From the NCBI GenBank assembly GCA_903863905.1, contig CAIPDT010000138.1, positions 1 through 60,511 of the forward strand: DNA of 60,511 nt, read 5' to 3'. Below are positions 1-60,511 of the stretch, one piece after another. Origin of the DNA: an uncultured Methylococcaceae bacterium (GTDB lineage: Bacteria; Pseudomonadota; Gammaproteobacteria; Methylococcales; Methylomonadaceae). The notes under the pieces are model-generated. The model was given only the letters and a program-made list of their open reading frames with translations. It was not told where the DNA came from and did not search any database. The first letter of the stretch is position 1. The number at the start of each line of letters is the position of its first letter. Both the position numbers and the translations under genes were made by a program.

Positions 1-148
1 CTATTAAGCTTAATAACCATACTAGCAAACTATAATTTCAACTACAACAAGGAGATTTATAAATTTAAGACAAAGAAACCGGACTGTTTTTTTCTTAAAC
101 AGAATCAAGGTACTTATAAGACGATGACTAACAAGTTATTTTTATCAA

Positions 149-1222
149 CTATCTAGCGTTTTTAACGAGATGAAGATTCACTGACTCTTTTTCTTCGGTT
201 TGTATAGCTTCATTTTCATTTAGATGGGGCAAGGAGTCTTTTTTTGCTCTCCGATCTAAGGACAAATAAAGTTGCTGATCTCTCTCCTGAATCAACTTAT
301 GAAGCAATGCCGTGCGTTCTTTTTCTAAAGAGGCCTGCTCCAGATTATGCCGGGTTAATTGCTGTAACTCATCGCCTAATCTTAAACACTCACTTTCTAA
401 ATGTTTAACAGTTTTTATTTGGTTGTCTCTTTCAATCTTTATCTCTTCATGGTTTTCACAAAGACGTCTAAACGACTCAAAAACGGTGTAACCGGATAAA
501 GCTAACGGAGGAGAACTCAATTGATTAACATGAGCCGCTAATCGCTCACATTCATCATAAAGATCTTTAGCTGCCTTGCTATCAACCAACAAATCTTTAA
601 CTAACTTCGCCGCAATAATCGATAAAGTATCTTGAGAGAGCGGCGCTAATGTCAATTTGTTAGAAATCTTAATCGAGAATTGATGACGGAATCGATTGAT
701 AAAAGATAACGGCTCCTTAACACAATCTGCCGCATTCACTAATAAACACCGGGGCGAATTAGCTTTATAAAAGCGCAACATCTCTGTTTGATACGCAATC
801 CAAACACCGAGTACCGCGTCTATCTCACTCGCAGTCGCCTGATGCTTCATCAAATAATTGGCAACCACTAATTCTGGGGCAGAATAAACCAGTACGAAAT
901 TAACCTGAGAATCTTGCTCCTTCCAAAAATCTAACAACCATAAACTTTTAGCGTCTCCCCAGCCCCATGCTTTTTGATCCATATTACCTATAAACAGATC
1001 AATCGCGAGGTATTGCCACATCTTACCCGGATTAAGTGGCGTAACAAATCTGGCCTTGTCTATATTTAAATCATAAGCATCAAAAATCTGCGCATGCAAT
1101 TGGTCGGGCAAAACACGCTCATGCTTAGATGGTTTTGACTCCTGAATACCAACGGACATCAATAAATCACGGACTGACTCAAACCCTGATTCAAGATGAC
1201 CACACGTTACAATAACGCTCAC
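149..1222 (-). CDS. Sulfotransferase-like protein with C-terminal coiled coil, function unknown
   Basis: The protein has 357 residues and starts at GTG. The N-terminal two thirds resemble a degenerate sulfotransferase fold: a pattern around residues 86-100 (GWGDAKSLWLLDFW) matches the conserved stretch in which KDPR precedes an aromatic-rich segment in that family, and it is followed by a beta-strand-like VNFVLVYSAPELVV. The canonical Arg/Lys pair is replaced by Gly-Asp-Ala-Lys, and no clear PAPS-binding P-loop is visible at the N-terminus, so catalytic activity is doubtful. Residues about 255-330 are Glu/Lys/Leu/Gln-rich and look like a coiled coil. Such proteins often sit in surface-polysaccharide loci, but no other such gene adjoins it here. 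Family assignment is inference from pattern only. Confidence 0.6.
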   Translation of the reverse strand: MSVIVTCGHLESGFESVRDLLMSVGIQESKPSKHERVLPDQLHAQIFDAYDLNIDKARFVTPLNPGKMWQYLAIDLFIGNMDQKAWGWGDAKSLWLLDFWKEQDSQVNFVLVYSAPELVVANYLMKHQATASEIDAVLGVWIAYQTEMLRFYKANSPRCLLVNAADCVKEPLSFINRFRHQFSIKISNKLTLAPLSQDTLSIIAAKLVKDLLVDSKAAKDLYDECERLAAHVNQLSSPPLALSGYTVFESFRRLCENHEEIKIERDNQIKTVKHLESECLRLGDELQQLTRHNLEQASLEKERTALLHKLIQERDQQLYLSLDRRAKKDSLPHLNENEAIQTEEKESVNLHLVKNAR

Positions 1223-1306
1223 ATTTTTATCTCAATAAAAAACAAGCGATCATTTTATCTTAATTACACCTAAATCAATAGCCTCAATGATGCTAATAAA
1301 TAATAT

Positions 1307-1522
1307 TTAAGCCGTTTTAGAATCATCCATAGAACTGGCTACCGCCCTACTTGATGCTTTCATTAAGGCAATTCTTAATGCCCCTGTCAAACTGGCCCCC
1401 AAGCCCATTCTAACCGCTAAGGCCGGCACTAAAATCATTGATGCCACCACTAACCCCGTCCCTATTAATAACGCGCCATTATTATTCTTCTTAACATCTG
1501 CATCTACAAATTGCTGAGCCAT
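1307..1522 (-). CDS. Small membrane protein, unknown function
   Basis: The product is 71 residues starting MAQQFVDADVKK. This ATG is preferred over an in-frame start 21 nt upstream because a G-rich Shine-Dalgarno (GGGGG) lies just before it. A hydrophilic N-terminus is followed by one long hydrophobic stretch (about residues 18-50, rich in Gly, Ala, Leu and Val) that could form one or two membrane passes, and then a short polar tail ending in Asp-Asp-Ser-Lys. It lies 85 nt beyond the start of the sulfotransferase-like gene on the same strand, so the two could be cotranscribed. I do not recognise the family. Confidence 0.6.
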   Translation of the reverse strand: MAQQFVDADVKKNNNGALLIGTGLVVASMILVPALAVRMGLGASLTGALRIALMKASSRAVASSMDDSKTA

Positions 1523-1784
1523 TGATAACCCCCGCCATACCATGAAGTAAAAGTTATTACATGTTTAGCAGAACCCATGCCAATTAAATAATCAATTGAT
1601 TTTAAACAAGATTGGTAAAATACTCATACAAACACCTTGCTAAACTGTGTCATATAACATAGTTTAATAAATTAATAGGTCAAATAACACAATAGCGAAG
1701 CGGATTAATATAATCTGCAAAGTTTTCAAGAATTTCCCTTACAATAACTCTTTTTATTACCGTGACTTTTAACAACACCACCCT

Positions 1785-3134
1785 TTGCTAGTGAAACAAA
1801 CTCAACCAACACTATCACCCCCTGTTTCTCTATCCACTGAGGACCCCAACCACAACGCCGTCAGCCAGCTTAATCAACACTGCCAACAGCATTTATTTAA
1901 TCCAGATACACTGCGTGAACACCTTAATGCGCCGTTGTTATATCAAATGCTCACCTCAGAATGCCCTACGCTGTTTGCTGATGCCCCCGTCTTCATGACT
2001 CATGAAGATCTACAAAAACAACTCGCTATTATTGCTGCCATAGAACACGTCATTGCCTTGCCGGCTTATCAAGAGCGCGTTCTCGCTTATGCCCCTAAAA
2101 CAGCGCAATTTATCCCTAAAGCACACAGTGTCTTCTTTGGTTATGATTTTCATTTAAGCCCAACGGGGCCTAAGCTCATAGAAATAAATACCAATGCAGG
2201 CGGTGGATTACTGGGTGCCCTCGCAACGCGCCATCAAGTCATCACGCCCCTGTCAAGCACAAATCACTTATCCGTGCCTGCTACTTTTCATAGTATTAAC
2301 GCGCCTGACTCGACGTTTATCACTATGTTTATTGAAGAATGGCAAGCCGAACACGCAGGCAAACCGTTACGTTCTATTGCCATTGTTGATGACGCGCCTG
2401 AAAGCCAATATCTACTGCCTGAGTTTTTATTATTTAAAAAACTTTTTGAAGCCCAAGGTATTAAAGCCATTATTTGTGATCCCGCAGAACTTAGTTATCA
2501 CGATCAAACCCTTTGGCATCATGAGCAAGCCATTGATCTGGTCTACAATCGACTCACTGATTTTGGCTTAGAATCTCCTCACAATAGTCCTTTACAACAG
2601 GCGTATCTTGAAAGAACTGTTGTGATAACGCCGCACCCGCGGGCACATGCACTCTATGCGAATAAACGCAATCTAAGCCTGTTAACTGACGAAACCGCAT
2701 TGCTTGAGATGGGGGTTGATGCTGACACGCGCACCTTATTATTAAACGGTATTGCTCAAACGGTTCTCGTAAACCCTAACGACGCTGATTCACTTTGGAT
2801 CAACCGTAAACAATTATTTTTTAAACCCACCCAAGGCTTCGGCAGTAAAGCCGCTTATCGGGGTGACAAACTCACTAAACGGGTCTTCTCAGAGTTACTG
2901 CAACACGATTATGTAGCACAAACTTTAGTGCCGCCCAGTGTGCGTTATCTGACTGTAGACGCTAAAATCGTGTCATTAAAATTCGATTTACGGCACTATG
3001 TGTATCAAGGTGAAACTCAACTGTTGATGGCTCGGTTATATCAAGGCCAAACCACCAATTTTAGAACGCCAGGCGGTGGCTTTGCTCAAGTCATTATTGT
3101 CTCTTGCCAAAACGAGCAAAGCCCTTTAGCATAA
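1785..3134 (+). CDS. ATP-grasp-like protein of unknown function
   Basis: This 449-residue protein has two blocks typical of ATP-grasp enzymes: KLIEINTNAGGG near residues 127-140, matching the metal-binding glutamate/asparagine strand, and a lysine-containing segment FFKPTQGFGSKAAYRG near 346-362 that resembles a nucleotide-binding loop. The blocks are far apart and their order is unusual, so the fold may be permuted or divergent. No in-frame ATG lies near the N-terminus; a TTG at 1785 or GTG at 1791 must be used, because conserved-looking sequence begins well before the first internal ATG and a stop sits at 1770. The next gene, 30 nt downstream, is an M20 amidohydrolase, so an amide ligase and an amide hydrolase appear paired. 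The substrate is unknown. Confidence 0.7.
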   Translation: MLVKQTQPTLSPPVSLSTEDPNHNAVSQLNQHCQQHLFNPDTLREHLNAPLLYQMLTSECPTLFADAPVFMTHEDLQKQLAIIAAIEHVIALPAYQERVLAYAPKTAQFIPKAHSVFFGYDFHLSPTGPKLIEINTNAGGGLLGALATRHQVITPLSSTNHLSVPATFHSINAPDSTFITMFIEEWQAEHAGKPLRSIAIVDDAPESQYLLPEFLLFKKLFEAQGIKAIICDPAELSYHDQTLWHHEQAIDLVYNRLTDFGLESPHNSPLQQAYLERTVVITPHPRAHALYANKRNLSLLTDETALLEMGVDADTRTLLLNGIAQTVLVNPNDADSLWINRKQLFFKPTQGFGSKAAYRGDKLTKRVFSELLQHDYVAQTLVPPSVRYLTVDAKIVSLKFDLRHYVYQGETQLLMARLYQGQTTNFRTPGGGFAQVIIVSCQNEQSPLA

Positions 3135-3164
3135 AGTTTTTAATACTGACCTCTGACGAATCTC

Positions 3165-4340
3165 ATGACGACCCTCGCGCCTGATCTACAACCGTTGTTC
3201 TTAGAAATGCGCGAATGGCGCCGTCATTTACATCAATTTCCTGAAACGGCTTTTGAAGAAGTACACACAGCGCAATTTATCGCCGATAAACTCAATAGCT
3301 TTGGCCTGACAGTTCATCAAGGACTGGGTGGAACCGGCGTGGTAGCCACTTTATCGGTGGGCGATAGTTCAGAGAAAATAGCCTTACGTGCAGATATGGA
3401 TGCGCTATTCATTCAAGAACAAAACACCTTTGCGCATAAGTCGTGTCATGAAGGCAAAATGCACGCCTGTGGCCATGATGGTCATTCGGCCATGCTTTTA
3501 GGGGCGGCTAAGTATTTAGCAGAACACCAATCGTTTAACGGCACAGTGTATTTTATTTTTCAACCGGCTGAAGAAGGCCGGGCAGGTGCCAAACAAATGC
3601 TTGAAGACGGTTTGTTTAAGCAATTTCCAGCGGATAGAGTATTTGGTTTACATAACTTTCCGAATATCCCTGTCGGGCATTTTGCTATTAAACCCGGCGC
3701 GATGATGGCGTCTTTTGATTGTTTTCAAATCACGCTCAAAGGGAAAGCCACCCATGCCGCGATGCCACATTTAGGCAATGATGCCATTGTGGCGGCAGCA
3801 CAATTGATTAATCATCTGCAAACTATTGTCAGTCGAAGCGTTGATCCGGCCGATTCTGCGGTGGTGAGTATTACGCAAGTTCATGCGGGTAATACTTGGA
3901 ATGCTATTCCTGAAACGGTTGTATTAAGAGGGACGTTCCGTTGCTTTAGTACCCAGGTTAAATCACAGATTGCAGATAAATTAAAGCAATTACTCGCTGG
4001 CATAGAGGCCGGTTTTGATGTGCAAACCCAGCTTGACTTTAATCCTGAAAATGCCGGCTATCCAGTCACCTTTAATACGGACATAGAAACGGCCATGGCT
4101 ATTAAAGCAGCCACAGCCGTAGTCGGTGAAAACGGTGTCAATCTAAAGCCAACTCCCAGCATGGGCTCAGAAGACTTCGCTTTTATGCTGCAAGAAAAAC
4201 CCGGTTGTTATGGTTGGATTGGTAACGGGCCTTCAGAAAACAGTTGTTTATTACACAACCCACATTATGATTTTAATGATGACATCTTACCGATTGGTGC
4301 GGCTTATTGGGTGTCGTTAGTAAAGACTGTCTTGGTATAA
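3165..4340 (+). CDS. M20 family amidohydrolase (hippurate hydrolase / N-acyl amino acid hydrolase type)
   Basis: This is a dinuclear-metal amidohydrolase of 391 residues, the usual length for the M20D (HipO/AmhX/IAA-amino acid hydrolase) group. Visible ligands and catalytic positions are RADMDAL at 75-81, HACGHDGHSAM at 100-110 (Cys102, His104), the paired glutamates in PAEEGRAGA (136-137), His163 in GLHNFPNIPVG, and a C-terminal His in LLHNPHYDF. Such enzymes hydrolyse N-acyl or amide-linked amino acids in the cytoplasm; the true substrate cannot be read from sequence. It follows the ATP-grasp-like gene by 30 nt and is probably cotranscribed with it. No signal peptide is seen. Confidence 0.9.
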   Translation: MTTLAPDLQPLFLEMREWRRHLHQFPETAFEEVHTAQFIADKLNSFGLTVHQGLGGTGVVATLSVGDSSEKIALRADMDALFIQEQNTFAHKSCHEGKMHACGHDGHSAMLLGAAKYLAEHQSFNGTVYFIFQPAEEGRAGAKQMLEDGLFKQFPADRVFGLHNFPNIPVGHFAIKPGAMMASFDCFQITLKGKATHAAMPHLGNDAIVAAAQLINHLQTIVSRSVDPADSAVVSITQVHAGNTWNAIPETVVLRGTFRCFSTQVKSQIADKLKQLLAGIEAGFDVQTQLDFNPENAGYPVTFNTDIETAMAIKAATAVVGENGVNLKPTPSMGSEDFAFMLQEKPGCYGWIGNGPSENSCLLHNPHYDFNDDILPIGAAYWVSLVKTVLV

Positions 4341-4405
4341 GCAGGGCACTATAGCAAAAACCATATTGGTTTAAGAAAGGCACTGTAGTGAAGACGGCAT
4401 TGGCA

Positions 4406-4455
4406 TTGTATTAATCGTTTCATAAGTTTTTGCGCGTGAGCAACGATTAATACAA
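4406..4455. terminator. Inverted repeat between convergent genes, possible terminator
   Basis: A perfect 14-nt inverted repeat (4406-4419 and 4442-4455) is separated by 22 nt. Adding a one-base bulge lets the stem extend by GGC/GCC at the outer side. It lies between the convergent amidohydrolase and ribA genes, so a bidirectional termination role is likely. There is no long T-tract after the right arm, so it could instead be a stabilising 3' structure. Confidence 0.45.
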
Positions 4456-4477
4456 GCCATAATTTGCTCTCAATAAT

Positions 4478-5083
4478 CTATTTGAACAAGAGGTGGGACA
4501 TTTTTTGAGCTTTAGTCTTTAAGTAATCCACATTATCATCATGGGCAACCGACTCAACCGGAATACGCCCCGTCACATTAATACCTAAATCAGTTAAGGC
4601 TGAAATCTTCTCGGGATTATTGGTCATTAACTTAATGGATTGAAGCTGTAAGCTTTCTAGTATTAAACCCGCGATGGTGTATTCTCTTTCATCCGCTAAA
4701 TACCCCAGATGAATATTAGCGTCTACGGTATCCATGCCTTGATCTTGCAAGTTGTAGGCTTGCAATTTCTTCAATAAGCCAATGCCTCGACCTTCTTGAC
4801 GCAAGTACACTAAAACACCACAACCAAAATCGTCAATGTACTGCATCGCCATCGCTAATTGCTCACCACAATCACAACGTCTGGAGCCCAATACATCTCC
4901 AGTAAAACATTCGGAATGAATTCTAACCGGCACGTTTTCTTGATGAACAACATCCCCTTTAACCAGCGCCATGTGTTCTTTATCGTCCAGCGTATTACTA
5001 AAATAATGCAGAATAAACTCACCGTGTTTAGTGGGGAGTCTTGTTTGAACCAAATCTTCTATGTGTACTTTCACGTTTATCAA
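4478..5083 (-). CDS. ribA: GTP cyclohydrolase II
   Basis: RibA opens GTP to 2,5-diamino-6-ribosylamino-pyrimidinone phosphate, formate and pyrophosphate, the first step of riboflavin synthesis. The 201-residue length matches E. coli RibA. The zinc site is complete: Cys59, Cys70 and Cys72 in the run ECFTGDVLGSRRCDCGEQL, corresponding to Cys54, Cys65 and Cys67 of E. coli. The GTP-binding RQEGRGIGL motif follows at about residues 95-103. It is a stand-alone enzyme without the RibB domain often fused to it. The gene is divergent from the methyltransferase gene at 5193, and no FMN riboswitch fold is evident in the 110-nt leader. Confidence 0.97.
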   Translation of the reverse strand: MINVKVHIEDLVQTRLPTKHGEFILHYFSNTLDDKEHMALVKGDVVHQENVPVRIHSECFTGDVLGSRRCDCGEQLAMAMQYIDDFGCGVLVYLRQEGRGIGLLKKLQAYNLQDQGMDTVDANIHLGYLADEREYTIAGLILESLQLQSIKLMTNNPEKISALTDLGINVTGRIPVESVAHDDNVDYLKTKAQKMSHLLFK

Positions 5084-5192
5084 AATCCAAAAAACCTTTA
5101 GGCCTATTTTACACGACAGACAAGAATAATGTTGATGAAGCTTAAGGTCTCACTGTAATATTCAACAACTTTACTCCTAGGTCTTAAGCATT

Positions 5193-5810
5193 ATGAAAGC
5201 AGACAGCGCAACCATTAAAAAAAGATATGATCGCATTGCGCCTTATTTTGAAGGTCTTGAATCTGTGATGGAAGGCCTGTTTTTTAAGCGCTGGCGCAAA
5301 AGACTATGGACTAAAGTAGAAGGCTATCATGTCCTTGAAGTCGGTGTCGGTACTGGGAAGAACTTTGACTATTACCCCGCTGAAGCAAGACTCACTGCCA
5401 TAGACTTTAGCCCGCAAATGCTGAAGCAAGCCGAGCGTAAAAAAGCTAGGAAAGCCATCACGGTTGATCTAGATTTAATGGATGTGCAAGCATTGGCTTA
5501 TGCCGACAACAGCTTCGATACGGTGATTGCCTCATTTGTGTTTTGCTCAGTCCCGTTGCCCAATAAGGGTTTAAAAGAACTTTATCGGGTCTGTAAACCG
5601 GGAGGACAAGTCTTATTATTGGAACATGTACTGAGTTCAAATAAACTCTTAGCCGCCCTCATGAATGCGTTTAACCCCATCGTACTTAAACTGGTGGGTG
5701 CCCATATTAATCGCAATACCGTTAAAAGCATTAAAGCTTGTGGCTTTGCTTGGGTTCGAGTGGACGAACGCAGTAGCGATATGATCAAACTCATTGAAGC
5801 CAGAAAATAA
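5193..5810 (+). CDS. Class I SAM-dependent methyltransferase, PmtA/UbiE-like
   Basis: The protein has 205 residues. Motif I, VLEVGVGTGKNF, is at 47-58, an acidic post-I residue lies in AIDFSPQML, and motifs II/III follow in DLMDVQALAYADNSFDTVIA and RVCKPGGQVLLLEHV. The overall pattern, including the N-terminal KKRYDRIAPYFEGLE, is that of the phosphatidylethanolamine N-methyltransferase/ubiquinone-type small methyltransferases. UbiE proper is longer and has a different N-terminus, so this is more likely a paralogue acting on a lipid or another small molecule. The gene ends 5 nt from the stop of coaBC, which runs convergently. Confidence 0.8.
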   Translation: MKADSATIKKRYDRIAPYFEGLESVMEGLFFKRWRKRLWTKVEGYHVLEVGVGTGKNFDYYPAEARLTAIDFSPQMLKQAERKKARKAITVDLDLMDVQALAYADNSFDTVIASFVFCSVPLPNKGLKELYRVCKPGGQVLLLEHVLSSNKLLAALMNAFNPIVLKLVGAHINRNTVKSIKACGFAWVRVDERSSDMIKLIEARK

Positions 5811-5815
5811 GTGTT

Positions 5816-7084
5816 TTAACGACCTGCCCTGACTGTCTTAAAGCGCTGAGCAATTAACTCCAGCAGTTGTTCCGCTAAGAGGGTTTTATCCATCATTGCT
5901 AAGAGTTGCTCCCCGTCTGACCAAAAGACCTGCAAGGCATTTTGCTCACTGTCAAAACCACCTTGCTCACGCCCTACCCAATTAGCCGCAATCATATCAA
6001 TCTTCTTTCGAGTTAATTTATCACGCGCGTAGGTTTCCAGGTCGTGCGTTTCTGCGGCAAAACCCACGGTAAAAGGTCCGTGTTCAAGTGCCGCCACTGA
6101 AGCCAAAATATCTGGAGTCTTTTGCAAGACTAAGGTTAAGCTGTCTTGATCGTTTTGCTTTTTAAGCTTGTGTATACTCTGTACCGGGCTGTAATCCGCT
6201 ACTGCCGCCGCACCAATATAAATATCTTGTTTTAAAGCTTCTCTCAGCACCGCTTGATACATCTCTTCCGCTGTGGAGACTTTAAGCACGGTAACATTTT
6301 CAGGGGGTGCCAGAGTAACAGGCCCACTGACTAAAGTGACCTCTGCTCCCGCTTTAACAGCCGCCGCCGCAACCGCATAACCCATCTTACCCGAACTACG
6401 ATTGGTCAAATAACGCACAGGGTCCAAAGGCTCACAAGTAGGGCCCGCTGTGATTAATATCTTTAAGCCTGTTAAAAACTTCGCTTGTGGGGCCGTCGAT
6501 ACTGCCTCAAAAAGTTCTTCATTAAGTGCACTTAAAATAATTTTGCCAATGGCAACCGGTTCAGACATGCGCCCAAAACCCGTTTCACCACAAGCCTGAT
6601 CACCTTGTTCGGGGCCTATTAAACTTACGCCGTGTCTAACCAAAGTGGCGATATTCTCTTGAGTCGCCAGATGATTCCACATGGCTTGATTCATGGCAGG
6701 CGCCACATAAACAGGACAAGTAGCCGCTAAATATAAGGTTGATAGTAAATCATCTGCTAAGCCCTGACTTAATTTAGCGATCGTATTCGCCGTGGCGGGT
6801 GCGATCACTAACACATCGGCCCAACGCGCCAAACTAATATGGCCCATGGCATTTTCTGCTTCAACATCTAGCAGTTCGATATGAACCAGATTACCCGAAA
6901 GCGCCTGAAAGGTTAAAGGTGCAACAAATTGCGTCGCCGATTGCGTCATCACCACGCGCACTTCAGCACCTTCACGTTTAAATAGCCGCACTAATTCAGC
7001 CGCTTTATAGGCGGCTATACCACCGGTGACCGCTAATAAAATATGCTTCAAGCGCTGACCTGACTGTTTTTCTTTACCTAACAC
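5816..7084 (-). CDS. coaBC: Bifunctional phosphopantothenoylcysteine decarboxylase / phosphopantothenate-cysteine ligase
   Basis: CoaBC (Dfp) carries out two successive steps of coenzyme A synthesis: CTP-dependent joining of phosphopantothenate to cysteine, then FMN-dependent decarboxylation. The N-terminal flavoprotein domain begins with ILLAVTGGIAAYKA, contains the PAMNQAMW signature, and has the catalytic-loop cysteine in QACGETGFGRM. The ligase domain starts near residue 205 with ILITAGPTCEPLDPVRYLTNRSSGKMG split over its conserved blocks, and contains the AAAVADY and KTPDIL motifs. Total length is 422 residues. The only good start is GTG at 7084, which directly abuts the TAA of the upstream glycosyltransferase gene, so the two are probably translationally coupled. 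Confidence 0.95.
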   Translation of the reverse strand: MLGKEKQSGQRLKHILLAVTGGIAAYKAAELVRLFKREGAEVRVVMTQSATQFVAPLTFQALSGNLVHIELLDVEAENAMGHISLARWADVLVIAPATANTIAKLSQGLADDLLSTLYLAATCPVYVAPAMNQAMWNHLATQENIATLVRHGVSLIGPEQGDQACGETGFGRMSEPVAIGKIILSALNEELFEAVSTAPQAKFLTGLKILITAGPTCEPLDPVRYLTNRSSGKMGYAVAAAAVKAGAEVTLVSGPVTLAPPENVTVLKVSTAEEMYQAVLREALKQDIYIGAAAVADYSPVQSIHKLKKQNDQDSLTLVLQKTPDILASVAALEHGPFTVGFAAETHDLETYARDKLTRKKIDMIAANWVGREQGGFDSEQNALQVFWSDGEQLLAMMDKTLLAEQLLELIAQRFKTVRAGR

Positions 7085-8332
7085 TTAAGACAACACCCAC
7101 TGAATTTGTTTGGGTAAACACACCGCCTTAAGATCATAATTCGCTTCCACAAAGGCTCTCGCTTGCGCCCCTAAGCGAACTCTGGCTTCCGCATCGCCCA
7201 GCAATTGACTCACCTCTTGCGCCAAGGCTTTAGGGTCAAAGAAACCCACTAAGCGTCCAGTTTGATCATGATGAATCGCTTCCCGCAGCGGCGCCGTATC
7301 ACTGGCAACAATAGCGCAACCCGCACTCATAGCCTCTAATAAACTCCAACTCAACACAAAAGGATACGTTAAATAGACGTGAACAGTAGACAATTGCAAC
7401 AACGACAAAAAGATCGGATAAGGCACCTTACCTAAAAAATGAATCCGTTTCCAATCCGCATCACTGATATCAGAACGCACTTCTTTCGCAAAAATATTCT
7501 TCCATGAATCACCTTGCGTTGGCTTGATGCCATAACTCACCTCATCCCCCCCCACAATTAATATCACCGCATTTGGACGCGCTTTCAGTAACTCTGGCAA
7601 AGAACGCATAAAAATATGATAGCCCCGCATAGGTTCTAAGTTACGACCAACAAACGTCACCACTTCATCTGCTTTAGTCAGTATTCGACTCCCTTCCGCC
7701 GTATTCAGGGTTAAATCTACCTGCGCATTCGGCCTAATAACCTGCGTATCGATTCCATCATGTATAACCGTTATTTTGCTGCGAAAAGGTTCAGGAAAAG
7801 TACTGGCTTGCCATTCAGTTGGTGAAAGCCCGGCTTCTGCCGTTTCAAAATGTAATAAATTGTTTAAATTCTTCAGCCGTACTCGACAGAATTGATCTTC
7901 TGCCCCTGCTTGCTCTTCATCACTAAACTCAGGATCAAAGCCGATATCGGTGCCTTCCACATGATAATAGAACTCACTGTATATTTTTAGTTTAGCCTTA
8001 GGCCAGACTTCCTTTAGAAACAAACTCTCACCCCAACCCGGATGCGCCACAATTACATCTGGATTAAAACCTTCATCCCTCAGTTTTAAAGCCAATCTAA
8101 AACAGGCTTCTGCGCGGATTGTTTTAGTCTCAAAATCACCTAACCAAGGATGGATATTAGGCGTTGATCCTCTTTGGGGATAATAAGGCACTAAACGAAT
8201 GCCTTGCCAATGAGTCACCCCATCATTCCTCATAGTCATCGCGACAACAGTATGAGCAGGGTCGGCTGCTAAGGCGGGCGCTAAATGTTTGAACTGACCG
8301 GGAAAATTTTGATGGATAAAAAGAATATTCAT
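7085..8332 (-). CDS. Glycosyltransferase family 4
   Basis: This is a GT-B fold glycosyltransferase of 415 residues when started at the ATG giving MNILFIHQNFPGQFKHLAP; the open frame extends 54 nt upstream but that part looks non-coding. The C-terminal nucleotide-sugar domain shows FVGRNLEPMRGYHIFMRSL, a VIDGIDT-like loop (VIHDGIDTQVI), and an LLEAMSAGCAIVASD motif with the E-x7-E type acidic residue that contacts the donor sugar. It probably adds sugar to an envelope glycan, but acceptor and donor are unknown. The coding strand contains a run of eight G at 7546-7553 in the VGGDE codons. The TAA stop abuts coaBC. Confidence 0.85.
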   Translation of the reverse strand: MNILFIHQNFPGQFKHLAPALAADPAHTVVAMTMRNDGVTHWQGIRLVPYYPQRGSTPNIHPWLGDFETKTIRAEACFRLALKLRDEGFNPDVIVAHPGWGESLFLKEVWPKAKLKIYSEFYYHVEGTDIGFDPEFSDEEQAGAEDQFCRVRLKNLNNLLHFETAEAGLSPTEWQASTFPEPFRSKITVIHDGIDTQVIRPNAQVDLTLNTAEGSRILTKADEVVTFVGRNLEPMRGYHIFMRSLPELLKARPNAVILIVGGDEVSYGIKPTQGDSWKNIFAKEVRSDISDADWKRIHFLGKVPYPIFLSLLQLSTVHVYLTYPFVLSWSLLEAMSAGCAIVASDTAPLREAIHHDQTGRLVGFFDPKALAQEVSQLLGDAEARVRLGAQARAFVEANYDLKAVCLPKQIQWVLS

Positions 8333-8440
8333 AATATTAATAGAGAGGTCGTCATAGTAAAAAATACTATGGAGTTTTAAGCCCACTGAGAGTTATACTT
8401 TAAGTTAACCCTAAATTAACATTAGTTATCTAAAAATACC

Positions 8441-9040
8441 ATGCAAAAATTTCTTCATGTGGGTTGTGGCCCTAAACGAAAAGCTCAAACCACGCCCGGC
8501 TTTAATACCCCAGAATGGGATGAAGTGCGTTTTGATATTGATGAATCTGTACAACCTGACGTACTGGGCACCATGACCGATATGAAGGCCGTCGCTGATG
8601 CGTCTATGGATGCTGTGTTTTCAAGTCACAATATAGAACATCTCTATCCTCATGATGTACCGGTTGCCTTAAATGAATTTTTACGCGTATTAAAACCAAC
8701 GGGCATTGCAGTAATTACCTGTCCCGATCTACAATCCGTGTGTGCCTTAATCGCAGATAACAAACTGACCCAACCAGCTTATGTCTCTCCTGCAGGCCCC
8801 ATTGCGCCTTTAGATATTTTGTATGGACATCGTGCTGCTATGCAACGCGGTAATTTGTATATGGCGCACCGCTGTGGCTTTACCCGAGATGTGTTACATA
8901 GCACCCTACAACAATCTGGCTTCCCTTCAGTCATTGCTCTAGCAAGACCCCAACACTTTGATTTATGGGCTATCGCCAGTAAACAACCCTTAACAGAACC
9001 GCAATTAATGGCCCTGCTTAAAACGCACGGCTTAAATTAA
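8441..9040 (+). CDS. Predicted SAM-dependent methyltransferase
   Basis: The product has 199 residues. Motif I appears as LHVGCGPKRKAQ at residues 4-15, followed by an acidic residue in DEVRFDIDESVQPD, a motif II-like SMDAVFSSHNIEHLYPHD, and VPVALNEFLRVLKPTGIAVITCPDL, the usual post-motif helix and strand of small class I methyltransferases. The His-Asn-Ile-Glu-His segment is common in predicted methyltransferases found beside glycosyltransferases, and a divergent glycosyltransferase gene lies 108 nt away. This neighbourhood suggests sugar or glycan methylation, but the substrate is not shown by sequence. Confidence 0.8.
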   Translation: MQKFLHVGCGPKRKAQTTPGFNTPEWDEVRFDIDESVQPDVLGTMTDMKAVADASMDAVFSSHNIEHLYPHDVPVALNEFLRVLKPTGIAVITCPDLQSVCALIADNKLTQPAYVSPAGPIAPLDILYGHRAAMQRGNLYMAHRCGFTRDVLHSTLQQSGFPSVIALARPQHFDLWAIASKQPLTEPQLMALLKTHGLN

Positions 9041-9159
9041 AACCCAGTTATTAGAAAGACCTCATATAACGAGCATGAAGGTATGGCATCACCTTGGCAA
9101 AGGTCAGTTTTTTATCTACCAGAAAAACAGATTATGAATGCAAATCGATAAACTTTCAC

Positions 9160-9210
9160 AGTAAAATCAATGATGGTAGCGCAGATAAAACGACAAGCAT
9201 TGATTTTACT
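9160..9210. repeat. Perfect 13-nt inverted repeat with 25-nt loop between convergent genes
   Basis: The arms at 9160-9172 and 9198-9210 are exact reverse complements (AGTAAAATCAATG on the left). They sit in the 208-nt gap between the methyltransferase gene and ansA, which converge. No T-tract follows either arm. It may form an mRNA-end hairpin for one or both transcripts. The rest of this gap shows no open frame or recognisable site. Confidence 0.5.
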
Positions 9211-9248
9211 AAGCCCCTTTGCAACACGCCCTATTTCATGAAAAGGTC

Positions 9249-10271
9249 TTAAAGCATTTCACCGGCAATATCCGCCTCTAAAAACGCTTGGATCTGCGAT
9301 AACTCTGTCCAATTACCATAAGCGAGCATTAACTTGACGTAAGCCGCTTCAATAGACATATTCCATAACATGATTGCACCCTTTTCTAATAAAACCCGTG
9401 TGCTTTCATAGGCATCTACTGATTTAATCGCAGGCGCTAAATAGACCTTAATACCTTGCTGAGCACACCGCTCAAGCAAAGATAATAACGAATGCTCTTC
9501 CCCCCATTGAGTAGACGCACACGCCGTGCCGGAATGATATAAATCATGTAAAACCGCTTTAACACCCTCCAGATTAAGGTGATCATAATTTAAACCCGGA
9601 TACGGTTTAATCATTAACACCTGCGCAGAGAATTGCGCCTGTAACTCTCCATCCCATTTCGACTTAATTCGGGTCACTTGCTTGGAGTCTAATAAAGTGA
9701 AAGTCTGCTTCTCATAACGCATTGCACTTTTATGTTGCACGCTGTAAAAATCCCCCCCTAACTGCAACGAACACGTTAAGCGCGTACCTTGATGCACTTG
9801 CATGATTTGCTGTTGATTGCGATAAGGCACAAATACACCGGTTGCTTGACCTTGACGAATAAAATCAACTGCACAACTAAAGTTCTCTAAGCCATTCGCC
9901 CTAGGATCGTCTAAAGGATAATCACTTGACACGACTAACAGTGGTATTGGCAGCAGATGAAAATAAAAACTTAACGCGTTAGCCGTATAGGCTAAGGTAT
10001 CCGTGCCATGCGTCACAATAATACCGTCATACTGTGCCGGTGACTCGGCCTCAATAGCCTTAATCAAACACGGCCAAACCGGTGGTGCTAAATTCTCACT
10101 GAGGATTTGCAACGCGGATACAGATTTAAACTGAATAGCCTCGCCGCCTTTATCGTGTTGTTCAAACAACTGCAACAATTTAAAAGCCGTTGTACTCAGC
10201 GTATTAATGGTTCCTGCCGTCACTGTTGAACCAATAGTTCCACCTGTGAATACAACTAAAATATTTTTCAT
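9249..10271 (-). CDS. ansA: L-asparaginase type I (cytoplasmic)
   Basis: AnsA hydrolyses asparagine to aspartate and ammonia. The 340-residue protein has the two catalytic signatures of the family: VFTGGTIGST at residues 8-17 with the nucleophilic Thr12, and THGTDTLAYTA near residues 86-96 with the second Thr-Asp pair. The conserved PLDDPRANGLENF segment follows. There is no signal peptide, which points to the cytoplasmic type I enzyme and not the periplasmic type II enzyme. The gene is divergent from folA with a 58-nt gap, so the two promoters must overlap or be very close. Confidence 0.93.
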   Translation of the reverse strand: MKNILVVFTGGTIGSTVTAGTINTLSTTAFKLLQLFEQHDKGGEAIQFKSVSALQILSENLAPPVWPCLIKAIEAESPAQYDGIIVTHGTDTLAYTANALSFYFHLLPIPLLVVSSDYPLDDPRANGLENFSCAVDFIRQGQATGVFVPYRNQQQIMQVHQGTRLTCSLQLGGDFYSVQHKSAMRYEKQTFTLLDSKQVTRIKSKWDGELQAQFSAQVLMIKPYPGLNYDHLNLEGVKAVLHDLYHSGTACASTQWGEEHSLLSLLERCAQQGIKVYLAPAIKSVDAYESTRVLLEKGAIMLWNMSIEAAYVKLMLAYGNWTELSQIQAFLEADIAGEML

Positions 10272-10329
10272 AGTATGATAATCAAATTAATTAATCGCCA
10301 ACGCCTATTAAAACACCCTGTTCAAGAAA

Positions 10330-10821
10330 ATGAAAATATCACTTATCGTCGCGATGGCGAATAATCAAGTTATCGGTTTAAATAATACGATGCCTTGGCA
10401 CTTATCCGCTGATCTTAAAAAGTTTAAAGCCATTACGATGGGCGCCCCCATTATTATGGGTAGAAAAACTTACCAATCTATCGGCAGACCGTTACCCGGT
10501 CGAACTAATATTATCATCAGTCGAAATGTCGATTATCATCAAGAAGGTTGCCTAGTCTTTAACTCGCTTGAAACTGCCTTAAAAAAAGCCGCACAAATTA
10601 GTGACGAAGCCTTTATTATCGGCGGTTCTGAACTGTATAAATCGGCTTTACCCATGGCCACCACACTGTATCTGACTCAGATTCATCATACTTTTGAGGG
10701 AGATACCTTTTTTCCTGAACTTAACTGGCCCGAATGGCGCATAGACGCTCAAGAGGATATCGAAACTGATGCTCAGGTTGACTTCAACTACAGTTTTTTA
10801 ACCCTTGAACGCATAATCTAA
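10330..10821 (+). CDS. folA: Dihydrofolate reductase
   Basis: FolA reduces dihydrofolate to tetrahydrofolate with NADPH. The 163-residue length is typical of chromosomal bacterial DHFR. The N-terminus carries the family pattern IVAMANNQVIGLNNTMPWHL, with catalytic Asp28 (equivalent to Asp27 in E. coli) in LSADLKKFK. The NADPH-binding segments IMGRKTYQSIGRPLPGR and IIGGSELY follow in order. The Shine-Dalgarno before 10330 is weak (AAGAAA). It is separated by 86 nt from aroG, so cotranscription with the downstream block is possible but not assured. Confidence 0.97.
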   Translation: MKISLIVAMANNQVIGLNNTMPWHLSADLKKFKAITMGAPIIMGRKTYQSIGRPLPGRTNIIISRNVDYHQEGCLVFNSLETALKKAAQISDEAFIIGGSELYKSALPMATTLYLTQIHHTFEGDTFFPELNWPEWRIDAQEDIETDAQVDFNYSFLTLERII

Positions 10822-10907
10822 GTGTTCGAAATGCAAAAACTCACAAGAAGCCCTTGAAAACAGTTAAAATACCTCTATTTTAACGATCATTTTGTAAAGG
10901 CAACAGC

Positions 10908-12011
10908 TTGGTAGCTCGCATGCAAACTAAATATAATACCGATGACTTAAGAATTTGTGGCATTAAAGAAGTCATTCCACCGGCTCAAGTCCACGATGAA
11001 ATGCCCCTTAGCGACATCGCGGCAGAAACTACGCTTTTAGCCAGAACAGAAGTTCATAACTTATTAGCCGGTCAAGATGATCGCTTACTGGTGGTCGTCG
11101 GTCCGTGTTCCATTCATGACACCACCGCCGCTCTTGAGTATGCCAACCATTTAAAAGCCCTTAAAGATGAATTAAAAGCTGATTTAATTATCATTATGCG
11201 GGTTTACTTTGAAAAACCCCGCACCACAGTGGGTTGGAAAGGTTTAATCAATGACCCGGATCTTGATTCTAGCTTTAATATCAACAAAGGTTTACGCATT
11301 GCAAGACAAGTCTTACTGGACATTAATACCTTAGGTGTACCTGCGGCGACTGAATACCTTGATCTGATTAGCCCGCAATATGTGTCTGACTTAATTGCTT
11401 GGGGCGCTATTGGCGCAAGAACCACCGAAAGCCAAGGCCATAGAGAACTGGCTTCAGGTGTGTCATGCCCCATTGGTTTTAAAAACTCAACCGATGGCAC
11501 CATCAAAATTGCTATTGATGCGATTAGAGCCGCAATGAGCCCGCATCACTTTTTATCGTTGACCAAAGCCGGACATTCGGCCATTTTCTCAACGACCGGC
11601 AATGAAGATGTGCATATCATTCTTAGAGGCGGTAATGGTCGTCCTAATTATGATGCAGTCAGTGTAGAACAAGTGGCTGAAGGCTTACTTAATGCCAACT
11701 TAAAGCCTAATATCATGATTGATTTTAGTCATGCAAACAGTTTAAAACAATGTCAACGCCAACTCATCGTCGGTCAAGACGTGTGCAATCAAATTGCAAA
11801 CGGCGATCCTAGAGTAATGGGCGTGATGATTGAAAGTCACTTAAAAGCGGGTAGTCAGGACGTGATTGAAGGCCAACCTTTAGTCTATGGCCAAAGTATT
11901 ACTGACGGTTGCTTATCATGGGATGATACAGCCCCCTTATTACGTCAACTGGCCTCTGCCGTTCAAAAACGTCGCGAAGTCTTAGTCTCTAAAGGTAACA
12001 TTCATTCATGA
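10908..12011 (+). CDS. aroG: 3-deoxy-7-phosphoheptulonate (DAHP) synthase, AroG type
   Basis: This class I-alpha DAHP synthase condenses phosphoenolpyruvate and erythrose 4-phosphate, the entry to the shikimate pathway. It aligns with E. coli AroG through [39 protein letters not shown], the GFKN(S/G)TDGTIK lysine loop and MIDFSHANS. Length is 367 residues. A TTG at 10908 is favoured as start because AAAGG sits 7 nt upstream; the ATG at 10920 has no suitably spaced Shine-Dalgarno, though the protein would be equally complete. Its TGA overlaps the ATG of the thiS-thiG gene as ATGA, so translation is coupled. Which aromatic amino acid inhibits it cannot be read safely. Confidence 0.95.
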
Positions 12012-12991
12012 TTATCTACATTAATGGTGAAAACCATACTTACGAAGACAATATTACCGTTGCTAAAGTGATTGCTGATTTAGGCTTAACCGGTAAAAAG
12101 ATTGCTGTTGAACTTAACAAAGAAATATTGCCGTTTCAACAATACGAAAGCCAACACTTAAGTGATCAAGATTGCTTAGAAGTGGTTCATGCGATTGGTG
12201 GCGGTCAAGAACCAGTGGATTCTTTTGTGCTTGCAGGCGTCACCTATCATTCTAGATTATTAGTCGGCACCGGAAAATATAAAGACTTAGAAGAAACCCG
12301 TTTGGCTATTGAAGCCAGTGGTGCCCAAATTGTGACGGTGGCTATTCGCCGGACTAACATTGGTCAAAACCCAGGCGAACCTAATTTACTGGATGTTATC
12401 TCTCCTGATAAATATACCATTTTACCTAACACAGCCGGCTGCTACACCGCAGAAGACGCGGTAAGAACTTGCCGTTTAGGGCGAGAGTTATTAGGCGGTC
12501 ACAATCTAGTTAAACTGGAAGTGTTAGCCGATCAAAAGACCTTGTTCCCTGATGTTCATGAAACCTATGCCGCCGCAAAACTACTGGTTAAAGACGGTTT
12601 TGATGTGATGGTATATACCAATGATGATCCTATCGCAGCTAAAAGACTTGAAGATATTGGTTGTATTGCGGTCATGCCCTTAGCAGCACCTATTGGGTCT
12701 GGTTTAGGTATTCGTAACCCGTATAATATTTTAACGATCATTGAAAATGCCAATGTGCCGATCTTAGTGGATGCCGGTGTAGGTACCGCGTCTGATGCCG
12801 CTATTGCCATGGAACTCGGTTGTGCGGGCGTGTTAATGAATACCGCCATTGCCGAAGCTAAAAATCCAATCTTAATGGCGTCAGCCATGCGTAAAGGTAT
12901 TGAAGCCGGAAGAGAAGCTTACTTAGCGGGTAGAATGCCTAGAAAGCGTTTTGCATCTGCCTCTTCTCCTATCGATGGCCTGTTTTTTTAA
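12008..12991 (+). CDS. thiSG: Fused sulfur carrier ThiS / thiazole synthase ThiG
   Basis: The 327-residue product joins two thiamine-pathway proteins. Residues 1-66 are a ThiS ubiquitin-like fold ending in AIGGG; residues about 71-327 are ThiG, with [19 protein letters not shown], the Schiff-base lysine region LVKLEVLAD (Lys169), and the phosphate-binding [11 protein letters not shown]. ThiS normally needs a free Gly-Gly C-terminus for adenylation and thiocarboxylate formation, whereas here Gly66 is followed directly by GQEP-like linker residues, so either proteolysis frees the carrier or chemistry occurs differently. Bifunctional sulfur carrier/thiazole synthase proteins are annotated in other proteobacteria, so the fusion is real and not an assembly error. 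It overlaps aroG by 4 nt. Confidence 0.95.
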
Positions 12992-12996
12992 GATCA

Positions 12997-13686
12997 ATGA
13001 CTGCACCTGAACCTACGTTACCCCAAAGAATACGCAGTTTTATTCGAAGACAAGGCCGGTTGACCCCCGGCCAGCAATTTGCTATTGATAATCACTGGGC
13101 GACTTATTGTCTTGATCCTAAAGTAGACTACAATTTTACGGAAGTCTTTGGTCGAGAAGCGCCCTTGTATCTTGAGATTGGCTTTGGCAATGGCGATAGC
13201 TTAGCCAAAATGGCGGCCGCGAATCCTGATAAAAATTATATTGGTATTGAAGTCCATACCCCCGGGGTAGGTCACTTACTGATGTTATTGCATGAACAAG
13301 GCATTAATAATGTCAGAATCTATTGTCATGATGCGATTGAAGTCTTAGAAAACAAATTACCTGACCAGAGTTTAACGGGTTTACATTTGTTTTTTCCTGA
13401 TCCTTGGCATAAAAAGAAACATCATAAAAGACGGATTGTTAGACCCAGCTTTGTTGAATTACTCAATAAAAAGTTAAAAGTCGGTGGCTATTTTCATGCG
13501 GCTACTGATTGGCAAAATTATGCAGAATGGATGCTGGATGTGTTAGGTGCGCAACAAGGCTTAAGCAATACCAGCCCCACACAGGACTATTGCCCCTGCC
13601 CTGATTATCGTCCCTTAACCAAATTTGAACAACGCGGCATTCGCTTAGGACATGGTGTTTGGGATATCGTGTTTAAAAAAGATTAA
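12997..13686 (+). CDS. trmB: tRNA (guanine-N7-)-methyltransferase
   Basis: TrmB makes 7-methylguanosine at position 46 of tRNA. The protein has 229 residues, with SAM motif I in YLEIGFGNGDSLAKMA, an acidic IGIEVHTPGVGHLL segment, and the family signature LFFPDPWHKKKHHKRRIV, whose Pro-Asp-Pro-Trp and basic tail bind tRNA. The C-terminal block TKFEQRG completes the usual pattern. It starts 5 nt after the thiSG stop, making a three-gene run aroG-thiSG-trmB that is probably one transcript. Confidence 0.97.
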   Translation: MTAPEPTLPQRIRSFIRRQGRLTPGQQFAIDNHWATYCLDPKVDYNFTEVFGREAPLYLEIGFGNGDSLAKMAAANPDKNYIGIEVHTPGVGHLLMLLHEQGINNVRIYCHDAIEVLENKLPDQSLTGLHLFFPDPWHKKKHHKRRIVRPSFVELLNKKLKVGGYFHAATDWQNYAEWMLDVLGAQQGLSNTSPTQDYCPCPDYRPLTKFEQRGIRLGHGVWDIVFKKD

Positions 13687-13833
13687 GCTATCCAATTTTT
13701 AGCGACAACACTTGGATAGGAACAATCAAGATCCGCAACGCATTGCTTTAGCTGATACCGTGGATAGTGAATCGCGTAATCAAAATGAGTCCCCATAAAA
13801 GATTCAAGCATTAACATAATGATAAACAACAGC

Positions 13834-13889
13834 ATTTCTTCTCGTTACGTGAGTGAGTAAATTTACTCAGTCACGTAACGAGAAGAAAT
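13834..13889. repeat. 56-nt near-perfect palindrome
   Basis: Positions 13834-13861 and 13862-13889 are reverse complements of each other with a single G:G mismatch (13853 against 13870), centred on AAATTT with essentially no loop. It sits in the 267-nt gap between the convergent trmB gene and the exported-protein gene at 13954. No T-tract follows on either side. It could form a very strong mRNA hairpin terminating or protecting both transcripts, or a DNA cruciform. The rest of the gap (13687-13833) has no convincing gene. Confidence 0.75.
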
Positions 13890-13953
13890 TATCAACGACC
13901 ACAAGAATGATAACTTATGTACACTGAAGCACTGACATCCCCACGCTGATGAA

Positions 13954-14991
13954 CTAACTTTTACTCTTCAGTTGGCTAAAATGGCCCTGCATATTCTTCA
14001 ATAACGTGGTGATTTGCTTTTGGGCTAAGTTATCACCAATGAAATGCTTTATAGCACTACCAAACCCACTGACTTGATCAGTGAAAGTATGATTGGTATA
14101 AAAAACCAAAGAACCGTTCTCATACGGTACGCATATAATAAACAACTGATTTGCATTAAAAGAATGGCCAGAATAAAACTGTCGAATCAGAATCACCTCG
14201 CCCTGCGCTTCACTGATCATCCATCGATGCGTCAAAATAGCAGTCGGTCGGTCCTGCACTAAACGGTTGCCCCAGTTATAATATTCTGCAACACCTTTAG
14301 GCAAAGCCATCTCTGGATAATGCAACCACGCAGTCCATAACTCCGGAAAATAAGCCGACAATACATCCTGCTCTGTGGCCGCGGCTTGAAGATCTAGCGC
14401 TGGATTAATAAAGGCATTATTACCTCTATCATACGGCGCAACTCCCTTCAAACCTTTTTGGCTATATGATAACCAACGTTTCCACAAAATTTGTTGATAC
14501 AGTGTTGAAGCCGTCTGCGCGGGATCAGAGGCGGCGGCATGGATTAAATCAAACTCGGCTGTCGATAGATTAAATTGCTTACCAGGTGTAGCCGCTAAAA
14601 AACCAGCCTCTTCCTCACTACCTGCTTTAAGAGTAAACTTTTTAAAAACCCATGGATTGGCTGGCAACGAGATGATGCCACCGGTGATTAACTGTGGATC
14701 TAAAGACGCTAAAGCATCTTTTTTAAATAGCGCACTCACTTGTACAGGCGGTGCGGGTAAATAAATAACAACACCTGCGGTCAATTCCATGTCACTAAGA
14801 CTATTGACGCTAAAGCTAACAATATCGCCTTGATGTAGGACTTCGATGTCGGCGGCTTTAAGCGCAAGTTTTTCAAATAATATCTGCGCTGACGGCATTT
14901 GTGCCAAGGCAACTGGGCAAAGTAAACTAATAGATAAGCTTACTAGTAGCTTATACCAAAACAGCAAAAAGATTCTATTGGGCTTGAGCAT
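13954..14991 (-). CDS. Exported protein of unknown function
   Basis: The 345-residue product begins with a basic N-terminus, a hydrophobic stretch (LFWYKLLVSLSISLLCPVALA) interrupted only by one Lys, and a probable signal peptidase site after Ala-Leu-Ala near residue 30. The mature part is rich in Leu, Ala and aromatic residues with no metal motif or catalytic signature I can name. It ends in a polar tail. It is divergent from the lipoprotein hydrolase gene at 15144, with about 150 nt between them. A periplasmic location is likely; the family is not recognised. Confidence 0.7.
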   Translation of the reverse strand: MLKPNRIFLLFWYKLLVSLSISLLCPVALAQMPSAQILFEKLALKAADIEVLHQGDIVSFSVNSLSDMELTAGVVIYLPAPPVQVSALFKKDALASLDPQLITGGIISLPANPWVFKKFTLKAGSEEEAGFLAATPGKQFNLSTAEFDLIHAAASDPAQTASTLYQQILWKRWLSYSQKGLKGVAPYDRGNNAFINPALDLQAAATEQDVLSAYFPELWTAWLHYPEMALPKGVAEYYNWGNRLVQDRPTAILTHRWMISEAQGEVILIRQFYSGHSFNANQLFIICVPYENGSLVFYTNHTFTDQVSGFGSAIKHFIGDNLAQKQITTLLKNMQGHFSQLKSKS

Positions 14992-15143
14992 AAAAGATTA
15001 ATCAATAAAGGGTTATATAAATGAACTTATTAAACGCATCAACGTCAAACAAGCATTATGAGCACGAGTTGTATTTTTCACTTTTTTACGGGCTAATAAA
15101 AAAATCATGACGCGCTCTAATCCTACCTTATTGGCTCTTATTA

Positions 15144-16058
15144 ATGTACTTTAAACTAATCTTTACTACTGTCGTGCTTACTTTAAGCCTAGGTTGCAGC
15201 ACAGTAGGTAGATTCAATCCTAGCGAAACGCTGGCTCATGATGCTATCAATATGAAAATAGACGATTTAGCGGGCCCCGGTTCACAGGCTATTATTTCCA
15301 CCCACATGGAAATTAACCATCAAAATAAAAGCTTGTCAGTCACCTTATATCAGCCTATAAAAACGGCATTCCCCACCCCGGCCATTGTATTTTTACCTGG
15401 CCGGATGGCAACAGTTGACCAATATGAGAGTTATGCACGCGCCTTAGCATCAAGAGGTTTTATCGTAGCCGTACATGGCTGGTATTCACTATTGACCACA
15501 GACATAGAATTAGCTCACCAAGCCCATCTCATCGCGGATTGGTTAGTCACTACCCAAGGCGTTGATGCTAAAAAAATAGGTGTTGCTGGTCACTCTATGG
15601 GCGCTAAAGATGCCGTCTTGGCGGCCAGCAAATACCAAGAGTTTAATAGCGTAGTCGCCATTGACCCCGATGATAATGGCAACGTCTCCGTGGTACGAGG
15701 TTACGTAGCCTCACTGCGGGTGCCTTTACTATTAATCGGCGCCGAAGTAGCTTGGCAAGCGGCTAATATTTGCGCCCCTAAAAAAAATAATTACCAGCGC
15801 TTTTTTGAGCAAGCACCGGCTGGCACGATCGAACTGACCTTACGTGATGCAGATCATGTACAGATGCTAGACGATCCTGAGCGATTTGGTTATGGAATCT
15901 GTCGTTCAGGTACCGCTGATACACAACAAGTGCGTATTACAACCCGACGAGCAACCGTCGGTTTTTTTATACAGCATCTAATGAATGGCCCTCCATTAGC
16001 AACACCTGAACCCAGTAATGCGGTCCTTCGCATTGCGCGAGCCAACTCTATACCATAG
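15144..16058 (+). CDS. Alpha/beta hydrolase lipoprotein, dienelactone hydrolase-like
   Basis: The N-terminus MYFKLIFTTVVLTLSLGCSTV is written here only in part: LTLSLGCS is a lipobox with Cys18 as the lipidated residue. The body is an alpha/beta hydrolase: an oxyanion-type strand PAIVFLPGRMATVDQY, the nucleophile elbow VAGHSMGAKDAVLA, an acid in VAIDPDDNG or the following strand, and a catalytic His in DADHVQMLDDPE. The arrangement resembles polyester/lipase-type and dienelactone hydrolases of about 300 residues. It probably hydrolyses an ester at the periplasmic face of a membrane. A clear terminator follows 4 nt after the stop. Confidence 0.85.
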   Translation: MYFKLIFTTVVLTLSLGCSTVGRFNPSETLAHDAINMKIDDLAGPGSQAIISTHMEINHQNKSLSVTLYQPIKTAFPTPAIVFLPGRMATVDQYESYARALASRGFIVAVHGWYSLLTTDIELAHQAHLIADWLVTTQGVDAKKIGVAGHSMGAKDAVLAASKYQEFNSVVAIDPDDNGNVSVVRGYVASLRVPLLLIGAEVAWQAANICAPKKNNYQRFFEQAPAGTIELTLRDADHVQMLDDPERFGYGICRSGTADTQQVRITTRRATVGFFIQHLMNGPPLATPEPSNAVLRIARANSIP

Positions 16059-16061
16059 ATT

Positions 16062-16090
16062 AAAGGCTGGATTGCTCCAGCCTTTTTTAT
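16062..16090 (+). terminator. Rho-independent terminator after hydrolase gene
   Basis: A 10-bp stem (16062-16071 with 16076-16085, core AAAGGCTGGA) closes on a TTGC loop and runs into a T-rich tail ending TTTTTTAT. It begins 4 nt after the stop codon of the hydrolase gene on the plus strand. Confidence 0.85.
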
Positions 16091-16157
16091 TGGCTTAGCT
16101 TGACCGATTACTCTACACAAGAAAGCCTTATTAGCAACGGACACTGTGACGTTTCAT

Positions 16158-16196
16158 AAAATAAGCAATGACAAGGCTCTTGTCATTGCTTATTTT
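16158..16196. terminator. 18-bp hairpin, likely bidirectional terminator
   Basis: The arms at 16158-16175 and 16179-16196 pair perfectly around a GCT loop, with A-tracts on the left and T-tracts on the right side. This is symmetrical, so it can terminate the minus-strand DUF2156 gene ending at 16262 as well as readthrough from the hydrolase gene. Confidence 0.75.
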
Positions 16197-16261
16197 TGCG
16201 CTATATAGTGTCTGTAAAATAGGCTGTTTCAATCCTATCACCGGACTATTTAAGCGTTAGA

Positions 16262-17257
16262 TTAATCTGAGTTAAGCGTTTTAATAATCGCTTTAATACT
16301 CGAATACCTTAAGTTCTTTTGAGGAAAAACCAAATACGAGGATTGCTGGTTAGGTTGAAACTTCTCCCAGAATACTTCATGCCCCCCTAAATTATAAAAG
16401 TATTTTGAAGCCTTATAAATAACATGTGTGATCAACATAAAAAAACCATTAACACCTGTTATTTTACCGAGTTGTTTTTTAGGGACTGGCCCAATAGTAA
16501 CCGAGGTACAACCCTCGGTCTCTAAAGTTTGTAATGCTGAAACAACTAATAGCTCAGACAATCCATTAGGGCTGTTTTCATGAATCATGACATTATTTAA
16601 CAACCAACTCTGCTCTTGTTTCAGCTCATTCAGAATCAAGCTGCCCACTATTTTTCCCTCTTGCTCAGCATAAAACCAGCGTTTTCCCTCTCTATCCTTA
16701 AAAGGGGTTGGCTGACATAAATGAATTTGTGGACCCTTTCTGGCTTTTTGCCATGAAAACACAATATCTGAAATTGCATTTTCAATCGCATCATCGTCTC
16801 CAGCATACTCTTTGACAGTCACGCCCTTATGTTGACAATTATGAATCTTTTTACGCAAGGGTTTAAATTTAGCGCCCCCTTGATTAATAGGGTTTTCGCA
16901 GGGATTTAAATAATAGGTCGTGCCAAACTCGATTAATACCGAGGCTAAACTCTGCTGAGCCCATAAGGCAAATGCTTCAGAGGCTATAATATAAACAACC
17001 CCTCTATTTTGCTTAACACAAAATAAATGAAATGCCAGTGCTAACGCGGGCTTATGTTCGGGTGCACACACAGGATCACCTAACACAACGGCGTTATTTG
17101 CTTCTAAGCGATAACCAATAAGACCGATAATGTCTGGGTCGGTAAAAATATGACAGTTAGCATCTAAAATCCCTCCTGCACTCACGCCGCCCCATTGCCG
17201 GACTATATGAATTATATTTTGCTTATCAAACAAGGGAATCTGATTATTTAATATCAT
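16262..17257 (-). CDS. DUF2156 / lysylphosphatidylglycerol synthetase C-terminal-like protein
   Basis: The 331-residue protein matches the soluble acyltransferase-like domain of MprF/LPG synthases (two tandem GNAT folds): GYRLEANNAVVLGDPVCAP near the N-terminus, an IIASEAF strand, KFKPLRKKIHNCQ in the middle, and a second fold with EGKIVGSLILNEL and SELLVVSALQTLETEG. No membrane flippase domain is attached. Stand-alone DUF2156 proteins are thought to transfer amino acids or acyl groups to lipids, but the substrate is not known. The start codon at 17257 has GGAG about 8 nt upstream. Confidence 0.8.
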   Translation of the reverse strand: MILNNQIPLFDKQNIIHIVRQWGGVSAGGILDANCHIFTDPDIIGLIGYRLEANNAVVLGDPVCAPEHKPALALAFHLFCVKQNRGVVYIIASEAFALWAQQSLASVLIEFGTTYYLNPCENPINQGGAKFKPLRKKIHNCQHKGVTVKEYAGDDDAIENAISDIVFSWQKARKGPQIHLCQPTPFKDREGKRWFYAEQEGKIVGSLILNELKQEQSWLLNNVMIHENSPNGLSELLVVSALQTLETEGCTSVTIGPVPKKQLGKITGVNGFFMLITHVIYKASKYFYNLGGHEVFWEKFQPNQQSSYLVFPQKNLRYSSIKAIIKTLNSD

Positions 17258-17497
17258 GGTTGATACTCCAAACTAAATGACTACGTTGTTTTGGTAAAAT
17301 GAAACATTGCGATATATTAGAAAGCAAGACCCTAAGAAGCAAGTATAGAATAATGCCCACTCATTCCATTTTATCCGCATACCGATTAAAAGCCTTTAAT
17401 GCTATAGTATTCATTGCTAGATAAATCCGCTTAAAGCCGACTGACTCCCACTTTAAGCACGTGTTCTTTTTTGAAAATCACCTAAATAGATATTCTT

Positions 17498-18118
17498 ATG
17501 GCATCAATAACCACTATTTTATCGACTGTATTTCTGTCCGTCTTTAGCGTTGTCGGCATTAGAACTGCTGACGAACCTAATTATCAAGTCCTTAATGACT
17601 ACGATAACATTCAAATTAGGCAATACCCGCCCTTACTGGTCGCACAAACTCAAGTCACGGGGGATTATAAAACCAGCGGCAATCAAGGCTTTAAGCGGTT
17701 AGCCGGTTATATCTTTGGGGATAATCAAGCGCAACAAACCATAGAAATGACTACGCCGGTCATGCAAGAACAAAAAGAGTCTGAGTTCATCGAAATGACC
17801 ACACCCGTGCTACAACAACACGTAGGCGATGTTTGGACGATGGCGTTTATGATACCCAGTTCTTATACACTGGCAACCGTGCCTAAGCCTCTTGATCCAG
17901 AGGTTAAATTAACGGAACTTCCCAGTAAAAAAGTAGCGGTACTGAGTTATACTGGGCGTTTAACAGAAGCCAATATTCAGGAAAAATCCACTGAATTACA
18001 AACATGGTTAAGCGAACATCATTACACCCCGCTGTCTCCTGCTCAATCTGCGGCTTATGATCCACCATGGACAGTACCCTTTTTACGCCGAAATGAAATT
18101 CATATTGAAATCAAATGA
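17498..18118 (+). CDS. SOUL family heme-binding protein
   Basis: The 206-residue product has a hydrophobic N-terminal segment (about residues 4-21), then the SOUL/HBP pattern: PNYQVLNDYDNIQIRQYPPL, GFKRLAGYIFGDNQ, two copies of an EMTTPV block (IEMTTPVMQ and IEMTTPVLQ), and the C-terminal YDPPWTVPFLRRNEIHIEI. This family binds heme or tetrapyrroles; bacterial members are often exported, and the N-terminal segment supports a periplasmic or membrane-anchored location. Physiological role in bacteria is unclear. It ends 12 nt from the stop of the convergent membrane-protein gene. Confidence 0.92.
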   Translation: MASITTILSTVFLSVFSVVGIRTADEPNYQVLNDYDNIQIRQYPPLLVAQTQVTGDYKTSGNQGFKRLAGYIFGDNQAQQTIEMTTPVMQEQKESEFIEMTTPVLQQHVGDVWTMAFMIPSSYTLATVPKPLDPEVKLTELPSKKVAVLSYTGRLTEANIQEKSTELQTWLSEHHYTPLSPAQSAAYDPPWTVPFLRRNEIHIEIK

Positions 18119-18130
18119 TTGAAGCGTGGC

Positions 18131-18892
18131 TTAACGAACCTCTTGGAGTAACTGGCGATGGGCGGCTAAAAAAGCCGCATAATGGGCGGTCAATTGCTCA
18201 TGCGCGTTGCCTTCGGGATGCTTTAAATAAGACTGCTCTAAAGTACCCTGCACCGCTTTTGACCACGGCACATTAGGAATGGAGTCATACAGCAGATAGC
18301 CGGCTAACCCCATCATCTTTTGGCCGACACTATTATCGGCCTCTAAAGCCGACCCATACGGATTAACTTGGGGCAATGTCACGCGTGGTAATGGTTCGAT
18401 ACTGGGCCCGTTATTATCCGCTAACACAGTCAGGTCTTGCTGATTGGCAAAGGAAATCAATACAGCCGGTATTCCTAAAACAATCAGTAACGCGATAAAA
18501 GCCCTTCGACCTTTTAAGGCCTCCCATAACACGCCACTGATCAGCGCAAAGAACAGCGCCGCACTCACAAACATGGCGGGGAATATTTTAATGGGTAAGG
18601 TATAGACAAAATTATGCAAGCCTAACTCGGTATAACAAGAGACTGTCGCGGCAAACACCACAATAGGAAAGTAAGCAATTCGATAGGCGATTAACTGTAA
18701 GCCTAAAAACCAAACAAGCTGCGAGACCCGAGGGAATTGCTTCAATGCCCGCAAGGAAACTACGGTCAAGGCCGACAAGGCCGCTAAATGAAACCCTAAT
18801 AACAACTGCCAAGATTGCGCATTGGGGTTAAGCTCAACCCCGACACCGAATAAACCTAACAAAACTAAAAATCCTAGCGGTAAATACTTCAT
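18131..18892 (-). CDS. Integral membrane protein, unknown function
   Basis: The protein has 253 residues. The N-terminal 150 residues contain about five hydrophobic segments (roughly 3-20, 29-46, 60-82, 98-120 and 129-146). The C-terminal 100 residues are soluble and contain QVNPYGSALEADNSVGQKMMG, given here at positions about 174-194. No catalytic motif is seen and I do not recognise the family. It lies in a run of minus-strand genes but is separated by 95 nt from the next one upstream. Confidence 0.7.
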   Translation of the reverse strand: MKYLPLGFLVLLGLFGVGVELNPNAQSWQLLLGFHLAALSALTVVSLRALKQFPRVSQLVWFLGLQLIAYRIAYFPIVVFAATVSCYTELGLHNFVYTLPIKIFPAMFVSAALFFALISGVLWEALKGRRAFIALLIVLGIPAVLISFANQQDLTVLADNNGPSIEPLPRVTLPQVNPYGSALEADNSVGQKMMGLAGYLLYDSIPNVPWSKAVQGTLEQSYLKHPEGNAHEQLTAHYAAFLAAHRQLLQEVR

Positions 18893-18987
18893 ACTTAACC
18901 TTCTTAAACTGCTTAACCATAAATAAGCCTATCTGGACTAAAAGCCCAAGGGTGAACCACTTCATGCTTTACCTTAAACAGACTTTA

Positions 18988-19221
18988 TTAGTAGACCCCA
19001 AAGATCTCTTCGACTGACACTTGTTTCCACGGCGAATTAGCATATTTTTTAGTCGACTTTGATGCTGTTTTGGGCGTTAACGCCAGCTCTTGTTGACTCA
19101 ATTTATCGGCCATACTGAGCTCCGTTTGCACATCTTTCAGGCGTTTAAGCTCATTAAGCTGAAACTGTAGATTAAATAGGTCAAATTGATCTGGGTTTTT
19201 CTTAAAATGTCGGCGACTCAT
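18988..19221 (-). CDS. Small basic protein, unknown function
   Basis: The product is 77 residues, strongly charged, beginning MSRRHFKKNPDQFDLFNLQ. Residues about 15-45 are heptad-like (LQFQLNELKRLKDVQTEL) and may form a short helix or coiled coil; the C-terminus ends in WKQVSVEEIFGVY. No membrane segment is present. The start has only a weak GTAAAG-like ribosome site. It lies between a membrane-protein gene and the POT transporter gene on the same strand. A real gene is likely from its codon use, but function is unknown. Confidence 0.55.
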   Translation of the reverse strand: MSRRHFKKNPDQFDLFNLQFQLNELKRLKDVQTELSMADKLSQQELALTPKTASKSTKKYANSPWKQVSVEEIFGVY

Positions 19222-19291
19222 ACTTTACAAACTATTAACTCATGACTAAGACAACTGTTTAACACAGATGGTTAAATAATAAGAACTCACC

Positions 19292-20641
19292 TTAATGAAC
19301 ACTTCTATTGACCTGTTTCAACAGGGGCTTAACACACATAATGGCTAACCCTGTTACACCCGCTATTATAGACAACATTAAAAAGAAATGGTCTTTTGAG
19401 AGCGTGTCATAAAAAGTACCGAGGTAACCGGAGAGGTAATTTCCAAAAAATGACGACAAAAACCACATCCCCATTAATAGACTCACCCATTTTACCGGGG
19501 AGACTTTACTGACTAACGATAAGCCAATCGGCGATAAATACAACTCACCAGTGGTATAAATGAAGGTACATAACACCAACCAACCACAGCTGATTTTATC
19601 GGTGGCCAACGTGTCTTTCAGTACAAAATACAATACTAAAAAAGACAGACTTAACATCAAGGCGCCCAGTGACATTTTACTGATCGTGGAGGGATCTTTG
19701 CCGTATCTCACCAGCACTCTGGAAAATCGATCCAATAAGGGCGCCAGTATAAAAATAAATAATGGATTGAGGGATTGAAACCAGGTACTGGGCATTTGCC
19801 AAGAACCCAACTGCCAGTCGGTATTTTTATCCGCAAACAATTGCAGGGTATTACCTTGTTGCTCATATACCGCCCAAAACAAGATATTAATGGTCGCTAA
19901 TATCACTAATCCACCGATGGTTTGCCAGTCTTGTCGCGTTAAAGATTGATCTTGATCCAGTGCGGCCGTTTTATCTTTAAGCAAGCTCTCTGGCAAATAG
20001 CGTTGGCCAAATAAATACACCGCTAACCCGATCAGCATACCGATACCCGCTGCCGCAAAACCATAGTGCCAACCGTAGACTTGTCCCAAAGTACCGCACA
20101 CCAATGGCGCGAAAAACGCCCCTAGATTAATGCCCATGTAGAAAATCGTAAAAGCACCATCACGGCGAGGATCGCCCTCCGGATATAATCGTCCGACTTG
20201 GGTTGAGATATTGGGCTTAAAGAAACCATTGCCGATGATAAGAAAGCTCAAGGCCACTAGAAACAGCGACTCTATGGCCATTAAGAAATGCCCTGCGGCC
20301 ATCAACAAACCACCCACCACCACGGCCTTACGTTGCCCCCAAAACAGATCCGCAATCATCCCGCCAAAAAACGGAGTGAAATACACCAAGCCGGTATATA
20401 AACCATAAATCTGCGAGGCTAAGGGTTGGGTCGCCAGTGGCCCATACAAGGACTCTAAGAAGGCTTGTAAAAAACCAAAGCCTAACACAGGATGACCAGA
20501 ATGCGCGGACTCAATTAGATGCTGGGTCATATATAACACTAACAAGGCCCGCATCCCGTAATAAGAGAATCGTTCCCACATTTCGGTAAAGAACAGCACA
20601 AACAACCCCAGCGGATGCCCTAATATTGTTTTTTCTATCAT
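19292..20641 (-). CDS. Proton-dependent oligopeptide transporter (POT/PTR2 family)
   Basis: This is a proton-coupled di/tripeptide importer in the inner membrane, 449 residues from the ATG giving MIEKTILGHPLG. An in-frame upstream ATG at 20689 would add 16 Cys/Lys-rich residues unlike family members. The PTR2 signatures are visible: EMWERFSYYGMRALL in helix 1 with the ExxER-type proton site, FFGGMIADLFWGQRK in helices 2-3, and FTIFYMGINLGAFFAPLVCG further on. About 12-14 hydrophobic segments follow. The substrate range cannot be set from sequence. Confidence 0.92.
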   Translation of the reverse strand: MIEKTILGHPLGLFVLFFTEMWERFSYYGMRALLVLYMTQHLIESAHSGHPVLGFGFLQAFLESLYGPLATQPLASQIYGLYTGLVYFTPFFGGMIADLFWGQRKAVVVGGLLMAAGHFLMAIESLFLVALSFLIIGNGFFKPNISTQVGRLYPEGDPRRDGAFTIFYMGINLGAFFAPLVCGTLGQVYGWHYGFAAAGIGMLIGLAVYLFGQRYLPESLLKDKTAALDQDQSLTRQDWQTIGGLVILATINILFWAVYEQQGNTLQLFADKNTDWQLGSWQMPSTWFQSLNPLFIFILAPLLDRFSRVLVRYGKDPSTISKMSLGALMLSLSFLVLYFVLKDTLATDKISCGWLVLCTFIYTTGELYLSPIGLSLVSKVSPVKWVSLLMGMWFLSSFFGNYLSGYLGTFYDTLSKDHFFLMLSIIAGVTGLAIMCVKPLLKQVNRSVH

Positions 20642-20960
20642 TTGAACACTACACTTAGGCTTGTTGAGGGGGCATATTATGCACGACATAACTGTTGTAT
20701 GTCGTCAGCTTAGCTAAATTATCATGACTTAAACCCGCCCGACAATATTTTTTACATATAAAATATTCACGCTGAACACAAGCCTGACGGCGCTTGTATA
20801 GATCATACACACTCGATTGACTCACAAGAATGACACTCACTTAAAAATAAACGAGTCTTTTTTATCAAATAAGTTCACACTCTAGCACTATCCCATATAA
20901 CATGACCGTTAGTAATAACGCTCAAAGTATCATCCTTACACATTACCCAGGAACCCTCTC
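20642..20960. other. Intergenic region between divergent POT and radC genes
   Basis: This 319-nt stretch must hold the promoters of both genes. It contains an 8-bp inverted repeat (20683-20690 with 20698-20705, ACGACATA arm) in the POT leader. A 61-codon open frame on the minus strand was judged non-coding. No clear sigma-70 pair was found. Confidence 0.5.
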
Positions 20961-21635
20961 ATGACTATTAAGGATTGGCCGGCTGAAGATCGACCCAGAG
21001 AAAAACTTTTATTGCGCGGCTGTGCGTCTTTAACCGATGCAGAACTGTTAGCTATCTTTTTACGCACCGGCGTCCCCGGTAAAACAGCCGTTGATTTAGC
21101 TCAGGACTTATTAACCACTTTTGGCTCGTTAAAGGCGTTGTTAGATGCGGATCAGGAACACTTTTGTTTGGCGCATGGCTTAGGACAAGCCAAGTATGCC
21201 CAATTACAAGCAGTGATGGAAATGGCTAGACGTCATTTTAAAGAAATCATTCAACGTGGCAATGCCCTCACCAGCCCTGAAATTACGCGCGCGTATTTAA
21301 GTGCCCAATTACGAGGCTACAGTTATGAGGTCTTTGCGTGTTTATTTTTAGACAATCAACATCGAGTAATTATTTTAGAAGAATTATTTCGAGGGACGAT
21401 TGATGGTGCCAGTGTGTATCCAAGAGAAGTGGTTAAGCAGGCCTTGCATCATAACGCGGCTGCCGTTATCTTTGCCCACAACCACCCATCCGGCATTACC
21501 GAACCCAGCCAAGCTGACAAACAAATCACCGAGAAGCTTAAAAAAGCCTTAGAGCTGTTTGATATTCGGGTATTGGATCATTTTATAATCGGGGATGGCG
21601 ATCCCTATTCGTTTGCCGAGCATGGCTTGATTTAA
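20961..21635 (+). CDS. radC: RadC family protein (UPF0758), JAMM/MPN+ domain
   Basis: The 224-residue protein has an N-terminal helix-hairpin-helix ([35 protein letters not shown]) and a C-terminal JAMM metalloprotease-like domain. The metal motif is complete: His173 and His175 in FAHNHPSG, and Asp186 in SQADKQ, with a Glu near residue 140 upstream. Despite the name, a DNA repair role for RadC is no longer well supported, and the actual substrate is unknown. AGGAA precedes the ATG. It converges on sbcC. Confidence 0.95.
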
Positions 21636-21663
21636 GCCATACTCTCAAGCTACAGCTAAAAGA

Positions 21664-24600
21664 TTAAGAAGCTTGTCTTAACTCACCTAAACCATTGGGC
21701 TTTTTAACCACCTGTAATTGCGCTTTGAAGCGTTTTTGAATCGCGTCTACATGAGAAATAACGCCGACTGTTTTACCTTGGGTATGCAGATTCTCTAAAG
21801 TACTAATCACCGTATACAAAGAATCCGCATCGAGGTTACCAAAACCTTCATCTAAGAATAACGAATCCACCGACCGACCATTATTAGCTAATTCAGATAA
21901 GCCTAAAGCCAGCGCTAAACTGACTACAAAGCTTTCTCCTCCCGACAAACTCTTAGGTAATCGTCTTAGATTAGCCTGATAGGTGTCTTCAATTTCCAAA
22001 GCTAAACCCAATTCGCTATGCGCTTGGCGCAAATAATAGCGACCACTGATTTTTTCTAAGATGGCATTAGTTTGTGACACCAACTTATCCGCCAATTGAT
22101 GTTGCACACGCTTTCGGAAATCGACTCCACTCTCCGCCTTAATTAAGGTCGCTTCGGCAAAATAAGTCTGTGACGCCAACTCGTGTTGTTGCAATTTTGC
22201 GGTCAGTTCAGTATGAAGCGTTTTTAATTGCGCGTGTTCTGTTAATAGGCGCTCTAAATGCTCTACTTCCATTTGCGTAATGGTGAGTTTTTCAAACACC
22301 TCTTTATAGCGTTGTTCTATTTCTAAAGAATTTAACAAGGTCTCGGCCGACTTGGCATACGCTTCATTTAATTCATTTTCTGTCGCCTCTAACTCAAGAA
22401 CTTTGGTATCAAAGGTTTTAATCAATCTGGCTTGCTCACGGGCCAGTTCGGGTTGTTTCTCAAGACGCGCAAAGAACTGAGTAATGTCAGACACACTTTG
22501 CCATTGAGAGCCGGCGATTTTTTCTTCTAAGCCTTTTTGTAACGTAGCCAGTTCAAGCTCTAACTGCGCTAAAGACTGTTCTTTGTCCGCAATCAAGCGT
22601 TGTTTTTCAATTAAACCAAGATGCAGTCCAACCGCCTCTTCTTTTTTAAGTTGCTGAGTATAACTCTCAATTTGCTGAGAACACTGAGTTATCTCATTTT
22701 GACTAGTGGCTTGTTTCGTGTCTAAAAGCGCACGCTCTTCCAATAAACTTTTATAGCGCGTGCTATAACTTAAGTACTCTTGACGACGACTATTTAAGCG
22801 ATCAAATAAAACATCTTCTTGACCTTTACCAGGCAACTTTTCACCCAGATACGTTAAGGGCTCCAGTATCTTATCGACCAATTCTTTTTCTTGCTCTTGT
22901 CTTCGAGTGACAGCGGTTTCAAGATCCAATTCTTCTTGAGAAATGCCCGCATTATTAGCACCTAATTGCTCAGTATTCGCTTGCAACAATTCAAGTGTGC
23001 TTACGCTTTTAGTGATCGCGGCTTGCGCTTTTTCAATGCTTAATTGTTTCCCACGAATTTTTAAGGCGAGGTTTAAAATCTCATCGTGATCATCACTGGA
23101 TTGCTTAAGCAATTCTTTCATCAACTCAACGTTATCAATCGTTAAGTCACGACTCGCCGAATTAAGTCGATTACATAAAGTCAACCATTCGGCGCGTATT
23201 TGCACGCGTTGCGCTTGCTTGTTTTTGTTCCCTTCCGATTGCTTTTTGGCCGCATTGATATCAAAAGTCACTTGGGCCGTCTGTTCTTTTAACTGCCTAA
23301 TTTTAACTTTCTGATCAATTAACGCTTGTTTAGAGTTACTAATCACGGGTGGAAACTTCGCATACGGATGTTGCAAGCCACCACATAACGCGCACGGTTT
23401 GCCATGAATCAAATGTACGCGATCCGGCGCCATTTTTTTCAATAAGCCTTCATAGACCACGGCTTGTTGTAAGGTTAAGCGAATATTTTCTTCACGTTGC
23501 ATATCGTGCTTGAGTTTCTCCAGTTCAAGCTCTAAGCGCTCCGCATCATATTCTGGTTGCTCTTTCCGCTTAAACCAAGCAAAGAAGCCCGTACTCCCGG
23601 CTAACTTTTGATGCTTAAGTCCCAACAAATACAGCGCTTGAAAATCTTTAACGCGGTCTTGCTGTTCAATTCTTAAGGCATCCCACTCTTCTAAAGTATT
23701 GCCCTGCGACAATTCAAGCATCGCCGCTTCATCGGCGCTTATCTGTTGCTTAAGGGTTTCTTGCTTATGCTGTTCTTTAAGAATGGCGGCACTGCTATTC
23801 TTCAGTGCTGAACTGGTTTTTTTAGACTGTTTAGAAAAGGCTTTCAACTGACCTTTTAAATCAGACACCTCGGCTCTTAATTTTTTCAACTTACCTATTT
23901 CAGGTAAATCAGTCACTAAAACCTCATCCAACTTATGCGCGTCCAGCCAAGCGGACACCGTCGCTAAAGTGTTATCTTTTTCTATCGCTTGTACAATGAG
24001 GGATTGTAGATGTTCTGTTTCTGACTGGCTGTTAAAGGAATATTGATTCAATAACCCTTTAACGCTTTCTAAGGTTTTTTGCTGATCTGCAAACGTTTTC
24101 TGAGGGATAGTGTCGATGGCAAGATCAACTTGTGACAACTGCTCTTTTAAGAATTTAAGTTCTTTTTGTAGTTCAGATAAAGCTGTGCGCCCTTGCTGAA
24201 GCGCTTCTTTTTTATGATTAATCTCGTCTATCGCATCCTTAAACAACAAGACATCTTGACCTTGGATCAATTGATCTAAGACGCCCTGACGCTCATCAAT
24301 TTGTTGCTGTAAATTTAATAAATACTCCTCCTGAGCCGTCATCTGCTTTTTTAATGCACTGATGCTCATCAACACATCGTGCTGTTGCGTCAAGGTCGTT
24401 TTTTGGGTATTTAATTCACTGAGCTGTTCTTTAAAGTCAATTAAATCAAGCTCATTGGCTTCTTGTTTTTCGGGGGGTAATAACTGTATCGTACTTAACT
24501 GAGCTTTTAACGTATCCAATTGCTGTTGGGCCGCGTCAGCTTTGGCTAAAACCTCTTGTTTATAATCCGCATAAATATCACCACTGATGATCTTTTCTAA

Positions 24601-25107
24601 AATATCCATCCGCTCACTCTCAAGCGCATTCAGAAAAGCCGAAAAATCACCCTGGGCCAATAAAACCGAACGGGTAAAATTACGAAAATTCATCCCAGTG
24701 ATTTCCATCACCTGAGCACATACCTGCGTGGCAGTTGCCGCCAATACGGTCTCATCCGACAAGCGCACTATTTGCATCTGTGGCGCCATTAACTCACGTG
24801 TGGCTGATCCCTCTACCCGTTGCACACGCCAAGTTGATTTATATTTCTCACCGTCTACTGAAAAAACAATCGCCGCAAAACACTCGGACGTCTGTTGCGT
24901 CATGACATGTTCTGCAGGCCTATTAAACCTAAACGTCTCGCCATACAAACCTAGAGTAATGACATCTAAGATGCTGGATTTACCCGAGCCATTGGGCCCT
25001 GTAATAGCAAAGACCCCGGCTTCAGAAAAAGGCGCCTGTTCAAAATCAACTAAATTCTCCCCTTCTAGGGAATTGATGTTTTTGAAATGTAAAGAAAGTA
25101 TGCGCAT
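21664..25107 (-). CDS. sbcC: Exonuclease SbcCD subunit C (Rad50-like ATPase)
   Basis: SbcC is the SMC-like ATPase of the SbcCD nuclease, which cleaves DNA hairpins and processes protein-blocked ends. The 1147-residue protein has a Walker A motif GPNGSGKSS at 37-45, long heptad-rich coiled coils on both sides of a zinc hook (PCALCGG near residue 572), and C-terminal signature and Walker B motifs (SLSGGESF and SLFLDEGFGNLD). The length is typical. The partner sbcD, usually immediately upstream, is absent here: the next gene upstream is mpl, 140 nt away. SbcD may be encoded elsewhere. Confidence 0.95.
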   Translation of the reverse strand: MRILSLHFKNINSLEGENLVDFEQAPFSEAGVFAITGPNGSGKSSILDVITLGLYGETFRFNRPAEHVMTQQTSECFAAIVFSVDGEKYKSTWRVQRVEGSATRELMAPQMQIVRLSDETVLAATATQVCAQVMEITGMNFRNFTRSVLLAQGDFSAFLNALESERMDILEKIISGDIYADYKQEVLAKADAAQQQLDTLKAQLSTIQLLPPEKQEANELDLIDFKEQLSELNTQKTTLTQQHDVLMSISALKKQMTAQEEYLLNLQQQIDERQGVLDQLIQGQDVLLFKDAIDEINHKKEALQQGRTALSELQKELKFLKEQLSQVDLAIDTIPQKTFADQQKTLESVKGLLNQYSFNSQSETEHLQSLIVQAIEKDNTLATVSAWLDAHKLDEVLVTDLPEIGKLKKLRAEVSDLKGQLKAFSKQSKKTSSALKNSSAAILKEQHKQETLKQQISADEAAMLELSQGNTLEEWDALRIEQQDRVKDFQALYLLGLKHQKLAGSTGFFAWFKRKEQPEYDAERLELELEKLKHDMQREENIRLTLQQAVVYEGLLKKMAPDRVHLIHGKPCALCGGLQHPYAKFPPVISNSKQALIDQKVKIRQLKEQTAQVTFDINAAKKQSEGNKNKQAQRVQIRAEWLTLCNRLNSASRDLTIDNVELMKELLKQSSDDHDEILNLALKIRGKQLSIEKAQAAITKSVSTLELLQANTEQLGANNAGISQEELDLETAVTRRQEQEKELVDKILEPLTYLGEKLPGKGQEDVLFDRLNSRRQEYLSYSTRYKSLLEERALLDTKQATSQNEITQCSQQIESYTQQLKKEEAVGLHLGLIEKQRLIADKEQSLAQLELELATLQKGLEEKIAGSQWQSVSDITQFFARLEKQPELAREQARLIKTFDTKVLELEATENELNEAYAKSAETLLNSLEIEQRYKEVFEKLTITQMEVEHLERLLTEHAQLKTLHTELTAKLQQHELASQTYFAEATLIKAESGVDFRKRVQHQLADKLVSQTNAILEKISGRYYLRQAHSELGLALEIEDTYQANLRRLPKSLSGGESFVVSLALALGLSELANNGRSVDSLFLDEGFGNLDADSLYTVISTLENLHTQGKTVGVISHVDAIQKRFKAQLQVVKKPNGLGELRQAS

Positions 25108-25248
25108 AAGCTATTGTTTTATATAATTGACATAAAACGTCTATTCAATGATTAGAGTCGTCTTGGTGAACATTTTTTATAACTTCACATGATACACTAT
25201 GGGACTGTTTGAGAAAACAACGCCCTGCTCTTTAACCCTCAAGAAGCT

Positions 25249-26613
25249 TTAAAGTTCATCCTGTAAACGTTGATAAATGCCCCCAAACGCGCCATTGCTC
25301 ATAATGACAAAGTGTCCGCCTGCACAGGCTTCAACTTTTAGTTTGGCAATCACGGCATCAATGGAGCGGTAAATTTCAATATTATCGGCATACTGAGTCA
25401 ATCGATTTAAATCCCAATCTAAATCTTGCGGTTGATACAAAATAGCCAAATCAGCATCCGCCAACGATTTTGCCAATGCCTCTGTATGCACGCCTAAACG
25501 CATGGTATTGGAACGGGGTTCAACAATCGCCACAATACGTGCGTCACCCACTTGTTTACGTAAGCCCTCTAAAGTGGTGGCAATAGCCGTTGGATGATGC
25601 GCAAAATCGTCATATAAGGTCACGCCATTGGTGTTGGCAATGACTTCCATTCGGCGCTTTACATTAATAAAGTGATTTAAAGCCGCTATAGCATCTTTAG
25701 GCAAGATACCCACATGATTGGCCGCCGCTATCGCAGAAAGCGCGTTATACACGTTATGCTGGCCCGTTAAAGTCCAATCCACTAAGCCTTGCTCAGTGCC
25801 TTCAAACATAACGGCAAATTGACTACCATCGTCTTTTAAAAGCTTTACGTTCCACGGTGACTGTCCTTCTATAGAAGTCTGCTCAACATGCGTCCAACAC
25901 CCCATCGCCAATACATCACTAATATGACTATCGCGCTCAGGACAAATGATTAAGCCTTCACCCGGAATGGTTCTTACCAAATGATGAAACTGACGCTTGA
26001 TGGCATCCAAGTCTGGAAAAATATCAGCATGATCAAACTCTAGGTTATTAAGAATAGCCGTGCGGGGACGGTAATGCACAAATTTAGAACGCTTATCAAA
26101 AAAAGCAGAATCGTATTCATCGGCCTCAATGACAAAGAATCCCGATTTATTTTCGACACCACCATCCAAACGAGCAGAAATACCAAAGTTTAAGGGAATA
26201 CCGCCAATTAAAAAGCCCGGATTAAAGCCTTGATATTCTAATATCCAACTTAACATACTCGACGTGGTGGTTTTACCATGTGTGCCCGCAACACCCAAGA
26301 CCCACTTATCGTGTAACACATGCTCTGCCAACCATTGTGGCCCCGAGACATAATTTAAGCCGCGATTAAGCACCTCTTCAACTTCAGGGTTTCCTCTTGA
26401 TAAGGCATTACCTATAATCACTACATCTGGATTACAATCCAAATTTTCTGCACGGTAACCATTCAGTAATTGAATCCCTTGTTCTTCTAACTGGGTACTC
26501 ATCGGCGGGTAAACATTTTGATCAGACCCACTGACTTCATAGCCCATTTGACGGGCAATGACAGCCAATCCCCCCATAAATGTCCCACAAATACCTAAAA
26601 TATGAATATGCAA
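25249..26613 (-). CDS. mpl: UDP-N-acetylmuramate:L-alanyl-gamma-D-glutamyl-meso-diaminopimelate ligase
   Basis: Mpl attaches the recycled tripeptide L-Ala-gamma-D-Glu-meso-DAP to UDP-MurNAc, the key step of peptidoglycan recycling. The 454-residue Mur-ligase fold begins IHILGICGTFMGGLA, then has SGSDQNVYPPMS, the ATP loop GVAGTHGKTTTSS, the DEYDSAFFDKRSKF block, and a C-terminal DDFAHHPTAI domain. The start is TTG at 26613: it matches the known N-terminus of Mpl proteins and has AGGACA 7 nt upstream, with no in-frame ATG available. It is divergent from apaG. Confidence 0.96.
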   Translation of the reverse strand: MHIHILGICGTFMGGLAVIARQMGYEVSGSDQNVYPPMSTQLEEQGIQLLNGYRAENLDCNPDVVIIGNALSRGNPEVEEVLNRGLNYVSGPQWLAEHVLHDKWVLGVAGTHGKTTTSSMLSWILEYQGFNPGFLIGGIPLNFGISARLDGGVENKSGFFVIEADEYDSAFFDKRSKFVHYRPRTAILNNLEFDHADIFPDLDAIKRQFHHLVRTIPGEGLIICPERDSHISDVLAMGCWTHVEQTSIEGQSPWNVKLLKDDGSQFAVMFEGTEQGLVDWTLTGQHNVYNALSAIAAANHVGILPKDAIAALNHFINVKRRMEVIANTNGVTLYDDFAHHPTAIATTLEGLRKQVGDARIVAIVEPRSNTMRLGVHTEALAKSLADADLAILYQPQDLDWDLNRLTQYADNIEIYRSIDAVIAKLKVEACAGGHFVIMSNGAFGGIYQRLQDEL

Positions 26614-26743
26614 TGTTATGTCCTATTGAGATATAAAAGTAATGCTTTTTTATCTGTTAATTATAACCAGATAAAATAGTTACTTGCGTTTAACGATCAG
26701 TTACGTTGAAATAATAATGAAATAATCCCTATATGATCTAATA

Positions 26744-27121
26744 ATGACTGAAAAAAACAAAATATTAGTTGAAGCAACCCCTTACTTTATCGCAGAACAA
26801 TCAGTTCCAGATAAAGATCGGTATGTATTTGCCTACACTATCACCATTACAAACGTAGGCTTAGTGCCCGCCCAACTCTTAGATCGGCATTGGTTAATTA
26901 CCGATTCTAATGGCAAGATCCAAGAAGTGCGCGGTGATGGTGTCATTGGCGAACAACCCTATCTGAGACCGGGCGAAATATTTCGCTACACCAGCGGTGC
27001 CATTCTTGAAACCCCCGTGGGTACTATGCAAGGCAAATATACAATGCATTCGGATGACGGCGAACAATTCAGCGCTACTATACCGCAATTTACTTTATCG
27101 ATTCCAAGAACACTGCATTAA
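26744..27121 (+). CDS. apaG: ApaG protein (DUF525)
   Basis: ApaG is a small beta-sandwich protein of fibronectin-like fold whose biochemical role is uncertain; it is linked with diadenosine tetraphosphate turnover only by operon position. The 125-residue product shows the family core: [47 protein letters not shown] and [14 protein letters not shown] with MQGKYTM. It lies 5 nt before apaH, as in many gammaproteobacteria, and the two are one operon. Confidence 0.96.
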
Positions 27122-27126
27122 AATAA

Positions 27127-27969
27127 ATGTCTATTTACGCAATTGGTGATATACAAGGTTGCTTTGATGATCTGTTAAGACTCTTAGATACCCTTTCTTT
27201 TAATGAAGACTCAGATCAACTTTGGTTTGCGGGTGACTTGGTCAATCGTGGCCCTAAGTCCTTAGAAACACTCCGTTTTATTAAAGGATTAGGCGACTCT
27301 GCAGTAACGGTACTGGGTAATCATGACATGCACTTACTGGCCGCATCGTGCTTACCCAAGGTCGCCGATAAAAAAAACACGCTAACCTCCGTTCTTGAGG
27401 CACCTGATCGAGATGAACTGATTGATTGGTTGAGACGGCGGCCCTTATTGCATTTTAACGAGGAGTTTTGCTTACTGCATGCAGGCTTACCACCGCAATG
27501 GAATTTTAAAATGGCTCAGAAAATGGCGCTAATCGCAGAGAAGATGTTACAAGGTGATCACTACCAAGACTTTTTAAAACAAATGTATGGCAACAAACCG
27601 AATCAATGGTCCCCCAATTTAAAAGGCATGACCCGATTACGCTTTATCATCAATTGTTTTACGCGCATGCGATATTGTGATGCGGAAGGCCGATTGGATT
27701 TCACGCATAGCGGTCCTTTAGGCTCTCAACCCAAAAACCTAATGCCTTGGTTTGAGGTCCCTAATCGAAAAAATGCCGACATGCGGATTGTCTTTGGGCA
27801 TTGGTCTACCTTGGGCTACTATGAAGGCCCTAATTGCTATGGGATTGATACGGGCTGCTTATGGGGCGGACAACTCACTGCGTTAAAACTAGATCAACCG
27901 GTGCAACGGATCAGTATAGATTGCGCAGGAGCTAAAAAGCCCACCCAAGAATATACGATGCTCTATTGA
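27127..27969 (+). CDS. apaH: Bis(5'-nucleosyl)-tetraphosphatase, symmetrical
   Basis: ApaH splits diadenosine tetraphosphate to two ADP and also removes Np4 caps from RNA. The 280-residue calcineurin-like phosphoesterase has the metal motifs GDIQG at 7-11, GDLVNRGP at 36-43 and GNHD at 64-67, then LLHAGLPPQW and FGHWSTLGY with the later histidines. It follows apaG by 5 nt. Its last 7 nt overlap the stop end of the convergent MFS gene, an unusually tight tail-to-tail arrangement that leaves no room for a separate terminator. Confidence 0.96.
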   Translation: MSIYAIGDIQGCFDDLLRLLDTLSFNEDSDQLWFAGDLVNRGPKSLETLRFIKGLGDSAVTVLGNHDMHLLAASCLPKVADKKNTLTSVLEAPDRDELIDWLRRRPLLHFNEEFCLLHAGLPPQWNFKMAQKMALIAEKMLQGDHYQDFLKQMYGNKPNQWSPNLKGMTRLRFIINCFTRMRYCDAEGRLDFTHSGPLGSQPKNLMPWFEVPNRKNADMRIVFGHWSTLGYYEGPNCYGIDTGCLWGGQLTALKLDQPVQRISIDCAGAKKPTQEYTMLY

Positions 27970-29294
27970 CGACTCGCCGCCTTGCCACGAACCTCATCCA
28001 CCTTACTTAACAGTGCTAAACCCACTATAAAAAACAACAGCGTTGAAACTAAAGAGAAGCGGTGATTACCGTGACTCAGATAATTAATTAAACCATAACT
28101 TAAGGGGCCAACAATCGCAGATAAACGATTCACTACGCCCCATAAACCTAAAAACTCACCCGATCGCTCAACAGGTGAAAATTTACTAACCAACGCTCGA
28201 CCTACCGCCTGACTCGCCCCCATCGCGATCCCAATGATATTGCCAGTAATCCACATGTGAATGGGTTTATCGGCAAACAGCGCAAACACCACCGCGATAA
28301 TCCAAATGACCAAGGTAATCGCCAAGGTAGGTACTGAACCAATCCGATCTTGTAAATGTCCACAAATAAACGCACCCACAGCCGCTGTTACGTTCACGAC
28401 CATGATTAATATAATCAAGGATTGAGTATCAAAGCCCATTACCTCTTGTGCATAAATAGCCGCCAACACCACCACCGTACTCACACCGGACTGATACACG
28501 CCTAAGGTTGTTAAAAACCAAAACAAATCCCGGAACTGCATAGCTTCTTTAAGAGTCTGTTTTAAGCGTTGAAAACTGACCTGAAAATTAGACAGAGCGC
28601 TGTTATTAACAACAGGCACCGCCCGCTCCTTTAACCAGATAAAGGTCGGAGCCGCTGTGACGGCAAAAATACCTGCGGTGATTAATAACGTCACTGGCAC
28701 AAAATGCGTTTCTGTTAAACCGTGCTGTTTAGCCCACGTAATATAAGCTAAGCAAATTGCCAAGGTGAGTAAACCACCAAAATAACCTAAACTCCAGCCA
28801 TAGCCGGATAAGCGTCCCATATTTTCTTCGGGTACCAATTCGGGTAAGAAGGCCGCGATTAAGTTTTCCCCACTGGCAAACATAATGGCCGATAAAGTCA
28901 CTAAAATCATCCCGAGCCAAATATCACCCGGCCCTACTGTTGCCAATAAAGCGGTTGCTGCAATACAGCCGACTGAAGAAATTAATAAAAAAACCTTCTT
29001 ACACGCGCGATGATCAGCAAAAGCGCCTAACAGCGGCCCACTGATCATCACCACGAAATTAGCCAGGCCAATGGCGAGTGACCACAACAACGTTGATAAG
29101 CCTGGCGAATAACCTTGAGATACGCCCGCCACCACACCCACGAAATAGGCACTAAATATGGTTGTTTGCACCACCGTTGTATAACCGGAGTTTGCAAAAT
29201 CATACAAGGCCCAAGAAATTAACTCCCGCTTCCCAGCCCATTGTTTTATATCACTCTGACTTTGCTTTGATGTTTTATGCGGTAATTTATTCAT
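27963..29294 (-). CDS. MFS transporter, UMF1/Atg22-like family
   Basis: The protein has 443 residues and about 12 hydrophobic segments. The N-terminal signature SWALYDFANSGYTTVVQT is diagnostic of the UMF1 (Atg22-like) branch of the major facilitator superfamily; related members are proposed to export small metabolites or amino acids, but none is firmly assigned. A loop between helices 6 and 7 contains KQTLKEAMQFRDLFWFLTT. A TetR regulator gene lies 21 nt upstream on the same strand and probably controls it. The C-terminus overlaps the apaH stop region by 7 nt. Confidence 0.9.
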   Translation of the reverse strand: MNKLPHKTSKQSQSDIKQWAGKRELISWALYDFANSGYTTVVQTTIFSAYFVGVVAGVSQGYSPGLSTLLWSLAIGLANFVVMISGPLLGAFADHRACKKVFLLISSVGCIAATALLATVGPGDIWLGMILVTLSAIMFASGENLIAAFLPELVPEENMGRLSGYGWSLGYFGGLLTLAICLAYITWAKQHGLTETHFVPVTLLITAGIFAVTAAPTFIWLKERAVPVVNNSALSNFQVSFQRLKQTLKEAMQFRDLFWFLTTLGVYQSGVSTVVVLAAIYAQEVMGFDTQSLIILIMVVNVTAAVGAFICGHLQDRIGSVPTLAITLVIWIIAVVFALFADKPIHMWITGNIIGIAMGASQAVGRALVSKFSPVERSGEFLGLWGVVNRLSAIVGPLSYGLINYLSHGNHRFSLVSTLLFFIVGLALLSKVDEVRGKAASRQ

Positions 29295-29315
29295 AATATT
29301 AACTTCTAAAGGGCG

Positions 29316-29927
29316 TTATGATTGTGCGCTAACTAACCAGCCACGTAAAAAATGACTCACTAGTAAATCCAATGTCTGCTCTATTTCATTAAGATCAGCC
29401 GGTTGCGTTTGCTCGTTTAATAACAATAAGCAGGTTCCCTGAATACTACACCATAAAGCCCGTGCCGCTCGCTGGACCACCTCTTCAGATAAATCGGGTC
29501 TTAAGGTTCTAAGATGTGCCGCAACGGGTAAAAATAAATACTCAATCTTGGCTTGATACTCCGCCTGAAGAGTCTCTTCACTCTGGGTAGGCACAACATA
29601 TTTGAGTGCATAAGACCAACGATTAAAGTTTTGATGCGCAAACTGTAGATAATCACGGGCTAAACTTTCTAAAAATACCGGTTGATCTTTGACGTCCGGC
29701 TGAGATAAATGCGCCGCTAAAGCATCCCATGTTCTGACATTAAGCTGCATAACCAAGTCAGAGAGACTGGTAAAAACCATATAGAGACTGCCCACTGTAT
29801 ACCCAATGGCACTGGCCACTTTACGTGCTTTGATTGCCGAAAACCCGTCTTGGATCACAATCTCTTCTGCCGCATGAATGATTAAGGCTTTTATTTCCTC
29901 AAGACTATGCTCATTTCGTTTTGCCAT
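29316..29927 (-). CDS. TetR family transcriptional regulator
   Basis: The 203-residue protein has the N-terminal TetR helix-turn-helix (AIKARKVASAIGYTVGSLYM, residues about 26-45, then VFTSLSDLVMQL) and a helical ligand domain with no recognisable effector site. A C-terminal TetR_C-like pattern (ARALWCSIQGTCLLLL) is present. It sits 21 nt before the MFS gene, so the pair probably forms an operon in which the regulator represses its own transporter. A candidate operator lies 93 nt upstream at 30020-30037. Confidence 0.93.
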   Translation of the reverse strand: MAKRNEHSLEEIKALIIHAAEEIVIQDGFSAIKARKVASAIGYTVGSLYMVFTSLSDLVMQLNVRTWDALAAHLSQPDVKDQPVFLESLARDYLQFAHQNFNRWSYALKYVVPTQSEETLQAEYQAKIEYLFLPVAAHLRTLRPDLSEEVVQRAARALWCSIQGTCLLLLNEQTQPADLNEIEQTLDLLVSHFLRGWLVSAQS

Positions 29928-30019
29928 AATGTTACTGTATTAGGTGTTTAAAAAGTTTTCTTATTAAAACATCATATTATGTCTTATTTAGCGCTAATAT
30001 TTAATCATATAATTATCAG

Positions 30020-30049
30020 ATTGACACACGAGTCAATTAAGGTAAACTT
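30020..30049 (+). promoter_or_regulatory. Candidate promoter with overlapping inverted repeat upstream of carbonic anhydrase
   Basis: A TTGACA -35 hexamer at 30021-30026 is followed after 16 nt by TAAACT at 30043-30048, a fair -10. The -35 lies inside an inverted repeat ATTGAC-N6-GTCAAT (30020-30037). This lies between the divergent TetR and carbonic anhydrase genes, so it could be an operator for the TetR protein. Both assignments rest on pattern only. Confidence 0.4.
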
Positions 30050-30145
30050 TTAGTCGGTAATTGAACCCCTCTTATGACCATACTGCACGCGCAATTGACA
30101 TAAGTGTTTTTATTAACCCACCACAACAATAATAACGAGGTATTT

Positions 30146-30727
30146 ATGAGTAAAATTCTTAATGAAGTTCTTTCGGCCAACAGAGAGTATGTTAATAACT
30201 TTGGTGACAAAGGTGAATTGGCGCTCCCCCCTGCGAGAAGTTTCGCTATTTTAACCTGTATGGATGCCCGTTTAGACCCTGCTAAATATGCTGGCTTATC
30301 AGAAGGTGACGCACATGTTATTCGTAACGCAGGCGGTCGCGCAAGTGATGACGCTATTCGCTCTTTAGTTATTTCTTACAAATTATTAGGCACTCGCGAA
30401 TGGTTTGTTATTCATCATACCAACTGCGGCATGGAACTCTTTAACAATGAAATCATGAGTGACTTGTTATCAAGCAGCTTAAAAACTGCCTCAATTGATG
30501 AAAATGGCTGGCATGATTGCTGTGAAGGTCACGGTTCTACGGAAGGCCGTTATATCAACTGGCTAACCATTAAAGACCAAGAATCAAGCGTCTTAGAAGA
30601 TGTATTACGCATTAAAAATCATGCGTTAGTGCCTTCTAATATCCCTGTGTATGGCTATATTTACGAATGCACTTCAGGTCGTTTAATTGAAGTACCTGCG
30701 GCTACTGAAGCGGGTAAAGTAAGCTAA
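30146..30727 (+). CDS. Beta-class carbonic anhydrase
   Basis: This enzyme interconverts CO2 and bicarbonate. The ATG at 30146 is chosen over one 42 nt upstream because ACGAGG lies just before it and the extra N-terminus is Asn/His-rich. The 193-residue protein carries the zinc ligands and catalytic dyad of the small beta class: Cys38, Asp40 and Arg42 in LTCMDARLD, and His91/Cys94 in IHHTNCGM. The spacing and length resemble the mycobacterial Rv1284-type enzymes. No signal peptide, so probably cytoplasmic. A hairpin terminator follows. Confidence 0.93.
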
Positions 30728-30738
30728 GAAAACTGACT

Positions 30739-30776
30739 AACACCGTTCTATTCAGTATTAATAGAACGGTGTTTTC
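30739..30776. terminator. Terminator between carbonic anhydrase and mtnC
   Basis: A perfect 14-bp stem (30739-30752 with 30760-30773, core AACACCGTTCTATT) closes on a 7-nt loop and is followed by TTTC on the right and preceded by an A-rich stretch on the left. It lies between convergent genes and can serve both. Confidence 0.75.
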
Positions 30777-30803
30777 CTGTTTTAAAGAGAACTCTTTTGC
30801 AAC

Positions 30804-31481
30804 TCAATTAATCGTGATGGCATTAAAGTCACTGACTTGTAAATGATTAGCTATGGCTTCTGGCTTAGTGTCCCGCGTTAACCATACCGTCTTAAATCCT
30901 GCGGCTTTAGCGGCTTCTAATTCTTGTTCAATATCCGACAAAAATAACAGCTGTTCAGCAGGCAAGCCTATTTGCTCAGCAATTCTTTCATAAGAAGCAG
31001 TCTCTCGCTTACCGCCCACTGTCGTATCAAAGTATCCAGAAAACAACGGCGTCAAATCACCCACTTCTGTATGGGCAAACAATAACTTTTGTGCGTACAC
31101 AGAGCCTGAAGAATAAATATACAAGGACAAACCCTGTGCATGCCAACGCTGAAGATTTTGTACAGCATCGTCATAGACATGACCCTTAAAATCACCTTGA
31201 TCATAACCCGCTTCCCAAATTAAGCCTTGTAAGGCCTTTAATGGAGTGACCTTCTTATCCTCATCAATCCATTCAATGAATTGGGCAATTGCCGCCTCAA
31301 GCGCTAAAGTTTCACCGACCACTTGTTGGGAGGCCTCAAGAATATCCTTAACCGCCTCCTCATGCTGATGTTGCTGTACATAAGTCGCTAAATGCGCACG
31401 GGCATAAGGAAATAAAACGTCTTTTACGAAAGATAACGAGGAGGTTGTGCCTTCAATATCCGTTAAAATCGCTTTAATCAT
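30804..31481 (-). CDS. mtnC: 2,3-diketo-5-methylthiopentyl-1-phosphate enolase-phosphatase
   Basis: MtnC enolises and dephosphorylates diketomethylthiopentyl phosphate to the acireductone in methionine salvage. The 225-residue HAD protein has LTDIEGTTSSLSFV with Asp8 and Glu10 as the catalytic acids, YSSGSVYAQKLLFAHT as motif II, a Lys in VGGKRETASYERIAEQ, and FLSDIEQELEAAKAAG as the acidic motif. Its ATG overlaps the stop of mtnD by 4 nt. It is the last gene of mtnB-mtnD-mtnC. Confidence 0.95.
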   Translation of the reverse strand: MIKAILTDIEGTTSSLSFVKDVLFPYARAHLATYVQQHQHEEAVKDILEASQQVVGETLALEAAIAQFIEWIDEDKKVTPLKALQGLIWEAGYDQGDFKGHVYDDAVQNLQRWHAQGLSLYIYSSGSVYAQKLLFAHTEVGDLTPLFSGYFDTTVGGKRETASYERIAEQIGLPAEQLLFLSDIEQELEAAKAAGFKTVWLTRDTKPEAIANHLQVSDFNAITIN

Positions 31482-32038
31482 GACAGCGCAGCAACATATT
31501 GATCAAGGGTAGGAAATACACTCGCAATGGAGCTACCGGTAAAATTCGCGACCCAGCCATCAGGAGTGGTAAACAAGCGAATACAGGTAAACTTTGGATT
31601 TTCACCCATATCAAACCAATGGGGCGTATTGGCGGGCACACTGATTAAGTCACCCTGCTGACATAAAACCACATAGACCTTGTCCGCTACATGCAAATAA
31701 AATAATCCCTGACCTTCAACAAAAAAGCGCACTTCAAAATCATCATGAATATGTTCAGCCAGAAACTTTTGTCTTATTGCAGTTTTATCGGGATGATCTG
31801 CTTTTAACTTCATCACATCAACGGACTGAAAAGCATATTCAGACTTTAACAAAGCAATTGAATCGGCGTAAGCCTCTAGCACCGTTGCTTGATCAGCTTC
31901 AGGCGTTAACTCAAACGCACTCTCCCATTGTTCAAAGCGAACACCTAAGGTTTGTAATTGCTGTTGAATATCTAAAAAATTAGTATAAAGCACCCCATGT
32001 TGAGGTTGATCATCAGGATATATCGTTAATGCACTCAT
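31478..32038 (-). CDS. mtnD: Acireductone dioxygenase
   Basis: MtnD oxidises the acireductone to formate and 4-methylthio-2-oxobutanoate (Fe form), the last oxidation of methionine salvage. The cupin-fold protein has 186 residues and its metal ligands fall exactly at the numbering known for the Klebsiella enzyme: His96, His98, Glu102 (HIHDDFEVRFFVEG) and His140 (PANTPHWFD). The start codon directly follows the mtnB stop, and its stop overlaps the mtnC start, so translation of all three is coupled. Confidence 0.97.
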   Translation of the reverse strand: MSALTIYPDDQPQHGVLYTNFLDIQQQLQTLGVRFEQWESAFELTPEADQATVLEAYADSIALLKSEYAFQSVDVMKLKADHPDKTAIRQKFLAEHIHDDFEVRFFVEGQGLFYLHVADKVYVVLCQQGDLISVPANTPHWFDMGENPKFTCIRLFTTPDGWVANFTGSSIASVFPTLDQYVAALS

Positions 32039-32656
32039 TTATATTTTGACTCCATGTAGGCTTAATTCACAGGTAAATAAAAAATCTAAAGCTTCTAAAT
32101 AACGCAAGGTGTCTGAAACCGTACGGCCCCACGTATACAAACCATGACCGGCAATAATATACGCATAACAATCGGCATGAGTAAGCAAATAGGCATCCAC
32201 TTGTTTTGCTAAGCGAGGAATATCTTGATCATTTTCAAACACAGGGATCACTATCCGTGCCTCATGGGTCGTAATTCCCGCAAAGGCTTTCAATAACTCA
32301 TAGTTTTCTAACACCACTTCTGTCTTAAAAAGCTTAGAAATTAAAGTGGCACTCAGAGAATGAGGATGTAATATTGACTGAATGTCCGAATAATGCTTAT
32401 ATAATGAGGTATGTAACACGGTTTCAGCGGAAGGTTTTTTACCATCTAAGCTATTGGCTTCCGCATCGATCAGCATAATATCATTTAATTCTAACTGACC
32501 TTTGTGTTTACCCGAAACAGTAATTGCAATCGTACCATTGGGTAATCGTACTGAAAAATTACCACTGGTAGCGGGTACCCAGCCTTTACGGTCGATAAAA
32601 CGTCCCGCATCAATTAATTGTTGGGCCGCGTGGTTAAAAGCATCATTGTCATTCAT
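32039..32656 (-). CDS. mtnB: Methylthioribulose-1-phosphate dehydratase
   Basis: MtnB dehydrates methylthioribulose 1-phosphate to the diketone used by MtnC. The 205-residue protein is a class II aldolase fold: WVPATSGNFSVRL at the N-terminus, a Glu-containing PSAETVLHTSLYKH, the zinc histidines His97 and His99 in ILHPHSLS, and a later His in IAGHGLYTWG. It opens the operon mtnB-mtnD-mtnC. The other salvage genes, mtnA and the nucleosidase or phosphorylase, are not in this window. Confidence 0.95.
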   Translation of the reverse strand: MNDNDAFNHAAQQLIDAGRFIDRKGWVPATSGNFSVRLPNGTIAITVSGKHKGQLELNDIMLIDAEANSLDGKKPSAETVLHTSLYKHYSDIQSILHPHSLSATLISKLFKTEVVLENYELLKAFAGITTHEARIVIPVFENDQDIPRLAKQVDAYLLTHADCYAYIIAGHGLYTWGRTVSDTLRYLEALDFLFTCELSLHGVKI

Positions 32657-32724
32657 TAGGTTGATTTTTAATTAAATAGTCTTATAGTTGCAAAACAAAA
32701 ACACTCTTTCATATAAGGTACTTT

Positions 32725-33738
32725 ATGCAGCATTTTCGTCTTTCTTTTATCGTTACAGCTATTTGTTTGGCTGTAGCCGTTTATTGGGGTGGCCTCGTTG
32801 GCGCATTTCTCGCACTCATTCTTGGTGTTCTTGAGGTGAGTTTATCATTTGATAACGCGGTTGTGAATGCGTCAATATTAAAACGGATGGATGAGCGTTG
32901 GCAACAATACTTTTTAACTTGGGGTATATTAATTGCCGTATTTGGGATGCGCTTATTATTCCCTATTTTGATTGTTGCCACGGCAACAGGCATTGACTTT
33001 GTGGGCGTTGCCGAAATGGCACTAAAAGACCCCACCACCTATGCTCATCACCTTGAAGCATCGCATATACAAATTGCCGCGTTTGGTGGCATGTTCTTAA
33101 TGATGGTATTTTTCTCTTTCATTTTTGACAATAACAAAGAATTGCATTGGCTAGGCTATATCGAAAGAAAACTCTCCGACTTTGGCAAATTAGAATCTAT
33201 TGAAGTTATTTTAGCCCTTGCTATTTTACTCACTGGTCAGCATTGGCTCCCTGATGCCATTCGTTTAGAAGCTTTAACCGCAGGTATCTCTGGTCTTATT
33301 TTATATGTCATCGTTGACAGTTTGTCGGCTTTATTTGAAGATGAAGAAGAGGGTGAAGACGTCTCAAACGCTATTAAAAAAGGTAGCGTGATGAGCTTTT
33401 TATATCTTGAAGTGCTAGATGCTTCATTTTCTTTTGATGGTGTCATTGGCGCCTTTGCTATTACGCAAGATGTGATCATCATTATGTTAGGCCTCGCCAT
33501 AGGTGCTATGTTTGTCAGAAGCTTAACGGTCTATTTAGTTCGTAAAGGCACCTTGGATGAATATGTATTTTTAGAACACGGCGCCCATTATGCAATTGGC
33601 TCATTGGCCGCCATCATGTTGCTCAGTATCTCTTTTCATATTTCTGAAATCATTACAGGGCTTATTGGCGCAGTATTAATTGCCTTATCTGTTATCTCGT
33701 CTATTTTTTACAAAAGAAAATTGGCTAGAGAATGCTAA
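32725..33738 (+). CDS. DUF475 / TerC-related integral membrane protein
   Basis: The 337-residue protein has about nine hydrophobic segments. Repeated acidic-polar motifs inside helices, LEVSLSFDNAVVNASIL near residues 37-53 and LDASFSFDGVIGAFAIT near 230-247, match the DUF475/TerC group, where Asp/Asn residues in helices are thought to handle divalent metal ions. An acidic cytoplasmic loop (FEDEEEGEDVSN) lies between the halves. TerC relatives are linked with manganese export or secreted-enzyme metallation, but DUF475 itself is uncharacterised. TAAGG precedes the ATG. Confidence 0.88.
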   Translation: MQHFRLSFIVTAICLAVAVYWGGLVGAFLALILGVLEVSLSFDNAVVNASILKRMDERWQQYFLTWGILIAVFGMRLLFPILIVATATGIDFVGVAEMALKDPTTYAHHLEASHIQIAAFGGMFLMMVFFSFIFDNNKELHWLGYIERKLSDFGKLESIEVILALAILLTGQHWLPDAIRLEALTAGISGLILYVIVDSLSALFEDEEEGEDVSNAIKKGSVMSFLYLEVLDASFSFDGVIGAFAITQDVIIIMLGLAIGAMFVRSLTVYLVRKGTLDEYVFLEHGAHYAIGSLAAIMLLSISFHISEIITGLIGAVLIALSVISSIFYKRKLAREC

Positions 33739-33760
33739 GTAACTAAGACAACCCTTTAGG

Positions 33761-33784
33761 TTTGTTTGTTTGTTTGTTTGTTTG
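33761..33784 (+). repeat. Tetranucleotide microsatellite (TTTG)6
   Basis: Six perfect TTTG copies, followed by TTTA, lie 22 nt after the DUF475 stop codon and about 100 nt before rpiA. It is intergenic. Copy number is likely to vary between strains by slippage, but there is no reading frame for it to switch. Confidence 0.9.
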
Positions 33785-33810
33785 TTTATCAACCTTAACA
33801 ACTTTTTATA

Positions 33811-33839
33811 AGAAATCGGCTATAGAATAGCCGATTTCT
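33811..33839 (+). terminator. 13-bp hairpin upstream of rpiA
   Basis: Arms 33811-33823 and 33827-33839 pair perfectly (AGAAATCGGCTAT) around an AGA loop. It lies after the DUF475 gene and ends 44 nt before the rpiA start codon. There is no T-tract, so it may be a terminator aided by other factors or a leader structure of the rpiA mRNA. Confidence 0.5.
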
Positions 33840-33883
33840 GCGGTATTATCTTTCACCTTTTACTTAAACTACGGTAACACACC

Positions 33884-34537
33884 ATGACACAAGATGAATT
33901 AAAACAAAAAGTCGCTCTAGCGGCTATAGAATACGTTAAAGACGTTGCTATTATCGGCGTAGGCACAGGCTCAACAGTTAAACACTTTATTGATTATTTA
34001 GCTGATATTAAAGGCAATATTGAAGGGGCTGTTTCTAGCTCTGAAGTGAGTACTGCACATCTTAAGAAAGTCGGCATCCCTGTATTTGATCTTAATGCAG
34101 TGGGTACGTTGGATGTTTATGTCGATGGCGCTGATGAAGTGAGTCCTCACAAACACCTTATCAAGGGCGGTGGTGGTGCCTTAACGCGTGAAAAAATCAT
34201 TGCGGCAGCCAGTAAAAAATTCGTATGTATCGTTGACGAAACTAAAACTGTTGATGTATTGGGTGCGTTTGCACTGCCTGTCGAAGTAATCCCAATGGCA
34301 AGAAGTTATGTGGCTAGAGAATTAGTTAAATTAGGTGGACAACCGGTGTGGCGTGAAAATTACATCACCGACAACCATAACGAAATTCTTGATGTACACA
34401 ACTTATCGATCTTAGATCCAATTGAGCTTGAAAGAATTATCAACAATATTACCGGTGTTGTCACTAATGGCTTGTTCGCGCTACGTCCTGCTGATATCGT
34501 TTTAATTGGTAAAGGCACTGAAGTCATTACGCGTTAA
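33884..34537 (+). CDS. rpiA: Ribose-5-phosphate isomerase A
   Basis: RpiA interconverts ribose 5-phosphate and ribulose 5-phosphate in the pentose phosphate pathway. The 217-residue protein has the family blocks [13 protein letters not shown] (phosphate loop), [33 protein letters not shown] with the catalytic Asp/Glu, [20 protein letters not shown], and a C-terminal [19 protein letters not shown]. Length matches E. coli RpiA (219). A strong hairpin follows the stop. Confidence 0.97.
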
Positions 34538-34568
34538 GCTAATGATGCTTAGATAAAACGTATCCTAT

Positions 34569-34604
34569 GCTTAATGTCGGGTTAGCATTAACCCGACATT
34601 AAGC
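34569..34604. terminator. 16-bp hairpin between convergent rpiA and gspD
   Basis: Arms 34569-34584 and 34589-34604 are perfectly paired (core CTTAATGTCGGGTTA) around a GCAT loop. It lies between the ends of rpiA and gspD, so it can act for both, though T-tracts are short. Confidence 0.7.
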
Positions 34605-34613
34605 TCTATCCGA

Positions 34614-36881
34614 TTATTTTACGGATTTACTTCCATTAACGTGAACTTCCTCTTGATAGATCCCGGTTAATTTCCGTTTAAACTCATTGGAGATAAAACG
34701 CGAATCTTGCTTACTCTTCACTACTCTTGGGGTAATCAGTACCACAAGTTCAGTTTTAATATTACTCTTGCTGGTCGAACCAAATAAAGAACCTAATAAA
34801 GGTAAATTAGATAAAAAGGGTATGCCAGTTTTCCCATTGGTCACATCATCAGCAATTAATCCACCCAGGACAATAGTCTCGTTATCATGGACAGCGATGG
34901 AGCTATCAATTTCTTTTTTATCAAAAGTCGCAGAAGTCGTTACGCCAGTACTCGGAGCATCGGCCACATTACTCACTATTTGTTTTAACTTCATTATCAC
35001 TACTCCATTGGCATTGACTCGAGGTGTTACCTCTAATGTAACCCCTGTATCTTTGTATTGAATTGAAGATCCAATGGCAACACCTGCCGTATTACTAGAA
35101 GGTAAAAGTCCCGTATTAGAAGAAACTCCCATGGTAGTAGTCCCGGTCTGAATAGGTACTTGTTGACCGACATTGATCTTTGCCTTCTGATTATTTAAAA
35201 CCATCAACGATGGTGAAGAAATAACATTTAAATTATCCGTACTCGCCAAAGAGTTTAATAATGCTTTCACTGCTCCAGAGCTATATAAAGCACTCAATCC
35301 ACCCGTTGAAGCCGCAGCCGCGGCAGAAGCAATATCACTACCTATACCCATTGATTCACCTCCATGAGACAAATACCATGAAATACCATAACTTAATTTA
35401 TTGGTTAATTTAACTTCAACCACCGTAGCATCAATCAATACTTGCAAAGGCATTACATCTAATTGAGTAATAACCGGTAATATAACTTCATAATCTTGCG
35501 CTGAAGCAACAATAATGACTGAATTATTAGGCTCATCAGCAATAATTTTTATCTTACCCAAACCCGATAAGCTAGACCCTGGCATCGCCTCTTTTAAAGA
35601 CTCTGGATCTGGTACTCCGGCTTCATTAGCCGCAAAAACGCCTAAATTACTTGATGAACTACTATTATTTAAATCGGATGATGAGCCGCCTATTCCAGAA
35701 TTATTTAAAGGCGAATTTCCTGTGCTACCCGATCCCATTGAGCCATTACTGTTGGTATTACTGCTGGAAGTATCTTGACTCGATAAAGTTTCTGCCGTTT
35801 CACCCGGAGCGACAGACGCTGCCGTATCTTTACCCTTTGAAGTTGAAAAAATTTGATTTAACGTAGCCGCTAATTTCTTGGCATCAACATGCTGTACTTT
35901 ATAAACATTAACTCCCCCCCCTGAAGCAGTATTAGCTTGATCTAAGCGATCAATCCATGTTTCAACATCATTCAAATAATGCGCTTGATGCGTAACAGCC
36001 AAAATAGCGTTTAAACGTTTTATAGGGATAAACTGAAAGAAATCAGATTCGCTAGCTTTGCTTTTTTGATAAAAAACCCCTTGCAACTCTTTAATCACAG
36101 TCTCTGGATCAACATGCACCAACGTAAATAAACCAAAGGAGCGTCCCTTTAATATATCAATATCAAAGGTGTTAATCATGTCGATAACGCGAGAAATTTC
36201 ATCCGCTGTGCCAGAGGCCACCAAAATATTACGTTTGGCATCAACATTTAAGATTGTTTTATCTTGTACTAGCGGTTTAATAATATCGGCAATATCTTGA
36301 ACGGCAACATTTCTGACCGGTATGACTCTCGTTTGATAACCTGCAGCTCTTGCATTTAAATCTGCAGTGTATAATGCATCTCCAGTAGGTTCGATATGAT
36401 AAATCTTGCCATCCTTAACTAAGGCCGCATTATTCATCCTCAATACCATTTCTAAAGCGGGTAACAACTCTTCTTTCGTTAATGGATCAGTGGTTTGCAA
36501 TGTCACTTTACCTGTCACTTTAGGACTTAAAACATAGCTTTGCCCTAAAATATCACTCAATACTACTTTAGCCACTTCGCCCAAATCAGCTTCATCAAAA
36601 TTTAAGCTATATGATCCAGCTCCTTTAGGCGTTGACCCTCTATTTTGTTGCGGCGCACTGGACACGAATCGATCCGTCCCCGGATAAATTTCTTTAGTCG
36701 GCTCAAGAGCAGGGGCCTTATTCTCCAACTGCTTAAAAATCTCTTCCGATTGCGCCTTGTTAACAGGGTTCAACGGCAACCTAACATCTTGCTTATTTGA
36801 CATTAACTCACAACCACCCAGAGACCAACTTATCAGCAAAAGAGAGGCAGTTGAGGTTACTTTCTTAAAATTTTTATTCAT
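34614..36881 (-). CDS. gspD: Type II secretion outer membrane secretin GspD
   Basis: GspD forms the multimeric outer-membrane pore of the type II secretion system. The ATG at 36881 gives a signal peptide ending in a lipobox (SWSLGGCELM), so this is a lipidated secretin; the longer frame starting at 36923 would hide that signal. The 755-residue protein then has the N0 domain (GSYSLNFDEADLGEVAKVVL), repeated KH-like N domains, and the secretin core with NVISSPSLMVLNNQKAKI and GIPFLSNLPLLGSLFG. A Ser/Gly/Asn-rich linker of about 45 residues is encoded near 35640-35790. The start overlaps the end of gspC by 8 nt. A run of eight C at 35914-35921 lies in the frame. Confidence 0.95.
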   Translation of the reverse strand: MNKNFKKVTSTASLLLISWSLGGCELMSNKQDVRLPLNPVNKAQSEEIFKQLENKAPALEPTKEIYPGTDRFVSSAPQQNRGSTPKGAGSYSLNFDEADLGEVAKVVLSDILGQSYVLSPKVTGKVTLQTTDPLTKEELLPALEMVLRMNNAALVKDGKIYHIEPTGDALYTADLNARAAGYQTRVIPVRNVAVQDIADIIKPLVQDKTILNVDAKRNILVASGTADEISRVIDMINTFDIDILKGRSFGLFTLVHVDPETVIKELQGVFYQKSKASESDFFQFIPIKRLNAILAVTHQAHYLNDVETWIDRLDQANTASGGGVNVYKVQHVDAKKLAATLNQIFSTSKGKDTAASVAPGETAETLSSQDTSSSNTNSNGSMGSGSTGNSPLNNSGIGGSSSDLNNSSSSSNLGVFAANEAGVPDPESLKEAMPGSSLSGLGKIKIIADEPNNSVIIVASAQDYEVILPVITQLDVMPLQVLIDATVVEVKLTNKLSYGISWYLSHGGESMGIGSDIASAAAAASTGGLSALYSSGAVKALLNSLASTDNLNVISSPSLMVLNNQKAKINVGQQVPIQTGTTTMGVSSNTGLLPSSNTAGVAIGSSIQYKDTGVTLEVTPRVNANGVVIMKLKQIVSNVADAPSTGVTTSATFDKKEIDSSIAVHDNETIVLGGLIADDVTNGKTGIPFLSNLPLLGSLFGSTSKSNIKTELVVLITPRVVKSKQDSRFISNEFKRKLTGIYQEEVHVNGSKSVK

Positions 36882-37476
36882 TGCTATTCTCAGTTTCGCC
36901 TTCAACGGGCATTTGGGTCTCATCAGGTGGAGGAATATTAGGTGCGTTTGGTACTGCAGGTCTTTTTGAGCCGTCTTTCTTTTTCATTTTTCTTAATAAC
37001 AATTCTTTTTTCTGAGCACCTTGAGTGAAAATCACTTTGTTTGGGTATATTTCAGTTAACTTCCACCCATCAAGTTCACCGTCTTGGCTGAGCTTACGAT
37101 ATCTCTCTTTAGCTGTTTTAGCCGCCGCTTTAGATAGAAAAGCGGATAATCCCTTCTGAGTTGAATAAACACCATTAAGTTCCCAATCAAATACCACGGG
37201 TACTGCTGCCGCTTGTACTTGTTCCGGACTGGGTTCGTCAATTGGCTTTCTACCCTTAATAAATAATGGTTTTGCTACAAAGTCAGCAAAACTCTCTTCT
37301 GTCTGTTGGCGAAAATCTATCTTAGGCATTTCATCTTGGGACACCTTAATATCCTTAGGAACTAAAGAACTCATTATTGTTTTTTGACTCCATAAAGCCA
37401 GCATCCACTCACCAAAAATAATCAGGACACAGATAACGCATAACACGCTTAAAAAAGAAATCAGTTTAGTATTCAT
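36874..37476 (-). CDS. gspC: Type II secretion GspC-like inner membrane protein (HR domain only)
   Basis: The 200-residue protein has one N-terminal membrane helix (residues about 5-27), a linker, and a small beta domain with VFDWELNGVYSTQKGLSAFLS and KLTEIYPNKVIFTQGAQKKELLL, the pattern of the GspC homology region that contacts the GspD N0 domain. It lacks the PDZ or coiled-coil domain present at the end of many GspC proteins and ends in a Pro-rich acidic tail instead. The position next to gspD fits. GspN-like or GspP naming is an alternative. Its stop overlaps the start of gspD by 8 nt, and its start overlaps the gspM stop as ATGA. Confidence 0.75.
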   Translation of the reverse strand: MNTKLISFLSVLCVICVLIIFGEWMLALWSQKTIMSSLVPKDIKVSQDEMPKIDFRQQTEESFADFVAKPLFIKGRKPIDEPSPEQVQAAAVPVVFDWELNGVYSTQKGLSAFLSKAAAKTAKERYRKLSQDGELDGWKLTEIYPNKVIFTQGAQKKELLLRKMKKKDGSKRPAVPNAPNIPPPDETQMPVEGETENSNE

Positions 37477-38069
37477 GAGGCCGAACTTCTCATAAAACTT
37501 ACCGCTTGAAAATTTATATTCAATTCATTACTGGGCTCCATTTGACGTGTCACTGGATTTCTTGCGCCGCGCATGGGTCTTATATCGAATTGATTAATAA
37601 TAATTAACGGTTCAGACGTTTCTATTTTATATAACACTGCTCTCAATACCTGACTACTTCCAGTCATTCTGACACTAACCGTTATTCGTTTAAAATTCTC
37701 TTTGTTTATTACCGGAAGTGCTTGAGTACTACTTAATTGCCCTCCCGCCTCAACGATTGTTTTCTTTATAAACTCCTGCATATCAGCAGAGGCTAGAGCA
37801 TCCGTTGCTTGTCGATTAAAATACTCTTGAGTTTCTTGCGCACTCGTTATGTTCTGCATACTGGCGGTCACTGCGTCCGACTTAGCCAAAATACGCTCAT
37901 ATTGTTGCAATTTTAAAACAAGACTCTCTTTTGTATCCTTAAATTCCATTTTCATGCTCACTAAAGGCACAATAATCACTAATATTACAATCAATGTCAC
38001 TACAACCAATAAACCTACTGCAAGCGCACGCTGTTGTAATTGATCTGCAGATAATTTCAAATTACTCAT
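37473..38069 (-). CDS. gspM: Type II secretion platform protein GspM
   Basis: The protein is 198 residues from the ATG at 38069 (MSNLKLSADQ), which overlaps the gspL stop by 8 nt; a longer frame adds nine residues. It has a short cytoplasmic N-terminus, one membrane helix (about 20-42), a coiled-coil stretch, and a periplasmic ferredoxin-like fold ending in SNELNINFQAVSFMRSSAS. This matches the T2SSM_b form of GspM. It partners GspL in the inner-membrane platform. Its stop overlaps gspC. Confidence 0.85.
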   Translation of the reverse strand: MSNLKLSADQLQQRALAVGLLVVVTLIVILVIIVPLVSMKMEFKDTKESLVLKLQQYERILAKSDAVTASMQNITSAQETQEYFNRQATDALASADMQEFIKKTIVEAGGQLSSTQALPVINKENFKRITVSVRMTGSSQVLRAVLYKIETSEPLIIINQFDIRPMRGARNPVTRQMEPSNELNINFQAVSFMRSSAS

Positions 38070-39162
38070 GTGTCTTATCTCCGGTCTTTTCGACATCTAC
38101 AGTAATTTGGAAGCGCTCAAGTTGGCTCACTCTATCTTGCGTAACTGGAGACGCAAAACGGGCATTAACAAATAAATCAGAACTTTCCAGTGCACCTAAT
38201 AATCCCGATGCTGCGGGCGACTCTCCTTGTATTTGTAAATGACCCTCTGAATACTGTGCATAACTTAACCACGTATCTTCTTTAATTAAAGAACTCAACA
38301 CATTCATCATATTAATCACTTCAGGCGTTGATTTTTTTTCTTTAAGCAATTGATTCGTTTCATCAATAACTGCATCAATTGAGGCTTGCATCGTCTTTAC
38401 TTTTTTAGCATCTTTTTCTAATAAACTAGCTCTTTGCTGTAATTCATTGACCGATTGATATTCAAAAAAGACCGGCATAGCCATCACAGCAAGAATTAAA
38501 ACACTTGTTAATATAGCCAATGCTGAATATATGACTTTAGACGTATTGCTGATTTTTTGTCTTAAATGTTCAGGTAAAAGATTGTAATCCGGATCCTCTA
38601 AATCGTTAGGCAATCCTTGGTAATCGACATATAACGGAGATAATCCCAAGGCTTTTACATCCTCAAACAAGGCATCTAAAATCTCTCGGGGAGTCAATAT
38701 CAACATCACTCTGAGTTGCCCAGGTTCGTTAACTCCGGGTAACAACTTAACCGCAAAATAAACTTGCTCAGCCTTAAAGGGCGTATATCGATCTAACTCG
38801 TAGCCGATCACTTGCTTAAGATTTTCTTTGGCGGCGATTGGTAAACTCAATTCTTTTTGAATAGCGTCTTCATTCGTCAATCTTAAGATGACGGGCGCTT
38901 TAACTAATCGTTCGTCTTGTTCATACAAACGTTGAAAGGAGAAATTTCTATCCCCCCTATCAATAACAGCAATTACCTCATCACTTCCTTCTTGACTATA
39001 AATAATCTCTAATTGAGTCGCCATTGGATTAATGATAAGCATCCCTTGCTTATCACCAATCAACAGCCTTATTTTCTCAGGTATTAAAAAGCTCAGTTCT
39101 CGCATCCACCAGCGATAAAACTGCTTGAAATTTAAATCAATTGTTGAGTTCAGGTTCAGCAT
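38062..39162 (-). CDS. gspL: Type II secretion platform protein GspL
   Basis: The 366-residue protein has a cytoplasmic actin-like N-terminal region related to PilM/GspL (LPIAAKENLKQVIGYELDRYTPF near residues 110-130), one membrane helix around 212-232 (YSALAILTSVLILAVMAMPV), and a periplasmic domain. The cytoplasmic part docks the GspE ATPase. The start overlaps the end of gspK by 26 nt, and the stop overlaps gspM by 8 nt, so the genes are translationally linked. Confidence 0.88.
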   Translation of the reverse strand: MLNLNSTIDLNFKQFYRWWMRELSFLIPEKIRLLIGDKQGMLIINPMATQLEIIYSQEGSDEVIAVIDRGDRNFSFQRLYEQDERLVKAPVILRLTNEDAIQKELSLPIAAKENLKQVIGYELDRYTPFKAEQVYFAVKLLPGVNEPGQLRVMLILTPREILDALFEDVKALGLSPLYVDYQGLPNDLEDPDYNLLPEHLRQKISNTSKVIYSALAILTSVLILAVMAMPVFFEYQSVNELQQRASLLEKDAKKVKTMQASIDAVIDETNQLLKEKKSTPEVINMMNVLSSLIKEDTWLSYAQYSEGHLQIQGESPAASGLLGALESSDLFVNARFASPVTQDRVSQLERFQITVDVEKTGDKTHE

Positions 39163-40096
39163 ATTGTTTAACTAATAATTGACTCATAGTGTTAGTAAAT
39201 AAGGATTTATTATTTGCAGTGTTCAATTGCCATTTCAAAACTTGAAACGGCGGCCCCACGTTGCTGACTGATTTCTTAACGATAACATTTATAGCCGCCC
39301 TTGATTTATCATCCATCAGAGCCTCAGTCACTATTGTCATCGCACCTTTCTGATTTTGCCCAACAGCACCTAATGCATTTTTAATGGGCAGAATAGGCGC
39401 TGGTAAATTATTTCTAGCACTATCTAGTCTGGCTAAAACAAATTCATTGACTAAATCACTATCTAGATCTGAAAAAACCTTTAAAACTTCAGGGGTAGCA
39501 ACCTGTAAATTAACTTGTGCTTGTTCTGAATCCACCGTAATCATAGGCTCTAGCCATGCCAAAATTACGCTATTCATTCCTAAAACCAATTGTAATTCTT
39601 CAGTCGATTGAAACGGCTTGTTTCTAGGTTTATAACCTAAGCCCGCCTCTTCATATTCATTTTTTTCAGCACCCTCAAAACTAACTAAATCATCAGCATC
39701 ACGCCAATCTATAATAGCCGCCACCAATTTGTTTTTAAGTTCTTCATCTATTGGCGCCCCGCTCATTAATCTCTTTAAAACAGGGAGGGCCGCTTTATTA
39801 ATATCTATTTTACCCAGTTCAGAAATGAGGCGTATGCGAATTTTTGCTTGAGTAGTTATTATTTCATAAATACTACCATCCGCTCGCCATGCTTTAGTTG
39901 GATCTGCTCCTAATGTCATTATTTCAGCCAACGCAATGCCTGATTCTGCAACTGACAAGGCCTGGGCATTATTTTTTATAACACCCGTAATAGCCGACTC
40001 TCTTTTCATCGTTAAAGCAAAACTTCCGGCCATGATAATTAATAAACTTAATACCCATAACACCAATACTAAAGCCACTCCCTGTTGCTGTCTCAA
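39137..40096 (-). CDS. gspK: Type II secretion minor pseudopilin GspK
   Basis: GspK caps the pseudopilus tip with GspI and GspJ. The 319-residue protein has a short prepilin leader QQQG followed by VALVLVLWVLSLLIIMAG, and lacks the Glu at position +5 that other pseudopilins have, as expected for GspK. The large alpha domain contains the WRDADD motif and NINVIVKK-like C-terminal part. The start is TTG at 40096, overlapping the gspJ stop as TTGA, with a run of G (GGGGGGG) placed about 8 nt upstream as ribosome site. Confidence 0.92.
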   Translation of the reverse strand: MRQQQGVALVLVLWVLSLLIIMAGSFALTMKRESAITGVIKNNAQALSVAESGIALAEIMTLGADPTKAWRADGSIYEIITTQAKIRIRLISELGKIDINKAALPVLKRLMSGAPIDEELKNKLVAAIIDWRDADDLVSFEGAEKNEYEEAGLGYKPRNKPFQSTEELQLVLGMNSVILAWLEPMITVDSEQAQVNLQVATPEVLKVFSDLDSDLVNEFVLARLDSARNNLPAPILPIKNALGAVGQNQKGAMTIVTEALMDDKSRAAINVIVKKSVSNVGPPFQVLKWQLNTANNKSLFTNTMSQLLVKQYAEPELNN

Positions 40097-40770
40097 TGAA
40101 ATGCCCCCCCTTGATCAGTTGATTCAGGAATGGTATTTAATTTTAAAGCGATGATCATGTCTGGCCAAAAAATTCCATTTTTTAAGCCTATACTTATTTT
40201 AACTAAACTAGGCAATACCCTTTTATCAGTCCAATCTTCAGTCCACACACTATCCGTATATATTTCATCTGCGCCAAAATACATAAGTTTAAAATCGGTT
40301 ACATTTTTTATCAAAGTCACCTCTTCTTTAGGTAACTCCTCACCCTCAACACCCAAACCATAAGGAACTAAAGTGACTTTAAGTACGGTATCCTCTTCTT
40401 CTTCGATAGACTCTACAGTGTACAATTGTAATCCCGGTTTGGCCGCACTTGCCGGAAAGGCTGAAACAAACTGTAAACTACTCGCTGTACCTTGAAAAGA
40501 AAATCGCTTCTCATCTAACAAAGATGGGCTCATCAATGGCTTAGTCAATGCTAAATGCTGTTGAAAAAAATGGTACACCACCGCCATTTCATTCACTGCT
40601 GTTATTTTTTTCTCGCCTCTTTCCCAACTATCCGCACAAATTTTTAAACTGGTAAAAAGCAAAACCACCATAATACTTAAGAGGGTTAAAGCAATCAAAA
40701 CCTCTATTAAAGTAAAACCTTTTGGGTTGACTCTTGCTCCACCCCAACCCAATTTTTTATAGGCTGTCAT
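40093..40770 (-). CDS. gspJ: Type II secretion minor pseudopilin GspJ
   Basis: This 225-residue minor pseudopilin has a 17-residue leader ending in Gly and the processed start FTLIEVLIALTLLSIMVVLL, with Glu at +5 for pilin assembly. The soluble domain has the GspJ pattern with FHQQHL-like helix and VTDFKLMYF strand. It is cleaved and methylated by the prepilin peptidase GspO, which is not encoded in this window. It overlaps gspI by 4 nt (ATGA) and gspK by 4 nt. Confidence 0.92.
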   Translation of the reverse strand: MTAYKKLGWGGARVNPKGFTLIEVLIALTLLSIMVVLLFTSLKICADSWERGEKKITAVNEMAVVYHFFQQHLALTKPLMSPSLLDEKRFSFQGTASSLQFVSAFPASAAKPGLQLYTVESIEEEEDTVLKVTLVPYGLGVEGEELPKEEVTLIKNVTDFKLMYFGADEIYTDSVWTEDWTDKRVLPSLVKISIGLKNGIFWPDMIIALKLNTIPESTDQGGAFH

Positions 40771-41180
40771 ATTTTCTGGCCCGCCAACTTAATGGTAGTT
40801 AATTCAACTTGCCTTTGATGCTCCTTACTCGTTGCCCAACTGACAATCACCTTCACTTTAAAAAGTGTCGCAGATACACTGGCGGGGTCCAAGGTTTCAA
40901 CATTAAACACAAAAGGCGATATTGTGACTCCCCACTCATATTTCTCATGCTCTAAACCTGACTCCTGTGACGGTACTAAAGGAATTTCTGTTCCACTTCG
41001 CGCCATTAATCCTTCAGCAATCTGAACCGCTACCGTATAGTCCTCAGAGACCATAGCCGTATTAACACCCCCAGAAAATATTTTTAAAAGAATACCTAAG
41101 GAAAATGCCAGAATAGAAAAGGCAATCAAGATTTCTAATAAAGAAAAACCTTGTTGTTTATGGCTGTGAATCGGTTTCAT
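40767..41180 (-). CDS. gspI: Type II secretion minor pseudopilin GspI
   Basis: The product is 137 residues from the ATG at 41180, with leader MKPIHSHKQQG and processed start FSLLEILIAFSILAFSLGIL (Glu at +5). An alternative TTG start 9 nt upstream has a better-spaced AGGT ribosome site and would add only Met-Asn-Leu. GspI nucleates the pseudopilus tip. The start lies inside the last codons of gspH, an overlap of about 23-32 nt, and the stop overlaps gspJ. Confidence 0.9.
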   Translation of the reverse strand: MKPIHSHKQQGFSLLEILIAFSILAFSLGILLKIFSGGVNTAMVSEDYTVAVQIAEGLMARSGTEIPLVPSQESGLEHEKYEWGVTISPFVFNVETLDPASVSATLFKVKVIVSWATSKEHQRQVELTTIKLAGQKI

Positions 41181-41628
41181 CAAGTTCAATTTGACCTGTT
41201 AACCAGTTGATATCTATTTGCCAAGCGGCCTTTCCTTTCGATAAAGTGACTCTTCCACCCGTTGCAGACCCATCAGGGAAGAATCGAAAACTAGCTAACT
41301 CGTTATCTTGTATCTGACTTTTAGCTGTGACTACTTTGAGATTAATTGTTTTAGGAATAACGTACTCTTTTTCTCGTCGACTGACCGTATAGGTCTTTTT
41401 TACAAGATTTAACGTCACAGTCATTTCTTGATGTGAGATTAAAGCGTCTCCCCTAGCAAAGCGTAGCGCGGAAACTATATCCCGCGCCGCCACTTTCAGT
41501 GCGGTTGCATCATTTCCATTGGATACATTAATACCCACCATAGAAAATCCCAATACCATAATAACCAAAACAACAATTAACTCAAGTAAAGTAAAACCTT
41601 TATTATGCTTCCGCTGACTTGGCTTCAT
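41158..41628 (-). CDS. gspH: Type II secretion minor pseudopilin GspH
   Basis: The 156-residue protein has leader MKPSQRKHNKG and processed start FTLLELIVVLVIMVLGFSMV, with Glu at +5. The soluble domain includes AARDIVSALRFARGDALIS and the C-terminal FFPDGSATGGRVTL strand typical of GspH. It follows gspG by about 36 nt, one of the few real gaps in the operon, and it overlaps gspI. Confidence 0.9.
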   Translation of the reverse strand: MKPSQRKHNKGFTLLELIVVLVIMVLGFSMVGINVSNGNDATALKVAARDIVSALRFARGDALISHQEMTVTLNLVKKTYTVSRREKEYVIPKTINLKVVTAKSQIQDNELASFRFFPDGSATGGRVTLSKGKAAWQIDINWLTGQIELDETDSQP

Positions 41629-41664
41629 GCCTGATTACTCATGCGTTTTATCAATGATGAGCGA

Positions 41665-42093
41665 TCATTCCCAACTTAAAATATCTTGATCTTCACCCGT
41701 ACCACCTTCGCGTCCATCAGCTCCGTAAGAGAAAACATCAAACTTTCCATGCTCACCGGGAAATACATAATGATATTCATTTTGCCAAGGATCTAAAGGT
41801 ATTTTTGACTTTCCTAAATAAGGACCATTCCAATGCTTAGCGTTATCGGGCGCTTCAACAAGTGCCTGCAAACCTTGCTCACTGGTCGGATAATTTCCTG
41901 AATCTAGTTTATACATATCTAAAGTGGATGCTAAATCTTCTATTTGGACTTTAGCTGCTTTTGTTTTAGATTCACCCATGTGCTTCATCACCTGAGGACC
42001 CACAATACCCGCCAACATAGCGATAATACCCAACACAACCAATAACTCCAGCAAGGTAAAACCAGTCTGTTGCACTTTTCTTATTTGCTTCAT
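41665..42093 (-). CDS. gspG: Type II secretion major pseudopilin GspG
   Basis: GspG is the main subunit of the pseudopilus piston. From the ATG at 42093 the protein has 142 residues, with leader MKQIRKVQQTG and processed start FTLLELLVVLGIIAMLAGIV. The calcium-binding and C-terminal signature is present: LDSGNYPTSEQGLQALVEAP, then DPWQNEYHYVFPGEHGKFD and SYGADGREGGTGEDQDI. An upstream in-frame ATG at 42105 is possible but its AGG is only a few nt away. Confidence 0.95.
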   Translation of the reverse strand: MKQIRKVQQTGFTLLELLVVLGIIAMLAGIVGPQVMKHMGESKTKAAKVQIEDLASTLDMYKLDSGNYPTSEQGLQALVEAPDNAKHWNGPYLGKSKIPLDPWQNEYHYVFPGEHGKFDVFSYGADGREGGTGEDQDILSWE

Positions 42094-42111
42094 CTTTACG
42101 TTCATTCCTAT

Positions 42112-43323
42112 TTAAAAAGCCAAATCATTAACACTTAAAATCGCTAATAAAATTGAGACAATAATACCCGCGATCATTAAACCCAAGCTAATTATCAGCA
42201 CTGGCTCAAGAAAAGCCAAGAAGCGCTGAATAGCGACTCTAAGTTGCTTATCATAAATTGCTGCAACTCTCAGCAGCATCTCTTCAAGACGACCCGTCTC
42301 CTCACCCATTTTAATCATTTGCATCGCCATTTTAGGTAGTAAGCGCTTTTCTAATAACGCATCAGACAAATGCCTTCCTTGCTTTAACTGCTCTTCTGCC
42401 TCAGCAATACCCTCTGCCATGACCAAATTATCAACGGTTTCTCTGACAATCACCAAAGCCGCTAAAATAGAAACGCCATTCCCTAAAAGCGTCCCTAAGG
42501 TACGAGTTATATTAGCCGTTTCTTTATTCAAAATAATGTCTCCAGCTAAAGGTAACTTCAAAAAACGACCGTCCCACACTCGCTTTCTAATTGGATCTGC
42601 AAGCTGATACTTCATATAGCTAGAGACAAACATAAATCCCGCTAACAACGCCCACCAATAACTTTGTAACCATTCTGCCAACCCAACAACTATCTGTGTC
42701 GATACCGGCAACGCCTTACCTGCACTTTCAAACATTTCAGTGAATTGTGGCACTACAAACGTCAACATTACAAATAATGAAGCCAACGACATCACCAATA
42801 AAATAGCGGGATAAATTAAAGCAGTGCTCACCGTATCTTTCAATTCTTGAGAGCGCTCCATATATTCGGACAATCGCGTCAACACTTCATCCAAGCCGCC
42901 ACCCGCTTCACCCGCTCGAATCATATTTAAATAAAACTTACTAAATACTCCTGTTTGTTGTTCCAAAGCATCGGCTAAAGATACCCCTCCCTTCACTTTT
43001 TCCAGAATCTTTGCAATTAATTTAGTCAATTGCTCGTGATCTTCAGTTAAATCCATTAACACCAATAAAGACTTATCAATAGGTAAGCCAGACTCCAGTA
43101 ACGTAGCTAACTCACTTGTAAACAAGGCAATATCTTTCGCCGATAACTTTGAACGTTTTCTACCAAATCCTAAAAAAGCCTCACTCTTTGCCAAGGCCAC
43201 TTTAACAGGTATATAACCCTCTGATTGCAAAGTTAAAATTAAACTTTGCTCATCAGAAGCCTCTCTCAAACCTTCTTCTGTTTCACCCAGATTATTAATA
43301 ACTTTATAAGTAAATAACGACAT
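42112..43323 (-). CDS. gspF: Type II secretion inner membrane protein GspF
   Basis: GspF is the polytopic platform protein of type II secretion. The 403-residue protein contains two tandem T2SSF domains, each with a helical cytoplasmic bundle: SGLPIDKSLLVLMDL with FYLNMIRAGEAGGGLDEVL in the first, and GNGVSILAALVIVRETV with MIKMGEETGRLEEMLLRVA in the second. Three membrane segments are visible. It lies 1 nt from the gspE stop. Confidence 0.95.
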   Translation of the reverse strand: MSLFTYKVINNLGETEEGLREASDEQSLILTLQSEGYIPVKVALAKSEAFLGFGRKRSKLSAKDIALFTSELATLLESGLPIDKSLLVLMDLTEDHEQLTKLIAKILEKVKGGVSLADALEQQTGVFSKFYLNMIRAGEAGGGLDEVLTRLSEYMERSQELKDTVSTALIYPAILLVMSLASLFVMLTFVVPQFTEMFESAGKALPVSTQIVVGLAEWLQSYWWALLAGFMFVSSYMKYQLADPIRKRVWDGRFLKLPLAGDIILNKETANITRTLGTLLGNGVSILAALVIVRETVDNLVMAEGIAEAEEQLKQGRHLSDALLEKRLLPKMAMQMIKMGEETGRLEEMLLRVAAIYDKQLRVAIQRFLAFLEPVLIISLGLMIAGIIVSILLAILSVNDLAF

Positions 43324-43324
43324 A

Positions 43325-45010
43325 CTAAGCTTCCGAGGTGACGCGCATCACCTCTTCTAAAGTGGTCACACCTTCTGTTACTTTAACTAAACCATTTTCA
43401 TATAAAGTTTGCATACCTTCAGCAATGGCCAACTTTTGAATAGTCCCGGCCTCTTCATGTGCCATAATTAATTTACGAATTGGATCGGTCATGGGTAAAA
43501 ACTCAATAATAGCCAACCGCCCTCTATAACCTGTCCCAGAACAACTCGAACACCCTACCGCTTTATATATCGCAATATTATGTAACTTTATAAACTGTGC
43601 AAATCGATCATCTTTAACAATTTCATCGCCCGTGTTCATAGCTTTTTTACAATCAGGGCACAGTCGTCTAACTAACCGCTGCGCTAAAATACCATTAACA
43701 GTAGACGTCAATAAATACTCTTCTAATCCCATATCAAGTAAACGAGTAACCCCTCCAGCCGCGTCATTAGTATGTAGCGTTGATAAAACCAAATGTCCAG
43801 TCAAGGCTGATTGTACCGCAATTCTGGCTGTTTCCAAGTCTCTCATTTCACCAATCATGATAACATCGGGATCTTGCCTAACAATAGAGCGTAAAGCTGA
43901 AGCGAATGTTAAACCTATTTGTGGCTTTGCTTGGATTTGATTAATCCCGTCCATCTGATATTCAACGGGATCTTCAACGGTAATTATTTTTCGTTCAGGG
44001 GTATTTAATTGTTTTAAAGCCGCATACATGGTCGTTGATTTACCGCTTCCCGTTGGACCAGTAATTAAAATAATGCCATGTGGCTGGGATAAAACATTAA
44101 CAAAATTATCTAAATGTCGACCAGAAAAACCTAAAGCTTGAAAATCTAATACGGTATTTTCTTTATCTAATAACCTGATAACAACACTCTCTCCATACAT
44201 GGTAGGAATAGTTGAAACACGCAAATCTAATTCTTTACCCAACATTTGTACCTTAATACGACCATCTTGAGGCAAGCGACGCTCAGCAATATTAAGCTTT
44301 GCCATAATCTTAATACGAGAAATAACCGCTGCCGTTGATTTTACATGCGGCGCATCAATTTCTTGTAAAACGCCATCAACACGTAAACGAACTCTTAAGG
44401 CTTGTTCAAAAGGCTCAATATGAATATCAGAGGCACGAGTTTCAATAGCTCTCTGCATAATCAAGTTAACCATTTTAATAACGGGAGCCTCACTGGCCAA
44501 ATCTTTTAAATGCTCTAAATCTTCCTCACCCAAATCATCATAATCAAGATCATCAATCAGCTTATCCATTTTTGATCGATCTTCTCCATACTGAATATTA
44601 AGCGCCTCATCAATCTCAGAAAGCAAGCCAACTTTTACATGGATAGTCTTTCCAATCATTAAACTTAGCGCTTGAATCGTAAAGTGATCCAAAGGATCCA
44701 TCATCGCAACAGTAAAATCTTTTTCTGTCTGACTTAAACCAATAATATGATAGTTTTTTAAAAATCTTAAAGATACCGTATCCGGCAACTGCCTTTCTAA
44801 AGGAAAATCATCGGCTGATATTTTTTCAAATGCACCAGACTTTACAAAGGCCTCTGCCACATCTAACTCAGAACAAAGCCCCAATTTAACAAGTAATTGA
44901 GGGATACTTTCTGCTACTGACGTCTTTTTTACGCGTTCAACTTTTTTTAATTCCGAAGCTGATAACTTGCTTCTTTCTTGTAGGGTGGTAAGTAAAGCCT
45001 GATAACTCAT
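43325..45010 (-). CDS. gspE: Type II secretion ATPase GspE
   Basis: GspE is the hexameric ATPase that drives pseudopilus assembly. The 561-residue protein has an N-terminal GspE_N domain, then RASDIHIEPFEQALRVRLRV, Walker A GPTGSGKSTTMY near residue 318, the Asp box VEDPVEYQM, Walker B VIMIGEMRDLETA, the His box LSTLHTNDA, and a zinc domain with CPDC and CSSC near 453-500. It is the first gsp gene of the operon, 59 nt after the DUF748 gene. Confidence 0.97.
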   Translation of the reverse strand: MSYQALLTTLQERSKLSASELKKVERVKKTSVAESIPQLLVKLGLCSELDVAEAFVKSGAFEKISADDFPLERQLPDTVSLRFLKNYHIIGLSQTEKDFTVAMMDPLDHFTIQALSLMIGKTIHVKVGLLSEIDEALNIQYGEDRSKMDKLIDDLDYDDLGEEDLEHLKDLASEAPVIKMVNLIMQRAIETRASDIHIEPFEQALRVRLRVDGVLQEIDAPHVKSTAAVISRIKIMAKLNIAERRLPQDGRIKVQMLGKELDLRVSTIPTMYGESVVIRLLDKENTVLDFQALGFSGRHLDNFVNVLSQPHGIILITGPTGSGKSTTMYAALKQLNTPERKIITVEDPVEYQMDGINQIQAKPQIGLTFASALRSIVRQDPDVIMIGEMRDLETARIAVQSALTGHLVLSTLHTNDAAGGVTRLLDMGLEEYLLTSTVNGILAQRLVRRLCPDCKKAMNTGDEIVKDDRFAQFIKLHNIAIYKAVGCSSCSGTGYRGRLAIIEFLPMTDPIRKLIMAHEEAGTIQKLAIAEGMQTLYENGLVKVTEGVTTLEEVMRVTSEA

Positions 45011-45069
45011 ATTGTATCCGCGTATTTATTAAGCATTAACATCTTGTACATCGCTTTAATATTTAAAAT

Positions 45070-48063
45070 TTAATTTACGGTCAAAGATAATGCACTGACA
45101 AGTTCTTTATTAGATAACGCTGGATCAATCACGGTATCAAGAATATAAATCTTCTCAGGAAGGACTTTTCCTTCTTTGGCCACATAATTTGCAATCGCCT
45201 GGGCTCTTGCTAAAGCTAAGCCTTTTAGACGATCCTGTTCGGGCTTAATAATAGTAAACAGTTTCTCTCTAGCAACTTCATAAAAATCACCTGTACCTGG
45301 CGTTATCAATTTTGGCTGACCAAGTATTGATTTTTCAGCTAATCGAGGGAAATTTTCAATAAACATTTCTGCTAACAAGCGCTTATAATCCAAATCTGAC
45401 AACTCAATATATTCTTCGCGTATCTTCTTTTCGGAGTTTTTATTCATCTCCCTAGCCTTTCGCTTTTTGAGTTGCTCATACAGTGCATCTTCCCGAATAA
45501 TAGGCCAATCTTGCTCCTGAAATGCAGCGCCTTTAATATCTAAATTTAACATAGGACGCTCAATCAACGCCTTCGCTAAGGCCGTTAATTTTTCTTGCTC
45601 TGATTTCTTTAACACCGCACTCCCTGGCGTAAAACCAATCACACTCAAATCTTTTTCGCTTCCTGCAAGTAAACCTAAAGCCCTAAAAGGTGATGTCACC
45701 ACTTTTTTTAATATATTTAGCAAGGCATCACTCACTACCTCACCGATATCAAATTGAGGGTCATTTAAACTCCCTCTAATGGGCACCTCTATTTTTATTT
45801 TACCCTCTCCATCTTTCAATAATGCGACAGCTAATTTAATAGGTAAATTAATCGCATTTGGATTTTCAACAGCCTCTCCCAATTCAAATTGATCAATAAC
45901 AATGCTGTTAAATGCACTCAACTCACTGCTCACCACATTATATTTCAAACCTAAGGTCATCTTACCTTTTTCGACCTTATAGCCTGCAAACTGTACCATA
46001 TAAGGAGAGATCAAAGGCATCGGTAACCCTTTAAAATTAATCATTATTTGATAATCACTTAAGAAAGGACTTATATCCCCCTTAATATCAACCGGCGATA
46101 AATCGTAAGCATTACCTTGTAAAGAAAGTTTGATAGTCGATTTTTTCTCTGAAGAAATATCTTTTGCGCCCCCATCAATACTTTGAATCTGTGCCGCAAA
46201 AGGTAAAATTAGCGACCGATCAGAAAAATCTGAAAATCCTTCTCTAATTTGAATATTATCTAATTTAAAATAAGGTTTATTAATCAATGCAGTTTCTGTG
46301 TCCGCATTAACACTATCCTCACGCTTGCTTTCTGCAACTGTGTTAATAGCGCTGTCATCTTGACGCACAATATCATTAAAATTGGCGGTCTTATCTTTAC
46401 GGATCGCTACCCGAGCATAAGGCTTATCAATAAATAAAGTACTTGCTGTGTAGCGATTATTAAGAAAATCTATCGTTAAATCCGCTAAAGACAACTTATT
46501 CCACTTCAAAAAATCTTTATTGACCAATTGATCCCTTGATAAGAAATCCGTAATGCTCACATTACCTTTAAATTCAATATCAGGCCTATTTTGAGCTAAT
46601 TTTGCGACAGAAACATGACCTTCAATATTTAACGCCCCATCTATCACATCTAGACGTACAAACTTCTCATAATAAGATTGAAATTTTTCTAGATCGATAG
46701 CATCAATTTTACAATCCAATTGGGCCGAAAAAGGTTCGACAACAACATTTCCTTTAAGTGCCATAGAGCCACTTTTATTAATTCCCACGTCTAATTGCAC
46801 GGGTATAATCCCACGCCCCTGATTACTATAATCCCTGACCTTAATATTGATTGGACTCAGAGAAACCTTCACTGGGTTCTTTAAAGTTTTATCTTCAAAA
46901 TCTAAACTAAAATGAGTGGCCGACAGTGAATCAATATTAAACGCCCAAGCAGGTTTATATTGCTTAAGCTGTTTATCGTCGACCACATTTTTAATAGTCG
47001 AGGTCGGGGGCGGGGTAGTAGTCGTTGCTACCGACTTTGACTCAGGCAATAAAAAAGCAAAATTAGGTAAGCCATCAGACTCCAATGCCAGTTGAATAGC
47101 TCCATTATTCGCTGTTAATGAATCAACATGCACAAAGTGTTTTTTTAAATCAACACTCGTCCCTTGCAAAGACAATTTAGCTAAGTTGATCAACTCTGTT
47201 TTAGGCTCTTTTTTAAATAATACGGCATCACGCAGTTCAATATTCGCTTCACTTAAAACCAACTTAAAATCATTATCCAAATCACTCACTTTATAATGCG
47301 TATTAAAAAGTTCATATCCATCCAATTGCACGGGCAAATCTGCTAATAAAGGCGCCGCAAGCACTTTTAATTGCGCTTTATTAAGTTGAAAATGACCTTC
47401 GGATGCCATTAATTCTGTATTAAAGTTACCCGTCCAAGTAAGAGTCCCACCCGACTTTAATGACAACGCTAAATCAAGCGTGGCCTCTTTACCTGGAATA
47501 TTACTTAAACTTCCAACCGAGACGCTAATTGAATTTAGAGTTTCTTTAAAGGGTTCTTTAGCACTAAAATCATCCCAAACCAAGGTGCCGTCTGTTAAGG
47601 ATAGCTTGGTTATATAAAATTTGACTGACGAAGAAGTTTCTGGCTTTTTAGGCTCAGCTTTATTTTTAATCAGTTCAGTGACATTCAACACACCGTTTTT
47701 TTGCCTAGCCAGATGTACAAAAGGTTTTTTGAGCGATACTTCATCAATGACTATCGCCCACTGATGAAAGGATTGAAATAAATTAAGTTGAAGATAAAAA
47801 TCATCAAAACCGATCCCTGTCGTTTCATGACTCTCTTCTTGAATATGTAAACCTTGTAAAGCTATGGCCAGATTAAAAGGTTGAAACTCAACACGTTCAA
47901 TACTCGCTTTCTTACCGGTTTCTTGCTCAATAATACGGGGTAAATAAGTCTTTAGTAAGGCAGGTAAGATATAAAAACCTGCCACACTATAAAATATCAA
48001 CAAACTACTAAGAACAATAACGGGCCATTTAACCAGCAACAAAACATATCGAATGATCTTCAT
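45070..48063 (-). CDS. DUF748 (AsmA-like) envelope protein
   Basis: This 997-residue protein has an N-terminal membrane helix (residues about 7-30) and a long beta-rich region with repeating sheet patterns typical of DUF748/AsmA-like proteins, which bridge the envelope and are proposed to carry lipids. An insert of low complexity (TTTTPPPTS) occurs near residue 346. Near 815-860 is an OmpA-like periplasmic stretch (GFTPGSAVLKKSEQEKLTALA). It lies between amtB and gspE and may be cotranscribed with either. No direct link to type II secretion is known to me. Confidence 0.8.
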   Translation of the reverse strand: MKIIRYVLLLVKWPVIVLSSLLIFYSVAGFYILPALLKTYLPRIIEQETGKKASIERVEFQPFNLAIALQGLHIQEESHETTGIGFDDFYLQLNLFQSFHQWAIVIDEVSLKKPFVHLARQKNGVLNVTELIKNKAEPKKPETSSSVKFYITKLSLTDGTLVWDDFSAKEPFKETLNSISVSVGSLSNIPGKEATLDLALSLKSGGTLTWTGNFNTELMASEGHFQLNKAQLKVLAAPLLADLPVQLDGYELFNTHYKVSDLDNDFKLVLSEANIELRDAVLFKKEPKTELINLAKLSLQGTSVDLKKHFVHVDSLTANNGAIQLALESDGLPNFAFLLPESKSVATTTTPPPTSTIKNVVDDKQLKQYKPAWAFNIDSLSATHFSLDFEDKTLKNPVKVSLSPINIKVRDYSNQGRGIIPVQLDVGINKSGSMALKGNVVVEPFSAQLDCKIDAIDLEKFQSYYEKFVRLDVIDGALNIEGHVSVAKLAQNRPDIEFKGNVSITDFLSRDQLVNKDFLKWNKLSLADLTIDFLNNRYTASTLFIDKPYARVAIRKDKTANFNDIVRQDDSAINTVAESKREDSVNADTETALINKPYFKLDNIQIREGFSDFSDRSLILPFAAQIQSIDGGAKDISSEKKSTIKLSLQGNAYDLSPVDIKGDISPFLSDYQIMINFKGLPMPLISPYMVQFAGYKVEKGKMTLGLKYNVVSSELSAFNSIVIDQFELGEAVENPNAINLPIKLAVALLKDGEGKIKIEVPIRGSLNDPQFDIGEVVSDALLNILKKVVTSPFRALGLLAGSEKDLSVIGFTPGSAVLKKSEQEKLTALAKALIERPMLNLDIKGAAFQEQDWPIIREDALYEQLKKRKAREMNKNSEKKIREEYIELSDLDYKRLLAEMFIENFPRLAEKSILGQPKLITPGTGDFYEVAREKLFTIIKPEQDRLKGLALARAQAIANYVAKEGKVLPEKIYILDTVIDPALSNKELVSALSLTVN

Positions 48064-48110
48064 GACGGCCTCTGTCTGTTATCGTGGTGACCCGTTACCT
48101 AAAAACTACT

Positions 48111-49403
48111 TTATAAATCAAGATAACCCGTCTCTTCATGCAGCACGGTATCTAAACCTTCATCTTCTTCATCAACAGTGACCCGTAAACCAATCCATTT
48201 ATCTAAGCCTTTTAAAATTAAAAAGCTAAAAATAGCACTCCATACCGCCGTTACAATAATTGCCAATGCTTGAACGCTCACTTGATGAAACATTGAAACG
48301 CCTTCGGCTAATCCTAGTCCCCCTAAACCACTACTTACAAACACACCCGTTAATAAGGAGCCCGTAATACCACCCACACCATGCACAGGAAAAACATCTA
48401 ACGAATCATCAATTTTTAAAGTACGTTTAACGTATTGGGTCGCATAAAAACACACAAACCCAGCAGTAACACCAATGACTAAGGCACCTGCAGGGCCCAC
48501 ATAACCGGAAGCAGGCGTAATTGTTCCTAAGCCCGCAACCATACCTGTCACAATTCCTAAGACACTAGGCTTACCAAAACGTTTCCACTCAATAGCCATC
48601 CATGTTAATGAACCCGCTGCCGCAGCAATATGAGTGACTAACATAGCCATCCCTGCACGACCATCCGCCGTTAAAGCGCTACCCGCATTAAAGCCAAACC
48701 AACCGACCCACAACATACCCGCACCCGTCACAACCATCGTCATGTTATGAGGAGGCATCGCCGTATTTGGAAAACCTTTTCTTTTACCCAACACAATTGC
48801 GGACACTAAAGCGGCCACACCGGCATTCACATGGATGACGATACCGCCAGCAAAATCCATTACACCTAAGTCAGCCAACCAACCGCCACCCCAGATCCAA
48901 TGACATACGGGCATATAAACAATAACTAACCACAACCCACTAAACCATAGCATCGCAGAAAACTTCATTCTTTCTGCAAACGCACCCACAATTAAAGCAG
49001 GGGTAATAATAGCAAACGTCATTTGAAACATAAAAAACAAAGCTTCAGGAATATCACCTTTTAAAGTATCCACACCAATACCGGGTAAAAATACTTTTGA
49101 GGCGCCACCCATAAACTTTTGTAAATCACCGCCGTCTGAAAAAATAAAACTATACACACCCGCTAACCAAAGTATAGATACTAAGCAGGTAATAGCAAAA
49201 CATTGCATTAACACAGAGAGTACATTTTTACTTCTAACTAACCCACCATAAAATAAAGACAATCCCGGAATTGTCATAAAAAGGACAAGTGCGGTAGACG
49301 TCAAAATCCATGCCGTATTAGCTTGATTTAATGAATCTGCTAACGCTAATTCTGGTAATAGCAATACAGCTAAAATTAATTTCTTAAATTTAGTCGAGAA
49401 CAT
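48111..49403 (-). CDS. amtB: Ammonium transporter AmtB
   Basis: AmtB is a trimeric ammonium channel. The 430-residue protein starts at the ATG at 49403 (MFSTKFKKLILAV), which has GAGGA upstream and a short signal-like helix ending in LALADS; the longer frame reaches into glnK. The signature blocks are present: DFAGGIVIHVNAGVAALVSA, the pore histidine region in PPHNMTMVVTGAGMLWVGW, and FPVHGVGGITG. GlnK is 1 nt upstream, the usual arrangement for regulation of AmtB by GlnK. Confidence 0.96.
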   Translation of the reverse strand: MFSTKFKKLILAVLLLPELALADSLNQANTAWILTSTALVLFMTIPGLSLFYGGLVRSKNVLSVLMQCFAITCLVSILWLAGVYSFIFSDGGDLQKFMGGASKVFLPGIGVDTLKGDIPEALFFMFQMTFAIITPALIVGAFAERMKFSAMLWFSGLWLVIVYMPVCHWIWGGGWLADLGVMDFAGGIVIHVNAGVAALVSAIVLGKRKGFPNTAMPPHNMTMVVTGAGMLWVGWFGFNAGSALTADGRAGMAMLVTHIAAAAGSLTWMAIEWKRFGKPSVLGIVTGMVAGLGTITPASGYVGPAGALVIGVTAGFVCFYATQYVKRTLKIDDSLDVFPVHGVGGITGSLLTGVFVSSGLGGLGLAEGVSMFHQVSVQALAIIVTAVWSAIFSFLILKGLDKWIGLRVTVDEEDEGLDTVLHEETGYLDL

Positions 49404-49404
49404 T

Positions 49405-49809
<405 letters not shown>

Positions 49810-49874
49810 TCAACATACAATTATTAGACAATGTTATAGCCTTAAAATATCATCCTTTATGAGAAACCCTTCAA

Positions 49875-52046
49875 ATGTCCATGAATAAAGTTAAAGAAAA
49901 ATCAATGCTAAAAACAGCTCTACGTACTTTACTCCGCGTATTATACAGAGTCGAAATAATCGGTTTAGATAATTACGCTAACGCAGGTAAACGGGTTTTA
50001 ATAGTCGCTAACCACACTTCATTCTTAGATCCCTTATTATTAGGTGTATTTTTACCAGACAACATCACCTTTGCAATCAACACCCAAATATCTCAACGAT
50101 GGTGGCTAAAACCTTTCTTGCAATTATCCAAAGTGTTTCCAATGGACCCCACGCACCCTCTATCTCTTAAGAATTTAATCCATTATTTAGAACAAGACAC
50201 CCATACCGTCATCTTTCCTGAAGGTCGCATTTCAGTGACAGGGGCATTAATGAAAATTTATGATGGTACGGGCATGGTCGCTGATAAAACGAATGCGACT
50301 ATTTTACCCATCCGCATTGCCGGTGCTCAATATACCCATTTCTCAAAACTGCATCGCATCGTTCGACTCCGCTTATTTCCTAAAATTACCATCCACATTT
50401 CAACCCCCACCCAACTATCAGCCCCTTCTGATATTAAAGGTAAGGCTAGACGAGCTTACTGTGGACATTTATTATCCGACATCATGAGTAATATGATGTT
50501 TGACACCAGTCAATACCAACACGCTATTTTCACTGGCTTACTTGAGGCTAGAAAAATTCATGGTGGTGACCATAAAATTACCGAGGACCTCGATCGCTCC
50601 GTACTCACCTATGATGATTTAGTTACTCGCAGTATAGCTTTAGGTCATGCTCTGACGAAAATAACGACGCCAACCGAAAATGTAGGCGTATTCTTACCCA
50701 ACTCGTCTAAAACATTGATGACTGTTTTAGGCCTACAGCTACACAGCCGCATACCGGCCATGTTGAACTACTCCATGGGGGCCAACAATTTACTCTCTGC
50801 CTGCCACACGGCAACTATCAAAACCGTCATCACGTCTCATCGCTTTATAGAGTTGGGCCACTTACAAGAAGAAGCGCAACAATTGAGTCAAGTCTGCGAT
50901 TTAATTTATCTTGAAGACCTCGCTAAAACGATTTCAACACCGGACAAAATATTGGCCCGAATCAAAAGTGCCACGACTGCACTTTGGTATAATCCTAAAA
51001 GCCTAGATCCCAACTCTCCAGCGGTAATCTTATTTACCTCGGGCTCAGAAGGCACCCCTAAAGGGGTTGTGTTATCACATACCAACATATTAGGAAATCT
51101 TAAACAATTAGAGGCACGGATTAGCTTTAATGCGCGTGACGTCGTGCTAAACTTCTTACCCATGTTTCACTCCTTTGGCTTTACGGTAGGCACCATCCTC
51201 CCCATCATGAGTGGCATGAGAACGTTTTTTTATCCCACACCGTTACACTTTAGCGTCATTCCCGAAATCGCTTATGAAATTCATGCCACCATTATGTTTG
51301 GGACTAATACCTTTTTTGCCGCTTATGCGAAGAAAGCCCATCCCTACGACTTTTTTAATCTACGCTATGTCGTTGCGGGTGCAGAAAAATTACAAGAGCC
51401 AACACGCCAAATTTGGGCGGATAAATTCGGCATTCGAATTTTAGAAGGTTATGGTGCCACAGAAACCTCCCCCATCACCTCAGTCAATACCCCGCTTTAT
51501 CATAAAATGGGTACAGTAGGACGCTTTTTGCCTCGAATGAACTATCAACTAGAACCTATTCCGGGTATTGAAAAAGGCGGACAACTACACGTCAGTGGCC
51601 CCAACATTATGTTGGGCTATATCTTGACCAATAACCCAGGAAAAATAGTGCCTCCCGAATCGAAGTATGGACTCGGTTGGCATGACACCGGCGATATCGT
51701 TGAAGTGGATAATGAAGGCTTTATTAGTATTCAAGGACGCAGTAAACGCTTTGCCAAAATCGGTGGTGAAATGGTCTCTTTAGTGGCCGTTGAGCAACTC
51801 GCTATTAATAAATGGCCCGAAGCACATCATGCCGTCGTCAGCATTCCTGACCTAAAAAAAGGCGAACTAATTATCTTAATCACTACACAAAAACAAGCGA
51901 CTATTAATGATCTAGTCACCGCATCACCGGGTATTTCTAACTTAAGTTTTCCTAAAAAAATATTAATCGTGGACGCCATTCCAACCTTAATGACTGGAAA
52001 AGTAAATTATCCAGAAGTGATTGAACTCGCTAAACAAGTAAAATAA
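49875..52046 (+). CDS. aas: Bifunctional acyl-ACP synthetase / 2-acylglycerophosphoethanolamine acyltransferase (Aas-like)
   Basis: Aas re-acylates lysophosphatidylethanolamine using fatty acid activated on its ACP. The 723-residue protein has an N-terminal PlsC-type acyltransferase (NHTSFLD with His47 and Asp52, FPEGR at 114-118) followed by an AMP-forming adenylation domain with LFTSGSEGTPKGVVLS near 384, YGATETSP near 524, and HDTGD near 604. Length and order match E. coli Aas (719). The ATG at 49881 six nt downstream is an alternative start. It lies between the divergent glnK promoter region and a small anchored protein gene. Confidence 0.95.
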   Translation: MSMNKVKEKSMLKTALRTLLRVLYRVEIIGLDNYANAGKRVLIVANHTSFLDPLLLGVFLPDNITFAINTQISQRWWLKPFLQLSKVFPMDPTHPLSLKNLIHYLEQDTHTVIFPEGRISVTGALMKIYDGTGMVADKTNATILPIRIAGAQYTHFSKLHRIVRLRLFPKITIHISTPTQLSAPSDIKGKARRAYCGHLLSDIMSNMMFDTSQYQHAIFTGLLEARKIHGGDHKITEDLDRSVLTYDDLVTRSIALGHALTKITTPTENVGVFLPNSSKTLMTVLGLQLHSRIPAMLNYSMGANNLLSACHTATIKTVITSHRFIELGHLQEEAQQLSQVCDLIYLEDLAKTISTPDKILARIKSATTALWYNPKSLDPNSPAVILFTSGSEGTPKGVVLSHTNILGNLKQLEARISFNARDVVLNFLPMFHSFGFTVGTILPIMSGMRTFFYPTPLHFSVIPEIAYEIHATIMFGTNTFFAAYAKKAHPYDFFNLRYVVAGAEKLQEPTRQIWADKFGIRILEGYGATETSPITSVNTPLYHKMGTVGRFLPRMNYQLEPIPGIEKGGQLHVSGPNIMLGYILTNNPGKIVPPESKYGLGWHDTGDIVEVDNEGFISIQGRSKRFAKIGGEMVSLVAVEQLAINKWPEAHHAVVSIPDLKKGELIILITTQKQATINDLVTASPGISNLSFPKKILIVDAIPTLMTGKVNYPEVIELAKQVK

Positions 52047-52175
52047 CGGCTAAAAACTTATTTATATTACGGATATTTGGAACTTTAATTGCTGAGACGA
52101 TTTAATTCGCATAGAATTGAAAGGTTTTTACGTGTTCAGTCATACGACTGAACCTAACACATAAGAGAAAATATA

Positions 52176-52541
52176 ATGTCTGAAACATCAAAAGTCATCT
52201 TCGCTATTTTTGGGGTTATTATCGCCGGCTTTATCATGGTTGGTTTAAGCAAAGAAGAACCCTCTAATGCGCAAAAAGAAATCGCTGCTAACTTCAATAA
52301 TTACGTAGCCATCCAAAAAATGGCGGGCGATAAATGTCCAATCTTAGTTAAAGAAGCCACTAATGAGCAAGTCTACTTTCCATCAGAAACAAAAACAGAT
52401 CGTGAATCTTTCATTACACTCATTTGGATAGGTGAAAACGCCAATAATGGCGGCTTTAAAAAAGCCTCTTGCACCTTAAAAGCATCTTTAGGTGGCGTGT
52501 CTGACTTAGTGATTGATGATAAAGTCATTATCAAAAAATAA
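52176..52541 (+). CDS. Small membrane-anchored protein with two Cys, unknown function
   Basis: The 121-residue product has one N-terminal hydrophobic helix (VIFAIFGVIIAGFIMVGL, residues 7-24), then a soluble domain of about 95 residues with Cys54 in AGDKCPIL and Cys98 in KKASCTLKAS, possibly a disulfide. The domain is mostly beta by pattern. It is placed between aas and nth on the same strand, 33 nt before nth, so cotranscription is likely. I do not recognise it. AAGAGAAAA serves as ribosome site. Confidence 0.7.
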   Translation: MSETSKVIFAIFGVIIAGFIMVGLSKEEPSNAQKEIAANFNNYVAIQKMAGDKCPILVKEATNEQVYFPSETKTDRESFITLIWIGENANNGGFKKASCTLKASLGGVSDLVIDDKVIIKK

Positions 52542-52574
52542 AGCACTGATAACTCCTTATCACACGCTGTTGAG

Positions 52575-53204
52575 ATGAATCAGAAAAAGCGCCAGCTTAT
52601 TTTTGAGCGCCTGGCGCTGGCCACTCCTGAGCCTACGACAGAACTGATTTATAACACCTCCTTTGAACTCTTAATAGCGGTAGTCTTATCGGCTCAAGCC
52701 ACCGATAAAAGTGTCAATAAGGCCACTATACCGCTCTTTGCCCTAGCAAACACACCCCAAACTATTTTGGCGCTGGGGTTAGAGGGCTTAAAGACGTTTA
52801 TTAAGACCATAGGACTCTACAACACTAAAGGCGAAAACATTATTAAACTGTGCCGGCAATTGCTGGAACAGCATCAAGGTAAGGTCCCTGAAACTCGTGA
52901 GTCACTTGAAAAACTGCCCGGAGTCGGCAGAAAAACCGCTAATGTGATTCTTAATACCGCCTTTGGCCAACCCACCATTGCGGTGGATACTCATATTTTT
53001 AGAGTCTCCAATCGAACCGGCCTAGCACCCGGTAAAACAGTACTAGAGGTCGAACGCAAGTTAGACAAATGGGTGCCGTCTCAATATAAAAAAGATGCCC
53101 ACCATTTACTAATCTTACATGGCCGATATACTTGTATTGCAAGAAAACCAAAATGCCAACAGTGCATCATCGAAGACCTCTGTGATTTTCGACCTACTGA
53201 CTAA
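52575..53204 (+). CDS. nth: Endonuclease III
   Basis: Nth removes oxidised pyrimidines and cuts the abasic site. The 209-residue protein matches E. coli Nth residue for residue at the active site: Lys120 (in LPGVGRKTANV, the helix-hairpin-helix) and Asp138 (AVDTHIFR). The iron-sulfur cluster cysteines are at 187, 194, 197 and 203 (CIARKPKCQQCIIEDLC). It lies 33 nt after the small anchored protein gene and about 100 nt before the bufferin-type operon. Confidence 0.98.
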   Translation: MNQKKRQLIFERLALATPEPTTELIYNTSFELLIAVVLSAQATDKSVNKATIPLFALANTPQTILALGLEGLKTFIKTIGLYNTKGENIIKLCRQLLEQHQGKVPETRESLEKLPGVGRKTANVILNTAFGQPTIAVDTHIFRVSNRTGLAPGKTVLEVERKLDKWVPSQYKKDAHHLLILHGRYTCIARKPKCQQCIIEDLCDFRPTD

Positions 53205-53235
53205 ACTAATTGCTTAAGCTTATCTTTTAGGTCTT

Positions 53236-53275
53236 TGGTATGATACTGTCATTCGACCTGCTTAAGCGATCGAAT
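53236..53275 (+). promoter_or_regulatory. Candidate extended -10 promoter with nested palindrome, upstream of bufferin-type operon
   Basis: An extended -10 element TGGTATGAT lies at 53236-53244; a good -35 hexamer at 17 nt is not evident, as is common for extended -10 promoters. Seven nt downstream begins a nested palindrome: ATTCGA (53251-53256) and TCGAAT (53270-53275) flank the perfect GCTTAAGC (53260-53267). The same GCTTAAGC occurs at 53212-53219. These could be an operator or a leader hairpin. Regulator unknown. Confidence 0.45.
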
Positions 53276-53302
53276 ATTTAATAATAATACTTGGGAGCCA
53301 AC

Positions 53303-53740
53303 ATGAAAAAAATCAACAAATCACCTTTAGCAGTCGCTATGGGAGCAGCTTTAATTTCAACTTTTGCAACAGCAACCGCTAATGCAGAAGCAAACCCTTT
53401 TGGTATGACTGAATTATCAACGGGCTATATGCAAGTCGCTGAAGCGGCCAAAACAGCTGAAATGGCTTGCGGCGCATCCATGAATATGGCAAAACCTAAA
53501 ACACCAGAAGGCGCGTGTGCAGGTACTACAAAAGCAGCAGGCACTGCATCAAAAACGACTGAAGGCTCTTGTGGCGACATGATGAAAGACGGCAAGATGA
53601 AACCCGGTATGGAAGCCGCTTGTGGTGCTATGATGAAAGGCAAAGAAGGCGCTTGTGGCGAGATGATGAAAGGCGAATCAATGAAAGGTAAAGAAGGCGC
53701 TTGTGGAGCAGAAATGCACCCAGCAACACCTGCTAAATAA
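53303..53740 (+). CDS. bufA: Bufferin/HvfA-type RiPP precursor with Sec signal and EGACG repeats
   Basis: The product is 145 residues from the ATG at 53303, which has GGGAG 6 nt upstream; an in-frame TTG twelve nt earlier is less likely. It begins with a Sec signal peptide (basic N-terminus, LAVAMGAALISTFATATANA, cleavage about residue 28), unusual for a RiPP precursor but normal for this class. Six cysteines lie in EGACG-like motifs: Cys56, Cys72, Cys90, Cys107, Cys118 and Cys134, spaced 11-18 residues apart in a Lys/Met/Gly-rich low-complexity chain (CGAMMKGKEGACGEMMKG). The following DUF692 and DUF2063 genes match the enzymes that modify such cysteines. The mature protein may bind copper; modification is inference. 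Confidence 0.88.
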   Translation: MKKINKSPLAVAMGAALISTFATATANAEANPFGMTELSTGYMQVAEAAKTAEMACGASMNMAKPKTPEGACAGTTKAAGTASKTTEGSCGDMMKDGKMKPGMEAACGAMMKGKEGACGEMMKGESMKGKEGACGAEMHPATPAK

Positions 53741-53759
53741 GATTTACCCTTGTTAGGTA

Positions 53760-53792
53760 GGAGGGCAGACAATGCCCTCCCATTTCAATTTT
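53760..53792 (+). terminator. Attenuator-like hairpin between precursor and modifying enzyme
   Basis: An 8-bp perfect GC-rich stem, GGAGGGCA (53760-53767) with TGCCCTCC (53773-53780), closes on GACAA and runs into CATTTCAATTTT. It sits between the precursor and the DUF692 gene. A partial terminator there would give more precursor than enzyme, as is common in RiPP operons. Confidence 0.6.
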
Positions 53793-53812
53793 ATGACTCA
53801 AAAGGTGTTCTT

Positions 53813-54664
53813 ATGGACACAAACCCATTTCTAGTTCAAGGGGCAGGCCTAGGCCTTAGAAGGCCTCTTATTCATCAATTTCTTGAAACCCAACCCCAAG
53901 AAGTTGGATTTTATGAAATAGCCCCCGAAAATTGGATCACCATTGGCGGCAAATATGGCAAAGCCTTTAGAGCGATGACCGAACGCTTCGACTTTATTTG
54001 TCATGGCCTCTCTTTATCACTGGGCAGCACCGATCCTTTAGACGAACACTTTATTCTGGCCGTAAAACACTTTATGGCAGAACATCAAATTAAGTTTTAC
54101 AGCGAACACTTAAGCTATTGCAGTAAAAATGGTCATTTATATGACTTGATGCCCATCCCTTTTACCTCAGAAGCGGTCACTCATGTTGCTAAACGCATTA
54201 AGCGTGTGCAAGATATTTTGGAGCAACCCATTGCGCTTGAAAATGTCTCTTACTATGCCGCACCCGGCCAAGAAATGACAGAAATTGATTTTTTTAATGC
54301 CGTCGTTGAAGAAGCCGACTGTAATATCTTAATCGACCTTAATAATATTTACGTTAATAGCGTCAACCATCGATATGATGCTGATGCCTTTTTAAAAGCG
54401 ATACCCGCTCATCGTATTGCTTACGCACATATTGCCGGACATTATCAAGAAGCCGAAGATTTTTTAGTGGATACTCATGGGGCAGATATTATCGATCCCG
54501 TCTGGAAACTGTTAGGCAAGGCTTACGAACTGTATGGTGTGTTTCCGACTCTCTTAGAGCGTGATTTTAATTTACCCCCCATCGCTGACTTACTTAAAGA
54601 AGTGAATACCATTAAGACCATGCAAGTTGCATGGCAAACTCAGCATGAAAAACGTTATGCCTAA
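53813..54664 (+). CDS. bufB: DUF692 multinuclear non-heme iron oxygenase (BufB/HvfB/MbnB family)
   Basis: The 283-residue enzyme begins MDTNPFLVQGAGLGLRRP, with AAAGGTG just upstream; the open frame reaches 63 nt further back but into the attenuator region. The TIM-barrel MNIO family pattern is clear: GLGLRRPLIHQFLE, VGFYEIAPENWI, CHGLSLSLGS, EHLSYC, ENVSYYA, LIDLNNIYVNSVNH, YAHIAGH and LERDFNLP, whose His, Asp, Asn and Glu residues bind the iron cluster. Members such as MbnB, TglH and the bufferin enzyme oxidise peptide cysteines to heterocycles or cleave them. It follows the precursor gene. Confidence 0.93.
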   Translation: MDTNPFLVQGAGLGLRRPLIHQFLETQPQEVGFYEIAPENWITIGGKYGKAFRAMTERFDFICHGLSLSLGSTDPLDEHFILAVKHFMAEHQIKFYSEHLSYCSKNGHLYDLMPIPFTSEAVTHVAKRIKRVQDILEQPIALENVSYYAAPGQEMTEIDFFNAVVEEADCNILIDLNNIYVNSVNHRYDADAFLKAIPAHRIAYAHIAGHYQEAEDFLVDTHGADIIDPVWKLLGKAYELYGVFPTLLERDFNLPPIADLLKEVNTIKTMQVAWQTQHEKRYA

Positions 54665-55430
54665 CTCCAACTCACCGAACCGCGTTGACTTTAAAACAAA
54701 GCAAGCCGAATTTGCCGCTTATATCAGAGACCCTGAGCACAACCCCATACCCTCTGATGTACAAGAACCCCGTATGCGAATGTATAGAGAGTTATTTTTT
54801 AATAACATTGAAACGTTCTTATCGGGTAACTTTCCGGTACTGAGACAACTGCTAGATAACGACCAATGGCTAGAATTAACGCAAGATTTTTTTGCTACAC
54901 ACGCCTGTGAATCGCCACATTTCTCTGAAATACCTGAAGAGTTTTTAAACTATTTAGAAAATGAGCGTAAGTGCACAACAGACCTACCGTTTTTATTAGA
55001 ACTGGCACACTATGAATGGGTTGAAATGGCGCTATCCATAGCGAAAGAAGAACTACACACGGCGTTATCCGCACAGGATGTTCTTAAAAACACACCTTTA
55101 AGTGTGTCTCCACTAGCATGGCACCTAGTCTATGAATATCCTGTCCATAAAATATCACCCCACCATATCCCTTTAGAGACACCGACACAGCCAACATTTT
55201 TAATCGTCTATCGTGACCCTAACGATGAAGTACATTTTATTGAAATTACGGGGATGACCTATCGCTTACTTGAAATTATTCAAGCACACGAAACATGTTT
55301 GGCAGAAACCTGCTTAAAACAAGTGACTGAAGAAATGCAACACCCTAATACAGAAATAGTCTTTGCCGGTGGCTTACAGATTTTACAAGACTTAGTTAAA
55401 AAGACGATTTTAATAGCATCAACTCATTAA
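54657..55430 (+). CDS. bufC: DUF2063 partner protein (BufC/HvfC)
   Basis: The protein is about 257 residues starting MPNSNSPNRVDFKTKQ; an ATG 12 nt upstream is equally possible, and either start overlaps the stop of the DUF692 gene by 8-20 nt, so it is translationally coupled. The N-terminal DUF2063 domain (QAEFAAYIRDPEHNPIP, RMRMYRELFFNNIETFLSGNFPVL) matches the partner proteins that bind the precursor leader and assist the MNIO enzyme. The C-terminal part is a beta-rich recognition-like domain. It completes the three-gene bufABC/hvfABC order; no DoxX (HvfD) gene follows. Confidence 0.9.
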   Translation: MPNSNSPNRVDFKTKQAEFAAYIRDPEHNPIPSDVQEPRMRMYRELFFNNIETFLSGNFPVLRQLLDNDQWLELTQDFFATHACESPHFSEIPEEFLNYLENERKCTTDLPFLLELAHYEWVEMALSIAKEELHTALSAQDVLKNTPLSVSPLAWHLVYEYPVHKISPHHIPLETPTQPTFLIVYRDPNDEVHFIEITGMTYRLLEIIQAHETCLAETCLKQVTEEMQHPNTEIVFAGGLQILQDLVKKTILIASTH

Positions 55431-55536
55431 AACGATAGTCTTAATACCCGTAAAGACAGCCGACTTAAAGCCGTTCATTAAAAGATCAATCAGACTAACA
55501 CCCGCTAACCTGATTGATCTCCCGCTTAAATACCGA

Positions 55537-56031
55537 TTAGAATAATTTATTAAAGAAACCGTCTTCTTTTTTAGCGGATTCAGGTTTTTGATACACCGTA
55601 AAACCTTTACTTATCGGTTGTTGCTGCGCGCAATGGTAAGCAGCGCTATTAAACTTGATTTGCAAAGAACGCGGATTTTCGTGCTCAGAAAGGTATTTTT
55701 CAACCTCTTCATCCGTTAAATCTTTTAGCATAAAAGTAGTGACACACTCGCAAGACTTAGTAAAACGTTCGGTATCCTCTTCTTTATTAACCGAATTCTT
55801 TGTCTCTCTGGCCACACATTGTGCCGCGAAAGCATCATGAAACTTATGTTTTTCTGTTGCGGTTACCGGCTCATCTTTAGAATGATCAAAGGGATTAAAC
55901 ACCGTTTTAACCGCCGCCTTGCTTTCAACTTTGTCTTTATTAGAATCCGAGCAACCTGTCAAAGAGAGTGCAAAAATTGAACTGGTTAACACGGCAAAAA
56001 ATAAGTTTTTAGTCACGCTATGTATTTTCAT
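55537..56031 (-). CDS. Cys-containing lipoprotein, unknown function
   Basis: From the ATG at 56031 the product is 164 residues; two in-frame ATGs upstream are also possible and none has a strong ribosome site. A signal peptide ends in the lipobox ALSLTGCSD, so the mature Cys is lipidated. The soluble part contains four more Cys in the pattern QCVARE, then SCECV, then HCAQQ, together with an acidic middle (KDLTDEEVEKYLSEHENP). Paired disulfides are likely in the periplasm. It is convergent with the bufferin-type operon, 106 nt away. Family not recognised. Confidence 0.75.
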   Translation of the reverse strand: MKIHSVTKNLFFAVLTSSIFALSLTGCSDSNKDKVESKAAVKTVFNPFDHSKDEPVTATEKHKFHDAFAAQCVARETKNSVNKEEDTERFTKSCECVTTFMLKDLTDEEVEKYLSEHENPRSLQIKFNSAAYHCAQQQPISKGFTVYQKPESAKKEDGFFNKLF

Positions 56032-56096
56032 AAATTTCATCGCAAAGGTTAAAAAGCTCAAGGCTTGCTAATCAGACCTTGAATTTATCACTAAAG

Positions 56097-56108
56097 AGTG
56101 CGCGCACT
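56097..56108. promoter_or_regulatory. 12-bp perfect palindrome, candidate operator
   Basis: AGTGCGCGCACT, flanked by AAAG on the left and TTTA on the right, sits 65 nt upstream of the lipoprotein start codon in an AT-rich leader. It could be a regulator site. I found nothing else in 56109-56317 beyond short inverted repeats. Confidence 0.35.
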
Positions 56109-56317
56109 TTATCATTTTATGACCAGAAAACAAAGTAACCGATTAAATTAGCAAAACTTACAAATAGTAAACTAAACGCCTGCTAAGGCGGACATTAACA
56201 GCCCTATCGCGCAATGAAATAAATAAAATATTAAATTAAAACGGTATACCTTCCTGTCAAGGTCATCAAGTACACACCCTTATTTATGGTCTTCTGCACT
56301 GATTATTAATACACGCC

Positions 56318-56437
56318 TTACATCTTCATCGGCACACCGGTAAAGGATTGCAGTACCACCCATAAAATCACAATACCTAAAACCAATAGAATCATTTTGA
56401 TCTTATTGGATGTTTCACCACCTTCGTTATTTGACAT
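56318..56437 (-). CDS. 39-residue single-pass membrane protein
   Basis: This short gene starts MSNNEGGETSNKIKM and continues with one hydrophobic helix (ILLVLGIVILWVVLQSF, residues about 16-32), ending TGVPMKM. TGAGG lies 6 nt before the ATG at 56437, a good ribosome site, and the codons look coding. Such tiny inner-membrane proteins often bind and tune larger membrane complexes, but there is no evidence for a partner here. It stands alone in a gene-poor stretch on the minus strand. Confidence 0.65.
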   Translation of the reverse strand: MSNNEGGETSNKIKMILLVLGIVILWVVLQSFTGVPMKM

Positions 56438-56841
56438 GCCAACCTCACCGGATAACGTTAACTTTACAAAGCCTATTCTTTAACTCAAAGCACACCCAAT
56501 AACTGAGTGTTTCACTTGGTCTTAATAATACACCTTTTAAAACCTCCGTCAAAAATTAACACTTCCTAACTAAAAAGCTTAACAATGCAACATGACAGGC
56601 CACGAGACATGAGGGATAGAACAAAATTCAGCTCAAACTACATACTAACTAATTAAATAATAAGGTTTTTATTTAATTCAATTCCTTAGTAAATCAGTAA
56701 GAAAAACTTGACCACAAGCACTTGCAGCAGTATATTTAACAGTGATAAAGGAAATACAAAAGTTTCGATTTATCCGTATAAAACAATAATAAAACAATAA
56801 TAAAACAATAATAAAACAATAATAAAAAAAGAGGTATTGTA
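56438..56841. other. AT-rich region without genes, with 11-bp tandem repeat at its end
   Basis: This 404-nt stretch lies between the divergent 39-residue and 61-residue protein genes and has no open frame worth calling. Its right end carries four 11-bp tandem copies and the ribosome site of the 61-residue gene. It presumably holds both promoters, but no confident hexamer pair was found. Confidence 0.5.
56780..56823 (+). repeat. Four tandem copies of an 11-bp unit
   Basis: The unit AAAACAATAAT is repeated four times without a mismatch at 56780-56823, immediately before AAAAAAAGAGG, the ribosome site of the small gene at 56842. The 11-bp period is close to one helical turn, so A-tracts are phased and the DNA may be bent. 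Copy number may vary by slippage. Confidence 0.9.
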
Positions 56842-57027
56842 ATGTTGGCAGAAAATAATTTCAGTCGCTTTGTAGGCAACATAAATGTAGAGTTCACTGA
56901 AACACGCAAAAAAGCACAAGCAAGCTTAGCTTTTTATAAATCACCCTTTATTGATATCATGGATAAAGTATCTTTTATAATAGTAATGACCTTAGTTGGT
57001 CAATTAGTTATTTCGTTGATTCATTAA
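56842..57027 (+). CDS. 61-residue single-pass membrane protein
   Basis: The product begins MLAENNFSRFVGNINVEFTET and ends with a hydrophobic helix (VSFIIVMTLVGQLVISLIH, residues about 43-61), so it is C-terminally anchored. AGAGGT is spaced 8 nt before the ATG, preceded by the 11-bp tandem repeat. A 13-bp hairpin follows the stop codon. I do not recognise the family; the ribosome site and coherent topology support it as real. Confidence 0.6.
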   Translation: MLAENNFSRFVGNINVEFTETRKKAQASLAFYKSPFIDIMDKVSFIIVMTLVGQLVISLIH

Positions 57028-57036
57028 AGTGATATC

Positions 57037-57069
57037 CACTAAAATAATTTATACTTAATTATTTTAGTG
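57037..57069 (+). terminator. AT-rich hairpin after small membrane protein gene
   Basis: Arms 57037-57049 and 57057-57069 pair perfectly (CACTAAAATAATT) around a 7-nt loop, 10 nt after the stop codon of the 61-residue protein. The stem is AT-rich and the T-tract poor, so termination efficiency is uncertain. Confidence 0.45.
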
Positions 57070-57235
57070 TTGTAATACTGCGGGTTTATTAAATATTTTG
57101 AATTAGTTTAACTATCAATATCATTATAAAGCCCGCAACTCCACGTCAAAATCCTTGCCAGTCAGTTCTTGACTTATATACACCTCACGCTCAGTTATAA
57201 TTCACTATTTTTATCCCTAATATTCATTAATTATT

Positions 57236-57415
57236 CTAAGGGTTATCGACTGTTATTAATAAGGTATGTACGGCTTTCTCAATCGCTTCCAATACCGCCA
57301 GTTGTGCGGGTTCATTACTGGTAAAGCCACTCTCAACTTCCAGCAAATCTTTTAAAGTCACAAACTTAAACACACTTAAATCGACTTTGATGGAGAAAGA
57401 AGATAAAGGTGTCAA
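57236..57415 (-). pseudogene. Remnant of a CsgG-like curli/holdfast assembly gene (C-terminal part)
   Basis: Read on the minus strand, a frame ending at the TAG at 57236 encodes SVFKFVTLKDLLEVESGF, then TSNEPAQLAVLEAIEKAV and HTLLI. This aligns with the C-terminal part of E. coli CsgG (VFRF, LLE, TSNEP, AIE, LI in the same spacing). There is no start codon or room for the rest of the roughly 260-residue protein; the frame breaks at 57417, where a histidine kinase remnant begins on the other strand. Confidence 0.7.
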
Positions 57416-57554
57416 TCAGAGTAATGGCCTGGGGCTTTTAATTGTGCAGCGTATTGCTGACATGCATGGGGCCACGGTGACCACCCATGAAACGCCCTGT
57501 AAAGAGGGCCGAGAAGTTATCATTAGTTTTAACGCAGATAAAGCGATCTCTTAA
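57390..57554 (+). pseudogene. Remnant of a sensor histidine kinase gene (C-terminal ATPase end)
   Basis: On the plus strand a frame ending at the TAA at 57552 encodes NGLGLLIVQRIADMHGATV, the G2 box and following helix of the HATPase_c domain, then GREVIISFNADKAIS. This is the usual C-terminus of QseC/TctE-like kinases. The N-terminal sensor, the His box and N box are missing. It abuts the CsgG-like remnant in opposite orientation at about 57400-57420, so the locus is the scar of a deletion or rearrangement. Confidence 0.7.
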
Positions 57555-57566
57555 CCTCCCCCCGTT

Positions 57567-57682
57567 GCTTTTATATGATAGTACGAAACTTTTAAAAATC
57601 AGGGTATAGCTTCATCTCGCCTCTTAGCCACAACTTAGAAAACATCCAACCGGCTTTTGTGCGATACTACGCAACTTTTAAA
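57567..57682 (+). repeat. Imperfect 30-bp direct repeat upstream of purE
   Basis: Copies at 57567-57596 and 57653-57682 match at 25 of 30 positions, sharing GCTTTT at the start and ACTTTTAAA at the end, and lie 86 bp apart. The second ends 42 nt before purE. The TACG(C/A)AACTTTT part has a partial likeness to a PurR box, not enough to call it. It may be a duplicated regulatory segment. Confidence 0.6.
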
Positions 57683-57724
57683 TCTTCCAGATTGTGTACT
57701 GATAGCATCTTTAAGGAGTAATAC

Positions 57725-58222
57725 ATGACAGCATTGGTTGGCATCATTATGGGCTCGACCTCTGACTGGGACACTATGCGCTTTGCCGCAGAAACGCTTG
57801 AGCGTTTAGGTATCCCGCACCAGGTTGAAGTCGTTTCAGCCCATAGAACCCCAGACAAACTTTTTCAATACGCCGAAACAGCCGAAGCAAAAGGCTTAGA
57901 AGTGATTATTGCCGGAGCCGGTGGGGCTGCGCATTTACCCGGAATGACAGCGGCAAAAACGGCGCTTCCAGTCTTAGGGGTGCCTGTCCAATCTAAAGCG
58001 TTAAATGGTATGGACTCTTTATTATCAATCGTGCAAATGCCTGCGGGTATTCCGGTCGGTACCTTGGCTATTGGTAAAGCGGGTGCTATCAATGCCGCCT
58101 TATTAGCGGCGGCGATTATCAGTAACAAACACACGCATTTTAAAGCGGCGCTGAATACCTTTAGAACCGAACAAACTGAAACCGTCTTAGCGCACTCTGA
58201 TCCACGTGAGGAACAGCTATGA
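57725..58222 (+). CDS. purE: N5-carboxyaminoimidazole ribonucleotide mutase
   Basis: PurE converts N5-CAIR to CAIR in purine synthesis. The 165-residue protein has the family motifs [13 protein letters not shown] at residues 6-18, the catalytic SAHRTPDKL with His40, and [16 protein letters not shown] followed by [25 protein letters not shown] lies 6 nt before the ATG. Its stop overlaps the purK start by 4 nt (ATGA). Confidence 0.97.
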
Positions 58223-59313
58223 AAGTCGGTATTCTTGGCGCCGGCCAACTGGCTAGAATGATTGCCTTAGCGGGCTATCCTATAGGTTTAGAATTTATTT
58301 TTCTTGATCCGTCCGAGGATTCCTGTGCCAATCGCTTAGGTGAGCACTTACACGGCGCTTATAATGATCCACGTTTATTAGCCCAACTGGCAGAACGTGC
58401 TGATGTTGTCACCTATGAATTTGAAAATGTGCCCGCAGAAGTCGCCGAATTTTTGTCTGCTCGGACACAGGTACACCCCGCCCCCAAAGCGTTAGCGGTG
58501 GCGCAAGATCGTTTAATCGAAAAAGCATTCTTTCGTAGCATCGACATTCCAACCGCACCTTATGCTCCGGTCAATAGTTTGGCTGATTTAGAAGCCGCGA
58601 TTATCCCGATTGGCTTACCGGCTATCTTAAAAAGTTGCACGATGGGCTATGACGGCAAGGGTCAATCCTTAATCAGATCAACCGACGATTTAGCTGCCGC
58701 TTGGGACGCCTTAGCAGGTGCACCGGCGGTCTTAGAAGGCTTTGTACCGTTTAACCGTGAAGTATCTATTATCGCGGCCCGCAATGTCTCTGGTGAGGTT
58801 GTATTTTATCCGCTCTCCGAAAACGTACATCGCGGTGGTATTTTAAGAGTCGCTACCAGCCGTGAAGGCGATCCTTTACAAGCCAAAGCAGAAGCATACA
58901 TTTCTCGTTTAATGGAAGCGTTGGAGTATGTCGGTGTGTTAGCTTTAGAACTGTTTGATGTAGACGGTGACTTAATTGCCAATGAATTTGCGCCCCGAGT
59001 GCATAACTCAGGACATTGGACGACTGAAGGCGCTGAGACCAGTCAATTTGAAAATCATTTACGCGCTATTTTAAATCTGCCTTTAGGTGCCACCTCGGCC
59101 GTGAATAAGACCGCGATGATTAATTTTATTGGCGGACTGCCAAAAGATGAAGCGTTATTAGCCATCCCCAATGCGCATTTACATCTTTATGATAAAGCGC
59201 CACGAAAAGGCCGTAAAGTGGCTCATGCAACTGTTCGCGCTAACACCAGTGCCGAACTAGAGGCCCTGATTAGCCAAGTCAGCACCCTTGCTGACCAAGT
59301 GGATGATTCTTAA
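58219..59313 (+). CDS. purK: N5-carboxyaminoimidazole ribonucleotide synthase
   Basis: PurK uses ATP and bicarbonate to carboxylate AIR, feeding PurE. The 364-residue ATP-grasp enzyme has the N-terminal [17 protein letters not shown], the ATP-binding lysine and glycine loop [32 protein letters not shown], and [16 protein letters not shown] with the metal-binding residues. It overlaps purE and forms the purEK operon. Confidence 0.97.
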
Positions 59314-59335
59314 GTTAGCGTAAAACACTTGCACC

Positions 59336-60076
59336 ATGACTGAACACGACAGAGTATTTCAACACACCGCTCGGATAGAAGATTTTGCCTTTGATGAGCG
59401 CGTGGCCAAGGTGTTTGATAACATGGTGTCGAGGAGTGTGCCCTTCTATAATGAGGTACAGCGGATTCAATCTGATCTTATTATGGATTTTTTGCCTGCT
59501 GAAGCCGGTGTGGTCTGCGATTTAGGTTGCTCCACCGGCACCACCATCGATTATCTAACTCAACACCCTAAATGCCCCCCTGGCGCCCATTTTATCGGTT
59601 ACGATAATTCTGATTCGATGTTGGATAAGGCGAGAGAGAAACTCGCTCACCAAATAGCGGCGGGTAAGGTGTCCTTAATCAGCGCCGATTTAAGTGCCAT
59701 GCCAGAATTACCGGCCTGTCACGTGGTAATTTTAAATTGGACCCTGCAATTTGTTAGACCGATTGGCAGAGAACAATTACTCAAAGCCATTTATCAAGCC
59801 CTTAAACCCGGCGGTATCGTCTTATTATCAGAAAAAATATTGGTCAATGATCCGGTGTTAAACCGCTTATACATTGACCATTATTTACAATTTAAAGTTT
59901 CTCAAAGCCATTACACCGATCTTGAAAATCAGCGCAAACGTGAAGCTTTAGAAAACGTGTTGATCCCTTATCGCTTAGATGAGAATTACGAACTCTTAGA
60001 AAGAGCCGGCTTTGGCCGAATGGGCACGTATTTTCAATGGTTTAACTTTGCTTGTATGATTGCGGTTAAGGTTTGA
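59336..60076 (+). CDS. cmoA: Carboxy-S-adenosyl-L-methionine synthase
   Basis: CmoA makes carboxy-SAM from SAM and prephenate, used to form 5-oxyacetyluridine in the tRNA wobble position. The 246-residue protein is a class I methyltransferase fold with CDLGCSTGTTIDYL at 61-74, YDNSDSMLDKAR, and VVILNWTLQFVRP, and the CmoA-type N-terminus FDERVAKVFDNMVSRSVPFY. It follows purK by 22 nt. Its usual partner cmoB is not the next gene: a gene-poor stretch follows. Confidence 0.95.
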   Translation: MTEHDRVFQHTARIEDFAFDERVAKVFDNMVSRSVPFYNEVQRIQSDLIMDFLPAEAGVVCDLGCSTGTTIDYLTQHPKCPPGAHFIGYDNSDSMLDKAREKLAHQIAAGKVSLISADLSAMPELPACHVVILNWTLQFVRPIGREQLLKAIYQALKPGGIVLLSEKILVNDPVLNRLYIDHYLQFKVSQSHYTDLENQRKREALENVLIPYRLDENYELLERAGFGRMGTYFQWFNFACMIAVKV

Positions 60077-60122
60077 CCCCATATTAGTTAAAACACCCTC
60101 GCAAAAGCTTAAGACGCATAAA

Positions 60123-60281
60123 TTATCCTGTGACTGTCCAGTTCAGGGTGGCCAATAAATTATTTTTATTTACAACACGGGGATGAGCATCAATAGTAAA
60201 ATTCAGCTGGCTAAGCGGCGAGCCAGAGGCTATCGCAATATCAATAATTTTATCAACATGATTTACTTTCTTTGTGGGAAG
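60123..60281 (-). pseudogene. Possible SIMPL (DUF541) gene fragment
   Basis: A minus-strand frame ending at the TAA at 60123 encodes KKVNHVDKIIDIAIASGS, then PLSQLNFTID and NNLLATLNWTVTG. The VDKIID-IA-ASG-LNFTID pattern resembles the SIMPL fold (helix then strand). The frame is interrupted by TAG at 60282 and has no start codon, so if real it is a fragment. The match is short and could be chance. The rest of 60077-60456 shows nothing else I can name beyond small hairpins. Confidence 0.3.
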
Positions 60282-60456
60282 CTATAATTTGATTACCCAC
60301 TCTATTTCACATAGAGCCCTTATTTTTGAGGTAATCTCGCCTTAGGTGGGCACCCACTACCGCCGCATTACTGAGTGTTATACCTCCTGTTGGTGCTTTT
60401 GCGCGGCATCTACCCCTAATGTATCTTCTTTACTGACCATTACACTTACTTTACTG

Positions 60457-60511
60457 AGTAAAGAATATTGATTTGCTAGTAAAGAACATTGATTTGGTAG
60501 TAAAGAAGTTA
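60457..60511 (+). repeat. 21-bp tandem repeat running off the window
   Basis: The unit AGTAAAGAAYATTGATTTGS plus T is repeated at 60457-60477 and 60478-60498, then a third copy starts at 60499 and is cut by the window end. Copies one and two differ at two positions. An inverted partial copy (TTCTTTACT) lies at 60426-60434, and the first copy forms a short palindrome CTTTACT-G-AGTAAAG at 60449-60463. Confidence 0.85.

Follow-up and report, generated by a model that had tools for sequence, protein, structure and literature searches.

An HvfABC-type operon with a lysine-less, methionine-flanked precursor in a Methylococcales genome

The closest described relatives of the locus reported here are exported peptides whose cysteines are modified by an MNIO enzyme and its partner protein. 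In captophorins, cysteine is converted to 5-thiooxazole and copper is bound (PMC13097082). The active-site residues of the Lys-Cys class of these enzymes are R15, R16, D249 and F250 in FonB, and the FonBC pair processes a substrate with EAACGEGACG, tolerating alanine before the cysteine and also alanine after it (PMC13097082). Lys-less NVCGG and LVHCY are listed among the common natural 5-mers in the same paper, which means that sites without lysine are in themselves nothing new (PMC13097082). Bufferins help growth under copper stress, and hundreds of unclassified small cysteine precursors are encoded ahead of enzymes of this large cluster (PMC12452194).

The window analysed here is a 60,511-nucleotide stretch from an uncultured Methylococcaceae bacterium. 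At positions 53303-55430 it holds three genes, all on the plus strand, in the order hvfA-like precursor, hvfB, hvfC. By sequence criteria the locus is an HvfABC (oxazolin/captophorin-type) operon in a Methylococcales genome, and not a bufferin operon proper: it combines an HvfB-type enzyme, an adjoining HvfC partner and a cysteine-rich precursor with a Sec signal ahead of the enzyme gene. Gene order, families, conservation, selection, the hairpin and the inverted repeat described below are read directly from the sequence.

The hvfB gene (53813..54664, plus strand; 283 aa) encodes an MNIO-type RiPP maturase, matching NF003818 at 439.4 bits (cut-off 360), Pfam PF05114 (DUF692; E 1.6e-105) and, among solved structures, PDB 3bww (E 1.7e-72). 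Its residues R16, R17, D251 and F252 correspond by motif to FonB R15, R16, D249 and F250; among 97 enzyme rows (own included) the first three are each kept in all 97 and F252 in 96. The hvfC gene (54645..55430, plus strand; 261 aa) encodes the DUF2063/RRE partner protein, with matches to NF050145 (307 bits, cut-off 142), PF09836 (DUF2063; E 1.3e-24), PF22106 (E 3.5e-30) and PDB 3dee (E 5e-12). It lies directly 3' of hvfB in 95 of 97 loci and here overlaps it by 20 nt, the ATG starts being our choice. Pfam thus bears out the DUF692 gene and overlapping DUF2063 gene of the initial annotation, and the curated models for enzyme and partner, with the gene order in relatives, uphold its HvfABC-type RiPP operon. 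Its term 'bufferin', in the strict sense, is not supported; the enzyme scores 267 bits against the BufB model, where 310 are needed, and the precursor lacks a DUF2282 match, and on these two grounds that assignment was rejected. Methanobactin is likewise rejected, the match to MbnB (TIGR04159) reaching 44 bits, far under the cut-off of 325.

The hvfA-like gene (53303..53740, plus strand; ATG at 53303, stop ending at 53740) encodes the 145-residue precursor with six cysteines that had been proposed as exported, and the reading frame, the cysteine contexts and a Sec-like signal agree with that proposal. The signal (residues 1-28; KK, a hydrophobic stretch, then ANA followed by EA) was assigned by eye, and a conserved NPFGMTELSTGYMQVA stretch is also present. 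The cysteines lie at residues 56, 72, 90, 107, 118 and 134 (spacings 16, 18, 17, 11 and 16) in the contexts EMACG, EGACA, EGSCG, EAACG, EGACG and EGACG. All six sites fit E-x-[A/S]-C-[G/A], with lysine before none of them; Cys 72 is followed by alanine, not glycine. A double methionine follows three of the six (Cys 90, 107 and 118), and the last 99 residues contain 13 methionines. Glutamate occupies position -3 of all six cysteines, which none of 200,000 permutations of the other residues reproduced; taken with the retention of cysteine despite TGT/TGC codon variation, this places the pattern beyond chance.

A family search, as had been suggested, placed the precursor with neither DUF2282-like nor EGKCG-type members: no match of any kind was found in Pfam or NCBIfam, libraries that may hold no Buf2 model, and the NCBIfam HvfA models NF050137 and NF050188, built on KCGExKCG repeats, gave none at E up to 1. 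At that threshold those two models matched none of 12 sequences comprising the precursor and 11 chosen close orthologues; among 34 precursors of wider relatives they matched 16 and 15 at E up to 0.1. Present family models therefore overlook Lys-less precursors. Solved structures offered no credible match to the precursor and a plasmid search no match. With a mean pLDDT of 50.7 and a pTM of 0.17 for the predicted model, no fold is claimed. The single Rfam match, sub-threshold and within the hvfA coding sequence, was taken as chance.

Comparison with relatives indicates that the cysteines and most of the double methionines of the precursor are kept by purifying selection (dN/dS about 0.03). Over 17 chosen orthologues dN/dS was 0.026 for residues 29-48, 0.031 for residues 87-135 and 0.18 for residues 49-86; cysteine codons switch between TGT and TGC while cysteine itself is kept, one row being gapped at Cys 134. 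Absence of conserved cysteine motifs from orthologous loci had been named beforehand as evidence against the annotation, and the motifs are conserved. The motif does differ from EGKCG, as had been stated, but is common to a clade and not unique to this precursor. Nor are the number and spacing of the cysteines its own: six cysteines occur in 37 of the 74 precursors of relatives (own included), and the arrangement is common to close orthologues.

Lys-Cys and Lys-less precursors fall in one family with one gene order. Across the 74 precursors, glutamate is found at -3 in 94% of 343 A/S-Cys sites and 96% of 109 K-Cys sites, and the +1 residue is small in 99% of either class, which suggests that both are sites of one kind. 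The data do not support one origin for the Lys-less state. The label, which covers 31 of 97 rows, among them L026, whose precursor is truncated at the contig start, and L014, with its 2 Cys, requires 10 changes on a quick enzyme tree with 41 of 93 inner branches open; the state would thus have been gained or lost repeatedly. The own enzyme sits in an all-Lys-less group of 14 rows (support 93); a starred group that includes it has 4 rows (support 98). Precursors vary further: the L014 orthologue has just 2 cysteines left and that of L004 has 5, some relatives (L151-L153) carry long Met-rich stretches, and in some relatives and methanotrophs stand-alone precursors, often in several copies, lie far from the enzyme genes. 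A second hvfA copy in genome G015, which follows a copy of nth at the end of a contig, is probably an assembly duplicate.

Upstream of hvfA, the extended -10-like element GTCTTTGGTATGATA (53231..53245, plus strand), the single match in the window, is the putative promoter. A string of this type, in variants picked after inspection of the sequences, precedes hvfA in 37 of 72 loci, lying 54-57 nt before the start codon in 31. A generic scan for sigma-70 promoters missed that of hvfA and returned 3 sites, where shuffles gave 5.3; for terminator-like sites the figures were 7 and 2.5. The element does not define a regulon: the sole other exact copy in the genome sits inside an exbB-like coding frame, a gene that L134 shows in a relative as well (L137 left out), and is therefore taken as coincidence.

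The inverted repeat ATTCGA-N13-TCGAAT (53251..53275, plus strand) falls within the predicted 5' leader of the transcript and is either an operator or a 5' hairpin. Among 30 loci selected for having the -10 string and a short leader, the arms occur in 29 and the exact form ATTCGA-N12/13-TCGAAT in 24, with a spacing of 13 in 25, 12 in 3 and 14 in 1; the centre is variable and inner pairing is patchy. We regard the operator of a dedicated repressor and an RNA hairpin as evenly matched. The nearly invariant arms, near-fixed spacing, variable centre and patchy inner pairing suggest a site for a dimeric protein immediately after the transcription start, but covariation at the sixth arm position (T-A 19, C-G 5, T-G 4, C-A 1) is what a stem would show, and the operon has no regulator gene. 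The repeat was rejected as the mark of a regulon, since an exact search of 8 genomes found 7 places, 6 of them before hvfA, against 6 for a reversed control pattern, which gives no sign of a wider regulon.

Between hvfA and hvfB, a hairpin with an 8-bp perfect stem, GGAGGGCA/TGCCCTCC, and a weakly T-rich tail (53760..53780, plus strand) is likely a partial terminator or an mRNA-stabilising hairpin. In 55 of 66 loci the gap between the two genes folds more stably than its shuffled versions (z<-2), against 1 of 74 for a control inside hvfB; the own gap is moderately stable, with a z of only -1.5.

We think it probable, with some assurance, that the operon yields a thiooxazole peptide that is exported to the periplasm and buffers Cu(I). 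By analogy with characterised relatives, the cysteines are predicted to be modified and the precursor to bind copper (PMC13097082, PMC12538549, PMC13419390); the chemistry, recognition, export, copper binding, role of methionine and regulation that we infer are as follows. The precursor would be made with its Sec signal, and HvfC would recognise its N-terminal part, that is, the signal and the conserved NPF..L..GYMQVA stretch. Diiron HvfB would oxidise each of the six cysteines, with loss of four hydrogens each, to 5-thiooxazoles; glutamate at -3, a small +1 residue and alanine or serine in place of lysine at -1 would lie within the known tolerance of the enzyme class. After export, the modified and presumably largely unstructured peptide would sit in the periplasm; there its thiooxazole sulfurs may bind Cu(I), probably aided by the thioethers of the adjoining Met-Met pairs, and it would serve copper buffering in an organism that handles much copper. 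The hairpin 3' of hvfA could allow the precursor to be made in excess over its enzymes. In favour of this reading are the curated HvfB and HvfC scores, the kept active-site residues, the FonBC substrate, the site frame common to Lys-Cys and Lys-less precursors, the low dN/dS and the frequency of HvfB and pmoA in the order. Counting against it are the lack of a curated HvfA match, the reduced cysteine numbers of L014 and L004, the negative pmoA search in the own genome, the operon's lack of DoxX and the moderate stability of the own hairpin.

The modification could be as in other captophorins while the role of the peptide is to supply particulate methane monooxygenase with copper, or to store copper for it, not to protect from excess; we consider this the less probable. 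Of 201 good genomes sampled from the order Methylococcales, 189 have an HvfB this close, as do 47 of 48 genera (a comparison across the phylum, at a looser E-value threshold, found HvfB in 41 of 299 genomes drawn). The hallmark of the order is a copper enzyme, and a search of 35 genomes detected pmoA in 27, identifying the group as methanotrophic. The own genome, a draft of 179 contigs, gave no pmoA match, and because of its draft state the gene is not taken as absent. A single MNIO enzyme was found in this draft, so that no separate methanobactin enzyme is seen there, and the stand-alone and multiple precursors of some methanotrophs also favour supply. Against it, excess metal is the inducer in characterised relatives, whose presumed role is its sequestration (PMC13097082); the operon has no linked gene for a transporter or receptor; and none of the 10 genomes drawn from genus g8 has a close HvfB, yet pmoA was found in one of the two searched (G041, not G047). 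More speculatively, and rather doubtfully, a near-universal thiooxazole peptide might be the periplasmic copper reservoir for methane oxidation in Methylococcales, in the place that methanobactin takes elsewhere, with a Methylobacter-like branch having evolved Lys-less, Met-flanked sites that join thiooxazole and thioether Cu(I) ligands. It is improbable that the Ala/Ser-Cys sites are only partly converted, leaving a Cys/Met-rich copper-binding protein with unmodified sites beside some thiooxazoles, as the lack of lysine before any cysteine, the alanine after Cys 72, the Met-rich C-terminal part and the Met-rich stretches of L151-L153 might suggest, given that the sites share the Glu -3/small +1 frame of Lys-Cys sites, HvfB keeps the residues of the Lys-Cys class and FonBC accepts alanine on both sides of the cysteine (PMC13097082).

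Buffering of Cu(I) by an exported thiooxazole peptide remains the preferred reading. To our knowledge, copper management for methane monooxygenase in gammaproteobacterial methanotrophs is still open, and an operon with a near-universal enzyme is a candidate for it. The natural precursor variants (Lys-less, Met-flanked, two-Cys and Met-expanded) make ligand rules testable. The question of role could be taken up in the culturable Methylotuvimicrobium buryatense 5G (L036), whose operon encodes a Lys-Cys type precursor. Among the titles and abstract openings listed from the open-licence literature, we found no description of the operon in methanotrophs, and the captophorin-type papers listed contained no EGACG motif. 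The parts of PMC13097082 covered here give no description of an E-G-[A/S]-C-G core with Met-Met, and the words methionine and Met-rich are absent from its main text. The precursor type may already have been counted among the unclassified small cysteine precursors of PMC12452194.

The precursor is an unusual variant of a recently described peptide class. With oxazolin/HvfABC the locus shares a Sec-signal precursor, an MNIO, a DUF2063/RRE partner and six target cysteines (PMC13419390, PMC13097082), and its enzyme and partner score above the HvfB and HvfC cut-offs. In oxazolin, however, the motif AEGKCGEGKCG occurs three times, and the operon includes the DoxX-like gene HvfX (PMC13419390, PMC13097082), whereas the precursor here is Lys-less, with wider, irregular cysteine spacing, double methionine after three cysteines and no HvfA-model match, and its operon is without DoxX. 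The two DoxX matches of the genome (26.6 and 24.6 bits) only narrowly exceed the Pfam cut-off of 23.6; they are both inside one 1217-aa frame elsewhere and provide no convincing candidate. Methanobactin (MbnABC), known from other methanotrophs, shares a distantly related MNIO enzyme. Its precursors are short, unlike the long Sec-exported one here. Its heterocycle, an oxazolone-thioamide, also differs (PMC13097082). Bufferins Buf1 and Buf2 have in common with this locus a signal peptide, an MNIO and a DUF2063 partner; Buf1 is a DUF2282 protein with four cysteines and Buf2 has 6 or 12 (PMC12452194), whereas the precursor here matches no DUF2282 model and its enzyme is below the BufB cut-off. Bulbicupramide, a copper chelator from the Microbulbifer mmr cluster, resembles this locus in its obligately conserved gene set (mmrABC) and in having no protease gene nearby, but has EGKCG repeats and a conservation within one genus, whereas here the enzyme is kept across an order and the precursor motifs vary (PMC12538549). 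Captophorins such as fontiphorin share the enzyme-class residues by motif; natural fontiphorin has Lys-Cys (EGKCG/EAKCG) repeats, unlike this precursor, and the EAACGEGACG variant that FonBC takes is nearly identical to the motifs found here (PMC13097082).

The operon (53303-55430, forward strand) is of the HvfABC/captophorin type with a Lys-less, Met-flanked precursor, and its enzyme is near-universal in its order. It comprises the gene for a 145-residue HvfA-like precursor (53303-53740), hvfB, encoding the MNIO enzyme (53813-54664; 439 bits against the HvfB model, cut-off 360), and hvfC, encoding the DUF2063/RRE partner (54645-55430; 307 bits against the HvfC model, cut-off 142), all on the forward strand. 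With the start codons chosen here, hvfB and hvfC overlap by 20 nt. Assignment of the enzyme as a bufferin maturase was rejected at 267 bits (310 needed). The solved structural relatives are 3bww (E 1.7e-72) for HvfB and 3dee (E 5e-12) for HvfC. The host draft genome (2.79 Mb, 179 contigs, the window lying within C138) holds a single MNIO gene and a single DUF2063 gene, both in the operon, and one place matching the precursor profile; the nearest named relatives among the matches listed are uncultured Methylococcaceae, Methylobacter and Crenothrix.

The precursor carries six cysteines (residues 56, 72, 90, 107, 118 and 134), with Ala or Ser and in no case Lys directly before them, Glu at -3 of all six, Gly (five) or Ala (one) at +1 and Met-Met after three. 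When the non-Cys residues were permuted 200,000 times, no shuffle had Glu at -3 of every Cys. Searches of NCBIfam and Pfam with the precursor gave no family match at E up to 1. The HvfA precursor models NF050137 and NF050188 matched 16 and 15, respectively, of 34 precursors chosen from the wider 74 (E up to 0.1), and neither matched any of 12 chosen close precursors (the window's included; 11 Lys-less). The precursor belongs to the HvfA family because of the gene order, the common N-terminal stretch and the existence of intermediates, yet it lies outside the curated precursor definition. Structure prediction drawing on 34 sequences gave no confident fold (mean pLDDT 50.7).

The captophorin enzymes FonBC process EAACGEGACG, reject Pro and need Gly or Ala after Cys, the single exception given being LVHCY, which is modified once (PMC13097082). 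The Cys motifs of the window, as encoded, satisfy these rules. The FonB residues named in the same source, R15, R16, D249 and F250, have counterparts in HvfB at R16, R17, D251 and F252 (placed by the LRR and ERDF motifs, FonB itself not being aligned), conserved in 97, 97, 97 and 96 of 97 enzymes. By analogy, the product of the operon would likely carry thiooxazole chemistry. A lack of Lys is in itself nothing new, since the natural Lys-less motifs NVCGG and LVHCY are already listed (PMC13097082).

At least 110 enzyme loci of relatives were found; with L001 and L002, 112 were taken, 97 of them with different enzyme genes. The residue before Cys varied with enzyme identity: at 79.5% or more (30 loci) it is Lys in 6% and Ala or Ser in 86%, at 74.5-79.5% (32 loci) in 26% and 57%, and below 74.5% (12 loci) in 42% and 34%. 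Over the 74 precursors, Lys-Cys sites were absent in 31, few in 29 and many in 14. The surrounding frame is shared by Ala/Ser-Cys sites (n=343; Glu at -3 in 94%, a small +1 residue in 99%) and Lys-Cys sites (n=109; 96% and 99%), and is rarer at other Cys sites (n=74; 50% and 89%). The Lys-less state requires 10 changes on the enzyme tree and therefore did not arise in one event. A strict six-Cys pattern does not hold, as only 37 of the 74 precursors have six and the others range from two to 14. The two-Cys orthologue (L014:2536-2901) keeps many Met and the N-terminal stretch; unless a sequence error, it is a natural test of the purpose of the cysteines.

Pooled dN/dS over 17 chosen close orthologues was 0.151 for residues 1-28, 0.026 for 29-48, 0.18 for 49-86 and 0.031 for 87-135. 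The six cysteines are all conserved, with varying codons (one row is gapped at Cys 134), as are the double Met 93/94 and 110/111 (17/17); Met 121 is kept in 16 and Met 122 in 14. Constraint on the post-signal stretch (29-48) equals that on the Cys core, which fits a putative HvfC recognition site. Modification of HvfA is reported to be poor when the signal is missing (PMC13419390).

hvfC directly follows the enzyme gene in 95 of the 97 loci; of the other two, L064 breaks off 436 nt past the enzyme, and 3000 nt in L079 gave no match. In 74 loci a precursor precedes the enzyme by no more than 900 nt; of the remaining 23, L006 and L091 are truncated at a contig end, and in L064 a precursor-like frame sits about 1.3 kb ahead of the enzyme, beyond the search range. 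Searching 61 near relatives with the precursor profile gave matches in 49, among them 38 of the 44 of good quality. In 68 precursor loci more than 400 nt precede the precursor, and the gene nth occurs in 58 of these, mostly upstream in the same orientation (on the other strand in six); the chromosomal place of the operon is therefore old. In L057, L064 and L080 a reading frame with a DoxX-like part, recognised by eye, stands upstream of hvfB at the usual precursor place; the window's operon has no such frame. A putative lipoprotein gene convergent with hvfC (55537-56061, reverse strand), for which the NCBIfam/Pfam search gave nothing above cut-off, recurs close to the enzyme in 34 of the 97 loci.

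Among genomes of the order drawn evenly at 90% completeness or above, HvfB (E <= 1e-90) was present in 189 of 201, with 47 of the 48 genera represented. Of the 12 genomes without a close HvfB, ten make up the entire draw from one genus, g8 (G041, G047, G052, G055, G058, G087, G091, G095, G099 and G103), the sole such genus; five g8 genomes among the matches listed have MNIO enzymes at 34-41% identity instead. A phylum-wide draw gave 41 of 299 genomes, own genome included, at the looser E <= 1e-60, a difference that partly reflects kinship, the query being a methanotroph protein. Roughly one in two Pseudomonadota reference genomes has an MNIO-PME1 cluster of one kind or another (PMC13097082). 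The methanotroph marker pmoA turned up in 27 of 35 genomes; for the host's genus, the host left aside, the figure was 18 of 21. A search of the host draft (179 contigs) did not find it. A putative role in supplying copper to methane oxidation is possible.

Between hvfA and hvfB lies a hairpin with a perfect 8-bp stem (53760-53780). Among 66 loci whose gap measures 30-200 nt, 55 fold better there than their dinucleotide shuffles (z<-2); of 74 control stretches, 90 nt long and taken from within hvfB, 1 did so. The gap in the window itself gave z -1.5. Upstream of hvfA, an extended -10-like string (variants picked after inspection) occurs in 37 of 72 loci, 54-57 nt from the start codon in 31 and 82-100 nt in six. 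Behind it, 29 of 30 short-leader loci have an inverted repeat with arms TTCGA/TCGAA, one covarying position and a spacing of 13 (25 loci), 12 (three) or 14 (one); the longer ATTCGA-N12/13-TCGAAT is exact in 24 of the 30. Across eight genomes the exact repeat occurs at seven places, six before hvfA (two in G015) and one elsewhere (G019), and is absent from two genomes; the reversed control pattern occurs at six places. The repeat therefore marks hvfA, and no wider regulon is visible in these eight genomes. Around the window's promoter, GCTTAAGC stands twice (53212-53219 and 53260-53267), one copy inside the inverted repeat; it was found in the 170 nt upstream of hvfA in none of the other precursor loci.

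The genomes of 20 of the 23 loci without a near precursor (excluding L006, L069 and L091), with one control, were searched for detached precursors. A match elsewhere (E <= 0.01) was found in 19, and the control was recovered; the genome of L075 gave none at this threshold. By contig number, these precursors lie on contigs other than the enzyme's, save in the genome of L058, where one lies some 41 kb off on the same contig. Counted as matching places, two or more precursor genes occur in 11 of the 20. Methyloprofundus relatives have two types (neighbours named by eye): a very Met-rich precursor behind a sucD-like gene, and an EGKCG-like one beside mgtE- and mraZ-like genes. Those of the first type at L151:1108-1842 (reverse strand), L152:1501-2184 and L153:1501-2268, of 227-255 residues and away from hvfBC, contain long Met-rich runs such as GMQGM and GGMKRM. 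Several freshwater relatives carry two precursors in tandem. The arrangement suggests that precursors are matured in trans in genomes where they are detached. Stand-alone and tandem precursors have been described before for bufferins (PMC12452194).
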